Source: Apoderus coryli
Taxonomy: Eukaryota > Arthropoda > Insecta > Coleoptera > Attelabidae
Direction of reading: 5' to 3'
DNA length: 64,000 nucleotides
Assembly: GCA_911728435.2 (NCBI GenBank)
Contig: OU452209.1
Coordinates: forward strand, 11,018,869 to 11,082,868
The position numbers and the translations under genes are program-made. The notes under the pieces were generated by a model. It was not told the DNA's origin. It searched no databases and saw only the letters and a list, made by a program, of their open reading frames with translations. The stretch's first letter is position 1, and each line of letters starts with the position of its first letter. This document shows positions 1-64,000 of the stretch, piece after piece.

Positions 1-1014
1 ATCGAGTTGTGGTTTTTTATATCATTTTAAACTAACTTTAGAAACACTATACCATCAAACGTGCTTGAGATACGGATAGATTCTTTTTTAACAATCGGGG
101 TGTCATATCCTAGGGTAGTTTTCAGTGAAATGTTGAATGATTGGATGAAAAAGTTTAATTGGTTGTTAGATCTGTGAATAAATTTTCAAAGAAATGATAC
201 AACTATTTTTTGTATTAATTTATTTTTTATTATAACAAGAATTACAAATGATAATATATATTTTGAACTCAAATTTTATTCACGTTTGATTTTTATCAAA
301 AGGACGATATTAAAAATAACAAATATTTTCTCTGTTTTACACAATTGTCTTTTTAGGAATATTAAATTAAAAAAAAAAAAGTGAGTGAGCTGTGTTTGGA
401 AGCTTCGACGTCCAGGATCCTTCAAGACTTAAAAAAAAACTTAATAGAATGTGTTTTGATAAACTAATTTATACCATAAATCACCATTATAAAAACATTT
501 CGACAAAAAGTTTTCTTGTAATAATAATTACAAAAATGTATAAGTAAGAGAATATGTACGTAGAATCGTACGTACGAATATGTCTATACCGGACTGGCCA
601 AGGGGTTCTAGTTAAAATGTTAGTTCAGTTGAAAAATGTATCTAAGAAAAATTGTAAAGCATATTAATTACATCTTTCGATGCACCTTGATTTCCAATAA
701 CATTTTTTTATATCTCGAAAAATATAAACTGTACCAATTATATTCATAGCGATTTTTTCCAACTGAACATAGAGTTTAACCGAAAATCAGGTTTGTCCAA
801 CCTGGCATAGAAAGTTAACAGTAAATTTAATTTTTATTATCGCCCCAATTTTTAATCAAATAAGAAAGAATCAGAAACCAAAACGTGATCAAATATAGAA
901 ATATGTTAATTGTAAACAAAAAATAAAACGTCCGCACCTAACTTACCAAATCAAAATGATTCATTAAATTACCTGGTATTATAGAAATAAGCGCGTCTTT
1001 AATATACTTTACCG
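1..1014. other. Api5 3' flank / 3' UTR, AT-rich
   Basis: No convincing open reading frame. It includes the Api5 3' UTR on the minus strand, with a possible AATAAA at 838-833. The rest is AT-rich sequence without a repeat structure I can define. Confidence 0.5.
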
Positions 1015-1097
1015 TCAAAACCTTCGGTTACTGCCTCCACGCGACCATGAGCCTCTGGATCCACCTCTTCCCCGACCTCCTCGTGGTAGTGTTTTGC
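1015..1097 (-). CDS. Api5: Api5 exon 8, RGG-rich C-terminus and stop
   Basis: Acceptor TTCAAG. Two bases complete a serine codon with exon 7, then TLPRGGRGRGGSRGSWSRGG leads to NRRF and TGA (1017-1015). The phase match with the exon 7 donor supports it strongly. RG-rich tails of this kind usually bind RNA or are arginine-methylated; that role here is inference. It is separated from exon 7 by 4.1 kb of transposon-filled intron. Confidence 0.9.
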
Positions 1098-4000
1098 CTT
1101 GAAAAAAAATATAAACATTTTTATATTGCAGTAAAACACAATAATAATAAACATAAGAAAACATTCACATAAGCGATAAAAATCTACGGGCTCACGAGCG
1201 GATTACCCGGAGTTCAGTCGACTTAGATATGAGTGTAGGCGGTGGTCTCGCGAATGTTATGTGTCATATAATCACTCAGGAGTTGCCTGAGAATATCAGT
1301 GCCTTTTACATGTTTGTGAATTCGCGGAGGGATTCCTCTGGAATTCCTTCTCGTTTAACGGACGTAGATCTGAGTTTTGACGCGGGGCAGGAGGGAGCGG
1401 TTGGTTTGCCACTTATTTTCAGTCAGTTTACAACGATGTCCAATCGGATTTCTCTGACGACTTCAACCATGGGGGCTCCTCCCGCATTTCTTAGTTTCGT
1501 TCGGCTGCGGATCTGTGGGGTGAGCTTGATTCCTTAAAAGCTAGAAAGTCTGCCGGTCCAGATGGTACTCCCCCGTTGTTGCTGAGAGCGTGCTGTTTTT
1601 CTCTGGCCGATCCCCTGCAAATTATTTTTAACTTTTTGTTCGGCTCGGGTTGCTTACCCCTGTTGTTACTCCAATCTTCAAATCCGGCAGCAAAAATAAT
1701 GTCTCTGACTACAGACCTGTGTGCATTCTTAGAACCAATCCGAGAATCTTATCACAAAGCACCTGACGTCGGCCTTGGGTCCTTCCATAATACATGAGCA
1801 ATTTGGTTTTCAATCCGATAAATCCACAGAGCTCAATCTTCTTGAGTTCAGGGACCTCTTGTCCCAGGCGTTGCGAGAGCGGTGATCAAGTTCATACATT
1901 ATATACCGACTTCTCCCAGGCTTTTGATCGCGTCAACCACGGGTTTCTCGTTCATAAGCTTGAGGATGCCGAGGTGGCAGATTCCTTGCTTTCCTGGTTG
2001 AAGAGCTACCTGTCAGGTAGGACTCAGGTTGTTCGACTTAATTAGTTTCATTCTCGGCCGGTGAAGAATCACTTCTGGTGTTCCCCAGGGATCCCACTTA
2101 GGCCCACTGTTGTTTAACCTATTTATTAACGATATAGAGCAATGCTTTTTGTATAGTGAGTTCAAGCTGTTTGCGGATGATCTCAAGTGTCACCGACTGC
2201 TACCTTTTGTAGGAGGATGTCAATCGGTTGGTTCATTGGTGCGAGATTAATGGCATGGATTTAAACATCTCGAAGTGTTTTTGTATCAATTTTACTCATT
2301 CTAGAAATCATCTTTTCATTATTACTTCATAGGTTAATCGGCTCTAGAGAACTTCAGGACCATGGTTAGGAACCTGGGAGTTTATTTGGAGGCCAACTTG
2401 AGCTTCAGTTATCACATCCAGCGTTCTGCATCGCGTTCCTTCCAAATGTTGGGCTTCGTCAGGCGATGCTCGGCAGACTTTAGCAGTGTCAACACACTTA
2501 AATTGTTATATACATCGCTTGTCAGACCCCATCTCGAGTAGGCATCTGCGATTTGGTGGTCCCCTTTATGACTGTCATGTGGCTCATATCGAGAGGATTC
2601 AACACCGTTTTCTGAGAGTTGTACATTTTAAGCTCCGTCGCTCACCACCTGTTGACCATGTCTACCATTATGATGCACTGATTGAGGAGATGGGATTGGC
2701 GACGTTGGGAAGCCGTAGGAGCACGAGAGATCTTACCATTTTTTACAAAATTATTAATACTAGCATTCGTTGCTATCACAGATTGGGCTCCATGTTGCCC
2801 AGAGCTGTTAGGGAGCTCATGTGTTTCAGGAGGCATATTACCGGACAAATTACGTCAGGGGTAGTTTTATTCCTAGGGCATGTCGTTTGGCCAATAAATT
2901 TTCAGACGTGGAACTGGACTTTTTCTCTCCGATTAATGAGTTCCTGGGCCACTTGATGCGGGCCTCCTCCTTAATTAATTGTCTTAACAGATTTTCACAA
3001 CTGTTTTGCGAATAGTATTGAGCATTGGTTTGGGCTTGTGATATCGTAATATTGTACTTGTAATTAGTTTAGTTAGTTATCTAAGTATTAGAACGCCTCT
3101 TTTCTTGTTCTATATATTTTTTGTTTTTTTTTTTGATACTTCGTATTGTAATAATGGACTTTGTCAGTATATAGTATTATAAGGGCCGGTTTATCAGTGC
3201 ACGGTTATGGAGCTTAGCTGTTCGTTCACTAGTATCTGACAGTCAAATCAATGTCAAAGTGTTTATCAGTGTTATTTGCGTCTAGCGCCACGTGGGTCAC
3301 ACTCTGCCATGATGTAAAAACCGGTGCCATGTTACCAGTTGGGTTAGTTTAAGATGTTATAATTATTATGTGTTCAGGTCAGCCCTAACCTGTTAATTCA
3401 ATGTCAATTGAGAAATGTTAGATATTGTGGTAAATAAAGGCAACAATTTTGAGAGTTGATTTAATTTCGTTATAAAGCCTACAAATATCTAAGTTCAAGA
3501 ATTTTAAAGTGTGCGTGAGCGTGATGAAGACGAGAACTTGTTGCAGTTCATCCAATATGACGACTATAAGTACACTTACAAAACTAAGCGGATAAACGCA
3601 ATTTGCTTTAACCGTCACGTCACTGATAAACCGGCCCTAAATAAATCTCGTCAAGTCCACAACATGAGTATTTTATAAAAATTTTCAATACACAACTCAT
3701 ACAATTCGATACATGCTTAAAGATATACATCTCAATCATCAGTGGCTACATAGTGAATTAAATTTCAATAGGTTTTGTAGAAGATTTTGAAACGATAAGA
3801 GGTCTCAAAAGTTTATAATATATGAACAGCTCTCTGGGCATATGCAGCCAATCGGAGGAGCACGGCAGATATGTCCATCGCTTGCTTGACTTTTAGGAAT
3901 TCACTTGCTATAGAGCGCTTCCCGGGAGCAGAGCACGCGTTCTGCGTGCGAGAATTTTACAAAAACGATGATTCCGCGATTATATCATAGAGGAAATTTT

Positions 4001-7000
4001 GCAGTGATTGTGCTTTGCCCTATGGAAATGATCCTCCAAGTGTTTTATTTTTTAAAAATTGATCAAAAAGTTTGAAGAGACACTGGATAAACCGAAATCC
4101 AGGCGACGAAGGTCATCAATAACAAACGACATCGCGGAGATGATTAATCGGTCGGCTCGTGATAAACCTAACCTATTCATTCGAAGCGCGCAAGTTCTTT
4201 AAATGTGCATAAATCATTAATACACCGAAATGTCGTCACTGGAGTGCAACAAATCCATAAAGCCACTGTATGGGCTAAGATTACTCGAGGAATAATTGGT
4301 CCGGAGTTTTTCGAAGATGAGGGTCTTGCAGTTACAGTTAATTCGGAACGTTATGTAAGGATGTGCGCATGCAATGTGTGGGGTGGCGTAAACTGCACGC
4401 AGTACAGATTGATCTCTATGGATATCTTATGGGTATGTATATAGCACCGGGCGCTAATTCTGCGGCGTGATATCGCGAGACTTGAGACGGAACACCTTGG
4501 ACGGCTACAAACACTCCAGGCACTCCATTGCATGTGCGGCCTAACATGCACTACGGTTACGGGTCGTGCGTTCTCAGCGAGGGGGACGTAGTTATGGCTC
4601 TTGCAGGGCCGGGTAGTCTCGACGGAATCATACACTAACGACCGTCGAAGTGCAGCTCTGTGGAGGGAGGCTACAGGTTGGATGGTTGACCGTTTGGGGG
4701 GTTTATTAAAAACGGACCTGACGGTGGCCCATCTAGGTTATAGAATGAATGTCGCGTGGTAAATTACCGTTTGTGGGTTTTATTAAAAATATGTTGCGTG
4801 GTAATAGAATGATAGTGAGTGCAGTATGGTCCTGAAATGGCACAATAAGCCTTTGAGGGCTGAAGGATGCCATTAGTACACGCCGGGGGCTCTTAAGATA
4901 GCCATCAACAACCGGCGTTTGCCATTGATTAAGAACAGAATTAAAATGGAAGAAACAAGCGGCCTTGAAACCACCCAAGCTACTAAAGTTCATATGAGCT
5001 CTAGAACTTGATGCGAGAGCTGTAACTTGCGATACAGTTCGAGTAACTCAAGATAGGGGGACACTATAGACAAACAGGTAGAAGTGTATGAGACACCCCT
5101 AATTTTAATAGGTTATTATTATTGGGTCAAATAGGAATGAAATTGTTAATTAGTTAAATTAGAATCTTTCTACCTACACGATTTTACAATTATTTTAAAG
5201 GAATGAAAATTGCTATTATTATTTACTTACTAAAATTGTTACTATATTTCCCACTGGGTACAGTATACAACTTCATGTTGTCTCCTCTGCCTGATCTCGA
5301 TTGTTTCGGCGATGGGTCATCATTATTAGAATTAAACGTTATTGGCTTGTGTCGTTTTTGTGTTGGTGATACAGCTTCCGTATTGTGAGTGGTCTAAAAT
5401 TTAAAAAAAAATGTACCTATACATAAATTGTGGATTTTATTTTGTTCATTTTCAACTAATCTAGTCGCGATAAAATATTTTTATACGAGTACTTTGATAG
5501 AAGCCTAATCAAATAAAAAAATGCAGTTTCCCCCGTTTAATAAAATACAATGGAAACTGGTACTACTAAGTTTTTTCAGAACAACTCAAGAATCTGTATT
5601 ATCCCTATATTTAAAAAAGACGATCATTCACTGTTGATCGTAGTGTCTAATGTAGTGGAAAAGATAGTTGCTGACAGAATTTTTAACTTTCTAAACTCTT
5701 CAAATATGTTTAGTGGCTCTCAGGACAGGGGAGACTTGCACGTATGAATTTATTCAGAGGGTACGTGATTTAACGGGCTATTTCGTGGTAGTTTTTTTTT
5801 CTATCATTCAAATGCGTTTGATGTGGTTGATCGTGATTTCTTATGTAGAAAGATGGAAACTCCAGGACTACGTGACCCCATAAATAAATGGATAGGATCA
5901 TATTGAACTAACAGAAGAATAGCCGTAAAGATATAGGCAGCGCTGGGAGGCCTCGAAGAAACTGATGTGGAAACGCCACAGGATAGTATACTCGGACCTT
6001 TTCTATTTTTGATTTACATCCATGATATTCCTGAGAACATCACACATGCGGATGACACAACAATGCTGGTCTATGATAAGGACCCGGATAAATTACAAGT
6101 TAAGATCAGTAAAACATTGGGGGAATTTCAATCTTGATGATATTATTAACAACGATTAACATCGATTTACATTTTGGTAAATATAAATCAATAAATTTCA
6201 GTTTAAATTTTAATGATGCCCCGCTATTTTGCTCTGCATCAGCGAAGCTGTTGGGGGTTTTTATTGACGATAAGTTAAACTGGACAACACATATTGCGGA
6301 TTCCTGGCCCCTCTTTATCTAGGGGAGTGAAATAGCCACCTCTGGCAAGAGAAGGGGCTGAAAGAGAATTTATCGGACCAGAACCCGCAACTGGCATATC
6401 TTGCACTGCCAAATACATGACCTGGATGACGACAAAAGTTTAGAACGTTTGGCAAAATTATCCAGGTTTAGTACATTCGAAGAAGTTCATTGACCCATCG
6501 AAATCAAGGGCCCGGGAGTTGTTGGGTATGAGTAGATCTGCGTCGCCTGGTTGGATTCTACACTGGTAATTGTCGTGTGAATAATCATCTCACGAGGCTG
6601 GGTCTCTTGGAAAATTCCGAGTGCAGATTGCGCCTAGAGGGTGAAACGGCGAAACATGTAATATGTTCTTGCCCAGCGGTAGCTAAAACCAGATTCGCAA
6701 TATTTGTCGAAGTAACCCTTCTACCGAGACTAAAAGAAAGCTCACCCAGCAAAATAATCATCTTCATTGAAAAGATTGAGCTGCTGGGTGAAATATACAT
6801 AGGTATAAGCCACAATAGACCGTCGTTGGTCGCAGTGGAGGTCCGGTGCACTCATTTTGAACCTACCTACCTAAGCTGGACAGCACATATTGAAAATATT
6901 TGCGGGCACATAAGCAGATATTTGTATATCCTGAATTCTTTGAGGAATCACATGGACCGAAGGTCATAACTCATCGTCTGTAGTCGTTTGGGGTATACGG

Positions 7001-10000
7001 GTATGGAGAGTCTTTATATTGCAAAAAAGAGCATTCAGGTATATTTTTAGCATACCCTGGGAACCTGCAGAGAAGTTTCTATGATGGAACGTAATTCCTA
7101 CTGTACCGTGCGTCTCGTAAAACGAGGAAGAAATTAGATACTACTACCCCGTCCTCAACACGATTTTTATGCTGGAGGGTATTATTTTAATTGTCGAATT
7201 TTTATTATGAATTATAATTTTATAATTATTGTTTGTATTTGTTGATATTATCATCCTGTAGTAGCAGTTGAAGAGAGATTAAAAAATAATAATTTGATGT
7301 AACTTGTCAGTTGATATAAATCTGGTAAAATATCAAATTATAGACAAAAATAGATGATAAATTTTTACATGGTCCTCCGAAAACACCTGAACTAAACGTG
7401 GAATAGTTATTTACAGTCCAAGAACACCTCTGGAAGATTTAAATCCAGAAAATAGAAAATTCAAAAAATTTTGACAAGAACTGCCAAGAAAATGTCTTGC
7501 AATAATTCTTTAGCAGATATAAGACCGTTGCACGGATTTAATAATGATAATAATGCTGGGTCGGTTAAAGAGTCAAATGCAAGAAATGAACAAGGTAGTT
7601 CCAAAAGTATAAATTCAAAAACATCGAAGTCATCGAAAAGAATAATTGAAAAAAAGAAATTAATTCTAGAAGCAGAAAAAGCCAAAGCAGAACTATTGAA
7701 ACATGAATTGGAAGCAAAACGAAAAATTATTGAATTAGAAAGAGAAATTGCTGAAGCAGAATTAGACGAGGAATTTGAAAATGACGATAATGAACGTGGT
7801 AGTAAACTTAGTGACAGTAAAATAAGTTTGCATTCTTCAGAAAAATTAAATAATGTTAAAGACTGGATAAATAATAATGATTGTGCAATCAAAGACCAAC
7901 TTTCAAGTGTAGATCACGACAGTTTCGTTAATGATAGTGATAATTCTTTATCCAAATTATGTCATGTGATTGAAAAAGCAATAAAAAGTGCTCAAAATCC
8001 TGAATTATCAGAAAGAATTTTGAATAGACAAGTATTGGATAAAGAACTCCCAAATTTTGATGGTAAACCTGAGGCTTGGCCGTTGTTTATTTCGCAATAC
8101 AGAAGAAGAAGTGAAGTTTGTAAATATACTGATGATGAAAAAATGGCAAAGTTACAAAAATGTTTAAAAGGTGAAGCATTAAATTGTGTTAGAGGTATGA
8201 TGCTACACCCTAAAAATGTAGATTTAATTATAAGCACATTAGAAATGCGATTTGGGCGACCAGCTCTTATTATAGATTCGATTATAACTGATATCGAGAA
8301 TTTTCCAAATATTAAAGATAATGATTTCGACACATGCATTAAATATTCATGCAAAATCCAGAATTTAAATTCTACATTAGAACAATTAAATGCTAAAAGT
8401 TATATTGAAAATCCGATTTTATTAAAGAAAATAGTTGAGAAAATCCCTAGCAATTTAAAGATTCAATGGGGTCAAGTTGTTTATCAAAAAGAGCAACTGA
8501 AATGTCAAGTATCAATAACAGATTTTTCAGACTGGTTAAATTCTATTGCTCAAGCAGCTTGTTGTGTTAGTACGCCGAAATTTAATTATCAGACTCAAAA
8601 ATGTACAAATTACAGAAGAAGCGAAAATGTAATGAACGTTAGACAGTTAAAGTGCGTTTATTGTAAAGAAGATCATCATATTAAAAGCTGTCCTGTAATG
8701 AAAAAAGACCCTGTCGATGTCCGTTGGACAAAAATTGTAAAAATGAAAGCATGTTTTTGTTGCCTGGGATTAAATCACATGCAAAACAACTGCAAGTCGA
8801 AGAATAAATGCACATTTGATGGGTGCACAAAACGACATCATTATTTGTTACATAAAGAAGTTGAAAATATCCCTTCAACATCAACACAAAATACTTTGAC
8901 GAATGAACACTCAGTTGTTAATGAAGAATCAGTTTTAAATATTAACCGAAGTTCAAAAACTTTATTAAGAATTGCTCCTGTTCAGATATTTGGTCCGAAT
9001 GGAACATTTCATGAGTACGCATTATTCGACGAAGGTTCAACAATTACACTCATCGATAACGTGATAGCTAAAAAAGCTGGATTACATGGACCAACAGAAT
9101 CCTTTTGTATGCAATGGGCTAGCGATATTGTGAAAAATAATGATGATTCCGAACGAATAACTGTCAAAATTTCAGCGATAGAAGATGGTTCAAGAATTTA
9201 TTCCATGAAAAATGTAAGAACAATTCAAAATCTCTCATTACCTATGCAAACATTTTCGATAGATAACTTGGAAAATAATATTAATTTGCCTGTTCACGAA
9301 TTGAAGAATGTACGTCCAAATATACTAATTGGACAAGATAATGCAAATTTAATTGTACCAAGGGAAGTTTATGAAATTAATTTCAGTCAGCCTATTATCA
9401 CAAAATGTTTACTTGGGTGGACTGTTCATGGCAGAACCACAAACTCTGAAAATGTATGTCAAACATCGTTATTACATATGTGTAATTATGAAGAAAGTAT
9501 CGATAAATTAATAAAAGAATCATTTTCTACTGAAAAATTTGGTGTCCAAGTGACAAACAATAAAATAAACAGCGACGAAAGACGTGCTATTGAAATGCTT
9601 CAAAAGACAACAAGAAAAATTGCAGGAGAAAATAGATACGAAACAGGATTATTATGGAAATCTGATAATGTACTACTTCCTGAAAGGAAGATGGAAAAAG
9701 ATAGAAATTATCACGAGAAATATTGTGAAAAAATAAATGAATACTTAGAAAAAGGATATTTGAGAAAACTTAAATCTAATGAAATTAAAACAGAATCGAA
9801 GAAATTATGGTATTTACCTCATTTCGCAGTTTTTAATCCCAATAAACCCCATAAATTTAGAATAGTTTTTGATACAGCAGCAAAAAGTCATGGCGTTAGT
9901 TTGAATGACAATTTACTTCAAGGCCCTGATTATTTGACAAATTTGCCGGGCGTCTTAATGAGATTTAGAAGATGGAAATGGGCATTTTGTGGAGATATAC

Positions 10001-13000
10001 GTGAAATGTTTCATCAAGTAAAAATTATTGAAGAAGACAGATGTGCGCAAAGAATTTTGTGGCGAGATGGAGATAAAAGCAAAGAAATAGAAGAATATGA
10101 AATGTTAGTAATGACATTTGGAGCGACATGTTCTCCGTGTTCTGCTCAATTTGTAAAAAACCTTAATGCTAAAGAATCGCCGAATTTCCCTCATTTAGTT
10201 GAAGATGTTGAGAAAAATTTTTATGTTGACGATTATTTGGATTGTTGTCAAACTGAACAAGAGGCAAATTTAAAAGTAGATGAAGTTAAACGGCTTCATC
10301 GAGAGGGGGGATTCGAAGTTGTAAGTTGGATTTCTAATTCAAAACTAATTACGAATAATGTATCTGATGTTCCTTTGGAAAAAGATTTGAATAAATGTGA
10401 AGCAAATAGAATATTAGGCGTTCTATGGAATGTTACAAACGACTGTTTTGTATTTCGACTAAAATTTCACAAAGTACAAGACGACATAGTAGCAGGTCAG
10501 AAAGTACCAACAAAAAGAGAAGTTCTTAAGCTTGTGATGTCAATTTTTGATCCGCTTGGTTTTCTAACTAATTTAGTTATACGTGGACGAATTATTTTAC
10601 AACAAATTTGTAGAACTGGAATTACATGGGACGAAATTATATCTGATCGAATTTTTCAAAATTGGTTAATTTGGTTAAAGGATCTAAAACACATTGAGGA
10701 TTTAAAAATACCTAGATGTTATTTTTACTCATTGGGAAGTACTAGGTTTATAGATTTACATATTTTTTGTGATGCAAGCGAAGAAGCTTTTGCATGCGCA
10801 GCGTATCTACGAATAGTTTTAGAAGATCAAATTGAAGTTTGCCTTATTTCTTCTAAAGCAAGAGTATGTCCTCTAAAACCACTATCTATACCGAGGCTAG
10901 AATTGCAGGCTGCAGTAATGGGTAGTAGACTTCTAACTACTATCAGAAAAGAATCGGGAATTAATATCAATAATTCCTATTTATGGTCAGATTCGAAAAC
11001 AGTATTGCATTGGATTAACGGGGATGGAAGAAATTATAAACAATTTGTTTCTCATCGAGTTGGTGAAATACAGGAACTAACAAAACTCGACCAATGGAAA
11101 TACGTTCCAGGTGATCAGAATGTCGCTGATTTATGTACGAGATTTGCAAATTCAATTAATTTATGTAATAATGAACAATGGTTTCATGGACCTAAGTTCT
11201 TAAAATATTCACAAGAATTTTGGCCTAAGCAATTGGATATTTGCAAACTAAAAAATGACGATCAAGAAGAAATGAAACGAGATCCTTTATTTATGGGTTA
11301 CACTACAGAAAATTTTAATATAATTCTAAATATCAATCGATTTTCAAAATGGAGAAGATTTGTTAGAGCAACAGCGTGGGTTTTTAAATATTATTTTAAA
11401 TTACTTCATAAGGTACGAGGCCATGACATTGAATATTATCCAGAAATAACGTGCAATGAATATCACGATGCTGAATTATACTCTTTGAAAATTAGCCAGC
11501 AGGAAAGTTTTCCAGAAGAATATATACAATTAAAAAATAATAAAAACGTTGATAGAAATTCAAGAATATTCAAATTAATGCCAGTTTTAGATGAGAAGGG
11601 TATAATTCGTATGAACGGACGTTTAAGACAGAGTGATATGATACAAAACGACGTGAATATGCCAATCATTTTAGATCCAAAAAACAGATTGACAAAATTA
11701 TTAATTTTATATCATCATGAACAAAATTGTCATGTTGGCGTAGAGTCTGTGTTGAATAATTTAAGACAGAAGTTTTGGATTTTGAAAGGCAGAGCAGCAG
11801 TTAAAGATGGTTTTAAATCATGCCAAATTTGTAAAATTAGAAAAGTGACACCTGTGCCACCTCAAATGGGACAACTTCCACTAAGTAGGATTACTCCTAA
11901 TATGCCACCATTTACTTTCTGTGGTTTAGATCTTTTCGGTCCCATGACAATAACTATTGGACGAAGAAAAGAAAAACGATGGGGAGCACTATTTACTTGT
12001 ATGGCGATTCGAGCAGTACATTTGGAAATTGTTCATTCGCTTACAACTGACAGCACAATCATGGCTATATGTAGGATGATGGCAAGAAGAGGTCAAATTA
12101 AATGTCTTTATTCAGACAATGGAACAAATTTTCGAGGTGCATCAGAAGAACTAAAATCATTTTGGAAAAATATAGATAACAAAAATATGGGAACAAAACT
12201 TTCAGAACACATGATAGAATGGCATTTTATACCACCTGGAGCCCCACACATGGGAGGTTGTTGGGAGCGATTAATAGAGTCAGTGAAGAAAATTTTACAG
12301 AATGTTTTATCAGCAGAAAATCCTAGAGAAGAAGTACTACAGACTGTTTTCGCAGAAGCTGAAAATGTAGTGAATAATAGACCATTGACGTATGTTTCAA
12401 TAGATCCATCTGATGAAGAATGCTTAACACCTAATCATTTGTTGTTAGGAAATAAACGTGATTCTTTACCAATAAAATTTGAGAACGTAAATCCTAGAAA
12501 GTTGTGGAAGAAGACTCAACAAATTGTCGACAGTTTTTGGACCAGGTGGGTTAAAGAATATTTACCCACTTTAACAAAAAGAAGTAAATGGATCGACACT
12601 AATTCATCCATTCAAGTAAATGACGTTGTTGTGGTTATAGACCCGACATTTCCAAGACATAAATGGCCATTAGGTAGAATAACGGCTGTTTATCCAGGAA
12701 AAGATGGGATTGTTAGAGTAATAGAAGTTCGAACAGCCTCTGGTATTTATCGCCGTCCTATCACCAAAGTTTGCAAATTAGATGTAACAGTTGATGATGG
12801 TGAAAACTGAAACAGTTTGCACGATGGGGAGAATGTCGAATTTTTATTATGAATTATAATTTTATAATTATTGTTTGTATTTGTTGATATTATCATCCTG
12901 TAGTAGCAGTTGAAGAGAGAAGAAAAAATAATAATTTGATGTAACTTGTCAGTTGATATAAATCTGATAAAATATCAAATTATAGACAAAAATAGATGAT

Positions 13001-16000
13001 AAATTTTTTACATTAATAATACGACAAAATATAACGCCGTCGGTCGTCGCTTTGCGACAATTCCTAAAATACTAAGTAGATAAGTTCATACCTTTATTGA
13101 TTGCTTTTCCAAAACCTTAAACGATAATTGCACATTGCACTTGTAGACAGGCGGAGTATAGAACAAATCCTTAATTAACGAGATGATATTATCCAAAACA
13201 GCTGGTGCCAATTTCACTTTCTTCTCATCATCGCTACTTAATTGCGTCTTGCTTGACAAAGTCTTCTCCAATGAACGTTTACTTCCTTGTACCCCGCGTT
13301 GGAAATACTGTAAGCGTAGTCGAAAATCTTTCAATACGTCAGGGTTTGTGGTCAAAAAGTCCGGACATTGTCGTGCTAGTCGATGGAATGAATACAATAA
13401 ACATTCAACTGATGTGAAATCCAAATTGGGCATGTCGGCTATGTCAGCGTCTTCCGGAGGTGCAGGCATATAATTCTATAAATAAATTATTATGCCATTG
13501 CATTATGCAGAAATACCAGCAAATATATTATAAAGTTTTATGTAACAAAAAACTTTTTTTAGAATTTTCACTTACCTTCAATACATTGAACACCTCTAAA
13601 ACTTCTTTTGATGGATCTTCCAATTTCCCACAATGAGTACTCAACTCGGCCAATTGTTTTAATAACTGATACTGTAAAATTTCTCCATTTGGCAGTTTTT
13701 CGATTACTTTCCATTGAGGCAGAATCTGGTCGCAGTAATATTTGACGAATTTTGTTGATTCAAGGCTAGCCTAAATAAGAAATACAAAGATTTGAATACA
13801 AGCAAAAAAAATGTATTTCAAAGAGTTGATTTAGCTACAAGCTCTTATTTCGATCAACACATTATTGTAGTCACACGCAACTACATCGTAGAAACCGAAA
13901 GAAGTTTCTCCATGTGAAACTACTTTTACTACTTGACCAAAACACTTATTTCAATCTCAACGCGTATTTCGTTAACACTGTTAGCATCCTCGAGGATATA
14001 GGACACATGTGAATCCTGCATCTAATACCTTTGGATTCAGGAAGAAAACCGTCGGACGCTTTGCCACGCAAACATGATTTTGAAATCCCATTTGAAGTGG
14101 TCATTGGAGACCATCACAAAATGGCTAAATGGGGAACCACGATTCCGAGAAAACATATCCGTCTGGTATACGGACGGTTCAAAAGGAATAGAACACAGGC
14201 ATGGGAGTATACGGGCCTAATTGCAGGCTCTCTGAATCTCTCGGGATAAGTCCCACTATATTCCAAGCAGAGATCAACGCTATTAATCGTTGTGCTCAAG
14301 AATGCCTGCAGAGAGGCATCCCGGAACGGCAGATCAATATTATGTCAGACAGTCAAGCTACGTTAAAAGCACTGAGGTCTTATACCTTCACGTCAAAGCT
14401 AGCATGGGAATGCAAACATACCCTAAAGCAATTGGCAGCTCAGGGGAAAACATTATTCTGACATGGGTGCCAGGACATGAAGGTATAGAGGAGAACGAAG
14501 CGGCGGACCAACTTGCAAAAGAGGGCGCAAACGCTCCGTTCTGCGGCCCGGAACCCATCTTTGGCCTTCCAAAAAGCCATATGACGGAAGAACGTCGGAG
14601 ATGGGAAAAGGGACAACTGAAGTCCTACTGGAGAAACACTCTAGGCCCAAGACAATCAAAAAGGTTGATCAAACCTTCAGAGGCCAACGCAGGGAAGCTT
14701 ATCCAACTGGAGAGAAGCGACCTAAGGCGAATTACAGGCCTTTTTACGGGACACCACCCAGTGAAGTACCATCTCAAAAAGATGGGCCTAACCGAGAACG
14801 AGACTTGTCGGTTTTGCGAAGACGCAACAGAGACAACAGGACACGTGCTCAGTGAATGCATGGCACTTTTCTGCAAAAGGCTAAAACACCTTAGAGGGGT
14901 GACCCTAACACCCGACGAGGCAAGGAATTTAGCCCCCAGAGAAATCATCAACTTCATGAAATGTGTGGGACAGCTGGGCAATTCATAGATTAGAGTCATT
15001 CACAAAAGATCTTCTGCAGGTCGAAGTGAGGGGAGGACAAACCGCCTAAACGACTCCGATAAAACAATCTACAATCCTCGAGGATTAAAAGTTTTGGTTT
15101 TGGATTGTTTTAAAATCGTGCTGTATATCCCTGGAAGAACCCTGAATACCATAGAATTTTCTTATTATTAGGGAAGAGTGATATTTAATGCAGTTAGATT
15201 TTGCTGGTCTAAAGGCCAAAAATGAGTTATACCATAGTAGTTACAAGACTTTTTTATCTGTCAAATTTAATATGATTTATTAAAAATGTCAAAGAGGGCC
15301 ATTGTTTATTAAAATATTGAAGAATTTATTTGAAAAAGTCGCATGCTTTTGCATTTTCTGTACAGGTTTAAAATTAATTTTTTGTCAAATTTTCACAAAA
15401 TTTACAGGGTGATATTTGCTTGAACCACATTTGAAGAACAATAAAGACATTTCGTTATTTGTGAAACTGATTTTTTCGGTGACTCGCGTAAATTTATGCG
15501 CGAATTGAACAGGATATTTGGTTCCAATGACGTGCTGTAGATTTGTGGTGCGCTTGCCTTGGAATTCTCAACTGTAATTTTAATGTAATACAGTACACTT
15601 ACGCTAGTGTGAACACACGCTTGTGTAAACCTTCCAGTAGTATGAACAGCCTTATGAAATATATTATATATTCTGTAGTGTGAACTTTTGAGAGTAAGAA
15701 TATATTTTGACCCCGCATTGCTGTTGGATGCTGTCGTATGTGTGTTGCCTATTCCGGGATTTAGTCTATTGTGAAATATGTAATAAACAAGTGGGAACCG
15801 CTAAGGTAGCATCAAGAGCGCGTACAAAGGTCTGTAATACAGTTCGGTGTTTGTTCTGGTTAATCAGTTTTATGAAAATGGTGAAAACCCAACATTTTTT
15901 AACTCTCTATGAGAAGTCAAAAATTCGAGAAGATTACAAGGTATGAGCATAACAAATTTATCTAAGAGATACGGAATTGCTAAGTCAACCGTTTGCTTGA

Positions 16001-19000
16001 TTATCAAAAAAATAATAACAGTTGTAAACCAGTAGGATTAAAAAAAACGTACTCTAAAAAATGTCGAATATCCAAAGATGGAAAAGGCTCTGATAGTTTC
16101 TTAGACAAAGAGAATTACAGGGGAAATGTTAAAACAAAAAGCCCTTCAACGTCACCAACATAAAAAATCCTAATGAAACCTTTAGTGCCAGCGACGGATG
16201 GTCGCAAAAGTTCAAAGTTCGATATAATAATAATAATAAACCGTTTATTAGTATCAATATGGGATAAGGTTTTTGAAAATGTCTGGCGAAAAACTACCAT
16301 CAGCCTCCGAGAGTGTTAGTCCATATAAAGTATAGGATTCTTGCAACTGATCAAAACCCAAAAATTAACACACCACTAAATAAACAACGCCGACGATACG
16401 GGATTGTACGGGAAAATATTGCCTGATAGAACGTATGTTTCAAGTTGAAAAACTGCACCACCTCTTAAACAGTCCAAGGAAAGAGTTACATTTCTGGGCT
16501 GTATAAACGCATTAGGATCTCATAAGCTGAAGCCACTTGTAATTTGGAAGGCCAAATCCCCTCGATGTTTCAAAGATTTTATAATCCCTGCATTGACAAA
16601 AACAGCAAGAATGCTTGGATGACCCAGGAAAGGATTCGATATTTAAAAATTTTGTTCTATAGGTAAGTTTTTCGATTGGCCTTTTTTTTATTGAAAAATG
16701 GAACCAAGATTTACAAAATATCACAGCGGCATCATTGGAAATCCTAAATGCTGAATCGTTGGTTGACAGACATGGAAGAAGGTGAATCTGAGACCGAAGC
16801 TGAGAAACCTAAAAAAGTTTCTGCTACAGAGGTTCTGGTAGCTCTAAAAGTGGTTTCGCAATGGGCGGGACAAAAAAATATTGGCGATGATGACATAGAG
16901 ATCCTAAGAAACATTCAAGACAAAGCGGTAGCCATCCAATGGTCAGCTGGAAAGACTTACAACTTACTCTAATAAATAAACTGGAAAAAATGTACTTAAT
17001 AGATATGTTGCAAGCGTTATGGGACTGTTTTTTATTTTCTTTTTGAATTGTAAAATTATCTAATTTAAGAGGTTTATTTATATTTATTTTTGTTAGTCTT
17101 GTATATTTTAGAATCAAATTGAAATTGGACATCATTGTCCGTAAATACAGAAATAGAAAAACTCTTACACATAAACGAGTGCGTACCTACTTTGACTACG
17201 AATATCAGTTTTTAAAGCAAAATGAATAGTTGCTTCGATACGTAGAAACGAATATACAAGGTCTGGTCAAAATGTTCGAAAAATGAACAAAAAATAAAAT
17301 ATCATAGATTGACTAAATTTTAAGCTTAATATTGTTAATACTTATTTAAAGGCTTTATTGTAAAAATAAACATTTTACAAATGGCGAGTTGAAGTTTATA
17401 CTTTATAGAAAATGCAAAAACAAGTTTTTTTAAATAAAATGTCTCCAAGTTTAAATAAATAAGGGCACTTTTTGACATTTTTAATAAAACATGTCAAATC
17501 GCGCATCACTTAGAAATTTGTCTTTCAGAGTGGCTTCTAGAACATTTTTAACGAATCGAATAAAGCGTTACCAAAGATTCCATGTGGCCTACAGTTGGTG
17601 GCTGAAAATGCCAATTGATTCAACTTCTTGTCCATTAGTAATTTCTTTATATTTACAGTTGTGTATAAAACAACACAGGCATTAATTCTCATAAATTTGA
17701 CATATTTGTCAATATCTAGTAAGAAATAGAGTGATTTGGTGTTGTTAAAATAGGTGATTTTTCAATTTCCAGAAGTTGGCCTGAAACTTTTTCTTCTCCT
17801 GTTTCATTAAGCCAATATTCTTTATCGAACCTGATATATAGGTATAGGTGCCAAAAATGTCTTTGTATGATAAATTTGTGTATTTTGCTGATCAATAAAG
17901 ACCATTATTATTATTATATATTTAGGTACATTTAATCATCTGTCTGTGATCGAAACGCCTATTTTATTTTATTTTAATTATTATTATTATTTTTTTCTTC
18001 AAAAGAACAAAACCATAAGCATGCGAATGTAGAAATAACAGTACTTACGCTAAACAAAGACAGTACACAATCCACACACATAATTATACGATCCGTGTTG
18101 TTGTTACCCGTCTCTAATGGATCAAAATATGAATCGATTTCAGCACGTTCAGCTGCTAAATTTACAAGCTCTTCCTGTCCAGCTTTGGTTTTAGCTAATT
18201 TTGATGATATCAAGAATGGCATTACAACCATAAATTCGTTAGCTGTAGATACCTGAAAAAAAAACAATATTTACATAAACAATTTGAAAAAATAGTCCAT
18301 TCTTAAGTGGAGTTGTAATTTTAATGTTTAAATGAAAGTCGAATCTCCAGAAAATAAATTTAATAGAAACTATCGGCCATACATGTTTCGGGACTAGACC
18401 AGTCCCATCATCAGTAGCATGTCAACAATCGAACAAACACAACACTAAGACGTACAATGTTTCATTATATTTCTATTGAAGCCATCTTATGGAAAAATAT
18501 TTGAATTATAAAAAAATTTTTAATTAAAATTACAGTTACATATTTGGTCTAATTTTCTTTTATATATCATACTTTTTCTTTGTTTTTAATAAAGTTAAAA
18601 CAATGTAACTGTTTGTTTTTTGTTAAAGCTCAAATTTATTTTGTGGAGATTCGACTTCCATTTAAACATTAAAATTTACATAAACAATCACCGAGTAGCA
18701 AAAATATGCCTCAATTCGAACCGTACAATCTGTTGCTTTTCTGGTAAATTCACATAGCGGCGCTGCGCTTGTTACCGTTTTAGAAAATATAAGAGGTCCG
18801 TCCTATAAAATATTTTAAAATTCACGGGGGGTATCCATCCAATATTAGAAACATATATATGCCTTAAGTATATAAGAGTTCAATTTTGAAGCATTAATAC
18901 AATCTTCGAATCAAGTTTTAAATTTAGTGTCCACAAACGAAAGTTTAAAGTCAGAAAAATACTTAATGAATAGTGATGCAAAATTACCGGTAATTTATTT

Positions 19001-22000
19001 TTTGGTAAGAACATTGGAAATATTACGTAATTTTCGGTAATATTGCTGAACAACTTAGAAAAAGCTGGTTTGACAATATGCAAAGAAGCTTTAACAAATT
19101 AAACAATAATTGCCTCAATTATATGGCTCTAAAAGGTCAATAAAACACAAAATAAACCGAAATCTGAAACTATATAGTTTTATGCATATTTTATAATAAA
19201 AAAAACAAGTTAAGTATGCATGTTATGTTTATTAAAAATAACAACATAATATATTATTTTGGTGTGCAGTAGTAAACATAAATATTATATGAAAACAAAA
19301 TTTATAAATAAATATTAACTCTTGATTAATAATTAAAAAAAAGAAGGTAACTTATATTTTTATCACAACATATCACAAACTGAAAAATATCACACAATTC
19401 TTAGATAGGCTAAAGAATACATATCATAAAAGAGTTATGATTACGTTTACGTTCGTTGTTCAAACTGGACTGGCATAATATATCTATGAAAAAAAGATGA
19501 AACACTGAAAAATGCACAACCCTTATCGATGTCGTTATTATCTATAATACTTATTTTACCACTAAGAGCACTGATAAATAAAGGAAAAACCGATCGTTTT
19601 ATTGTAGGTACACCTGCATAATAGATAATATTATATTCAAACAGAATAATGTAGAATTTTATACACAATTTTTTACAGCGTAAGAACTAAGCAACAGCTA
19701 TATCACTAGACGTGTTGCAGCATGTTGAAACAAGTAGTAAGACCGTTAGGTACCAACTTTAACGTAATATTGAAGCGAATATTACCGGGAATATTACCCC
19801 GAAAATTACCGAAATTTTTCGGGAATATTGCAGTAACAATGGTAACGTTACCGGATGGTAGAGGTAATATTACGTAATATAACCGGAAATTCTGATGGTA
19901 ATATTCGCACCGTGCATCACTATTAATGAACACACAGGCTTTGAGGGATTATGTTGAGAAAATTCCACCAAATCATTTTCTCAGTGGTTGCAAAAAGTTA
20001 CGAATACGCAATATGTACTTAACAATATTCACAAGTTTGAATTGTATACATCTAACAGACTTACCTGAATCATTTTCTTGCTCTTCTCTAGCAATAAATC
20101 CTCCAATTCAGAGCTCAACTTTTCGTGGGTCTTAATCAATTTCTTGAATAGAAACACAATAACTTTCTCGTGCCACTGCTCATCAGCTGAGTCATTAATT
20201 GCAGAGAACAATCCACGAATGGTATGGCAGGCATCCTGTCTGAATATTTGGGTCAAACAACTACATGCTGTTGTAAACACTTCATCAAGTTGGAGTAGCT
20301 GAGTTAGAACGCTTGCAACAGTTAGGACATTATCTTTGACATCTTGACACATTAGTGGTAGGAATTTCATAGCGCAGATACAAATCTGGAACAAATTATA
20401 ATAGACCGTTCAAAGTAACGAGGAAATTAAATTCTTAATATTTCAAATTTATCAAACAATATGCAAACATTACTACAGTATGCCCATTGTTGTAACACCC
20501 AAGATTTTTCTGTACTTTTCTAGAATCCTGAGAAGATATATATGTGAAGGCTGTGCCAGTTTTTGGAATTAGAATTAAATGGCCTATCTGTTAATTACAT
20601 CAAAATGCCTACCCAGATATTTCTCCAAAGATAGCCCACAATTTGATTCCAGCAAGGGAAAATGTGACGAAACAATAAATTAGAAATTGGTTCCTTGAAA
20701 TCAAAGAATATTTAAAACCGAAAGATCTTCTTGAAGTGGCTAATGCCTCAAAAGAGTTTTTAATGCTGAGGAAAGTCCATTTTATTTAAACCCTAAAGGT
20801 AACAAAGTCCTTGCACGCAAAGTTGACAAAAACATGTACTCAGTTGGCGGGGATGAAAATGGAAAATCTTACTGTCCATGTGACAGCAAATGCCGAAGGT
20901 GGAATTGCACCACCCATGGTTGTGTTCCCTTACATTAGGGTACCAAGTCATATATCAGCCAGCATACCTCCTTCCTGGGCAATAGGTAATTCAGAAAATA
21001 GTTGGATGTGTTTTTGTCTCATGGCTTGATAAGGAACAAATTGACAGGCCTATAATATTTTATGTTGACGGCCACGTGCCTCATTTCACGTTCCACTTAT
21101 CAAATTCATGCACTCAGAATGGAATAGAATTAATAGCCCTATTTCCTAACTCTACTCAGCTTCTTCAGCCTATGGACGTAGCTGTCTTCAGGCCATTGTA
21201 AAATGCATGGAAAAATGAAGCGCAAAATTGGAGATCTGAAAATGGGGGACTAAAATTACTAAAAAAAACACTTTGGACAAATTTTTGATAAGGCTCTAGA
21301 AACCATTAACAAAACCACAGTGCCACATGGATTTCGTGCTTAAGAGCTTTGCCCACTTGAAGTAGAAAACGTTAAATTTGAGAACATAGGTCCAACACGC
21401 ACAACTACTACAAATTTGAACAATGAAGCAAAAATCAACACAGAACGATTTGTAAACGAACTAGAAGCTCATATTCCGGTGAACACATTAAAAATTTTGA
21501 GGCCGGCTTTTTAGAAAAACACAAAATTTAATATTTGGAGAAATGAAAAGATAAAATTGTCAGAAAATACAGAAAAGACAGGGAAATACACAATATAGTG
21601 AAGGCACCACTCCAGCACGATACTGAAAAATTCATGAACTTACACAACGTCCAAAACAAAAATGAAAAAACACCACTTAAAGAAGCTTTTACACAACAGG
21701 AATATATCTACCCTTTAAGAAGACCCTGTTCTGGCCAAGGCATCCACGTCAACAAATAAGAGAAAGGGTAAGGAAAAAATGCCTTCTGATATAACATCAC
21801 AAATATGGGGAGATTATACAAGTAAGAATGAAAATGAGAAGAAAAGAAAACTGGAGGAAAAAGGAAACCGAAAATTGAAAGGGCAAGAAAGTGAAGGGAC
21901 TACCTTACTTTCTGTGATTTTGAAGAAAACGAAGAGTTCTGACATAGATGCTGTTGTCAGCTTATCTATTGGAGATTATGTTTTAGTAAAATTTGTTGGG

Positions 22001-23003
22001 GGTAAACGTATTGTGACATCATATAGATAATATGTGTGTATGATCAGACATTATTTGATGATAATGAGATAGAAGTAATGTCTCTCAAGATATTAAATAA
22101 AGAACTCTATTCAAAATTGACGAAAATGACATTTTTGCAGTAACTAAAAATGCTTTTTGGGAATCAGAGTCAAACACAAATTTGAAAAACCTGTTGAGGC
22201 TTCCTAACTAGTGTTTGTTTCAGTATTATTCAAATATCATATTTTGTTTTTGTATTTCTAAGTTTTGTTTTCTAGGATGCTATTTTTAATATTTGTTTAA
22301 GTTTAATTATTATTGCTAAAACTGTCTTTGGTTATTCATATAAACCTTAATACAACATTTAGTAGACAGAAAAGAAGTCTGAAGTTTACGTATTAGTTTT
22401 TATTTATTTTTATTCAAAAAAACGCCCTAATTACGTCGAAGACTAGCACGATTACCTTAAGTATAGAAAAATAAACGTTTTGTTTTTTATTCAGTAAAAA
22501 AACCACAAACAACTAAGACGTAGAAAAATTATAATAATAATAATAAAAAAACTAGTTACCTAGTTATCTACTGCCTTAAAACTTATAGTACCTAAGAGGT
22601 GAATAGGTAAGTATATCTACAGATTTGACAGAATATTATGTATACATTTAAATTAATGATTGTATTGTATTACCTGACTATCGGGGTCCTCACATAAATC
22701 CAATATAGCATTTAAAGCATCTTCTTGTAACGCAGGGAAATGTTTGTAGAACTTCTGAATGATTTGGGCAGCCAATTTCTTCTCTTTAGGTCCACTTGTA
22801 GTTCCTTTGATGCAATCAATATACTCCTGGGAATGCTATAAACAAAATTATAAGAAAAACCAAATAGTAAGGTACTACGTAAGTAATTTGTTAAGTAAAT
22901 TTGGTACATAGCCACAAAATACGTTACTTACAGTATCGATTTTGTCTTTTGCATTAGACAAAATAGTGTATTTTTCATACATTTCTTCCAAACTAATCGC
23001 CAT
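1015..23003 (-). CDS. Api5: Api5 / Aac11 apoptosis inhibitor 5, complete 8-exon gene
   Basis: Minus-strand join 22932-23003, 22674-22835, 20065-20385, 18049-18252, 13576-13770, 13092-13475, 5231-5393, 1015-1097. All introns are GT-AG and phases agree (six frame-0 exons, then 163 nt ending in phase 1, then 83 nt), giving 527 residues, close to the roughly 520-residue length of vertebrate API5. Known family: nuclear HEAT/ARM-repeat scaffold that suppresses apoptosis and interacts with Acinus. Seen: N-terminus MAISLEEMYEKYTILSNAKD, helical repeats through residue ~446, the conserved VECLLYSFHRLARQCPDFLT and LKDFRLRLQYF stretches, a basic segment (QKRHK, SPKQSRSGRG), the conserved PSGKYSNNF, then an RGG/RG-rich tail. 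Five of the seven introns are enlarged by transposons, the longest being about 7.7 kb. The start is the first ATG in exon 1. A candidate AATAAA lies at 838-833. Confidence 0.95.
1200..3015 (+). pseudogene. Jockey-like LINE reverse transcriptase remnant
   Basis: Broken in several frames. Recognisable non-LTR reverse transcriptase pieces run in order: ARKSAGPDG (about 1540), SDYRPVCIL (about 1704), YTDFSQAFDRVNHG (1903-1945), a SGVPQG-like segment followed by GPLLFNLFINDIE (about 2100), the catalytic FADDLK (2171-2188), then NLGVYLEANLSFSYHIQ and a C-terminal region to about 3015. Frameshifts and stops interrupt it throughout. It lies in Api5 intron 7, antisense to the gene. The RT core resembles the Jockey/CR1 group; the exact clade is uncertain. 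Confidence 0.85.
3183..3637. mobile_element. Harbinger-like MITE, 455 bp, TAA duplication
   Basis: Terminal inverted repeats GGGCCGGTTTATCAGTG (left) and its complement (right), flanked by TAA at 3180-3182 and 3638-3640. A three-base TWA duplication with GGGCC-type ends fits PIF/Harbinger. There is no transposase inside. Confidence 0.8.
4040..4375 (+). pseudogene. mariner-like transposase fragment
   Basis: An upstream piece (about 4063-4200) reads as the helix-turn-helix linker region of a mariner transposase (KPKSRRRRSSITNDIAEMIN). A downstream piece (about 4250-4370) contains TVWAKITRGIIGPEFFED and VTVNSERYVRM, the stretch after the first catalytic aspartate in Tc1/mariner proteins. The catalytic core between them is lost and a stop intervenes. 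Antisense to Api5, in intron 7. Confidence 0.7.
4610..4930 (+). repeat. LINE 3'-end repeat, same family as 31371-31768
   Basis: Shares long blocks with the reverse complement of 31371-31768, for example CGACCGTCGAAGTGCAGCTC, GTGAGTGCAGTATGGTCCTG and TACACGCCGGGGGCT. Because the other copy ends in poly(A) and has a target duplication, this is probably the 3' untranslated end of a LINE or a SINE derived from it. No open frame seen. Confidence 0.7.
5231..5393 (-). CDS. Api5: Api5 exon 7 (residues 447-500 plus first base of 501)
   Basis: 163 nt, acceptor ATTTTAG after a T-rich tract and donor GTAAGTAA. It encodes TEAVSPTQKRHKPITF, the SPKQSRSGRG basic segment (candidate nuclear localisation signal) and YTVPSGKYSNNF, the conserved C-terminal block of Api5. 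It reads straight into TAA if unspliced. The preceding intron is 7.7 kb and holds the BEL/Pao element. Confidence 0.92.
5550..7160 (+). pseudogene. LINE remnants (Jockey-like reverse transcriptase plus C-terminal zinc-knuckle fragment)
   Basis: Degraded pieces of at least two LINEs. The first has IPIFKKDD (about 5600), SNVVEKIVADRIFNFL, a NAFDVVDRDFLCRKM segment (about 5810), DSILGPFLFLIYIHDIP and HADDTTMLVYD (about 6049, the YADD box). From about 6577 a different frame gives NNHLTRLGLLENSECRL and a KHVICSCPA cysteine/histidine motif typical of LINE C-termini. A third Jockey-like bit (YLSWTAHIENICGHISRYL) follows to about 7010. Stops and frameshifts are frequent. All lie antisense to Api5, in intron 6. 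Confidence 0.75.
7192..7369 (+). repeat. BEL/Pao left LTR, 178 bp
   Basis: Begins TG and ends CA. It is directly followed by the putative primer-binding site. Short LTRs are within the range seen in BEL/Pao elements. Confidence 0.92.
7492..12810 (+). CDS. BEL/Pao gag-pol polyprotein, 1772 aa, uninterrupted
   Basis: Start chosen at ATG 7492; the frame opens slightly upstream without an ATG. Domain order: acidic/basic coiled coil (residues ~45-100), DUF1759-type gag domain (LPNFDGKPEAWPLF near 186), two CCHC zinc knuckles (first at ~388, CVYCKEDHHIKSC; second CFCCLGLNHMQNNC), aspartic protease (FDEGST near 513), reverse transcriptase with YVDD catalytic box near 911-914, RNase H (FCDAS near 1094, LWSDSKT), integrase with HHCC zinc finger (~1408-1445), DDE core (LDLFGP ~1480, SDNGTNF ~1542, WERLIESVKK ~1592) and C-terminal DUF5641. 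No envelope gene. The frame is uninterrupted and every key catalytic motif is visible, so it may still encode functional proteins; activity is inference. Confidence 0.95.
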   Translation: MSCNNSLADIRPLHGFNNDNNAGSVKESNARNEQGSSKSINSKTSKSSKRIIEKKKLILEAEKAKAELLKHELEAKRKIIELEREIAEAELDEEFENDDNERGSKLSDSKISLHSSEKLNNVKDWINNNDCAIKDQLSSVDHDSFVNDSDNSLSKLCHVIEKAIKSAQNPELSERILNRQVLDKELPNFDGKPEAWPLFISQYRRRSEVCKYTDDEKMAKLQKCLKGEALNCVRGMMLHPKNVDLIISTLEMRFGRPALIIDSIITDIENFPNIKDNDFDTCIKYSCKIQNLNSTLEQLNAKSYIENPILLKKIVEKIPSNLKIQWGQVVYQKEQLKCQVSITDFSDWLNSIAQAACCVSTPKFNYQTQKCTNYRRSENVMNVRQLKCVYCKEDHHIKSCPVMKKDPVDVRWTKIVKMKACFCCLGLNHMQNNCKSKNKCTFDGCTKRHHYLLHKEVENIPSTSTQNTLTNEHSVVNEESVLNINRSSKTLLRIAPVQIFGPNGTFHEYALFDEGSTITLIDNVIAKKAGLHGPTESFCMQWASDIVKNNDDSERITVKISAIEDGSRIYSMKNVRTIQNLSLPMQTFSIDNLENNINLPVHELKNVRPNILIGQDNANLIVPREVYEINFSQPIITKCLLGWTVHGRTTNSENVCQTSLLHMCNYEESIDKLIKESFSTEKFGVQVTNNKINSDERRAIEMLQKTTRKIAGENRYETGLLWKSDNVLLPERKMEKDRNYHEKYCEKINEYLEKGYLRKLKSNEIKTESKKLWYLPHFAVFNPNKPHKFRIVFDTAAKSHGVSLNDNLLQGPDYLTNLPGVLMRFRRWKWAFCGDIREMFHQVKIIEEDRCAQRILWRDGDKSKEIEEYEMLVMTFGATCSPCSAQFVKNLNAKESPNFPHLVEDVEKNFYVDDYLDCCQTEQEANLKVDEVKRLHREGGFEVVSWISNSKLITNNVSDVPLEKDLNKCEANRILGVLWNVTNDCFVFRLKFHKVQDDIVAGQKVPTKREVLKLVMSIFDPLGFLTNLVIRGRIILQQICRTGITWDEIISDRIFQNWLIWLKDLKHIEDLKIPRCYFYSLGSTRFIDLHIFCDASEEAFACAAYLRIVLEDQIEVCLISSKARVCPLKPLSIPRLELQAAVMGSRLLTTIRKESGININNSYLWSDSKTVLHWINGDGRNYKQFVSHRVGEIQELTKLDQWKYVPGDQNVADLCTRFANSINLCNNEQWFHGPKFLKYSQEFWPKQLDICKLKNDDQEEMKRDPLFMGYTTENFNIILNINRFSKWRRFVRATAWVFKYYFKLLHKVRGHDIEYYPEITCNEYHDAELYSLKISQQESFPEEYIQLKNNKNVDRNSRIFKLMPVLDEKGIIRMNGRLRQSDMIQNDVNMPIILDPKNRLTKLLILYHHEQNCHVGVESVLNNLRQKFWILKGRAAVKDGFKSCQICKIRKVTPVPPQMGQLPLSRITPNMPPFTFCGLDLFGPMTITIGRRKEKRWGALFTCMAIRAVHLEIVHSLTTDSTIMAICRMMARRGQIKCLYSDNGTNFRGASEELKSFWKNIDNKNMGTKLSEHMIEWHFIPPGAPHMGGCWERLIESVKKILQNVLSAENPREEVLQTVFAEAENVVNNRPLTYVSIDPSDEECLTPNHLLLGNKRDSLPIKFENVNPRKLWKKTQQIVDSFWTRWVKEYLPTLTKRSKWIDTNSSIQVNDVVVVIDPTFPRHKWPLGRITAVYPGKDGIVRVIEVRTASGIYRRPITKVCKLDVTVDDGEN
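12834..13012 (+). repeat. BEL/Pao right LTR, 179 bp
   Basis: About 98% identical to the left LTR by eye (differences at the GAGAGATT/GAGAGAAG site, one G/A, and one extra T near the end). Followed by the TTAAT duplication. Confidence 0.92.
13092..13475 (-). CDS. Api5: Api5 exon 6 (residues 319-446)
   Basis: 128 codons, acceptor TATAG and donor GTATGA. It encodes VECLLYSFHRLARQCPDFLT, then VLKDFRLRLQYFQRG (the leucine-rich helix of the family), then IKDLFYTPPVYKCNVQLSFK. The BEL/Pao right LTR ends only 79 nt beyond the donor side of this exon. Confidence 0.95.
13576..13770 (-). CDS. Api5: Api5 exon 5 (residues 254-318)
   Basis: 65 codons, acceptor TATTTAG and donor GTAAGT. ESTKFVKYYCDQILPQW and LLKQLAELSTHCGKLED match Api5 repeats. 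Only 100 nt separate it from exon 6. Confidence 0.95.
14031..14988 (+). pseudogene. LINE RNase H plus zinc-knuckle C-terminus (R1/I-like), frameshifted
   Basis: RNase H motifs occur in order: VYTDGSK-like (about 14164), a Q-A-E-I-N helix (FQAEINAINRCAQECLQRG, about 14262), MSDSQATLKAL (about 14341), then after a frame change near 14458 TWVPGHEGIEENEAADQLAK. The C-terminal part ends with TCRFCEDATETTGHVLSEC, the CCHC knuckle that follows RNase H in R1/I/LOA-type LINEs. At least two frameshifts. The reverse transcriptase is absent (5' truncated). Antisense to Api5, in intron 4. Confidence 0.85.
15840..16970 (+). pseudogene. pogo/Tigger (jerky-like) transposase remnant
   Basis: Starts with KMVKTQHFLTLYEKSKIRED, then in a shifted frame SKRYGIAKSTVCLIIKK, the N-terminal Psq-type helix-turn-helix of Tigger/jerky proteins. 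Further on SHKLKPLVIWKAKSPRCF (about 16520) is the DDE-domain segment, and MLNRWLTDMEEGESETEAEK to the stop at 16970 resembles the C-terminus. Multiple stops and a large internal loss. Antisense to Api5, intron 4. Confidence 0.7.
16980..18048. other. AT-rich intron 4 remainder
   Basis: No coding content recognised. A LINE-style 3' end (AATAAAGACCATTATTATT) lies at about 17894-17912, suggesting a 5'-truncated retroposon whose body I cannot delimit. Confidence 0.4.
18049..18252 (-). CDS. Api5: Api5 exon 4 (residues 186-253)
   Basis: 68 codons, acceptor TTTCAG and donor GTAAGT. QEELVNLAAERAEIDSYFDP aligns with the family motif QQLVELVAEQADLEQTFNP. The downstream intron (13771-18048) carries a LINE RNase H fragment and a Tigger-like fragment, both antisense to Api5. 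Confidence 0.95.
18306..18682 (-). repeat. Fold-back repeat with hammerhead-like motif
   Basis: Arms at about 18306-18365 and 18632-18682 are inverted copies (shared core GGAGATTCGACTT and CATTTAAACATTAAAATT). Next to the left arm, on the minus strand, 18414-18376 reads CTGATGA, one extra T, GGGAC-loop-GTCCC, GAAA, CATGTA, TGGC: the order of a hammerhead core with a bulged base. The layout matches the two clear retrozymes at 49 and 50-55 kb. It may be a decayed relative or coincidence. Confidence 0.5.
18971..19922. mobile_element. Non-autonomous hAT-like element, 952 bp, 8-bp duplication
   Basis: Ends TAGTGATGCA and TGCATCACTA, flanked by TTAATGAA at 18963-18970 and 19923-19930. An eight-base duplication with TAGNGNTGCA-type termini fits the hAT superfamily. 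The subterminal regions are rich in GGTAATATTACC-like motifs in both orientations, which could be transposase-binding repeats. No transposase frame. Lies in Api5 intron 3. Confidence 0.85.
20065..20385 (-). CDS. Api5: Api5 exon 3 (residues 79-185)
   Basis: 107 codons, acceptor TTCCAG and donor GTAAGT. It encodes ASVLTQLLQLDEVF and a basic/acidic helix ending in LLLEKSKKMIQ, matching the middle ARM/HEAT repeats of Api5. The following intron contains a non-autonomous hAT-like element and a fold-back repeat. Confidence 0.95.
20600..22210 (+). pseudogene. pogo/Tigger-type DDE transposase remnant
   Basis: Recognisable in shifting frames: FNAEESPFYLNPKG (about 20757), ENLTVHVTANAEGGIAPPMV, PSHISASIPPSWAIGNSENS (about 20944), FYVDGHVPHFTFHLSNSC (about 21058, second catalytic aspartate), LLQPMDVAVFRPL (third acidic residue region) and a C-terminal DYVLVKFVGGKRIV segment (about 21974). 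This is the DDE_1 layout of pogo/Tigger/jerky proteins. Stops and frameshifts are numerous. Antisense to Api5, intron 2. Confidence 0.8.
22674..22835 (-). CDS. Api5: Api5 exon 2 (residues 25-78)
   Basis: 54 codons, acceptor TATAG and donor GTAATA. It contains KEKKLAAQIIQKFYKHFPAL and ends in LDLCEDPDSQ, both diagnostic of the first Api5 HEAT repeats. The downstream intron (20386-22673) holds a pogo/Tigger-type transposase relic. Confidence 0.95.
22932..23003 (-). CDS. Api5: Api5 exon 1 (residues 1-24)
   Basis: Start ATG is at 23003-23001. The donor is GTAAGT (22931-22926). It encodes the conserved first helix, with EEMYEKYTILSNAKDKI resembling the EELYRNYGILADA start of vertebrate API5. The intron to exon 2 is only 96 nt. 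Confidence 0.95.
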
Positions 23004-23170
23004 GATGTACGTGTTAATAATTTCACTTTACACAAACTTGTACTAAAATAACACGCCGGTAAAGTAAACGTAAAACGTTTTATAAAATTCTAACTATTTA
23101 TTGGCCATGCCACAGAAAATAAACTGAAAAGTGAAGTGACAAGTGACTGACTGAATTGACGTTTGACGTA
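23004..23170 (-). promoter_or_regulatory. Api5: Api5 5' UTR and promoter region
   Basis: Immediately upstream of the Api5 ATG. Contains TCAGTCAGT (insect initiator-like) near 23142-23150 on the minus strand and no clear TATA box at the expected distance. The assignment rests on position; no other gene lies nearby. Confidence 0.4.
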
Positions 23171-23347
23171 TGTCAAAATTAAATTATTTAAATGCGTCTA
23201 GCAACAAACCGGATACAATTGGCAAACAGTGTTGCCAGTTATATGAAGTCTTACAAGGTTCATTATTTGGTGTTTGGAACAATAATTGGCGGACTGGAAG
23301 TATTTCTTTAGGGAATTAAAATTTTTAAAAATATGGTTAATTAATTA

Positions 23348-23458
23348 TAGACAGATCTTATTTTATAGCCAATAACAATTTGTAATCGTTTACAACAGAA
23401 ATTCAAGTGAGGTGAGTGGCAGGTGATCACCTCAGTTAAACTTAGTCGAGTTTTAGAA
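23348..23458 (+). repeat. Dispersed repeat, copy 1
   Basis: Shares CAATTTGTAATCGTTTACAA, then CAAGTGA-GTGAGT and CTCAGTT...GAGTTTTAG blocks with 24375-24483 in the same orientation. Probably two copies of an unidentified transposon end. Confidence 0.6.
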
Positions 23459-24132
23459 GTAAAATTGCTATTCTCTGGAAGATATGGTGCAAATATAATG
23501 TTGCAAACGGGTTGCTATCATATTATATATAGAGAACAATATCGAAGTTTCAAGTCAGAGGAAAAAAAGGTCGAATATAAGGCGCGGCCATTTTGAGAGT
23601 ATATAATGAGGTTACTTTGGAAAAGTTATCATAATAATGTAATTGTTATAAATCACGTCATTGTATTGTATATTATCGTCATAAACTCTACGTATAATAT
23701 AATAACACAACTTAGCTTATTGTGATAATAATATAAATATAAGAATTATGATATATATGGATGTAACCTTGTATCTGGTATATAAATGTAATTGTATTAC
23801 CAGTGGTTTTAATAAAGTATTGTATTGTAAATGTAAAATTTTAAGTGGGAAAAGTCAATGTTGCCGCATTTAAGGTATAAAAAATATATTGATTATCAAA
23901 ATTATATATAATTTGGCAGCAGCATTGTCTTTTAAAGACAATGACAGTAGTAAAACCAACAATTTTTTTATATCTCTTTGATAATGATATAGAAAAATGT
24001 TGTTGATTATTCTAATATTTTTACACCACCATTTTATGTGTCATTTAAACATGTTATAGTTTAAAAATTAGAAGGCAATGAATAACTTCAAAATGGCGGT
24101 TTCTCTATCTCTATTGACTACATAGTCGTGGG

Positions 24133-24163
24133 CACAGATCTAGAAACTCGATCTAGATCTGTG
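24133..24163 (+). mobile_element. 31-bp palindromic micro-element with 8-bp duplication, copy 1
   Basis: Eleven-base inverted arms CACAGATCTAG / CTAGATCTGTG around a nine-base spacer (AAACTCGAT). Flanked by GTCGTGGG at 24125-24132 and 24164-24171. Eight-base duplications are typical of hAT and P superfamilies. It consists of little more than its terminal repeats. Confidence 0.75.
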
Positions 24164-24374
24164 GTCGTGGGTGCTGGCGGATGGCAGTCGAGGACCGTGG
24201 TTCGGATTCCACGCTAAACTGTATGTCCATACTTACGCTGGCTAGATGTCAATTTCATGACAAGATGCCAATTAATTGAAAAAAAAAATTTTTTGGATGC
24301 TTTGACAAGGCTTTACTTGTCAAAGGTTGGGTAGAAAATTTAACCTCATTATGCGTTATAGCCTTATCTCTGTC

Positions 24375-24483
24375 TATAGGCAATATATGACAATTAATTT
24401 GACAATTTGTAATCGTTTACAACAGAAATGCAAGTGAAGTGAGTAGCAGATGAATATCTCAGTTCAGCTGAGACGAGTTTTAG
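24375..24483 (+). repeat. Dispersed repeat, copy 2
   Basis: Direct copy of 23348-23458 with scattered substitutions. Between the two copies there is no open frame; a micro-element (24133-24163) lies in the interval. Confidence 0.6.
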
Positions 24484-24801
24484 TAGGGAAAGATTTAAGA
24501 TATCAATGTGTGCAAATAGTAAAGTTGCAAATCAAACGAACAAAAACAATTTTTCAGAAGTATGTTAAATTATTATACAAATAAAGATAATATCATGTTT
24601 CATTAACTTAAATTAAAATAAATGTAAAATATCGATAAAAAAAAAGGATCTCAAAAAATTTTAGATTGGATAAAATGCATCTCCTTTACAATATCGATTA
24701 TATATTATACATCAACGTATACGTCTTTTGGTCTAGGAAATATGTTTTGTTTGTTTAACGGTATTTTATTATTTCCCTAATGTCTGTTAGGTGCTGCCTA
24801 A

Positions 24802-24833
24802 CACAGATCTAGGATCGAGTTTCTAGATCTGTG
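24802..24833 (-). mobile_element. 32-bp palindromic micro-element with 8-bp duplication, copy 2
   Basis: The same arms around a ten-base spacer which, on the minus strand, reads AAACTCGATC, so this copy is inverted relative to the one at 24133 and differs by one base in length. Flanked by CTGCCTAA at 24794-24801 and 24834-24841. Confidence 0.75.
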
Positions 24834-25061
24834 CTGCCTAAGTCTAAAACTGTTTACACCAACAGCCATAAAACACTTTGTGCATAATGGGCATTTAAAA
24901 TTAAATATACCAATTATTGTGATATTTACTGTAATTTGGCAATGTTGTTAATGGTCTATAAGAAATGTATCCGCTCTGTCGCGAAGTGCTCTATTCCGCA
25001 TTAGGCCGGGTTTATAATAATCAGCATTATGACAATGGCCGTAGTGTGGCAAATGCATCTG

Positions 25062-25165
25062 TAACAGCGCGGCGTTCGTAAGGGGAATTTAGTTGTAATA
25101 AAACATGGCTGATTTCATTCATAAAATTTCCAGCGGCGTGCGTTGTAAAAGTTTAGTAATAATTA
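25062..25165 (+). repeat. ~100-bp dispersed repeat, copy 1
   Basis: Nearly identical to 44052-44148: both contain CGTAAGGGGAAT, AAAACATGGCTGATTTCATT and CCAGCGGCGTGCGTTGT. No coding sense. Function unknown. Confidence 0.7.
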
Positions 25166-25169
25166 ATAT

Positions 25170-26255
25170 ACATTGCTACTCATACACGACAACAAAAGAA
25201 TAAATAACACCACTGACATAAAAATGCTGAGCTTTTTTCATTATTATTATTTGTAATTGTAAAATATCGATTTTCAAAATATAATACTACTTCTTGTCTA
25301 GAACTATTAATTTTTTGTGGTTAAAATTGGCAATTTTTTTGTCCGAATTTCTTTCGCTGTTACAGATTGATTTGCGGCACTATACCTAAGTGTAAATTAA
25401 ATTAAAATCTGCCATCAAAGAACACGAAACTTGGTTTAGGAAAGTCTGACTAATCGTCAAAACTAGATGCTTAGATATACTTATAAAATATTATTGTATA
25501 ATTTGAGTTGGGACTAACTTGATTTTGGTGAAGGGGGCGGAAAAGAAAACAAACATGTGAGGGATTTTTTAACGGAAACTCTAAGATTTCTTTAAAAAAA
25601 TCTAAATTAAGTTATGTAAATGTATTAAACTGATTGTTTGCCAATTCAAGCTATTTTTGATATGTCACTGGTTCCGCACCGTACCCACTGTGGCAGAGCG
25701 GTAGTTTACCGAGCGACCGGGACTTCCCCGGTCTCTTAATCCTCTCAACAAAAGAAATACCACAGATGACAGTATTTAGTAATCTTCTATTATATTGTGT
25801 ATATGTGGGACTGGTCAAAAGTTTCTTATTAAATTTCTGGTATTTGCGTGTATATACGGCTTGATTTTAGTTAGTTGAATAAGTACCTACTTTTTAGTCT
25901 CAGTGTATTGTGGAATAATTAATCTTGTTTAAAGTGTCATGTGTAAAGTGAATGGCTTCAAAACAAGTTGTTTAAAAGTGGATTATTATGAAAACAGATA
26001 AAAAAAGTCATTTCCTGAGTGCAAATTTTGTATCATTTACTTACGTTTTATTTGTTTAGCGCATTTTTAATTATGACGGATTTTATTGACGGAAACCTAC
26101 AGCCAACTTAACGAAATGAAAAAAATATTGTTGGCAACACTTGTCACTTTGGTTCCAGATAAAGAAAATATACTTATCTTCAGACATACTTATCTGGGCT
26201 TTGGTGTTTGGCCATTGGCGTACTGAAAATATTTTTTTCTGTACTCTAACTACAT
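25170..26255. other. No gene recognised
   Basis: AT-rich. A tRNA A-box-like string (TGGCAGAGCGG) occurs at about 25691 without a good B box. Nothing else can be supported. Confidence 0.4.
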
Positions 26256-26258
26256 TTA

Positions 26259-27450
26259 GGCCCGGTTGTACAATGAGCGTTCACCCGAAGTTCACCTTGA
26301 TCTTCGGTTCAGCCGAGAAAATGCGTTGTACATTGTTGGTTTTGATGGTGAACTCTCGGTGAACTTGAACGCCCGAATTTGGTCGTTCAAGCTGAGTTCA
26401 ACGTTTTTTTAACCTCACTCCTGAATGTTTTGATGTTTTATTTATGCTATTTGTTTTTTCAAAATTTAATTTCCTACAAAAATGGATGTGTGGGAAGACA
26501 TTACAGATGATGAAGATTTCTTATTAGAATTAGTAAATAATGTTGCTCATCGTCGAGCCCCACATATAAAAATAGGCCAAATGATTTCAAAGTTTGGAAT
26601 TAACGAGTCGTAATGTTTATTGTGGATTTGATATCTGAAAGAATATCATCTACTACAGACATATACATTAAACACATCACCCTATCAGACTAAGTGAAAT
26701 AAAATAAATAAAAAGAAAAAGGAGTAATAACGATAGGACTATGGGAAATTTAATAGACTTAACAATTCAACAGACGACACTGCTCATCAAATACATTTTA
26801 GATACTTTTAATTTAAACCTGGATATTGAGAGAGACGTAAAATACTGAGGCAATTTGTTATACTCTGCAATTATGGTATATGAAAACGACCCTTGAAATA
26901 AAGCTGTTCTATGGGGTGGTATATCAATGATATGCTTTCTTCTTATGTTTAAATTATGAACATGAACATCCGTCTTGAAAGTTGCCGCCTTTTTCTCAGA
27001 ATTAGGTTGTTTGACAACGTAGAGTTTCAGTTCACCCCATGGAGGATGCACAGGAGTACCCTAGGTACTGTGACTTTGTGTCACCGTCCACCAATTCCAG
27101 ATCACTAAATTTATTAAAATAATATCCTCTCTAGCAGAGAAATTAGTTGTTCTTCCATTATTTTCCATAATTATATATTATAAATTTGTTTATATTTAAT
27201 ATTCTAAGACTACGAAAATACAAATTGAAAAAAAAACTGAAAACAACATAAATATATCTAAAAAATATATATTTTATAGGTTATATTGTCATTTTTTTCT
27301 TCTCCTCATTTTATAGACTAGTTAAATGCTGGTTCAAGTAAACTTGCATTGGTACAACGCTCGAGACACTGAACTGAGTTCAAGAGTGAACTCATAGTGA
27401 CCAGCAGTTCACGGGAACTAATGGTGAACCATCGTTTGTACAACCGGGCC
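26259..27450. mobile_element. Harbinger-like element, 1192 bp, TTA duplication
   Basis: Ends GGCCCGGTTGTACAA and its complement, flanked by TTA at 26256-26258 and 27451-27453. Subterminal GTTCAC/GTGAAC motifs recur at both ends. A short frame (26482-26613, MDVWEDITDDEDFLLELVNN) may be the N-terminus of an element protein. A LINE fragment lies inside (26767-27051). The three-base TTA duplication and GGCCC end fit PIF/Harbinger. Confidence 0.8.
26767..27051 (-). pseudogene. LINE ORF2 C-terminal fragment
   Basis: Reads HVHNLNIRRKHIIDIPPHRT then ALFQGSFSYTIIAEYNKLPQ, the conserved end of Jockey/CR1-like LINE proteins. Resembles 30761-30991. It sits within the Harbinger-like element, so it probably inserted there. 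Confidence 0.75.
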
Positions 27451-27512
27451 TTAGTCTGTTTATATTTTGTTTTTAATAATGCAAATGATAGAAATAGTTA
27501 TTTGTTTTACTA

Positions 27513-27563
27513 GGCAGAAAAGTGGCAGATTTAATGCCAAGGCATTAAATCTGCTTTTCTGCC
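27513..27563. repeat. 51-bp hairpin
   Basis: GGCAGAAAAG...CAGATTTAATGCC folds onto GGCATTAAATCTG...CTTTTCTGCC: 23-bp arms, two-base loop and a three-base bulge (TGG) on the left arm. No flanking duplication seen. Confidence 0.7.
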
Positions 27564-27667
27564 GCGTGAAACACATACTTTTTTTTCGAATGACTTTCCA
27601 TTTTTCACAAAAAAAAAGTCAATTGGTTTTATATAAATTCTAAAAAAAAACAAAATGATCGTATTTT

Positions 27668-27961
27668 TATTCTTTTTCTTTCTTGGATTTTAAGGTTCTT
27701 CTAAGCAAAATTTTTTTTCCTTTTGAAATATGTTTATTTCAATGTCAAATTACGTACTACGTTGGGTTAGAATTCTAACAAAATACCCACTAAAAGTGGT
27801 ATATTCCACAGAATCATGCGATGTTGGTAAGAAACGAGATGTACCTGAGGAAGGCGAATAAGCCGAAACGTAGTACGTAATTTGACATTGAAATAAACAT
27901 ATTTCAAAAGGAAAAAAATTTTGCTTAGAAGAACCTTAAAACCCAAGAAAGAAAAAGAATA
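27668..27961 (+). repeat. Fold-back repeat with hammerhead-like motif
   Basis: Inverted arms of about 94 bp (27668-27761 and 27868-27961) around a 106-bp spacer. On the plus strand just before the right arm, 27845-27880 reads CTGAGGA, one extra A, GGC-loop-GCC, GAAA, then CG-loop-CGTA: hammerhead-like core order with a short stem II. Stem I pairing is poor. Same layout as 18306-18682. Confidence 0.5.
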
Positions 27962-30319
27962 AAAAACTGTAACAAGATTCAAGAAAAAGACATTACTAAA
28001 ATGATCGTATGTACCTATTTGTATAAAACCCAGTATAAACTGTAATTGTTATTTACGCACAATTACTATGGAAATAATGGTATCAATAATGGCGTTAACA
28101 TTTCAAACATTTAGTTGTCAATTTTGATTGAATATTTTAATAATTATTTGAAATGGACGTAATTGAAGCTTGTTGGAAAATGTGGAATTAAATCTATTGC
28201 TAGAGAAGTCTAAGAAAGTGTAGGAAGTTCTGAAGTTCCAAAGTGTCCAGTGAAGTCAAAACTGCCGATAATGCGACAGTTAAATTTAATAAAAATGGGA
28301 ACGGAGAAAGTTCCACATTTGAGGATTGTTCCAATTTCACAGTAAATATTTATAATAAGTAGCCAATTTTAAATATTTGTAATAGTTTTTAAAATTTAAT
28401 AAAACAACTATATGAAATAACCCAGTATAAATTTACTCTAATAATTAAAATTGTGTTTTGATTTACAATATTACCAGTATGTTGCATAGCAGCAAGAAAC
28501 TTTTTACTGCCGGCGCTGGCGGCTGTAAAAATACTTTTACTGCCGCCGGCAGCAAATGTACAACTTTTGTGCCTATCAATTGTCAGTATAAGTCCACTTT
28601 TAATGACGTTCGAAAAAAAAAATTCTAAGATCAGTTGCAGCCCTACCATGTGGTAAGTTGATTATTGCCTCAAAAAGTATTGTTAAATTTTAAATTTCGG
28701 GGAATTACAACATCATGACAAATAATTGCAAGACTACTGCAAAATTACTATTTGTAGCTTTAGCAGATGTAAACCCAGTTGAGTTTATCCACCAGATTGG
28801 GCTTGGCTTTATTGCCTTTTTGGGATTTCGTACTAAAATTGGGGGTTTGTTCAAAATGTAGTAAATACTGACGTACTGAATTTGTCAATTTTGTACTGAA
28901 TTCAGTACAATTATACTGAAACAGCAGCACAGCTCGTCCATCATCGTCTCTAAATGTAGAAGGGTAGCAACGATTCTCTTTCAAATTTACCCCTCCATTG
29001 ATTATCCTCCAACACATCCTCGATCTATTAATCGAAGAATAGTACCGTGAGTTGTTATAAGACCTCCTCGCATCAACTATTCATTTTTTGTGCTTTTTAG
29101 ATAAGACTATAAGTTATTTAATATTCTGATTTTTGTGTATTTTTTATTGATAATTTAACTCCCTGAAAAACTCTCCCTCAGCTATATAATATCGTCTGCA
29201 CCCAGCAGTGACGTGATATTTTATTTTTGATCCGCCAGTGGGAAACAAAGTTCAACTATTTTATGAAATTTCTGTATACATTCAGTAAACTTTTCATCAA
29301 CACCCACAGCATACGACACGAAAGTCCATATTTGATGAGATATAATATGGTATTTAAACATCTCAATATTACCTAAATCGTTAAAATATCTCTTATTACT
29401 ATACCTACCGAATCTCATTATCTTCTGTAGACCTCATAATATTAAGTCACAATCTGCTAAAAGTGATCTGTCATATCTGCATTTCCCACAAGCGATGTCA
29501 AGTCTAAATCTAAACTTGTACTTATAACCTGGGTTTAGTCACACATGATTGATACACTCTGCAAGCTTGTAATACCTATCACCTTGTCACCTTTTACTTC
29601 CTATAAAAACTTCCGCATTATACCTTATGTGCGCCTTCTATTTCTAACTCATTTATTTTTAATTTGCCCATGCTTTAAAGCGCACGTAGATTGGCCGGTT
29701 GAAAAGTCCACAGCCGGACGGACATTAAGTAGGAGAAGGAAAAAAGTTTATAAAACATTTTTTACGAAGATTGACTACCAGTTTTCAACATGCATTTTGT
29801 TTTATTTATTTGTTATAATATATTATTTTATTAAACTCATTTTGTGGATTTTAATTCCAAACAAGAACAATCAATTTGACGTGATTTTTATGAAAATGTT
29901 TACAGTTTTATTGCATTTTTCACGGCATTAATATGTTCCTCCATATAAGTACAATATGCACTTGTTGCGTTTTCTACCCACTCTAGCTTCATCTTTCTTT
30001 CAAGCCTCTCTTCTCTTTCTAATGTTTTCCGCATCGCTGATGCCACAGTATTATATATAATACAGTATACTGACTCTCCGCTTGCGAGGCGTCCTGCACA
30101 TCACGTCGCGCATGCCGCCATTATGGGTTAAAACGTCACAATAATCGCATAGACGTACATAGATACCGTTCACTCCTGTGTTCAATATATAGTTCATTGT
30201 CGGCGTGTACGTGATAAATAAATATTGTGTTTGTAATCTAATTCTGTGTTTTTGGTAAGTATAGTGTTCGTGAGAATTAAAAAATTTTATTTTTATTAAT
30301 GTGTCTTGTGATTAATCCA
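27962..30319. other. No gene recognised
   Basis: AT-rich sequence with short open frames only (for example 29545-29931), none resembling a known protein. At 30060-30260 base composition shifts, with several CG dinucleotides and a good donor-like GTAAGT at 30255, possibly an old promoter or transposon end. Confidence 0.35.
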
Positions 30320-31366
30320 ATGAACAATCAGGGAGGACATGTGTGTGCTGCAAAATGTTGTCACAATATGCGGTACTCTTGCTCTAAACACAGTGAGTAA
30401 TAAGTAAAAATAAAAATGAATACTAGATAATTTTACGTTTATAACAACTATTTGTATAACCGTAAAATTTATATTACGAAATGACAGTATCTAATATGTT
30501 TTTAAACTAAATCCAAGTGAAACATAAACACAAGTTGTGTGGCGAGATAGCATGATAACACAATCAGCTGAGGGTTATATTATTGACAATATATATATGG
30601 CCCTTGTTTGACTAAAATTGCTTTGAACAGGATTCAGTTGATGCAGAATTCAGGCAGCCGGCTTGTATGTGGAATTCGTGGGGGTGAAAGAGGCTAGCGA
30701 TAATATTATGGAAATCGGCTGGTTAAGAATGAATCAACGTCGGATTTTCATTCAATAATTTTGAATAATAAAATCATCAGATGGAAAAGGGCGGAATACT
30801 TATATGAAAGATTGAAGTTCCGGGGATCTGTGTATGATGTGAATATTCCTCATAAAACTGTTATTACGCCACCGCTACACTCAACATCAATCTTTGAGCG
30901 GTCATTTTCCTATACGGTTTCACATTATTACAACGCTTTACCGGAGAATACAAAAAGTTTACAGGGGTTTTCGTTTAAGAGCGCTGTCTGACACGTAATA
31001 GAACAAATTAATTTGTAAACATAAGCTACCTACTTAATTTGGTCAGCGATGTAAAACAATTTTCAGATAGGTTTAAGCTAAAATATAAGTTAAATTTAGG
31101 TTAAGTTAGGAAGCACTGTTTCAACTTTTGTAAAAGTGTCTTTTTTTACTAATAAAATCTTTATTATTGTTGTGTTTATTATTATTATTAATAAAAATCC
31201 CCCAATCATGTCAACATTTAACTGATAACACCACTCAAGGCTGTTTTCAATCACTATGACACACAACAAATATTTCTGAAATTGACAGCGATATTATTAT
31301 GTACTTAAATATTTTTACAAAAATAAAAATACAGTATTGTGGTTAGAAACCGAAAACTATAATTAT

Positions 31367-31405
<39 letters not shown>

Positions 31406-32760
31406 CCTTCTGGTCCTCCACTCGCACACCTCGGTACGCACTTAAGCCCCCGGCGTGTACGAATGGCGTACTTCAGCCTTGAAGGCTTATTGTGCCTTTT
31501 CAGGACCATACTGCACTCACTATCATTCTACTATCACACAACATTCATTCTTCACTTAGATGGGCCACCGTCAGGTACCATCTATAATGAACGCCCCTAA
31601 ACGGTCACCCACCACGCGACATTCATTCTACAACCAAGATAAGCCACCGCCAGGTCCGTTTTAATAAAACCCCCCAGACGGTCACCCATCCAACTTGTAG
31701 CCGCGCTCCACAGAGCTGCACTTCGACGGTCGTCACTATATGATCCCGTCTAGGCTACTCGGCCCGGCATAATTATTCTTAGTCAGGACCTGACTTTTAA
31801 CCCAAAATGGCGGCGTCACAGTTTAGTTCAAAGTGCCATCGTGGACTCGGAATGCTGTACTTATTAATGCTGTGCTGATGCATTGTATATGGCCGGTCCA
31901 GAGTATATAAGGTCAATGATGGGCACTCGTTGAAGCTCATCACAAAACATACCCCCTTAGAAGATTAACTTAAATGGCAGAGACTGGAACACTGTTTTTA
32001 ACTATGCGAACAGTCACGAGAGGCGCTGTAAACGAAGAGTGAAGAAAACTGTCTGTTCTACTACGCTTAGTTTGACTTCCTATCGCTAGGTGTCGCCAAA
32101 AAATTTTTTTCATTTTAAAATCACAAAACATTTTATGTTTAAAAAATTTTGGTATTACCCACAAAACATATGTTATAGTCGTATTTCCCACAAAAGGGTG
32201 TGGCATAATTTCAAGTCTTAATATGATTTTTTGCGTTAAGAGTTTGAAAAAAGAGTGCGAGTCTTGTTTAAAAGTTTGTTTAATTGTAAATTGTGCATAA
32301 AAATTGCGTTCAGTGTGTGCTATTTTAATTATTATGGCTCTTTTTGTTGGAGAAGTTCGACCGTCAAAAAAAAATGTTGTGTTCCCAATTATCCGATTTC
32401 CAAACCCTAATAAAGAACCAGAAATGCTAATAAAGTGGTTGGCAAATATAAACAACCCCCGTTTATTTAACATTCCCTTTGATAAACTACTTAAAAGTTA
32501 TCTAGTGTGTGCGAAACATTTTGTTCCGGATGATTTACAGTTTGGGTGTCGAAGAGACCTTAAATGGAATGCAACACCAATATTACATCTTAATACAGGT
32601 AAGAAAACCACCCACCTCTATTAAATGTGGTACATGTTTTTATGAAATAATTAAATTTATAGAGGTGGCACCTGGTCTAAAACGAAGAAAATTGGAACCC
32701 TCTAGCACATCGTCCAAGCTGCCTGTTATTTTATTTATGTTTTTAAATTATAAACTTTAT
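30320..32760 (+). CDS. Putative THAP-domain protein gene, partial model
   Basis: Exon A 30320-30392 (ATG, 24 codons plus one base, donor GTGAGT) encodes a CAAKCC cysteine pair. Exon B, starting at about 32299 or 32358 (both acceptors are phase-compatible) and ending at the donor at 32599, encodes IIRFPNPNKEPEMLIKWLAN and LVCAKHFVPDDL and NATPILHLN: the C2-CH zinc-binding and proline features of a THAP domain. Exon C from 32661 gives EVAPGLKRRKLEPSSTSSK. Known role: THAP domains bind DNA and occur in host regulators and P-element transposases. The intron holds a LINE fragment and a retroposon. The end of the gene is not defined, and it may be a transposon relic. Confidence 0.35.
30600..31190 (+). 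pseudogene. LINE 3' fragment with tail
   Basis: Frame 30761-30991 encodes the LINE C-terminus (VNIPHKTVITPPLHSTSIFE then RSFSYTVSHYYNALPENTKS). The 3' untranslated part to about 31170 matches the reverse complement of 42220-42430, so both come from one LINE family. 5' truncated. Confidence 0.8.
31371..31768 (-). mobile_element. Poly(A) retroposon (LINE 3' end or SINE), 12-bp duplication
   Basis: On the minus strand it ends in about 30 A residues (T-run 31371-31400). Flanked by ATAATTATTCTT at 31359-31370 and 31769-31780. The body matches 4610-4930. The long pure tail and perfect duplication indicate a fairly young insertion. Confidence 0.9.
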
Positions 32761-33206
32761 TGTGTACCTACTACCTACTTTTTGACTAAATTAAAATGTA
32801 AAATAATATTGCTAATTGTGCGTTTCTATTTTCATAATAAATGTTTTATAATAATAATTGTTTTTTTCGATCCTATTAATGTTTTGTGTCGTGTAACATA
32901 TAATGGTGCAACTTTATTTGTAGTTTTTCAAAAGTATTTTGAACACTATCTCGTTTTAATAAGTTTTTGAAAAACTACAATTAATAGTTGCATCATAATA
33001 TGCAACTATTTAAATTTATTGGAAATATTTGTCACTAATATTATTTTAAATTTCCCGCCAAAACTAATTTATGAGTATGCGACACATCAATAGACGGCGC
33101 TTGTTTTAGTTCCGATTGTTAACATTGCAGTTCGTGTTCTAAAAGGGTATGTTTTGTGAAGCTCATTTTCCCTTCTCTGTATCTCTGGTAACAACATTGA
33201 GGTGGG

Positions 33207-34536
33207 GGGAGACGCTATAACGTGATCAAAAGCGGGTGCAAGTACGCCATATTGGTATTCGACCTCTGTCATTTGTCGTGCTTTCAAGTTGATAGTGTTA
33301 TTTACGAGTATTTTACAAGTTTACTTAAGTTTTTCGTGTTTTTTGGACGGTTATTTGACAATATACCATAATGGTGTCCTGTGCTGTGCGTAGTTGCAGT
33401 AGTAGAAGTGAAATCGACAAGAAAATATCAGGAATACCGTTTCATAGGTATGTACCAAATATTGTAAACATTGTACATGGACGTATTTAGGGTTTTTTTT
33501 AGGCGAACTTATTAAAACACATTATCATAGGAGTCTGGTAGCATTCTCTTTCTGCACTGAACAATTGATACGTTGTAGTTTATTTTTTTTTACAAATTCT
33601 TTTACTTGATTTCTACTCTCAAACTCTCTACTTTTTCATCACTTTCTAGCAAAAAAGACCCCTAAATGTGTGTTAAAAATATATTCTGGTTTTTAGATTT
33701 CCTAAAGATCCTGCTTGTAGACATATCTGGACAGAATATGTCTCGAATTAATTGGATACCAACGAGAAATGTACACAAATATAATTTATCCAGATCATGA
33801 TGATCTTCCTGGACCATTTTCTGAATTTTCGAAATTCAGTATTGTTTATATTGCTGGATTTGTTGTTTTTAGTTTAAAGAAGCAAATTATTTGTAGAGAA
33901 TGTCGAGATGCATTAATAAGTGTTATTCTTTTATTAAAATGAAGGCAAAAGAAGGATTTACAAATTCCTTCAAAAGATGTTTTAGACGTTTGCTTCCATT
34001 CCGAAAAGATCATAAAAAATCATGTAGTAGCTACTAATGAAAAGTTGTCCGCAGGATTCATAATAAACCTTGTTTTAAAGGAATTTGTAAATAGTAATAT
34101 TTTTCCAAATTTAGTTGTGCACGGTTTTGATCAAATCAGTGTTTGATAACCATATACATTTACTGATCAAATCTATTGCGACTAAATATGTTAATACCAG
34201 GATGTATTATTTAAGTAAAAATAAAGTGGATAAGCATAGCGCAACATTTAAATAAAATTGTTTTGTTTAAGGGGTATTAATATATAATTTATTAAGTTCG
34301 AACGTCTTTTATTCGTGTATTTAGGTATCAAATATCAATAATTACCTATATTTAAGTATTTTGTACACTGCTTAACATTTCAAAATAAAGTATAAACCCA
34401 AGCTGCAAATTAAAGAACAAAAACGTCAACAAAAATAGTTAGTCCGGCTCTGGAGAATCCGCCATATTGGTATGCGCTTACGCCCCACCCAATGCACCCG
34501 TTTCTGTACAATGTAAAATAATGCTTATAGCGTCTC
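33207..34536 (+). mobile_element. P-like (THAP) transposon, internally deleted
   Basis: THAP exon 33371-33447 (MVSCAVRSCSSRSEIDKK, ending PFH plus two bases, donor GTATGT) joins in phase to 33697 (FPKDPACRHIWTEYVSN, then a stop). After a deletion, 33835-34150 gives a P-transposase-like C-terminus: YIAGFVVFSLKKQIICRECR and, in a shifted frame, IPSKDVLDVCFHSEKIIK. Inverted ends GGAGACGCTATAA (33207-33220 and complement at 34524-34536), each followed inward by a GGGTGCA block, suggest terminal repeats. I could not find a clean target duplication, so the borders are approximate. Confidence 0.65.
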
Positions 34537-35989
34537 CTTATATCTTAATGGACCTAAGCTTCAAAACTCTTGACTAAAATCGATCAACATTATAATATTA
34601 TAAGCAATAATCGTACCTAACCTTCTTTTCACACAGTCTGTCTAGTTTTATTCTGTTAAGCACTCTGTAGATGTAGATAGAAAGTGCATATAACAACAAA
34701 CATGTAGATACCTATAATGTACAATTTTTTATCCGGTCTAGGCCCTTTATCAGGTGTTTATTTGTTTGATTTACAACAACCTGCCTTATCTAGCCAAGCG
34801 CACTAAATCTGCTGAGATAATTATAATTGTGTCGGCTTGTTTCAAAATCTAGCCCGCTTATGTTTATCTGACTATAATATTTATCCACTTTATCCTTTTA
34901 AATATCATTTCGTGGCATAATTATGACGTCTCTAATCTAGGTGTCGTATATTTTTCTACAATTTCTTAAAACAACTTACATGTATTTAATAGTTTATACC
35001 TATTTGTGTATATTTCTCAACAGCATGCGTAAGTACCTAACTGATGCGCCTGACGTATCTTAAGCACCGTAGAATGGAGCTAGTTATATTGGAAATTTGG
35101 GACTATTTGGGAAATGTGAAAAATTAGTAGTCTGACAATACCAATTACACATTGGAAGAAAATGTCTACTCTTAACAAGGATATTCTTGACAGTGACGAC
35201 GTAGTCTAATAAATATAGTACAACGAATGAATAAATTTTTAAGAATATGAAAATCAATTTATTTAATTTTAACAGTTTTTATTTATTTTTTATTTTTAAT
35301 CAGATTTAAATAAGAGCATATTATATGATACTTTTCTTTTTTGCATGATCTACTGTATCAAACGCCCATTACGACATGAGCCGCAAGCAAACCAGCAACC
35401 ATCACTAAATAAACTGAGGAAAGCGGAGATGGGAGTTACGAAATGAGAACAAAAGTCATGACCATTAATACGAAAATTCCACATCTCCAGAACACTCAAA
35501 TTGCAACCAAACAACAACCACGGGGAACGAAAATCTCGTATAATGATGTTCTTCCTTCAGTCGAGCTGAATAGATGCAAGTAAAAAACGAACGATTATGT
35601 GTACACACTACACATCTAAACGATTCGATACAAAGTAATCAACCAATGCGGTGCAATAAAGAGGACGCCTATGGTCAAGCATAACGAGTAAGCAGAACCA
35701 TCCAATTTGGCGCCTTACAACTACAATTGGAGATCTCAGCAACTTCCAACCAAACGATGGCAAACTCCCTCCCCGCAAGTACCAGTGATATGATGGCAGA
35801 ATTTCCAGCTACAACGAACAAATGGATGCCAAGGTTCAACAACAGGAAACCATGGGAAACATTGTATTTTATTTAACGATTTTTGTAAAGACATGCAAAA
35901 AACAGTAATAATTTATTTTAAGTAATATAATTTTTTTTCTCTTTACAACTTTTTACACTTTTGAAAGTTATTTTAATTCATATAATATA
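34537..35989. other. No gene recognised
   Basis: About 1.45 kb. From 35330 to 35830 composition is less AT-rich than the surroundings but has no long frame or repeat I can identify. Confidence 0.4.
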
Positions 35990-38069
35990 CAGGGTGGTCC
36001 AACGAAAAGTTTGCACCTAGCTTTTCTCTTTTTTTTGTAGTCGAATGCGAAAATGCTCGGACACGTCGATTTTGCTTTTGAGGGGGACACATTTTAAACA
36101 TATTTTTCGATCTGCGCCTTTAACCCCCTAGCGGGGGTGAGTAACAACCCTAAAATTTTAAATGGAAAGAGGGGTCTAATGACATATCATTTGAAAGGAC
36201 ACAAAATTGTCTTTCTAATGATACCCTATTTGTCGAATTTTACTAAAACAGTTAATACGAAAACGACTTTAAAGACATTAAGCCGATAATTTTGGTATTA
36301 ATGAGAAATACAAATAAGTTTTAATTATTACGACTGAAAACAACTACAATCATTTCTAAATTATTTACTTTGAAGAAAAACGGGATTTCAAAAACACTAT
36401 CTTATTTATCAGAACTAAATTCCTCACTAATCGTTTGCGTTTTTTGTTGAAATAAAAACTGCAGATACGTGTAGGAAAAGAATTTACACCGTTTATTTTA
36501 GTCTTTTCATTGATTCAGTTTGGTTGCTTCTCAAGTTATTTTACTTTTACCGTACAAAATGATTTATTCCATTCTAGAACGAGTTGAAATTGTTAAACTT
36601 TATTTTCAAAATAATAGTAGTGCTAGACTTACGGCTCGCTTATTTAATGAGAGACATCCCGATAAAAATGTGAATGATGTGTACGTTGGCAAGTTAGTTA
36701 AAAAGTTTGTAGATACCGGATCTGTCTGTAATGTAAAACACCAGCCGCAGAAACCGATCAGAAATGAAGCTGTGGAAGTCGCTGTTTTAGGGCATGTTGA
36801 AATGGATCATAGTCAAAGTACCCGTCAACTAGCTGAAGCCTCAGGTGTCTCCCGTTCGTCCATAATACGAATTTTAAAAGCGTACAAATTTCATCCGTAC
36901 AAAATCAAATTAGTACAGGAACTAAATGAGGATGATCCTGATAGAAGGCTGCAATTTTGTGAAGCAATGAGCCAGCGTTTAATTGAAGATCCGCAATTAT
37001 TATTTAACATTTGTTTTTCCGACGAATGCACATTTTATTTGAATGGAGCTGTAAATAGGCACAATTGCCGTTACTGGGATGACAGTAAACCACATTTATT
37101 CCGTAAGGTTCATACCCAGTATCCTCAAAAAATAAACGTCTGGTGTGGCATATTAGGAAATCATATTATAGGACCACTTTTTATTCCTGGAAATTTAACT
37201 GGTGAAGTGTACCTAAACATGCTTGAAGACACAATTGATCCTTTAATAACACAAATAATAGAAGATGACCAAAATCATACTGCTGATCGGCTTTATTTCC
37301 AGCAAGATGGAGCACCTCCGCACTATGTGGCTCCTGTAAGACAGTTCTTAGATGACCGGTTCCCTGGACGGTGGATTGGAAGGAGGGGCCCAATTGAATG
37401 GCCTGCCAGGTCACCGGATTTATCGCCTTTAGACTTTTTTCTTTGGGGGCACTTAAAAAATAAATGTTTTGCCACGAAGCCCGAGTCCATAGAAGATCTT
37501 CGCCAACGCATTACAGAAGAGTGCAGAAACATAACACCTGATATGCTACAAAATGTTAGAAATAGATTTGAACAAAATCTGTATTATTGTATGGAATCAA
37601 ATGGGTCACATTTTCAACATTTGTTAATGTAACGTTTTAATAAATCAATTTAACAGCTTGTTTACTTTTTTTACAAAGCAATGTTAAAACTAACAAACAT
37701 TGGAATGTACTAACGATTGCAGGTGTTTTCACTCGCAATAATTAAAACTTATTTGTATTTCTCATTAATAACAAAATTATCGGCTTAATGTCTTTAAAGT
37801 CGTTTTCGTATTAACTGTTTTAGTAAAATTCGACAAATAGGGTATCATTAGAAAGACAATTTTGTGTCCTTTCAAATGATATGTCATTAGACCCCTCTTT
37901 CCATTTAAAATTTTAGGGTTGTTACTCACCCCCGCTAGGGGGTTAAAGGCGCAGATCGAAAAATATGTTTAAAATGTGTAAAAGCAAAATCGACGTGTCC
38001 GAGCATTTTCGCATTCGACTACAAAAAAAAGAGAAAAGCTAGGTGCAAACTTTTCGTTGGACCACCCTG
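35990..38069 (+). mobile_element. Intact DD41D mariner/Tc1-type transposon, 2080 bp
   Basis: Ends CAGGGTGGTCC and complement, flanked by TA (35988-35989 and 38070-38071). The terminal inverted repeats are very long, about 350 bp (roughly 35990-36350 and 37730-38069), nearly identical except for a short deletion in the right arm near 37979 and scattered changes near the inner ends. One intact transposase frame lies between them. Long near-identical arms and an open frame indicate recent mobility. Confidence 0.93.
36559..37632 (+). CDS. mariner-type transposase, 357 aa, DD41D
   Basis: Start chosen at ATG 36559 (MIYSILERVEIVKLYF). The N-terminal ~110 residues form two helix-turn-helix motifs (LTARLFNERHPDKNVNDVYV; STRQLAEASGVSRSSIIRIL). 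The catalytic domain has D155 (CFSDECTFYLNG), D250 (YFQQDGAPPHY) and D292 (SPDLSPLDFFLWG). There are 41 residues between the second and third aspartates, the DD41D signature of the rosa-like group within Tc1/mariner. Cut-and-paste DNA transposition at TA sites is the known role. The length is normal for the superfamily and there is no internal stop. A tail remnant of a related element is at 56140-56190. Confidence 0.95.
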   Translation: MIYSILERVEIVKLYFQNNSSARLTARLFNERHPDKNVNDVYVGKLVKKFVDTGSVCNVKHQPQKPIRNEAVEVAVLGHVEMDHSQSTRQLAEASGVSRSSIIRILKAYKFHPYKIKLVQELNEDDPDRRLQFCEAMSQRLIEDPQLLFNICFSDECTFYLNGAVNRHNCRYWDDSKPHLFRKVHTQYPQKINVWCGILGNHIIGPLFIPGNLTGEVYLNMLEDTIDPLITQIIEDDQNHTADRLYFQQDGAPPHYVAPVRQFLDDRFPGRWIGRRGPIEWPARSPDLSPLDFFLWGHLKNKCFATKPESIEDLRQRITEECRNITPDMLQNVRNRFEQNLYYCMESNGSHFQHLLM

Positions 38070-38219
38070 TATAAGATATACTATTGTATGCGGCACAGTT
38101 GATCTTTACAAATACATTTTTTAAACTTCGACACCATTACCGTCCCAACAATGACAAAAATGGGGGCAATTTTTTCGTGAGTCTGGGGATGTCACACCCG
38201 GTATATTGTAATAAAAATA

Positions 38220-38460
38220 TTGCATCCGGTCGAACTAAGTATTTTACGCTGATCTAATAATTTGTAAAAGTTCATGAAAGTTTATACAAGTTCATGACTC
38301 TAACATCGGTATTGTATCTACTAGACAAAATTAGATGACGGACATTTTTTCAAAAAAACGGTACAACCGACGCTAAGAATAGATAATTGCATTGGTCGAT
38401 ATTCGAAAGAGTGGAAAAAAGTAAAGTTATAAATATTGTTGTAACAGGAAGTTACGGTGG
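38220..38460. repeat. Dispersed repeat related to 58300-58460
   Basis: Shares the order CTCTA.CAT.GTTATTGTA.CTACTA..ACAAAATT...GACATTTTT with the 58.3-kb copy, at moderate identity. Unidentified element. Confidence 0.45.
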
Positions 38461-38626
38461 ATTTTGATTTGCACTTCTGTGTAATAAAGTTTGAAGAGAG
38501 TGGTTGGAGATTTGGCGGCTCGGACCATGAAGTCTCCCCGAGTTGGAGCACATATGTGTCCGAATGCTCCGCCAGGTTCTCTAACCACAAAACTCTATTT
38601 TTTGGGGTTCTCGAGTAGTGGCTTAA

Positions 38627-39790
38627 CCCCTTCAGACCTGATTTTTTTTGTGTTGATTAAAAAAATATTTTTTGGTTATTTCTAAGATAAATGAGTTCAA
38701 ATAGTACAAAAAGGGTGTGAAATTAAAAAAAAAAATTTTTTTCAAAAAATATTTAATGTACATTGGAGTGTACATATGGTACACAATACCTACTACTACT
38801 ACCAGTAATTTCCAATAATTATATGGAGTACAAAGAGTGTTTGAATTTCAGATGCCGTTGTATTTCAAGAATTAATATTTTTCTGCGCCACGTAAATATT
38901 GGTATAGTAAGCCATATTCTCAAAATCGTTTTTGGAGATGTAGCGTTCACAATACTGAATTGGATATTGAGATCGGGCTTCAAATGAGTCTCCTTCTATA
39001 AGAGGTTACTGATAATCCATATTCCTGGGCCGTGTATAAACAGTTTTTTTCCCATGCTACTTTAATTTTTTTCTTTTTTGCCCTTTCGTTATTTGTTTCG
39101 CTAGTACTTCGGTTTCGGTTCTAACAATGTCACCACCAGGCCCAAAAACTTTTTGTGGACCTTGATATTATTATTTCGTCCTCCTCTTCATTGAAGTCAT
39201 TTCCATCTTCACCATCAATAAAAGCATTAGTCAGAAAAACAACTCTTTTCAACAATGTCGATAAGTTCTTGAATATGTTGTGGGCCATTCAAATCATATT
39301 TTGCTCTTTCCTATCCACTTTGTATTCTTTTGTTCTGTAACTGTATCGAATTGGTACTAAATGTACATTTGAATGTACAAGCGTCGACATCGATCGAGAC
39401 TGTTTGTACATACCCATGTACAAGAGATTTTACTTCAATATAAATAAAAAACTAAGCCAATATTTGAAGTTTCTATATACTAAGCATATTTTTAAGATAT
39501 ATTTCTAATAAATAAACTTACCACAATATAACCAATATAGCAATAATAGTAAAAAACACTATATAAACGTTGGTCGTATTTGTTAGATGCTAACGGCTTG
39601 ATACTGTTGACAAGCTACGGACGGTTATTTACCGATCTTGTCGCTAGATGGTTCCCTATGTTTGATTTGCGGGTAAAATAACAATACATTAGTATGTACA
39701 ACAGGTTTTAATCGCGAGAAAATGGAATATAAACATATAAAAGATATATGAAATCAATGTACATTGTAATGTGCACCAGGTCTGAAGGGG
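38627..39790 (-). mobile_element. piggyBac-like element, internally deleted, TTAA duplication
   Basis: Ends CCCCTTCAGACCTG and its complement, flanked by TTAA at 38623-38626 and 39791-39794, diagnostic of piggyBac. On the minus strand, decayed frames resemble the transposase N-terminus: an acidic stretch (DEDGEDGNDFNEEEDEIII), then KVAWEKN and SPISIFNIV-like pieces. The catalytic core is missing. 1164 bp in total. Confidence 0.88.
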
Positions 39791-39794
39791 TTAA

Positions 39795-40634
39795 AGTTTT
39801 ACGGTTTATCAACGCGAGTAGTAGTACTAGTATAATAATTATAATTCTGAAAGTTTCTTTTTAAACTAAAAAAGATCAGCTGTGTCGGCAATGATGATAA
39901 TTGTAATGTACCAATTTTTAATTATAATAATTATTGATTTATTTGAGACTTGTCAATTTTTATTAAATTGATTTTTTTTGGACATTCTTTAAATATTTAA
40001 ATAAATAATAGTTATTAAAATTCATTTGACTTTCCTTTTTATTTTTAAATAGTTTTCTAAATTCAATCAAATAACTATTAACTAAGAGACGCCGTTCAAA
40101 TACAGACCGTCACTCGTTTACGAGGGAGAAGCAATAAGATCCTCTTTCGTGAGCGTGATGTAAGTGGGCGATTCTCGAGTAGCTCAACAAGCCAAGCGAG
40201 TAACTTAACAAAACTCAAACCCTTGCATAAACTCTATATAAAGATTTAACTCAGTAGAGCACGCTTACCTGAATCTTCAAATACTAAAAGACATAAGGGA
40301 GGCTCTACCCTTATTTTCTAACTCTCAATTTGGGACTTGGTGAAGGCACGGTTCCTATTAAATTCATATTCTTATACTTTCTTATTTTATGTGTGAATTA
40401 TTATAATTGTTGATTTGCGAGTACTTGTTTTTTTTTTCCATTAAATTGATACTTCTTATCTGATTTAATTATATTTTTTGTGACAATATTATTTATTAGA
40501 CTATGCGGTGACGATCTTCCACTGATTGACTTTGTTTGTAAGGAGAATAGAACCCCGAAATTAATAGACTGACAAATTTTACCGGTGGGTCAATGGGTCG
40601 TTGTTCAATATATTAAAACGAGAAATCGTCATAT
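39795..40634. other. No gene recognised
   Basis: AT-rich, no frame of note. The segment 40085-40240 is less AT-rich with repeated CTCGAGTAGCTC-type words; identity unknown. Confidence 0.35.
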
Positions 40635-40734
40635 TGTCACATCTTTGGTTCTTTTAAAGGGGCTAGATGTATTCTAATTTTATTAAAAAATGTTTTCTAC
40701 GATCTTTAATCTAACAGGACTCGCTTGGCTAGTT
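40635..40734 (+). repeat. 100-bp direct repeat, copy 1
   Basis: Perfect or near-perfect copy of 41032-41131, starting TGTCACATCTTTGG and ending GGACTCGCTTGGCTAGTT. The offset is 397 bp. A TGGCGCC string just before copy 2 could be a primer-binding site, so an LTR-type origin is possible but not shown. Confidence 0.7.
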
Positions 40735-41031
40735 CCGCTATCTTTTGACGGAGTAATACTTAGTGTTAATTTATTTATATTTTTTGACATACCTTTACAT
40801 ATTTAAAACAACACACAAATATTGTCTCTACTAATTATCAATTAATTAGTGAGGGGTAAGTTAGTAAAATAAAAACCAAAACACATGCAAAAACTACAAA
40901 AATAAAACTGAAATACCTAAAACAAGCTTAACTATGTTATGTACGTTCCTCTTTCTATTCTAATTAGCAATCAGTGCTGTGTTTCAATAAACCACTAACC
41001 ATAGAAATACTGGAGTTTGGCGCCTCCACCA

Positions 41032-41131
41032 TGTCACATCTTTGGTTCTTTTAAAGGGGCTAGATGTATTCTAATTTTATTAAAAAATGTTTTCTACGAT
41101 CTTTAATCTAACAGGACTCGCTTGGCTAGTT
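41032..41131 (+). repeat. 100-bp direct repeat, copy 2
   Basis: See the copy at 40635. Downstream sequence differs from that after copy 1, so the homology ends sharply at GCTAGTT. Confidence 0.7.
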
Positions 41132-42200
41132 CTCGATACGTCCCTGGGTCCCTCCTAGTATCATGTTTTCAGACGGAAGCCATTCAAAAGGCTACAATCC
41201 TACTAACAAGTGGCTGGGTTTATTTAAGAAACACAACAGTTTAAAAGCTAAGTAGAAATGAAACGAAGTGAATCAAATAAAACTTAATTACTATTTATTA
41301 TAAAAATGTACAAACTTTAAATAATGGAAAATGCAAATTAAATCAATGACTTTTTAAAAAATAACAAAAGCTACAAAAGATACGAAAGATACAAAAGAGG
41401 AATTTACATACACTATACCCAATAAAATTTTGTTGGTACTTACATTAAAAATTTTAACATTTTGCACTCACTCAACTGGATCGTCTTCAAAGGAGTATAA
41501 GTTATGTTATGCGCGCGATCAAAAACTCTTATTTCTTTACTCTTCGATGCACGGTCGAGAATCTGTTTTCCTAACGTCTAACTCTTACTTAAGAAAAACA
41601 TCCCGTACTTCGCGCGTATCAGGACGTCCGTTTTCTTCGACTGTCCCGTCCGAACTCTCCTCTTTTTTGTTTGTGTCAATTTTTCATTTAATTCTTTTCC
41701 CCCTTTCATTAATTTGTTTTATATTTTTCTACTTTTTTATTGGTCCACGCTATTTACTTTTTTCCTACCTAATTACCGATGCTGCTCCTATTTTGCTTCG
41801 ACCGCAAAAACAAAGTCCAAGCACCTCGAGTGAAAATAGCGACTGTCAGTAAATTTTGTAAAATGTAAATTATGTATTCCAAAAGGAAGTTTTGTCTAAA
41901 ATTACTCTCGTTGGAAATAAAAAAACGCAAGGTGATGTAACAGGAAGTATCTTCTCTAATGGAAAACTGAATGTATATCTTTATTAATAAGTAAATTAAT
42001 TTATAAAATATTTAATAAATCTTCATACTGTGACAATATTATTGGACAGATCATTTCAAAAATGAAAGATTTATGAACTTTCCAAGTTAAGGTTTTGAAA
42101 AAATCGAACACAAGCGACAGATTTCGTAATCCTCAAACGGACGACGAGGATAATGTTATTTTAGATCAGATAGTGAAAAAGCTTTGCAATCCAACATAGA
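41132..42200. other. No gene recognised
   Basis: Contains a 140-codon frame (41430-41852, no ATG at its start) rich in Leu/Phe/Ser with no recognisable domain; I do not call it a gene. Otherwise AT-rich. Confidence 0.35.
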
Positions 42201-42219
42201 AAGACCGGTCGCAGGTAAT

Positions 42220-43700
42220 TTTTTACTTTATGTGGAAATGTAAAAGCGTTTAATTTTTGACAGATAATTACAAAGGTCGGAGTTGAGGCAGTGCTTGCTA
42301 ACTTAACCTATATTTAACTTATATTTTACCTTAAACCAAACTAAACCAATCTGAACAATATAGCTGGCCAAAATAAGTAGCTTTTGTTTACAAATGTGTC
42401 TGACAGCGCTCTTAAACGAAAACCCCTGTAAACTTGTTATATTAGGAAAATGACCGCTCAAACATTGCGGTGGCGTAATGACAGTTATATCGCGAATATT
42501 GACATCATCAGATATCCCCGGAAATTAAATTAAATCTTTTCTATAACTAGGTATAGTCCAGCTTTTTTCTTCTAATGATTTTATTAAACAAAATTAGTAA
42601 ATGAAAGACCCGACGTTGTTTTATTCTTAACCAGCCGCTAATGCCTCTTTGACCCCTACGAATTCCACATGCATGCATGTGAATGAATTCTGCTGAATCC
42701 TGTTCTCATCAATTTTAGTTAAACAATTAGCATTTATAACATCGCCATAATTAAAATGCGACAATTAAGGCATCTTCTACTACCGTAAGTATATTGCTTT
42801 GAAATTAGTAAAAGCTCTCCTTATGCAAAGGCTCACATGCTTCGTAAACCTCAATTCGGTATCCAGTACCATCCCCAGGTTTTTTGTATGGTCAGTTCTC
42901 TATAAAGCAACATTTTATTACCAAACAGGAAAAGATTCCAACTTCGTAGGATTTATTTCTAGCCCATGATATTGAGATGCTTTTATAATTTCAGTAATGC
43001 ATTTTGTGCAAACAATATAGATATATCTGTGTATCATCCGCGTAAATGTGAGACTTACAAAATTGTAAGGATTCGGTAAACTGGGACGTACCTATATAAA
43101 AACAAAATTGGGGACGCCACTCATCAAGCTTTCTAGCTGCCATAGATTTCCTCTATGGGAAACCATTTGACTACGCTCAATCAAATGGTTTTTAATGCAT
43201 GAACCGCTGAAACCAATATACCTCAGAATAGCATACAATAAACTATGATCAGGTCCATAATGCTTTACTGTAATCCAGCAGTACTAAACCCGTCATTTTA
43301 CCTTGATTAGTAGCCGTAAATAGGTCTGACATTAAACAAGCCAGTGCAACAACTACGTATAATCGGATCTGCGGCCAGATTGAATTTTGTGCAGTAAGCT
43401 TTGTTTCTCACAGTATTACCCCTTCACCTGGTCATCGTAGGCAATATGCTCACAGGTCGTAAATCCTTGAAATCTGACGGATATAATACTTTAGGCAGAG
43501 GAACAACTTGACTAATTTTCCAGATTTTAGGGTACATGCTTTTTTCAATACAAGCATTGTCGATGTCGATGCCACGGGCAAAACCAACGGGCAGCTACGA
43601 TGTAGCATAATATCCAGAATTAAATGAACATATCCCACTGGTCTACTTTCAATTGAGTCTAAGGCTTTGGCTATATCTTCTATCTCTACCATTTTAAAGT
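42220..43700 (-). pseudogene. LINE reverse transcriptase remnant and 3' end
   Basis: On the minus strand, from 43692: VEIEDIAKALDSIESRPVGY (the start of LINE RT domains), a degraded GLVLLDYSKAL piece near 43290, HIYADDTQIYL near 43040 (catalytic box), then a C-terminal segment and a 3' untranslated region matching 30600-31170 in reverse. Several frameshifts and stops. Same LINE family as 30600-31190. Confidence 0.8.
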
Positions 43701-44051
43701 AGAAATATTTGCTTTTGAATTACGGTTAGACGAGTAAAAATTTATGGTGCCGGCAGCAGGTTGTCGGGAAAGTTTTTTGGTGACACAAACGATTTTTTAA
43801 AAAGGTTTTATATTGTATTGTAATTTTAGTTTTATTTATTTATTGTAGTTCGAAATAAAATTACATTCTAAGTAGGAAATAATTCCCGAAACAAAATAAT
43901 AATAATAATAACAAATAATAACACTAATAATAAAAGAACTACAAACAGACATAGGAAAACAATTTGGAAAAGATCAAGTCCTAAGCCTGGCAGAAATACT
44001 TATAAATGTAATTTATATATACCTATTGTCTGGCAAATTGATCTATACCAG
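43701..44051. other. No gene recognised
   Basis: AT-rich spacer with AATAATAAT runs near 43896-43935. Nothing else visible. Confidence 0.35.
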
Positions 44052-44148
44052 CGCGGCGTCCGTAAGGGGAATGTAGTTGTAATAAAACATGGCTGATTTC
44101 ATTCATAAAATTTCCAGCGGCGTGCGTTGTAAAAGTTTAGTAATAATA
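44052..44148 (+). repeat. ~100-bp dispersed repeat, copy 2
   Basis: Direct-orientation copy of 25062-25165 with very few differences. The low divergence over an isolated 100 bp suggests a recently mobile short element, but I see no clear flanking duplication. Confidence 0.7.
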
Positions 44149-44586
44149 AACATTTATGTGTTACTAAAAAATTAATATTAATGAAAAGGTCTTCACGTGT
44201 TTGGTAAAAGCACCAACTACTATCTCTTAAAGAATAGCACCCAAGAAGTATTTTATTTATTTATTTTAAATATGTACTTCATAAATTCAAAAGGTTGCAT
44301 ACCAAAAATAAAAACAGTAAATAAAATGAACTTCTACCGAAAAACAAAAACATTCTTTAACAACTTAACAAAATAAATTAAATACTTTGGTAATGTTGCC
44401 GGATTTAAACAAAAAATAAATAATTCTATAACAACTTAACACTTATTCAAAATAAATAAAGTAGGTATCTTGAATCTCTTTGTTGATTTGAGTCATGTTG
44501 AGGAACTATTGTTATTAACTGTTTTAAACATTTTGATTAAATATACCGAACATAATTTGATTTATTTTAGATAACGTGACGATCTG

Positions 44587-45345
44587 TTAAATTTCGTCAA
44601 TTTCACCAACTTCATTATCCTCGTCACTGTTATCATCAGTCTCGCTGTCGTGATCTTGTCCTACAGGTATTATAATAGGTTCAATTTCCTCCAAAACTTT
44701 GTCACTTTTCCAAAAGTTTTCTTCCAAATCCTTAACATGTCGGCAAAAACTATTACAATCATCACTGGATATTAAGGACATGGCTTCTTGAGTAACGTCT
44801 TTTAATGTAGATATGTTAAAATTTCCGGTGGTATTGCGGTTTCTTATATTAAATTTAAGTTTTGCCCAAGCTAACTCTATTGGGTTTAACTCGCACATAT
44901 AAGGAGGCGTTCTAAGAGGAGTATCTCCATGTGATCTGATAATTCGATCTACTACATAATTTTTTTGGTCATCAGGGGGTCTATGAAGTATTACAAGATC
45001 AAACAGCTCAAACTTTCTGGCAGTTGCGTCATGATTTATACCTAGAAAATATATTATTTTAAAGTTTAATATGCATGTGTTCTGAGACATAAACAAACCT
45101 TTCTTTGTTAACCAATCCACTATATCTTTTTTCGAAAAAGACTTCGTTGGCGTTTTATCTTCCTGGATGGAATGATAAGGTGCATTGTCAAGTACAATAA
45201 CTGAATTGGCCGGTATATTCGGAAGGAGTTTTTCAGTAAGCCAACGGGTGAAATTTTCTTGATTCATTTGACCATGGTAATCGCCTGTAGTTAATCCCGC
45301 CTTAAATATCAAACAAGCATTGTCAACAAATCCACTTTATACGTT
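44587..45345 (-). pseudogene. DDE (IS630/Tc1-like) transposase, 5'-truncated
   Basis: Frame from about 45345 to the stop at 44587. Contains NSVIVLDNAPYHS (second catalytic aspartate) and CELNPIELAWAKLKFNIR (catalytic glutamate), then an acidic C-terminal tail (DSETDDNSDEDNEVGE). It is the family of the transposase split over 47240-55740, but a different, more diverged copy. The N-terminal half, including the first catalytic residue, is missing. The last ~250 residues are open. Confidence 0.8.
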
Positions 45346-45359
45346 ATAAATCTTAATAA

Positions 45360-46083
45360 TATCAGATAGTACATCAAAATTAAATAGTATTGAATTAAGT
45401 TAATTAGGTGCGAATGAAATTCCCTTTCTCTCTCTCACATGAATCTATCAACATAGAAGAATCAATCATTTATGAGAGGTTATTCCGAAGCAAGATGTTT
45501 TTGTATTCTTTTCTGAATTTAATTGGACGAAACGATTTGAGGTAGTCAGGAAGTTGATTTAAATGCCAGTAAACGTTATATGTAAATCCTCGACGAAAAA
45601 GTGTAGTGTGATGAGCTGGCGGAGAAATTAAGCCCTTGTGTCTTCAAGGCATGTACATCTGTATGAAAACGTATTTTATTATATAAATATGGAGGGCATT
45701 GGTTAATAATAACTTTGTGGCAAAGGGTAACAAAATGAAATCTTCGTCTAGTCTCCATGTTCAGCCAGGTAGCCTCAGCAAGCTTATAAGAAATTCTTTC
45801 GTATTTACTGATGTTATAAATGAACCTTAAGCATGATTTTTGTACCCTTTCGATTCGGTTGGAATCAATTTTGTCAAGACAATGACCATAAACAACATCA
45901 GCGAAATTAAAATGAAACAAATATGTCAGTCAACTGAATTTTAAGTTTTTCAGATATAATCTATCGATGTGGATACAAAATTTTTAAGCCAGCATATGCT
46001 TTTTGGAGACACTTAGTAACATGATCTTTAAAACGAAGATTATTGTCTATAATCTTCGTTTTAAAGATCATGTTACTAAGTGT
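45360..46083 (-). pseudogene. LINE C-terminal fragment ending in a fold-back
   Basis: Frame 45576-45920 reads FNFADVVYGHCLDKIDSNRI then ERVQKSCLRFIYNISKYERI, a Jockey-like LINE C-terminal domain. It continues to about 45360 in shifted frames and upstream (minus strand) to 46048. Its 5' end is the perfect 35-bp inverted repeat at 46009-46083. Confidence 0.75.
46009..46083. repeat. Perfect 35-bp palindrome, 5-nt loop
   Basis: Arms 46009-46043 and 46049-46083 are exact reverse complements around TGTCT. They start ACACTTAGTAACATG. Located at the 5' end of a minus-strand LINE fragment. Confidence 0.9.
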
Positions 46084-46213
46084 TTATCAATTTATAGTTG
46101 GTACTACCAGATCACATCCTGTGATGCTGTTTTCTTTTATTAATTAAAATGTAAAATATTACTATTTTTATTATAAATCGTTAGAAATCTTTTTAGTTAA
46201 TAACATTTTTTGA

Positions 46214-46345
46214 GATGGCATGTCTCGTCTCGACATTGCTTTCACGAATATTATCTCGTCTCGTGTCAAAATTCAAGACAAAATGTTCTCGAAACGAGCC
46301 AAATGGCTTCGAGACGAGATGACACGTTTTGTGTCTCGTGGCAAT
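46214..46345. repeat. TCTCG/CGAGA-rich segment
   Basis: At least eight TCTCG or CGAGA words in 130 bp, with partially palindromic arrangement (TCTCGTCTCG near the left, CGAGACGAGA near the right). Could be an old MITE. No function evident. Confidence 0.4.
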
Positions 46346-47240
46346 TCTAATTTATTTAGAATACCCGGGCTTGTATTCAAAGCCATTGACAGAATGCCAT
46401 ACGTGGAGGAAAAAACTGTTGCAAGTGGAGAAATAATTTGTTCGAAATATAAATTGATTCACAGTTTATTACGTTCAACTACAACGCCAAATCGTCCAAG
46501 TTAACTTAAAAGATGGAGTAAAAACATTTGCGGAAATCAAAGTTGGAAAGAAAAATTTCTTTTAGGTTACTTTATCTTATTATAATTAGATTTGTATAGA
46601 ATGTGAAATTTCTGTGTTTGATTATGCAATAATTTTTTGTACTTTCTAGTATAAGTATAGGAATAAAAATAAGTAATATAAGTATAGGAATAAAAATGCA
46701 CCTTATATGTATAGTATATCCAAAGTTAATGTATAATATATAAATTTAACCATTCTACCGAGGCTAACCGTTCCCATGCCTCTTTACATTAGAAATGGGC
46801 ATCAAATGCAGCGTTTTTTTTGATACATTTCTCCCTCGTATATAAGATGTATAATAAATCATGCTTGTCAAAGGAAGCTGCCTTATAAGAAAAGTAACTA
46901 CAGGGACTGGCAAAACTATTGGGTTAATGATTAGAGTTTGCAAATAAATATAATATGAATGAAACAAATAATTTTTGGCAACGTGTTATTTTCTCAGATT
47001 AATCTAAATATAATGTGGAAGACTTAATGTGGAATTTACGAAGAAAATTTGTGTCCGACAGTAAAACACGGTGGCAGAATATTGTAACCATGATCTGTTC
47101 AATAGTTTTTCTTACATTAATAAAATGTAAGAAGATCTATCAAAGTACATAATAATTTTTAATCACACCTCAAGTGGATGAAACTTTTTCCGTCACTTTA
47201 TACAGTGACAGTGTATAGGATACGTTATGATGGTATACGA
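46346..47240. other. No gene recognised
   Basis: AT-rich. A short tandem duplication (AAGTATAGGAATAAAAAT-type, twice) lies at about 46654-46697. Confidence 0.35.
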
Positions 47241-47537
47241 CACGAGCGGAACACGTTGGGAGTTTAAGAATGAATATATATATATATATGAGCAAAAATA
47301 TTTTTCATCAGTTAATGTCTGAAAATAATGAAGTGACGAATACACTTATTATAAAAAGAATGTTTGAATTAACTAAGATTCCGGTTTCTACTATTAATCT
47401 AGTTATTAGAAAAGGGGTTGTTGTAGATCACTCTGTTAAAAATATTGACAATGCCTCAAAGGAATGTATTCGACCAACAATTCATAATTTTTATAAAGAA
47501 AATAAAGTCCCTACTTTGGAAATGATTTCGAAGAAAC

Positions 47538-49173
47538 CATAGAAATCTTATATTATATATGTACTCTAGAATGCTAATTAAATCCAGCCGAATACCAAAA
47601 AGTGTAACGGGTATGCAGAGTTTTCACGAACTACGCATGCTCCTCAGTAACTTATTTTCAGTACAGAGCTGCCATATTTAAAACTATTTTGTCGTTCGCC
47701 TTACAGAATTTATGCGACATATCTGTTTTATAAATAAATCCATATGTTGCGTCATACGAAACTGCTTGACAAAATCAAATAATTAAATGTTATCAGTAAA
47801 ATTACATACTGTTTAGTTTTCAGCAATATGAACGAAACATTTTTTTCCAAATCTTATTAAATTTAGGAGATTTCGCAACAGCGTCTGTTTTCGCAAATGA
47901 CATTTCTCGTAGTGGGAATATCTGTCAGAGCCGGCTTCACAACAATTCAGATAGGTTTTATAATTGAGTTATGGTTTTATTCGTGGTATATTTTAATTGT
48001 TGATAGATATACCTATTTGTGATTAAAATTGTTTTTAATATTTGTTATTTTGGTTTGGTAGTTCGTTTATTTAACAAACAATGAGGTGTATAGTGTTGTG
48101 GTGTAAAAATGAAGGTCTCATTCCTGGTATTAAATATTTTCAGTAAGTTATTGTTTCGGGTTTCTAACAGTCTCAGTTTGAGTCAATATGATACCATTGA
48201 CATGATACTCATTTTTAGCTTGACAAAAAAAAAAGACATGATGTTTGGATGCGGGCATTGGGATCCTAGTACAGAAAATGTATGTGATGGGAATGTCATA
48301 TGCAGTAAGCATTTCGCTGCAGAAGATATCATTTGTAGAGAAGACGGCAAGAGGATCACCCTCGTACCCGATGCAGTTCCCACACTTTTGTTGAAAAGAA
48401 GAGATTATGTAAATGAGAGTGGAAGTTAAATTCTTAATCGTTTGATATCAAGACACTGTTTACTTAAAAGCAGTCTGTCAAAAATGTATGATATGTATGT
48501 CAAGAATATACTTCCTACGTTGTGTAGGTATACAAAGTTCGTTTGAATTCTGTTGTTAAACTGGAATATACTTAATTATAGAATCCTCCATGAAATTGCT
48601 GAGAATAAAAGTTCTACCAACCATGTTTTGTCACAAAATACTATTGCGAATAGTACGGATGATATGGAAGTGGTTTACATGGACACGGAAAATATTCGTG
48701 AGGTCACTGTTTCTTGCACCCCTTCTTTGAAGGCTGTAGAGAGGTAAGAGGCCTAAGGTGGTTGTATAAACAAACAAATATTATATAATAATAAAATAAA
48801 TAATTAGAATGCTCAAGTCCTTACGATATTTTCCAGTATTAGAATTTTTACTTATTTCTCGTTTCTGCTTAGATTTGTTATTATTGGGTTGTACCTGTTA
48901 GACAATAAAGTATTTAAATATTTAATGTAATTTTTTATTTCTTAAATTCCTTTATTCCATTTTTTTATTTGAATTACCAAATGGTAAAATTTAATTTTAA
49001 ATATACCTATAACAGTAATATTACATTTAATCAAAGCCGGTCCTGTTGAAAAATAAGTTACTGGTGATCATGCGCATTATGGACAGCTCTACACTTTTGG
49101 TTACATTTTTGTACTACGGGATTATCATTCTAGAGTATATATATATATATATATATAATATAAGATTTCTGTG
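47538..49173 (+). mobile_element. P-like THAP element, 1636 bp, 8-bp duplication
   Basis: Ends CATAGAAATCTTATATTATA and complement (first bases CAT/CAC), with a second inverted block (ACTCTAGAATG) further in. Flanked by GAAGAAAC at 47530-47537 and 49174-49181. P elements make 8-bp duplications and begin with CA. Contains a THAP coding segment but no transposase core, so it is non-autonomous. It interrupts the DDE transposase gene. Confidence 0.85.
48081..48429 (+). CDS. THAP zinc-finger domain of the P-like element
   Basis: Exon 48081-48142 (MRCIVLWCKNEGLIPGIKYF plus two bases, donor GTAAGT) joins in phase to an exon starting at 48221 after TTTTTAG. Cysteine pair CIVLWC, then VICSKHF and DAVPTLLL, give the C2-CH plus proline signature of a complete THAP domain (about 90 residues), followed by a stop at 48427-48429. 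A further open segment (48582-48744, then GTAAGA) could be another exon, but I find no phase-compatible link. THAP domains bind the transposon's own ends in P elements; here that is inference. Confidence 0.55.
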
Positions 49174-49337
49174 GAAGAAACTGAGCGAATACCCTAATTA
49201 TAATTATCGATCTTTGGAAACTTGAAGAGGTATTTTATTAGAGTGCGGATTTAATATAAGAAAATTAAGAATTGCTTGTTACATAAAGCAACAAGACTTT
49301 AAGTTATGTTGGAAATTTATTTCACACCACCATGCTT

Positions 49338-49381
49338 CCACCAGACGGCCGTTTCGTCGATCCACGACTCATCAGTGGTGA
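49338..49381 (-). ncRNA. Hammerhead ribozyme (type I), 336-bp family, inverted copy
   Basis: Exact reverse complement of the ribozyme at 49642-49685, located in the inverted partial unit. Core, stems and GTC site are intact. Confidence 0.9.
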
Positions 49382-49641
49382 TCGGCAGGCAGCGTGACCT
49401 AAATTTCCAACATTTACAAAGAACTTATACTAGCACGAGAATTGATCGGGCGCATCTAGTGTTGGCAATAGGATATAATGGAGTTGTTACTTCTTGTCCG
49501 GCCATCGTAGTGAACTGTGTTTCACCCGGCATATTGCCTGTTCACGCTAGGTGTCGCCACAAACATCTCTCTCTCAATCAATTCTCGTGCTAGTATAAGC
49601 TCTTTGTAAATGTTGGAAATTTAGGTCACGCTGCCTGCCGA

Positions 49642-49685
49642 TCACCACTGATGAGTCGTGGATCGACGAAACGGCCGTCTGGTGG
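49642..49685 (+). ncRNA. Hammerhead ribozyme (type I), 336-bp family, sense copy
   Basis: Core CTGATGA (49648-49654), stem II GTCG-TGGAT-CGAC, GAAA (49668-49671), very short stem III within ACGGCCGT, cleavage triplet GTC with the cut expected after C49679. Stem I is six pairs: TCACCA with TGGTGG (one U-G). All invariant core positions are present. Known chemistry: site-specific self-cleavage of RNA. Confidence 0.9.
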
Positions 49686-50600
49686 AAGCATGGTGGTGTG
49701 AAATAAATTTCCAACATAACTTAAAGTCTTGTTGCTTTATGTAACAAGCAATTCTTAAATAAAGCCTCCCTGCTAGGGGATTCGGGCGCATCTAGTGTTG
49801 GCAATAGGATATAATGGAGTTGTTACTTCTTGTCCGGCCATCGTAGTGAACTGTGTTTCACCCGGCATATTGCCTGTTCACGCTAGGTGTCGCCACAAAC
49901 ATCTCTCTCTCAATAAGAAAATTAATAACCGTTTATTAATAATGGAATCACGCCGTATTGTGGACATGCGCGAGGAATATTTGCGTAAAATAAAAGAGTA
50001 CCGCGAGTCAAAGAGAACGATAATATATCTTGACGAGACGTGGTTTGATATGCATGATACTGTGAAGTATGGTTGGGTAGACATGACTCAAAATTGTACT
50101 CTAAATGCTCCATGTTCAAGGGGAAAACGGGTTATAATTCTACATGCGGAAAGTGAAAATGGGTTTGTACTCAACGCAGTGCTCTTGTCAGCCAAAAACA
50201 TGCTTCTGCGGACTACCACGATGACATGACCGCAAATTTGTTTGAAAAATGGTTTGCTGAACAGCTAGTACCTAATATTCCCCCAAGTTCAGTTATCGTT
50301 ATGGATAATCGTCTTATCATTGAATGTTAAATAAAATACCTAATAATAATACAGAAAAGGAGGATATATTAAAGTTTATGATACAATTTTAAAAAAGAAT
50401 ACGTTATACACCATATCTGCGAAACACACGGCCATAGTATATTTACTTAAGAGGATTTCATGTCCGTAAATATAACAAATGAAAATAATTTCGTGGCAAA
50501 GCGGACTAAAATGTTGGCTTTACCTACACAAGGAATTTTGTTTAATTTAGCAGGGCCCCAGTCTAATTCGATAGAAACCAGACCGAGGCATGGGTCGACA

Positions 50601-50648
50601 GGTACTGACGAATTCGTTTCGCTCTTGTTATGAGCTCGTCAGAGCACC
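50601..50648 (-). ncRNA. Hammerhead ribozyme (type I), 525-bp unit, copy 1
   Basis: Minus strand: stem I GGTGCT (50648-50643) pairs with AGTACC (50606-50601; one G-U); core CTGACGA (50642-50636); stem II GCTC-ATAACAA-GAGC; GAAA (50620-50617); stem III A-CG-AATT-CG-T; cleavage triplet GTC with the cut after position 50607. GACA (50660-50657) and TGTC (50600-50597) extend stem I beyond an 8-nt bulge, as expected for loop-loop contacts in natural hammerheads. Confidence 0.93.
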
Positions 50649-51125
50649 ATAGTCGCTGTCCATCACAAATATCGGCCTGCATTTAAGCACAATAGGATAC
50701 ACAACAGTAGACACATGCAAACATATATCATCTACATGTACATAGTAATGCATATCCCATACCATGCAGAGGCCGAACAAACTCAATGTATAGGTAAAAC
50801 CAGTCGTATAAATAGAAATAAATATAAATAAAAATAGTATGAACACAAAACGCTAGCAGGAGACCATTTTATCCTTCTGCCAGCATCTCCCAAATATTTG
50901 GGTTTCAGCAATGCTCGGACGGTGGTCTCCAAGCGTTCTGCCGTCGATGTTTAATGCCAAATAATGAAAAATTAAGAGGATTTCATGTCCGTAAATATAA
51001 CAAATGAAAATAATTTCGTGGCAAAGCGGACTAAAATGTTGGCTTTACCTACACAAGGAATTTTGTTTAATTTAGCAGGGCCCCAGTCTAATTCGATAGA
51101 AACCAGACCGAGGCATGGGTCGACA

Positions 51126-51173
51126 GGTACTGACGAATTCGTTTCGCTCTTGTTATGAGCTCGTCAGAGCACC
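51126..51173 (-). ncRNA. Hammerhead ribozyme, 525-bp unit, copy 2
   Basis: Identical to copy 1, shifted by 525 bp. Confidence 0.93.
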
Positions 51174-51650
51174 ATAGTCGCTGTCCATCACAAATATCGG
51201 CCTGCATTTAAGCACAATAGGATACACAACAGTAGACACATGCAAACATATATCATCTACATGTACATAGTAATGCATATCCCATACCATGCAGAGGCCG
51301 AACAAACTCAATGTATAGGTAAAACCAGTCGTATAAATAGAAATAAATATAAATAAAAATAGTATGAACACAAAACGCTAGCAGGAGACCATTTTATCCT
51401 TCTGCCAGCATCTCCCAAATATTTGGGTTTCAGCAATGCTCGGACGGTGGTCTCCAAGCGTTCTGCCGTCGATGTTTAATGCCAAATAATGAAAAATTAA
51501 GAGGATTTCATGTCCGTAAATATAACAAATGAAAATAATTTCGTGGCAAAGCGGACTAAAATGTTGGCTTTACCTACACAAGGAATTTTGTTTAATTTAG
51601 CAGGGCCCCAGTCTAATTCGATAGAAACCAGACCGAGGCATGGGTCGACA

Positions 51651-51698
51651 GGTACTGACGAATTCGTTTCGCTCTTGTTATGAGCTCGTCAGAGCACC
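51651..51698 (-). ncRNA. Hammerhead ribozyme, 525-bp unit, copy 3
   Basis: Identical to copy 1. Confidence 0.93.
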
Positions 51699-52175
51699 AT
51701 AGTCGCTGTCCATCACAAATATCGGCCTGCATTTAAGCACAATAGGATACACAACAGTAGACACATGCAAACATATATCATCTACATGTACATAGTAATG
51801 CATATCCCATACCATGCAGAGGCCGAACAAACTCAATGTATAGGTAAAACCAGTCGTATAAATAGAAATAAATATAAATAAAAATAGTATGAACACAAAA
51901 CGCTAGCAGGAGACCATTTTATCCTTCTGCCAGCATCTCCCAAATATTTGGGTTTCAGCAATGCTCGGACGGTGGTCTCCAAGCGTTCTGCCGTCGATGT
52001 TTAATGCCAAATAATGAAAAATTAAGAGGATTTCATGTCCGTAAATATAACAAATGAAAATAATTTCGTGGCAAAGCGGACTAAAATGTTGGCTTTACCT
52101 ACACAAGGAATTTTGTTTAATTTAGCAGGGCCCCAGTCTAATTCGATAGAAACCAGACCGAGGCATGGGTCGACA

Positions 52176-52223
52176 GGTACTGACGAATTCGTTTCGCTCT
52201 TGTTATGAGCTCGTCAGAGCACC
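52176..52223 (-). ncRNA. Hammerhead ribozyme, 525-bp unit, copy 4
   Basis: Identical to copy 1. Confidence 0.93.
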
Positions 52224-52700
52224 ATAGTCGCTGTCCATCACAAATATCGGCCTGCATTTAAGCACAATAGGATACACAACAGTAGACACATGCAAACATA
52301 TATCATCTACATGTACATAGTAATGCATATCCCATACCATGCAGAGGCCGAACAAACTCAATGTATAGGTAAAACCAGTCGTATAAATAGAAATAAATAT
52401 AAATAAAAATAGTATGAACACAAAACGCTAGCAGGAGACCATTTTATCCTTCTGCCAGCATCTCCCAAATATTTGGGTTTCAGCAATGCTCGGACGGTGG
52501 TCTCCAAGCGTTCTGCCGTCGATGTTTAATGCCAAATAATGAAAAATTAAGAGGATTTCATGTCCGTAAATATAACAAATGAAAATAATTTCGTGGCAAA
52601 GCGGACTAAAATGTTGGCTTTACCTACACAAGGAATTTTGTTTAATTTAGCAGGGCCCCAGTCTAATTCGATAGAAACCAGACCGAGGCATGGGTCGACA

Positions 52701-52748
52701 GGTACTGACGAATTCGTTTCGCTCTTGTTATGAGCTCGTCAGAGCACC
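52701..52748 (-). ncRNA. Hammerhead ribozyme, 525-bp unit, copy 5
   Basis: Identical to copy 1. Confidence 0.93.
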
Positions 52749-53225
52749 ATAGTCGCTGTCCATCACAAATATCGGCCTGCATTTAAGCACAATAGGATAC
52801 ACAACAGTAGACACATGCAAACATATATCATCTACATGTACATAGTAATGCATATCCCATACCATGCAGAGGCCGAACAAACTCAATGTATAGGTAAAAC
52901 CAGTCGTATAAATAGAAATAAATATAAATAAAAATAGTATGAACACAAAACGCTAGCAGGAGACCATTTTATCCTTCTGCCAGCATCTCCCAAATATTTG
53001 GGTTTCAGCAATGCTCGGACGGTGGTCTCCAAGCGTTCTGCCGTCGATGTTTAATGCCAAATAATGAAAAATTAAGAGGATTTCATGTCCGTAAATATAA
53101 CAAATGAAAATAATTTCGTGGCAAAGCGGACTAAAATGTTGGCTTTACCTACACAAGGAATTTTGTTTAATTTAGCAGGGCCCCAGTCTAATTCGATAGA
53201 AACCAGACCGAGGCATGGGTCGACA

Positions 53226-53273
53226 GGTACTGACGAATTCGTTTCGCTCTTGTTATGAGCTCGTCAGAGCACC
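53226..53273 (-). ncRNA. Hammerhead ribozyme, 525-bp unit, copy 6
   Basis: Identical to copy 1. Confidence 0.93.
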
Positions 53274-53750
53274 ATAGTCGCTGTCCATCACAAATATCGG
53301 CCTGCATTTAAGCACAATAGGATACACAACAGTAGACACATGCAAACATATATCATCTACATGTACATAGTAATGCATATCCCATACCATGCAGAGGCCG
53401 AACAAACTCAATGTATAGGTAAAACCAGTCGTATAAATAGAAATAAATATAAATAAAAATAGTATGAACACAAAACGCTAGCAGGAGACCATTTTATCCT
53501 TCTGCCAGCATCTCCCAAATATTTGGGTTTCAGCAATGCTCGGACGGTGGTCTCCAAGCGTTCTGCCGTCGATGTTTAATGCCAAATAATGAAAAATTAA
53601 GAGGATTTCATGTCCGTAAATATAACAAATGAAAATAATTTCGTGGCAAAGCGGACTAAAATGTTGGCTTTACCTACACAAGGAATTTTGTTTAATTTAG
53701 CAGGGCCCCAGTCTAATTCGATAGAAACCAGACCGAGGCATGGGTCGACA

Positions 53751-53798
53751 GGTACTGACGAATTCGTTTCGCTCTTGTTATGAGCTCGTCAGAGCACC
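53751..53798 (-). ncRNA. Hammerhead ribozyme, 525-bp unit, copy 7
   Basis: Identical to copy 1. Confidence 0.93.
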
Positions 53799-54275
53799 AT
53801 AGTCGCTGTCCATCACAAATATCGGCCTGCATTTAAGCACAATAGGATACACAACAGTAGACACATGCAAACATATATCATCTACATGTACATAGTAATG
53901 CATATCCCATACCATGCAGAGGCCGAACAAACTCAATGTATAGGTAAAACCAGTCGTATAAATAGAAATAAATATAAATAAAAATAGTATGAACACAAAA
54001 CGCTAGCAGGAGACCATTTTATCCTTCTGCCAGCATCTCCCAAATATTTGGGTTTCAGCAATGCTCGGACGGTGGTCTCCAAGCGTTCTGCCGTCGATGT
54101 TTAATGCCAAATAATGAAAAATTAAGAGGATTTCATGTCCGTAAATATAACAAATGAAAATAATTTCGTGGCAAAGCGGACTAAAATGTTGGCTTTACCT
54201 ACACAAGGAATTTTGTTTAATTTAGCAGGGCCCCAGTCTAATTCGATAGAAACCAGACCGAGGCATGGGTCGACA

Positions 54276-54323
54276 GGTACTGACGAATTCGTTTCGCTCT
54301 TGTTATGAGCTCGTCAGAGCACC
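54276..54323 (-). ncRNA. Hammerhead ribozyme, 525-bp unit, copy 8
   Basis: Identical to copy 1. Confidence 0.93.
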
Positions 54324-54800
54324 ATAGTCGCTGTCCATCACAAATATCGGCCTGCATTTAAGCACAATAGGATACACAACAGTAGACACATGCAAACATA
54401 TATCATCTACATGTACATAGTAATGCATATCCCATACCATGCAGAGGCCGAACAAACTCAATGTATAGGTAAAACCAGTCGTATAAATAGAAATAAATAT
54501 AAATAAAAATAGTATGAACACAAAACGCTAGCAGGAGACCATTTTATCCTTCTGCCAGCATCTCCCAAATATTTGGGTTTCAGCAATGCTCGGACGGTGG
54601 TCTCCAAGCGTTCTGCCGTCGATGTTTAATGCCAAATAATGAAAAATTAAGAGGATTTCATGTCCGTAAATATAACAAATGAAAATAATTTCGTGGCAAA
54701 GCGGACTAAAATGTTGGCTTTACCTACACAAGGAATTTTGTTTAATTTAGCAGGGCCCCAGTCTAATTCGATAGAAACCAGACCGAGGCATGGGTCGACA

Positions 54801-54848
54801 GGTACTGACGAATTCGTTTCGCTCTTGTTATGAGCTCGTCAGAGCACC
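54801..54848 (-). ncRNA. Hammerhead ribozyme, 525-bp unit, copy 9
   Basis: Identical to copy 1; last copy before the inversion point at about 54949. Confidence 0.93.
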
Positions 54849-55336
54849 ATAGTCGCTGTCCATCACAAATATCGGCCTGCATTTAAGCACAATAGGATAC
54901 ACAACAGTAGACACATGCAAACATATATCATCTACATGTACATAGTAATTTTAGTCCGCTTTGCCACGAAATTATTTTCATTTGTTATATTTACGGACAT
55001 GAAATCCTCTTAATTTTTCATTATTTGGCATTAAACATCGACGGCAGAACGCTTGGAGACCACCGTCCGAGCATTGCTGAAACCCAAATATTTGGGAGAT
55101 GCTGGCAGAAGGATAAAATGGTCTCCTGCTAGCGTTTTGTGTTCATACTATTTTTATTTATATTTATTTCTATTTATACGACTGGTTTTACCTATACATT
55201 GAGTTTGTTCGGCCTCTGCATGGTATGGGATATGCATTACTATGTACATGTAGATGATATATGTTTGCATGTGTCTACTGTTGTGTATCCTATTGTGCTT
55301 AAATGCAGGCCGATATTTGTGATGGACAGCGACTAT

Positions 55337-55384
55337 GGTGCTCTGACGAGCTCATAACAAGAGCGAAACGAATTCGTCAGTACC
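55337..55384 (+). ncRNA. Hammerhead ribozyme, 525-bp unit, inverted copy
   Basis: Same ribozyme on the plus strand within the inverted terminal unit: GGTGCT, CTGACGA (55343-55349), stem II, GAAA, GTC, AGTACC. Confidence 0.93.
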
Positions 55385-55740
55385 TGTCGACCCATGCCTC
55401 GGTCTGGTTTCTATCGAATTAGACTGGGGCCCTGCTAAATTAAACAAAATTCCTTGTGTAGGTAAAGCCAACATTTTAGTCCGCTTTGCCACGAAATTAT
55501 TTTCATAGTATATTTACGTTTATCTCCATATTACTGCATATTTAATCAGATAGAATTGGTTTGGGGCAGTAAAAGAACAGTGGAGACAATGCAATCAGAA
55601 TCCGACTTCAAGCGCTGTAATCCTAGAGAATATAAGAACTGTTATATCTGATCTAGACAAAACTGATATATGGAAAAAAATCGGTGGATCACATTTTTCC
55701 GGTCATAGACCCTGTTATCATTCAGCATAAAGGATTTTTA

Positions 55741-57904
55741 AAATATCGTAGGGCATGTAGGAATTGTTATGCTAAGTTGAAATGGTGCGCCTATGGACGG
55801 CGGAGGTCGGCATTGACTTTACAAAGGAATATAGGGTTTTGGTTTTTTATAGCATTATATACTAAGATTGGAAAGAGTATACAAGTTTTGCCCTTTTTAA
55901 ATGTTTAATATGTATTATATATATTTTTAAATAAATAAATTATTTTAACATTAATTTTATTTTATTTAAAAAAAACTGGCGGCAAATTGTCTGTTTGTCC
56001 GGGATGACATGATCTAGCCTTCATGTCATCCCGTGTCCTGTTTATAATACCATTGTATTTATATGTGTTTATTTAACTTTCGTTATTGTATTACGTAATA
56101 ATTGTGCTGTAGGGGATTTTAAAAAATCTATTGGGCAATAAAACTATTATTATTCTATGGAAGCAAATGGCTCACAATTTCACAACTAGTTATATTACCG
56201 TAATAAATATTTAAAATCGTAACTTTATTCCATTTAAAAAAAAATAATACAACTAACTTGATATAATAATTAGAAAGATAATTGTGCACTATTAGAATTA
56301 TCACTTGACCCCACTTTCCAATAAAAATTTGAAGGGTGTGATTGCTCCGCGCTTAGAAATGCAGTTTGGAAGCAAATACGACGTGCTTTAAATTTCTAAA
56401 TTATTTTTACTTGACTAGTTATTTATATTTCTTGGTCAATATGGTTTAAAAATACGTCATAAACTAAGTAGTTAGTCACCTTTTCTAAGCTAATTGTCTA
56501 AACATCCCCAACTTGACCCAATTCACATTAAACCATAACAGCCTTCATCCATCCCAAAACACAACAAATATAGAAGACAACTAACTCTATAAACATTTGG
56601 CAAGTGTATAAATCAAAGCAGATGCCGAAATGCGTCTCAGTGGGACGCTTAACGTCGAGACGCCATTTGATTTATACATGGAATGCTGCAAAAAACACCT
56701 CTGGGGAATTCGCATCATGTCGATGTGGCCGTGCCCCGAATTTTTACTCAATTCGTACTTCACCATTCCGCTACTTCATCGTTTTGATAATATGATGAAA
56801 TAATGTTAGTTTGCCGACGAATATTACAATGTACATTGAAAGGGAGAGACAACGATTTAAACTGTTAACGTGGTTGTCTTTGGTAGGGTTCTAATGGGAT
56901 GTCATTTATTATTCTAACGAGCGTCATTTCTTGAGAGAAAAATATATTTTAATGTTTTTATTCAAGAAGGGGACCTTGTCGAATAATTTAATTAGTTTGA
57001 TTGTCTTATACAGTACGTCTCGTGAAAGATTTCACAATGAATTAGATGATCCCAACATTTATACAGGCTATCTGTCAAGTAACGGAACGGGCGATTCTTT
57101 TCAAAATAGTAGCTACATTTTTAAAAGAAACACGATACACGCCAGTTTATAGCCTACGTAGGTACCGATTTAATTCGAAGTCTGCAGCATGGCCACCTCT
57201 AAGCCATGTTTATTTCAAATTGCCACCCCTATTTCTTAGGGCACTTGTAAGTTGCTGTTGTCATCCAGAATGCAATTATGTGGCACATGTGGGAGGTAAG
57301 ATAAGAACATTTTTGGGAAATGGCAGGTTTTCGATTTTAGTATTTTGACCTACGTTAGTCCATATAACTCCTTTTATTATCTAAACCAATGCGCGGCTGG
57401 TCTATTCGACCTTGAATCGGACTATACCTTGTTATGGTTCAGCCACATGGGTATTGTTCCCGATGATTGTGTTTTGCTCTTTAGGCTATTTATTGTGTTA
57501 GTTGCTCTTATTGACCTCTGCTGTGTTTTTACCTCCTTTTCCCGTTTTTTTATTTACAACTACTTTCTTCATTCTAAATTACATCTATACGAATAAAAGG
57601 CATCTAAGTACTCCACAATACAAACTTCTTGTAATTAAATTATCATACAACCATACATGTTTCAAGCTTAAAAAATCTCATCATCATATTTAGAGAAATT
57701 GGAATAGTGAGCTCAAGTTCAATAGATTCAATTATACAGGTCTGCAATATGAATTAAAAAATTAGGATACAATATAAAGGTAGTATTATTTAACAATCAT
57801 TTAACTTACCACATTGTGGAAAGAAAAAGTTTTTTTATATAATTTTACACATAGGTACTTGCATATGAAAATATATTTGTTTACAGTGATATGTAAACCT
57901 TTTT
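55741..57904. other. No complete gene; transposon scraps
   Basis: A hairpin GGGATGACATGA...TCATGTCATCCC lies at about 56002-56034. At 56140-56190 ATGGAAGCAAATGGCTCACA matches the C-terminal coding end of the DD41D mariner at 35990-38069, a decayed tail of a relative. Several short frames at 56604-57693 show no recognisable domain. Confidence 0.45.
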
Positions 57905-58093
57905 AATAACTTATAGCTTATTAACGATTTCAGAAGAAATAGTATATGCACTTCGTAGGTACGTAGGAAAAGCACATTCCCGGACTACTATGGTTGCTGG
58001 TCTCGGCTGATGCCTTGCCCATGAAATTCCATGTCGTCCGGGAAAGTATTCCTTTTCATACTAAGTACACAATATCGTATTACATAAACCAGT
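57905..58093 (+). repeat. ~190-bp inverted repeat, left arm
   Basis: Reverse complement of 61463-61652 with high identity (for example CATTCCCGGACTACTATGGT and GTCGTCCGGGAAAGTATTCC). The 3.4-kb interval contains a minus-strand LINE. Confidence 0.85.
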
Positions 58094-58299
58094 AGATAGC
58101 GTAGAACCAATTATCAAGACTTTCTAAATTTGATATCTTGGAAGACAAATACTTCCTCACGATTTTTCTAAATGATTTAGTATTTGAGAGAAGTTCATGA
58201 AGACCTACAAACTTCATTTTAAAAATTACTTTACTTAATGAATAATACAAAATGAAATTCAGTGGGGTATCCCGTTTTTTTTGTTCTCCCGATTTATTT

Positions 58300-58460
58300 T
58301 GAGTTCAACACTCTAGCATTGTTATTGTACCTACTAAATATACAAAATTTGACATTTTTCACAAAAAATGATACGATGATAGGTCGCTGTTAGATCAGTG
58401 CTCAAATAATGCAAATGAGAGGCGAATGTTGAATAATACGTGAAAAGTACATTGAAACAA
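58300..58460. repeat. Dispersed repeat related to 38220-38460
   Basis: Same block order as the 38.2-kb copy at moderate identity. Unidentified. Confidence 0.45.
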
Positions 58461-58654
58461 TATAGACTAGTCGCAAAATTTGCACGATTAATAACAAATA
58501 TATTTTTAGTTGGTTGGTTGGTTGTTACTGTCTTATATATTTTGTCAATAACAACATTGATTTAATGAAAAGGTTAAGGTTCATTATATAAGTAATTTTT
58601 CAAAAGTAGAATTTTGATATCTTTATCTAGAGAACGTATAATTTTTTTTATTTT

Positions 58655-60443
58655 GTAATTTCTTTATTTATTTATCTACACCTCAAGCCAACCTTATGAT
58701 TGGATAGGGTCGTCATTACACACAATACATTATTACAATTACAATTTAACAAATAAAGGATAAACAAAACCCGAAATACATACAAAGAACACAGAAGAAC
58801 ATTTAAATGAAAGTACTGTCAGCTTAAGAATCAAAAAACTCTGACAAACTGTAATAAAAGTTTCCTTTTAAAAATATTTTCAGTTTTCGAGCTTTTTATT
58901 TCATCAGGTATTTTATTGAAAACGTAAGAACTTGCACATATAGGCGACTTCCTGAACATTGTAAGGTTATATTTATCGATGTAGATGTTATCTCTATTTT
59001 TTGTTGAGTAGTTGTGAGTAGGTCTTTTTAACTCAGTTTTCATTCGATACCCATGAAGCCCTATTTTATATATATACACAGATGATAGAGTTAATATTTT
59101 ATGTTTTCTAAACGTTTCTCTACAAGATTCCTAACGCCCCAAACCAAAAACGACCCGCAGAATTCTCTTCTCCAGAACAAACACACGCTGTATATCCAAC
59201 GCGATAACACCATACGACAATCTAGAGTATGCAAGTGCATAATAAACACATAAAAGAGCCCCTGTATTTAAAGAATTCCTAAGGACCGACACAGCAAAGC
59301 ACGCCCGGCTAAGCTCCGAACACAGTTGACCTATATGTTGAGACCAACTCAGGTTTTCATCCAACATTATACCCAGGAATTTTGATTTTTCAGTGATTTC
59401 TATAGGATGTGAGTTTAGGTGTAAATTTAAGTCGAACGTAATGTCTCTGATTTTCGTTCTAAACATAATGCAAGATGTTTTTTCCGCATTTATAATTAAT
59501 TTGTTTTTGAAGCACCATTGACTAAAGGTTTTTAATATATTATTAGTTTTGCTTTCTAATTCCTGCATGCTTAAAGCCAATATTGCTATTGACGTATCAT
59601 CCGCAAACATGCAAACCTTTCCAGTATTTATCTTCGGTAGTTCATTCACATATAGCAAAAATATCAGGGGTCCGAGGACACTTCCCTGAGGGGTACCTAT
59701 GTCAATGTTATATTTTCTAGAAAAAGAGTTACCAATTCTAACAATTAATTGTCTGTCACTTAGGTAAGAAATAATCCAGTCGTTTATGTTACCCCTTATA
59801 CCGAGATTTGACAATTTTCGACCCACAAAAGAAATATCTATGGTATCGAATGCACTTGTGATGTCAAATAGTATTCCCAACACATACCGATTTGCATCCA
59901 AGCAGTTATACACATACTGTATGAAGTCAGCCACCGCTGTTTCTGTGGAGTGACGTGCCCTAAACCATTCTTATTTAGGAAACTTGTAATACGGTCAGAT
60001 ACGACTTTCTCGATAATTTTAGAAAGCACACTCAACAATGATATAGGTCTGTAGTTTTTTATATCATGTATATCATTTTTCTTATATATGGGTATAATCA
60101 ATGAAGTTTTAAGTCTTGCGGGAAAGACGCCAGTGCTAAGAGATTTATTTACAATAAGAGTTAAATTTTGCGCAAATTCATCAGGGAAAGCCTTCACAAT
60201 TCTCACAGACAATTCGTCTATACCCACCGACTTTTTGTTTGGTAAATTTGCAATAACTGTTTCAATCTCACTACAAGTCACCGGAAAAAAATACATACTC
60301 TTATCCGTATTGGGACAAACCGTGCAGTCGTCTGACACCACCCCAAACTGTGATTGTATCTTTTTATGTACGTTGGTGGAATAATACTCACCAACCACAG
60401 AGGATAAAGCATTAGGATCTGATATACTTAGGGGACGGATCAA
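58655..60443 (-). pseudogene. Jockey-like LINE, 5'-truncated, one main frameshift
   Basis: Upstream frame (60443-59838) holds KKSVGIDELSVRIVKAFPDE and the DIKNYRPISLLSVLSKIIEK box. After a frame change at about 59940 the next frame (59934-59131) holds FDITSAFDTIDISFV, GTPQGSVLGPLIFLLYVNEL, the catalytic MFADDTSIAI, and LGIMLDENLSWSQHI. A C-terminal piece (59079-58831) and a 3' untranslated end with AATAAATAAA to about 58655 follow. Endonuclease and ORF1 are absent. This is the best-preserved LINE in the window; only a frameshift and a C-terminal break are obvious. Confidence 0.88.
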
Positions 60444-61462
60444 ACAGCCTTAAGAAAGATAGAATTGATAGGCTGATATTTGGAAAAGTAGAAAAAGCAA
60501 AGTTGTTGTAACGAGCAGTTACTTCGCTCTTTGATGCGCCCTTTGGTGTACCTAGTAAAGTTTTAAGAAACTGGTCCCTTAAATAAGAGCACCAATTTCT
60601 GTTGCCATGAAACTATCTTCTTTCCAACTTCGGTGAAGAACATATCAGGTTTTAAGAAGCAACAAGAGCACGATTCTCCATAGTTGCCTTTAAGCTTTGA
60701 GTTTTCTTTTATTAAATTAATAAATTTAATTTATTTCTTTTTTGTGAGAATATTTGATCCAATCTAACATGTTGTGAATCTATTTCTGAAGCCTTTGGTT
60801 ACACCATAAACACAGATGACATTGTATCACTCATGAAGGAACAGCCTGTATGTTCATCTTATATATGTTCTTGACAATCACTCATTTCTGTGATCGTAAA
60901 ATATCAAAAAAGGTAAGTTGTGTTTGAAAATTGCGGAAAAAGCAGAGAAGCGATTATTTCCTAGATTAAAAAAGTACTTCTATATTGTGTTACAATTATT
61001 CCAACTGCTTATCGGCGAAAATTGCATCATAATCATCTTCGCTCAGTCGATAATTTTGTCCAAACTATAATAATAATCATAACGGATGATACCTATATGA
61101 TAATATTCGAAATTCACAAAGATTCACTCAAAATTAAAAAACAAAGCTATTTTACATTTAAGCAAAATTCATGATTTGCTATTTTTTTTCTTATCTACAG
61201 GGTATCGTAATCCGGTAATCCATTCAACACAAATGAGGCTTTGGTAGAGAAAACTAAATTATCAAGAAAATTCATCTGCGGATTATTACAAAATTATTGC
61301 ATTATTTCGCAAAATTCATTGTACCGATGGAAGTCGTCCTCCGACAGCCACTGTACTAATTTGACCTTATAAGGTTGAAAGTTGTTTTTACGAAGAACTT
61401 TATGTAGTGACGTTTCACAGTTGCCTGTATTCCTGCCAGGGATAATCGTTTCTATACTATCT
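60444..61462. other. No gene recognised
   Basis: AT-rich interval between the LINE and the right inverted-repeat arm. No coding content recognised. Confidence 0.4.
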
Positions 61463-61652
61463 TCTGGTTTATGTAATAGGATATTGTGTACTTAGTATGA
61501 AAAGGAATACTTTCCCGGACGACATGGAATTTCATGGGCGAGGCATCAGCCGAGACCAGCAACCATAGTAGTCCGGGAATGTGCTTTTCCTACGTACCTA
61601 CGAAGTGCATATACTATTTTTTCTGAAATCGTTAATAAGCTATAACTTATAT
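61463..61652 (-). repeat. ~190-bp inverted repeat, right arm
   Basis: Partner of 57905-58093. The arms end at different flanking sequences and no target duplication was found, so whether they are ends of one element is unclear. Confidence 0.85.
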
Positions 61653-63174
61653 TTATATTATCAAATAATTAAAATATTTATATTATTTTAAAATGGCATA
61701 CGTTCACATATATTTTACTCAATAGCTATCTCCGTTAATTTTGATCACATAGTATAGTTTAAATTAGCAAAGTTGTAGTATTTTTTCTGAATCATCAGAT
61801 TATGGTGCAAGAAATGACTTACCTATGTCAATCCATTGTCAAAATTTTGACATATAATTACTTATTTTAAATGGAACATCCTGTATTTTGTTTTTTTAAT
61901 CGGTAGAGCTTTTTATTCAGAATTTAAGTATATATATATATATGCTTTATTGAGGTTATGTTTAGTATTTTACTTACTTACTTAGTGTCAAAACAAGTTT
62001 ACAACACCATTGGACTCAGGTCAAAGGGATCTATCTACTGGTATCTTTAAAAGGCAACTTTGATTTTTCATTTGGTTTTCTGGTAAAAATTATTTTCATT
62101 TAAATCTACCATTAAATTGCAATTTATCGGTTCCCATAAAAATTGTAGAAATCACAACATCGACGTAATTAACTTTTGTGTAGCTTACAAGTTGCTCTTT
62201 TTTAAAAAAGTAATAATTTAAAATAATGAGGCTTGTCAAAACTGTCTTTAATTAATGTGTAAAATTTATCTAAATGCCCCCTCTATCTACGCCAATGAAC
62301 AGTTAATGAAAGCCAAAATTATGCAGATTTTAGGTTATCGGTCTGTCTGTATCTCGATAACGAAGCATTTGCGGACATGGGTTCAATGGCGAAAAATGCT
62401 TAAATTAAGTTAATCAATCTCCAGTTTTCGTTTGTTGCAACCATAATGAATCTCCCTGTATATAGGAATAATTTGCTTACAAGTCAGATACAGTTGTAAA
62501 TTTCCCTGCACTTTTAATCTTTATAATGTTTGTGTCATGAAAAATGTTTAAATATTTGCATTATAGTATATTTCTGTAAGTATTTTACTTTTAGTTATGG
62601 ACAATTTTTTTGTTTTTCTTCATGGAATACTGTTTTTCCTTTGGGTTAAGTACTCGTATTAAAATAAGTCTAATTGCTAGACTTCGCCCTTTGATTGGCT
62701 AAGTATTAAGAATTATTTACTTAAGTTATTTATTTTCTGTATTGTATTATATACTTCTTCAATCCATAAAGACCATTGGGATTATTATTTTTAAAACGAA
62801 AAATAAAAAATCTGTAATAGTTGCAATATAATATTATATAATATGCAATAAATATTTATAAAAAATAAATAAATAAGTTAGGTGCATTATTTTGTCTATA
62901 TTATCGTATAGACCCGTACGGGTATAATTTTTCCGGCCGGGAAAGTGTTTCCCGTACTGTTATTTTTGTCGTTACCCGGTAACAACTTAATATACTGGAA
63001 TAACAAGTTTCTTGGCGTGAAAACGCTGCTAAAATGTCAATATTTTGTGATGATATCAGAAAAACAATAATACACAAATAACTACCAACAAAAATTTAAT
63101 TTATTATAAAAAAAATAAAATAATAAACAATTAACACATTATAACCATTCAATAATGCCCTCTAATAATTAATA
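61653..63174. other. Intergenic, OBP 3' flank
   Basis: AT-rich. A LINE-like tail (TCCATAAAGACCATTGGGAT) occurs at about 62764. A candidate AATAAA for the odorant-binding protein gene lies on the minus strand at 63105-63100. Confidence 0.4.
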
Positions 63175-63633
63175 CTAATTTTCATCACTGTTATGGTGGC
63201 GATGTTTGCCGTGTTTACGTTCATGATCCTTTGAACGAGATTCAGATTTTCCAACATTGGGAAGCTTAAAACGTAAGCATTTGTACAAATGTAACGCGGT
63301 CTTTTCTTTGGTACTCTTTTCTTCAGCACAATCTTCCAAGATTTTCTCCAATGCTTCTTCGGTTACAGTTTCAACTTGTCCAACAGCCGTTTGGATCTTT
63401 TGCTTCAGATTGTCTTTATTAACCGTGCCATCTTCATTTTGCACTTGAAGTTGTTTGGTTACACATAAAATGTGAGCTTTGAATGAGTTGTAGTTATCAT
63501 TTTTTCCATTGCCTTGTTGTGTCAATTTATTAAAATGGTCATTCTCTAGTTTTGTACCGTCATTTGCTTGACATGTGTTGTGTGCGTCTTGAAGTTCTGG
63601 ACTTATGGGGGCAGTGAATGAATGCTTTTTAGC
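63175..63633 (-). CDS. Odorant-binding protein, minus-C type, last exon (partial gene)
   Basis: One exon of 459 nt, acceptor TTTTTCAG at 63634-63641 and stop TAG 63177-63175, giving 152 residues. Cysteines fall at exon residues 21, 57, 102 and 119 (HNTC, HILC, EDC, YKC), with 35, 44 and 16 residues between them. C2 and C5 of the six-cysteine PBP/GOBP pattern are absent: the minus-C class. Known role: secreted carriers of small hydrophobic ligands in sensillar lymph or other fluids. The signal peptide is not in this exon; the first exon should lie further right, probably beyond the window. Odd: a basic, histidine-rich C-terminal tail (KDHERKHGKHRHH then NSDEN) that typical members lack. Confidence 0.85.
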   Translation of the reverse strand, partial: AKKHSFTAPISPELQDAHNTCQANDGTKLENDHFNKLTQQGNGKNDNYNSFKAHILCVTKQLQVQNEDGTVNKDNLKQKIQTAVGQVETVTEEALEKILEDCAEEKSTKEKTALHLYKCLRFKLPNVGKSESRSKDHERKHGKHRHHNSDEN

Positions 63634-64000
63634 CTGAAAAACAATAGAATATATTATTTAGTGATTACACCACCACGGCTATTTAAAGAAAACTCTATAA
63701 TGGAAGTTTTCAAGTTGCATTGGTGCAGGTGATAGGGCATCTCAACAAAAAAGAAAAACGTGCCTATAAACATATGTTTGGTAGGTACACTTATTATACG
63801 TCACAAAGTCAATATCAAGAGCAATACCTGTAATGTTAATTAACACAGGGTGACACATTTTATGGGGGTTGAATACTTTTTATTTCCCCAAACTTTTTCG
63901 TGTAACGACTCTGATCTTTAATAATAAGCAATTTGTAATTCTCATTGAATTTAGAAACTTTTTTGTCTCTTGCTCTTTTTGTCGAAAAATTCTCGTTTTT
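63634..64000. other. Putative OBP intron
   Basis: Upstream of the odorant-binding protein exon on the minus strand. No convincing signal-peptide exon is visible to the window end. Confidence 0.5.

Follow-up and report, generated by a model that had tools for sequence, protein, structure and literature searches.

The array of 525-bp ribozyme-bearing units found in the analysed window, a 64,000-nucleotide stretch of the Apoderus coryli contig OU452209.1 (assembly GCA_911728435.2), is very probably (with a probability of about 0.8) a single insertion of a non-autonomous metazoan retrozyme, whose RNA was reverse-transcribed from both strands of the target by a Penelope-type machinery. Insertions of this element in the weevil genome are characterised by arms in head-to-head orientation between duplications, by a pair of fixed outer ends with an offset of 31 nt and by scattered, microhomologous inner ends. 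With the exception of one locus, the informative loci also have a single set of sequence variants for each insertion, and a matching signature is found on the Penelope-like elements of the same genome. From this arrangement we infer an active ribozyme, a circular template and a Penelope enzyme as the agent.

The direct run of the array comprises 4503 bp, which corresponds to 8.577 units with minus-strand hammerheads, and all eight complete units between anchors are of 525 bp and identical in sequence, as had been claimed in the preliminary description of this DNA. The inverted piece that follows (54950-55506; 557 bp, or 559 bp with the 2-nt overlap at the inner junction counted) holds the tenth hammerhead and overlaps the adjacent duplication by 3 nt (CAT). 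Since the array is bounded by two copies of a 14-bp direct repeat, CATAGTATATTTAC, it represents a single insertion rather than a resident array of satellite DNA; the preliminary description had recognised the array of 525-bp units with ribozymes but missed that it is a single insertion between 14-bp duplications. The insertion sits inside a transposase relic, and the empty site can still be read when its flanks in the window are joined and searched with the DDE_3 protein by tblastn (Table 1). No separate internal region interrupts the succession of units, and the GC content of the majority unit is 39.4%. Simple patterns revealed neither Pol III A and B boxes nor a TATA box in the unit, blastn comparison to phages and plasmids gave no match to it, and its 28-nt core had no match among IMG/VR contigs.

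Table 1. Features of the insertion and of its target, in positions of the window; hammerhead cores are predicted.
Feature	Position	Strand	Remark
Target, left part of DDE transposase relic	50202..50438	+	tblastn of the window's DDE_3 protein on joined flanks
Left target-site duplication, 14 bp, CATAGTATATTTAC	50433..50446	.	direct repeat at array bounds
Left arm, 8.58 exact 525-bp units, RNA-sense minus	50447..54949	-	outer end, 3' in the RNA, at position 160 of the unit (start site B)
Type I hammerhead core, copy 1	50601..50642	-	cleavage expected between 50607 and 50606
Hammerhead core, copy 2	51126..51167	-	
Hammerhead core, copy 3	51651..51692	-	
Hammerhead core, copy 4	52176..52217	-	
Hammerhead core, copy 5	52701..52742	-	
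Hammerhead core, copy 6	53226..53267	-	
Hammerhead core, copy 7	53751..53792	-	
Hammerhead core, copy 8	54276..54317	-	
Hammerhead core, copy 9	54801..54842	-	
Right arm, inverted, 557-559 bp, RNA-sense plus	54948..55506	+	outer end at position 125-128 of the unit (start site A)
Hammerhead core, copy 10, inverted arm	55343..55384	+	
Right target-site duplication, 14 bp	55504..55517	.	direct repeat at array bounds
Target, relic continuation right of insertion	55518..55567	+	LRLSPYYCIFNQIELVWG readable across join

The conserved core and the helices that can be drawn around it indicate that each unit contains a putative type I hammerhead. The ten complete hammerheads reported earlier (nine on the minus and one on the plus strand) were all located as 42-nt cores, and the structure described for them, with a 6-bp stem I and its outer helix, a 4-bp stem II and a 3-bp stem III, can be drawn. 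The window contains 12 matches to the pattern CTGANGAG..CGAAAC as compared to 0 in 100 shuffles, and 156 of the 157 complete cores in the examined arms of insertions are unchanged. A covariance-model search, proposed as a check in the preliminary description, gave no match at the Rfam gathering level in the window, the best match for each of the ten copies being Hammerhead_HH9 with 20.6 bits (threshold 52) and an E value of 0.16. Nearest-neighbour folding assigns -21.3 kcal/mol to the hammerhead fold vs. -26.5 kcal/mol to a fold in which the core is paired, which counts against the hammerhead, with energy being ambiguous in this respect. The predicted 525-nt circle is strongly folded (z of -6.95 relative to 60 shuffles). 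A second hammerhead family, absent from the preliminary description of this array, is present in the window, at 49351 and 49648, and accounts for two of the 12 pattern matches.

Exact copies of the ribozyme core number 1,315 in the genome and are dispersed on many contigs. In a sample of 41 insertions in 40 regions, which represent the best matches and are thus biased toward young copies, two head-to-head arms are present in 38, so that the single plus-strand copy noted previously in the window is indeed there but exemplifies a rule rather than an oddity. Duplications of 12-14 bp flank 36 of these 38 two-armed insertions, and 36 of the 38, not all of them the same, have one of the outer ends close to unit position 130 (A) and the other close to 161 (B); among mispaired flanks, a shared word of at least 9 was found in 1 of 494. 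The A-B separation has a median of 31 nt in the 35 insertions scored, with 33 of them at 25.5-36 nt and two at 45-46 nt. The nick context is symmetric, with T two bases past the nick in 32/35 cases at B and 27/35 at A, and the lengths of duplications are consistent with a constant stagger of 12 bp. The inner ends are scattered with no departure from a uniform distribution (KS p 0.57), none of 74 lies within 3 nt of the cleavage site, and microhomology at inner junctions averages 1.97 nt vs. 0.70 nt expected. Five of the 41 insertions are off the pattern: L035, L045 and L047 have a single arm only, L012 has one end at 475, and L033 has one end at 408 and no duplication. In a less biased sample, not picked by whole-unit similarity (the first 100 of the 1,315 exact cores, forming 53 clusters), all 15 two-stranded clusters have the minus-then-plus order, while 36 of the 53 hold one core and are thus silent on the order of arms.

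Nine of the ten variants found in more than one unit, which belong to seven loci, occur in every unit of both arms of the given insertion. The sole mixed locus among the informative ones is L009, where one variant is present in 6/7 units of one arm and 5/5 of the other. For six of the 34 private variants, the arm that they fill includes the relevant site only once, and therefore an arm-specific template is possible there. The unit length is also locus-specific, e.g., 526 in both arms of one insertion, and 515.

The search for the GIY-YIG domain gave at least 150 matches in the genome, of which 114 of 150 have no listed neighbour within 6 kb; the neighbouring pairs are head-to-head in 18 of 18 cases. 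Duplications of 12-14 bp were found in eight of the nine Penelope-like pairs examined, and one end is 34-37 nt (about 35 nt) longer in six of the seven members of one Penelope-like family. The 683-aa ORF of locus L072 has no Pfam match even at E 5, though the genome search scored GIY-YIG there. Unlike Penelope-like elements, which encode a reverse transcriptase (RT) and GIY-YIG, the 525-bp array contains no ORF of at least 120 aa; it is thus not itself a Penelope-like element and can be a passenger at most. No recognition sequence common to the unit and a Penelope-like element was found in the comparison with 32 Penelope-search loci, the pieces of which mostly need not contain element ends or start sites; the only common match, an AT-rich stretch of 24-27 nt, occurs in 4 of the 32 (best E 3e-5) and corresponds to unit positions 292-318, away from the start sites.

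According to the mechanism that we propose, hammerhead cleavage would release RNA of unit length, to be closed into a 525-nt circle, and a Penelope-like endonuclease-reverse transcriptase would nick both strands of AT-rich DNA at a distance of about 12 bp. Each freed 3' end would prime reverse transcription from inside the retrozyme RNA, at about 130 on one strand and about 161 on the other, counted after the cleavage site. Both cDNAs would be extended around the template, with as many as 8.6 rounds in one arm, and joining of their 3' ends, often at short homologies, would yield two head-to-head multimeric arms between short duplications. Purified Penelope protein was shown to cut and extend both strands, starting at two adjacent internal sites (PMC11167929). 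A 2013 paper describes Penelope-like elements with inverted pseudo-LTRs, an optional 31-bp tail extending one end and, in examples, 8-10-bp duplications, as well as one rotifer family mostly devoid of inverted pseudo-LTRs, and attributes the inverted junctions to self-priming on an antisense template (PMC3846280). A fixed start on each side and two duplications argue for priming on both target strands rather than for such self-priming. The weevil retrozyme is like the Penelope-like elements of these reports in its head-to-head inverted copies, short duplications and one end extended by 30-40 nt (PMC3846280, PMC11167929), and the ends of its insertions resemble those of a Penelope-type insertion. 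We slightly favour the more general possibility that Penelope-type integration is inherently two-sided, with one RNP making cuts of fixed stagger, one start per strand at two dedicated RNA sites about 31-35 nt apart, and both cDNAs rolling around one circular, ribozyme-made RNA. If this is true, the inverted copies and the tails, so far puzzling features of Penelope-like elements, are accounted for, and retrozymes are parasites of these elements. The fixed starts and the spacing of cuts are directly testable with purified protein and circular RNA.

Metazoan non-LTR retrozymes have been described, in the portions of the main text considered here, as small low-GC tandem repeats with type I hammerheads, from dimers to many copies, without LTRs and with duplications that, where they occur, exceed 4 bp; it was proposed that their circles are reverse-transcribed, and their link to Penelope was based on co-occurrence, on type I hammerheads common to both and on tandem arrangement (Cervera and de la Pena 2020, PMC7229834). 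The weevil unit is like them in its type I hammerhead, low-GC non-coding tandem repeat and duplication of more than 4 bp, differs in its length of 525 nt (vs. the published 170-400 nt), and has head-to-head arms with two fixed outer ends, of which those portions make no mention (PMC7229834). The retrozyme reading of the preliminary description is supported by the type I hammerhead in each unit, the non-coding multimers of exact length, low GC, target-site duplications and many dispersed copies, but it was incomplete, as it included neither the two-armed rule nor the Penelope-type ends. Schistosoma mansoni W-elements are repetitive, some with functional type I hammerheads and one with a putative duplication; in contrast to the weevil retrozyme, no fixed two-ended architecture is described for them in the part of that paper considered (PMC8490949). 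Retrozymes and the structure of Penelope-like elements are already known, their link was previously only suspected, and no report of the two-armed retrozyme architecture with two fixed ends was found in the literature searched. The weevil insertions, many of them nearly unmutated, connect a ribozyme-bearing RNA with a Penelope-type signature within one genome and record the starts of cDNAs, the lengths of their runs and their joining. They bear on what mobilises animal retrozymes and on how Penelope-like elements integrate.

Among other explanations, an unlikely one retains the same insertion mechanism but assumes, in place of a circle, a linear multimeric template, transcribed from an older uniform array and left uncleaved. 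Such an array would also give identical units, and hammerhead cleavage is not needed for insertion of the one Penelope element studied in vitro (PMC11167929); however, one variant set in both arms of each insertion, with L009 as the only mixed informative locus, and the unit lengths of 526 and 515 would require many uniform source arrays. Target-primed reverse transcription of LINE type with twin priming, where priming takes place at the 3' end of the RNA on one strand and anywhere upstream, by microhomology, on the other, is improbable. Twin priming corresponds to the 5' inversion known for human L1. It yields head-to-head arms, duplications and junction microhomology, and LINE reverse transcriptase fragments are present in the window, but the second start is non-random, lying about 31 nt from the first in 33 of 35 insertions, the junctions inspected show no evident poly(A) or repeated 3' tail, the duplication lengths match a constant stagger, and the signature is common to Penelope-like elements of this genome, the Penelope side being the one compared.

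The two-armed retrozyme insertion also has to be weighed against ordinary satellite DNA, amplified by unequal exchange or DNA rolling circle, with an incidental ribozyme-like motif. Perfect tandem identity, as observed here, is typical of young satellites, and a satellite with a unit near 500 bp, going by its name, is pDo500 of Dolichopoda cave crickets. It is a known insect tandem repeat with a hammerhead-like structure, described as a satellite in a text that does not contain the word "inverted" (PMC2808323). Instead of long local arrays without target-site duplications, we found short arrays dispersed on many contigs, with an own duplication at nearly every two-armed copy, fixed outer ends and a consistent head-to-head order; the duplications and the readable empty site largely refute the satellite reading, which we regard as highly improbable. 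The chance of an assembly or fold-back read artefact is negligible: inverted repeats are a known type of chimera, but the arms are of unequal length, the inner junctions differ between loci, and flanking DNA is duplicated at the borders of 36 of the 38 two-armed copies.

The plus strand of the window between 50447 and 54949 is made up of a perfectly repeated 525-bp unit (8.577 units), and the 557 bp from 54950 to 55506 are the reverse complement of that unit. The preliminary description of this retrozyme array reported ten hammerhead cores, nine on the minus and one on the plus strand, in identical units; the same counts were obtained by us, and the eight complete units between anchors show no differences. 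A loose hammerhead core pattern matched the window 12 times, two of the matches representing another hammerhead family, versus none in 100 shuffles. The entire block is flanked on both sides by a 14-bp direct repeat, CATAGTATATTTAC, and when the block is deleted in silico along with one of the repeats, the DDE_3 protein of the window itself aligns over the join, LRLSPYYCIFNQIELVWG. The flanking repeat, together with the DDE_3 relic readable over the join, indicates that the block is a single insertion, whose target is a transposase relic. The same two observations rule out the reading of the block as a resident satellite.

The mitochondrial COI shows 99% identity with that of Apoderus jekelii and 93% with that of another member of the Apoderinae. 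In the whole assembly (428,062,225 bp, 129 contigs), 1,315 exact copies of the 28-nt core were counted (661 forward, 654 reverse), and the backwards-pattern control is absent (0). A DNA search with the unit, in which 40 of 1,548 first-look candidates were scored, reported 172 matches. Forty regions around the matches listed, the window locus included, yielded 41 insertions (two in L030); as these regions are the matches closest to the window unit, the sample is skewed to young copies. Two oppositely oriented runs of the unit, or arms, are present in 38 of the 41 insertions, with RNA-sense directions pointing outward in every one of the 38, and a single arm was seen in L035, L045 and L047. In a second sample, selected independently of whole-unit similarity, the first 100 cores listed, all from contig C1, formed 53 clusters, of which 15 are two-stranded, each of them minus-then-plus (15/15), two comprise several cores on one strand, and 36 comprise one core each.

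The outer ends of the arms, numbered from the first base past the expected cleavage site, are confined to two positions of the unit. In 36 of the 38 two-armed insertions, one outer end (A) lies at 125-138 and the other (B) at 156-165 (34 insertions) or 175-176 (two), the probability of 36 mixed pairs out of 36 under random end choice being 3e-11; the median A-B distance is 31 nt (range 25.5-46, 35 scored loci). The exceptions are L012 (ends 475 and 162, 13-bp duplication) and L033 (ends 408 and 131), where a duplication was looked for and none was found. Among the 38 insertions, the duplication is of 12 bp in 17, 13 bp in 11, 14 bp in eight and 9 bp in one (L030a, an old copy, 93% identical), and is absent in one. 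Mispaired flanks had a common word of at least 9 in one of 494 control trials, and the proportions of lengths agree with a model in which a constant 12-bp stagger is extended by chance matches, the match rate being assumed to be 0.3. The contexts of the two nicks are alike, the second base beyond the nick being T at 32 of 35 B sites and 27 of 35 A sites. The two start regions are located in two adjacent hairpins of the fold predicted for the circle and are for the most part unpaired (mean probability of being unpaired, 0.71 and 0.69 versus 0.39 overall). Overall, the sequence evidence strongly favours two-sided target priming, in which reverse transcription would begin at two start sites.

The inner ends, at which the arms meet, are distributed over the unit without significant deviation from uniformity (KS p 0.57). 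All of the 74 are more than 3 nt away from the cleavage site, which indicates that the arms do not stop at RNA ends made by the ribozyme. Microhomology at the inner junctions averages 1.97 nt versus 0.70 expected (a mean this high did not arise in 20,000 simulations), reaching at least 3 nt in 13 of 37 junctions, and extra bases are present in 12 of 37. Arms longer than one unit are frequent (49/70, 35 loci), and no length difference was seen between arms on the A side and those on the B side (p 0.36). L016 and L030 share an identical inner junction (365|14) with 6-nt microhomology, yet have different duplications and swapped A and B sides.

As to the template, 75,973 bases were compared with the majority unit. 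Nine variants, distributed over seven loci and including three in the window, are present in all units of both arms, and the sole mixed variant is A95T of L009 (6/7 and 5/5 units). Another 34 variants are confined to one unit, and five more affect positions with single coverage. For six of the 34 (L010, L025, L026, L027, L031, L046), the arm concerned includes the position only once, so that the variant fills that arm; a recent mutation would there be indistinguishable from an arm-specific template. Unit lengths are locus-specific as well and agree with this: 526 nt in all eight same-strand spacings, in both arms, of one locus, and 515 in two spacings of another, while a single 556 spacing among the 525s of a third represents an insertion private to one unit. 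Complete hammerhead cores are unchanged in 156 of 157 cases. The variant sets and locus-specific unit lengths fit repeated copying of one circle, and a circular template appears likely; a uniform linear multimer is a less likely source of such arms.

Penelope-like elements of the same genome were sought by their GIY-YIG domain (150 of 1,260 first-look candidates scored and listed). Among the 150 listed, 18 pairs of matches lie at most 6 kb apart, all 18 being minus-then-plus, i.e., head-to-head, and 114 have no listed neighbour within 6 kb. The ends of nine pairs were inspected, seven of one family and two of a second. All seven of the former have 12-14-bp duplications, and in six, one end coincides with GTCAGTTT to within -3 to +2 bases, the other extending 34-37 nt beyond; in the seventh, L071, the left end differs. 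In the second family, where end placement is less sure, L072 has a 14-bp duplication, and a search for one in L073 revealed none. Pfam identified the GIY-YIG domain in ORFs of L070, L073 and L074, and found nothing in the 683-aa ORF of L072. Reverse transcriptase-like motifs were recognized by eye in the ORFs. The elements are designated Penelope-like on the basis of GIY-YIG, architecture and these motifs picked out by eye.

Metazoan retrozymes were defined in PMC7229834, which proposes Penelope-like elements as candidate drivers on the grounds of type I hammerheads in both, tandem arrangement in both and co-occurrence; the proposal is restated in PMC7761336. According to PMC3846280, a typical Penelope insertion has direct and inverted pseudo-LTRs placed head-to-head (9-bp duplication in one example), one inverted end may bear a 31-bp 'tail', and one family mostly has no inverted copy; the explanation preferred there is self-priming on an antisense template. 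Purified Penelope protein cuts and extends both strands and uses two adjacent internal RNA sites as starts, the hammerhead being dispensable in vitro (PMC11167929). Penelope-type machinery is the best-supported agent of retrozyme insertion. The retrozyme itself is of a known kind; what is new is how its copies are built and the agreement of this architecture with that of Penelope insertions. A search of titles and opening parts of abstracts, with subscription papers mostly and supplements wholly outside its scope, returned no description of retrozyme arrays that are arranged head-to-head and have a pair of start sites.

Several points speak against this overall reading. In the Rfam covariance search of the window, a check proposed in the preliminary description, the ribozyme was not called at gathering scores: the best model for each of the ten copies, Hammerhead_HH9, remained under the threshold (20.6 bits, E 0.16). 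An alternative local fold is predicted to lie 5.2 kcal/mol below the hammerhead fold; ribozyme activity is here assumed from the motif. The reading does not account for recognition of the RNA. Of 32 GIY-YIG-search loci, four have sequence in common with the unit, limited to 24-27 AT-rich nt.

The second hammerhead family, flanked in the window by 13-bp repeats, ATAAGAAAATTAA, reaches 32.3 bits (E 3.8e-6) with the Rfam model Hammerhead_1, whose threshold is 34. Its exact 25-nt core occurs 2,206 times in the genome (control 0), and the first 100 on the list fall into 68 clusters, all 16 two-stranded ones being minus-then-plus. The outer ends of the window copy, at 49265 and 49914, correspond to unit positions 79 and 235, a spacing unlike the ~31 nt of the 525-nt family; a second-family piece in L023 likewise ends at position 80. 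In that locus, a 525-nt-family insertion (1186-2605) lies within a second-family copy, the flanking pieces of which overlap by 12 unit positions (37-48), equal to the insertion's 12-bp duplication.

Further features of the window, with strand where assigned
Feature	Position	Strand	Remarks
Pao/BEL-type retrotransposon, uninterrupted 1779-aa ORF	7471-12810		Peptidase_A17, integrase zinc-binding; RVT_1 under cut-off
Host gene API5, two exon-like ORFs	13086-13469, 20029-20394	minus	
Tc1/mariner-like transposase, uninterrupted 370-aa ORF	36520-37632		Closest database protein 96% identical
Second hammerhead family copy, head-to-head	49256-49925		Unit 336 bp here
Second-family hammerhead	49338-49381	minus	
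Second-family hammerhead	49642-49685	plus	
LINE-like reverse transcriptase, two overlapping ORFs	59131-60443	minus	

The genome also contains 93 COX1 matches, 92 on contigs C1-C25 and one on the 21-kb contig C129, a spread suggestive of numerous insertions of mitochondrial DNA into nuclear chromosomes.
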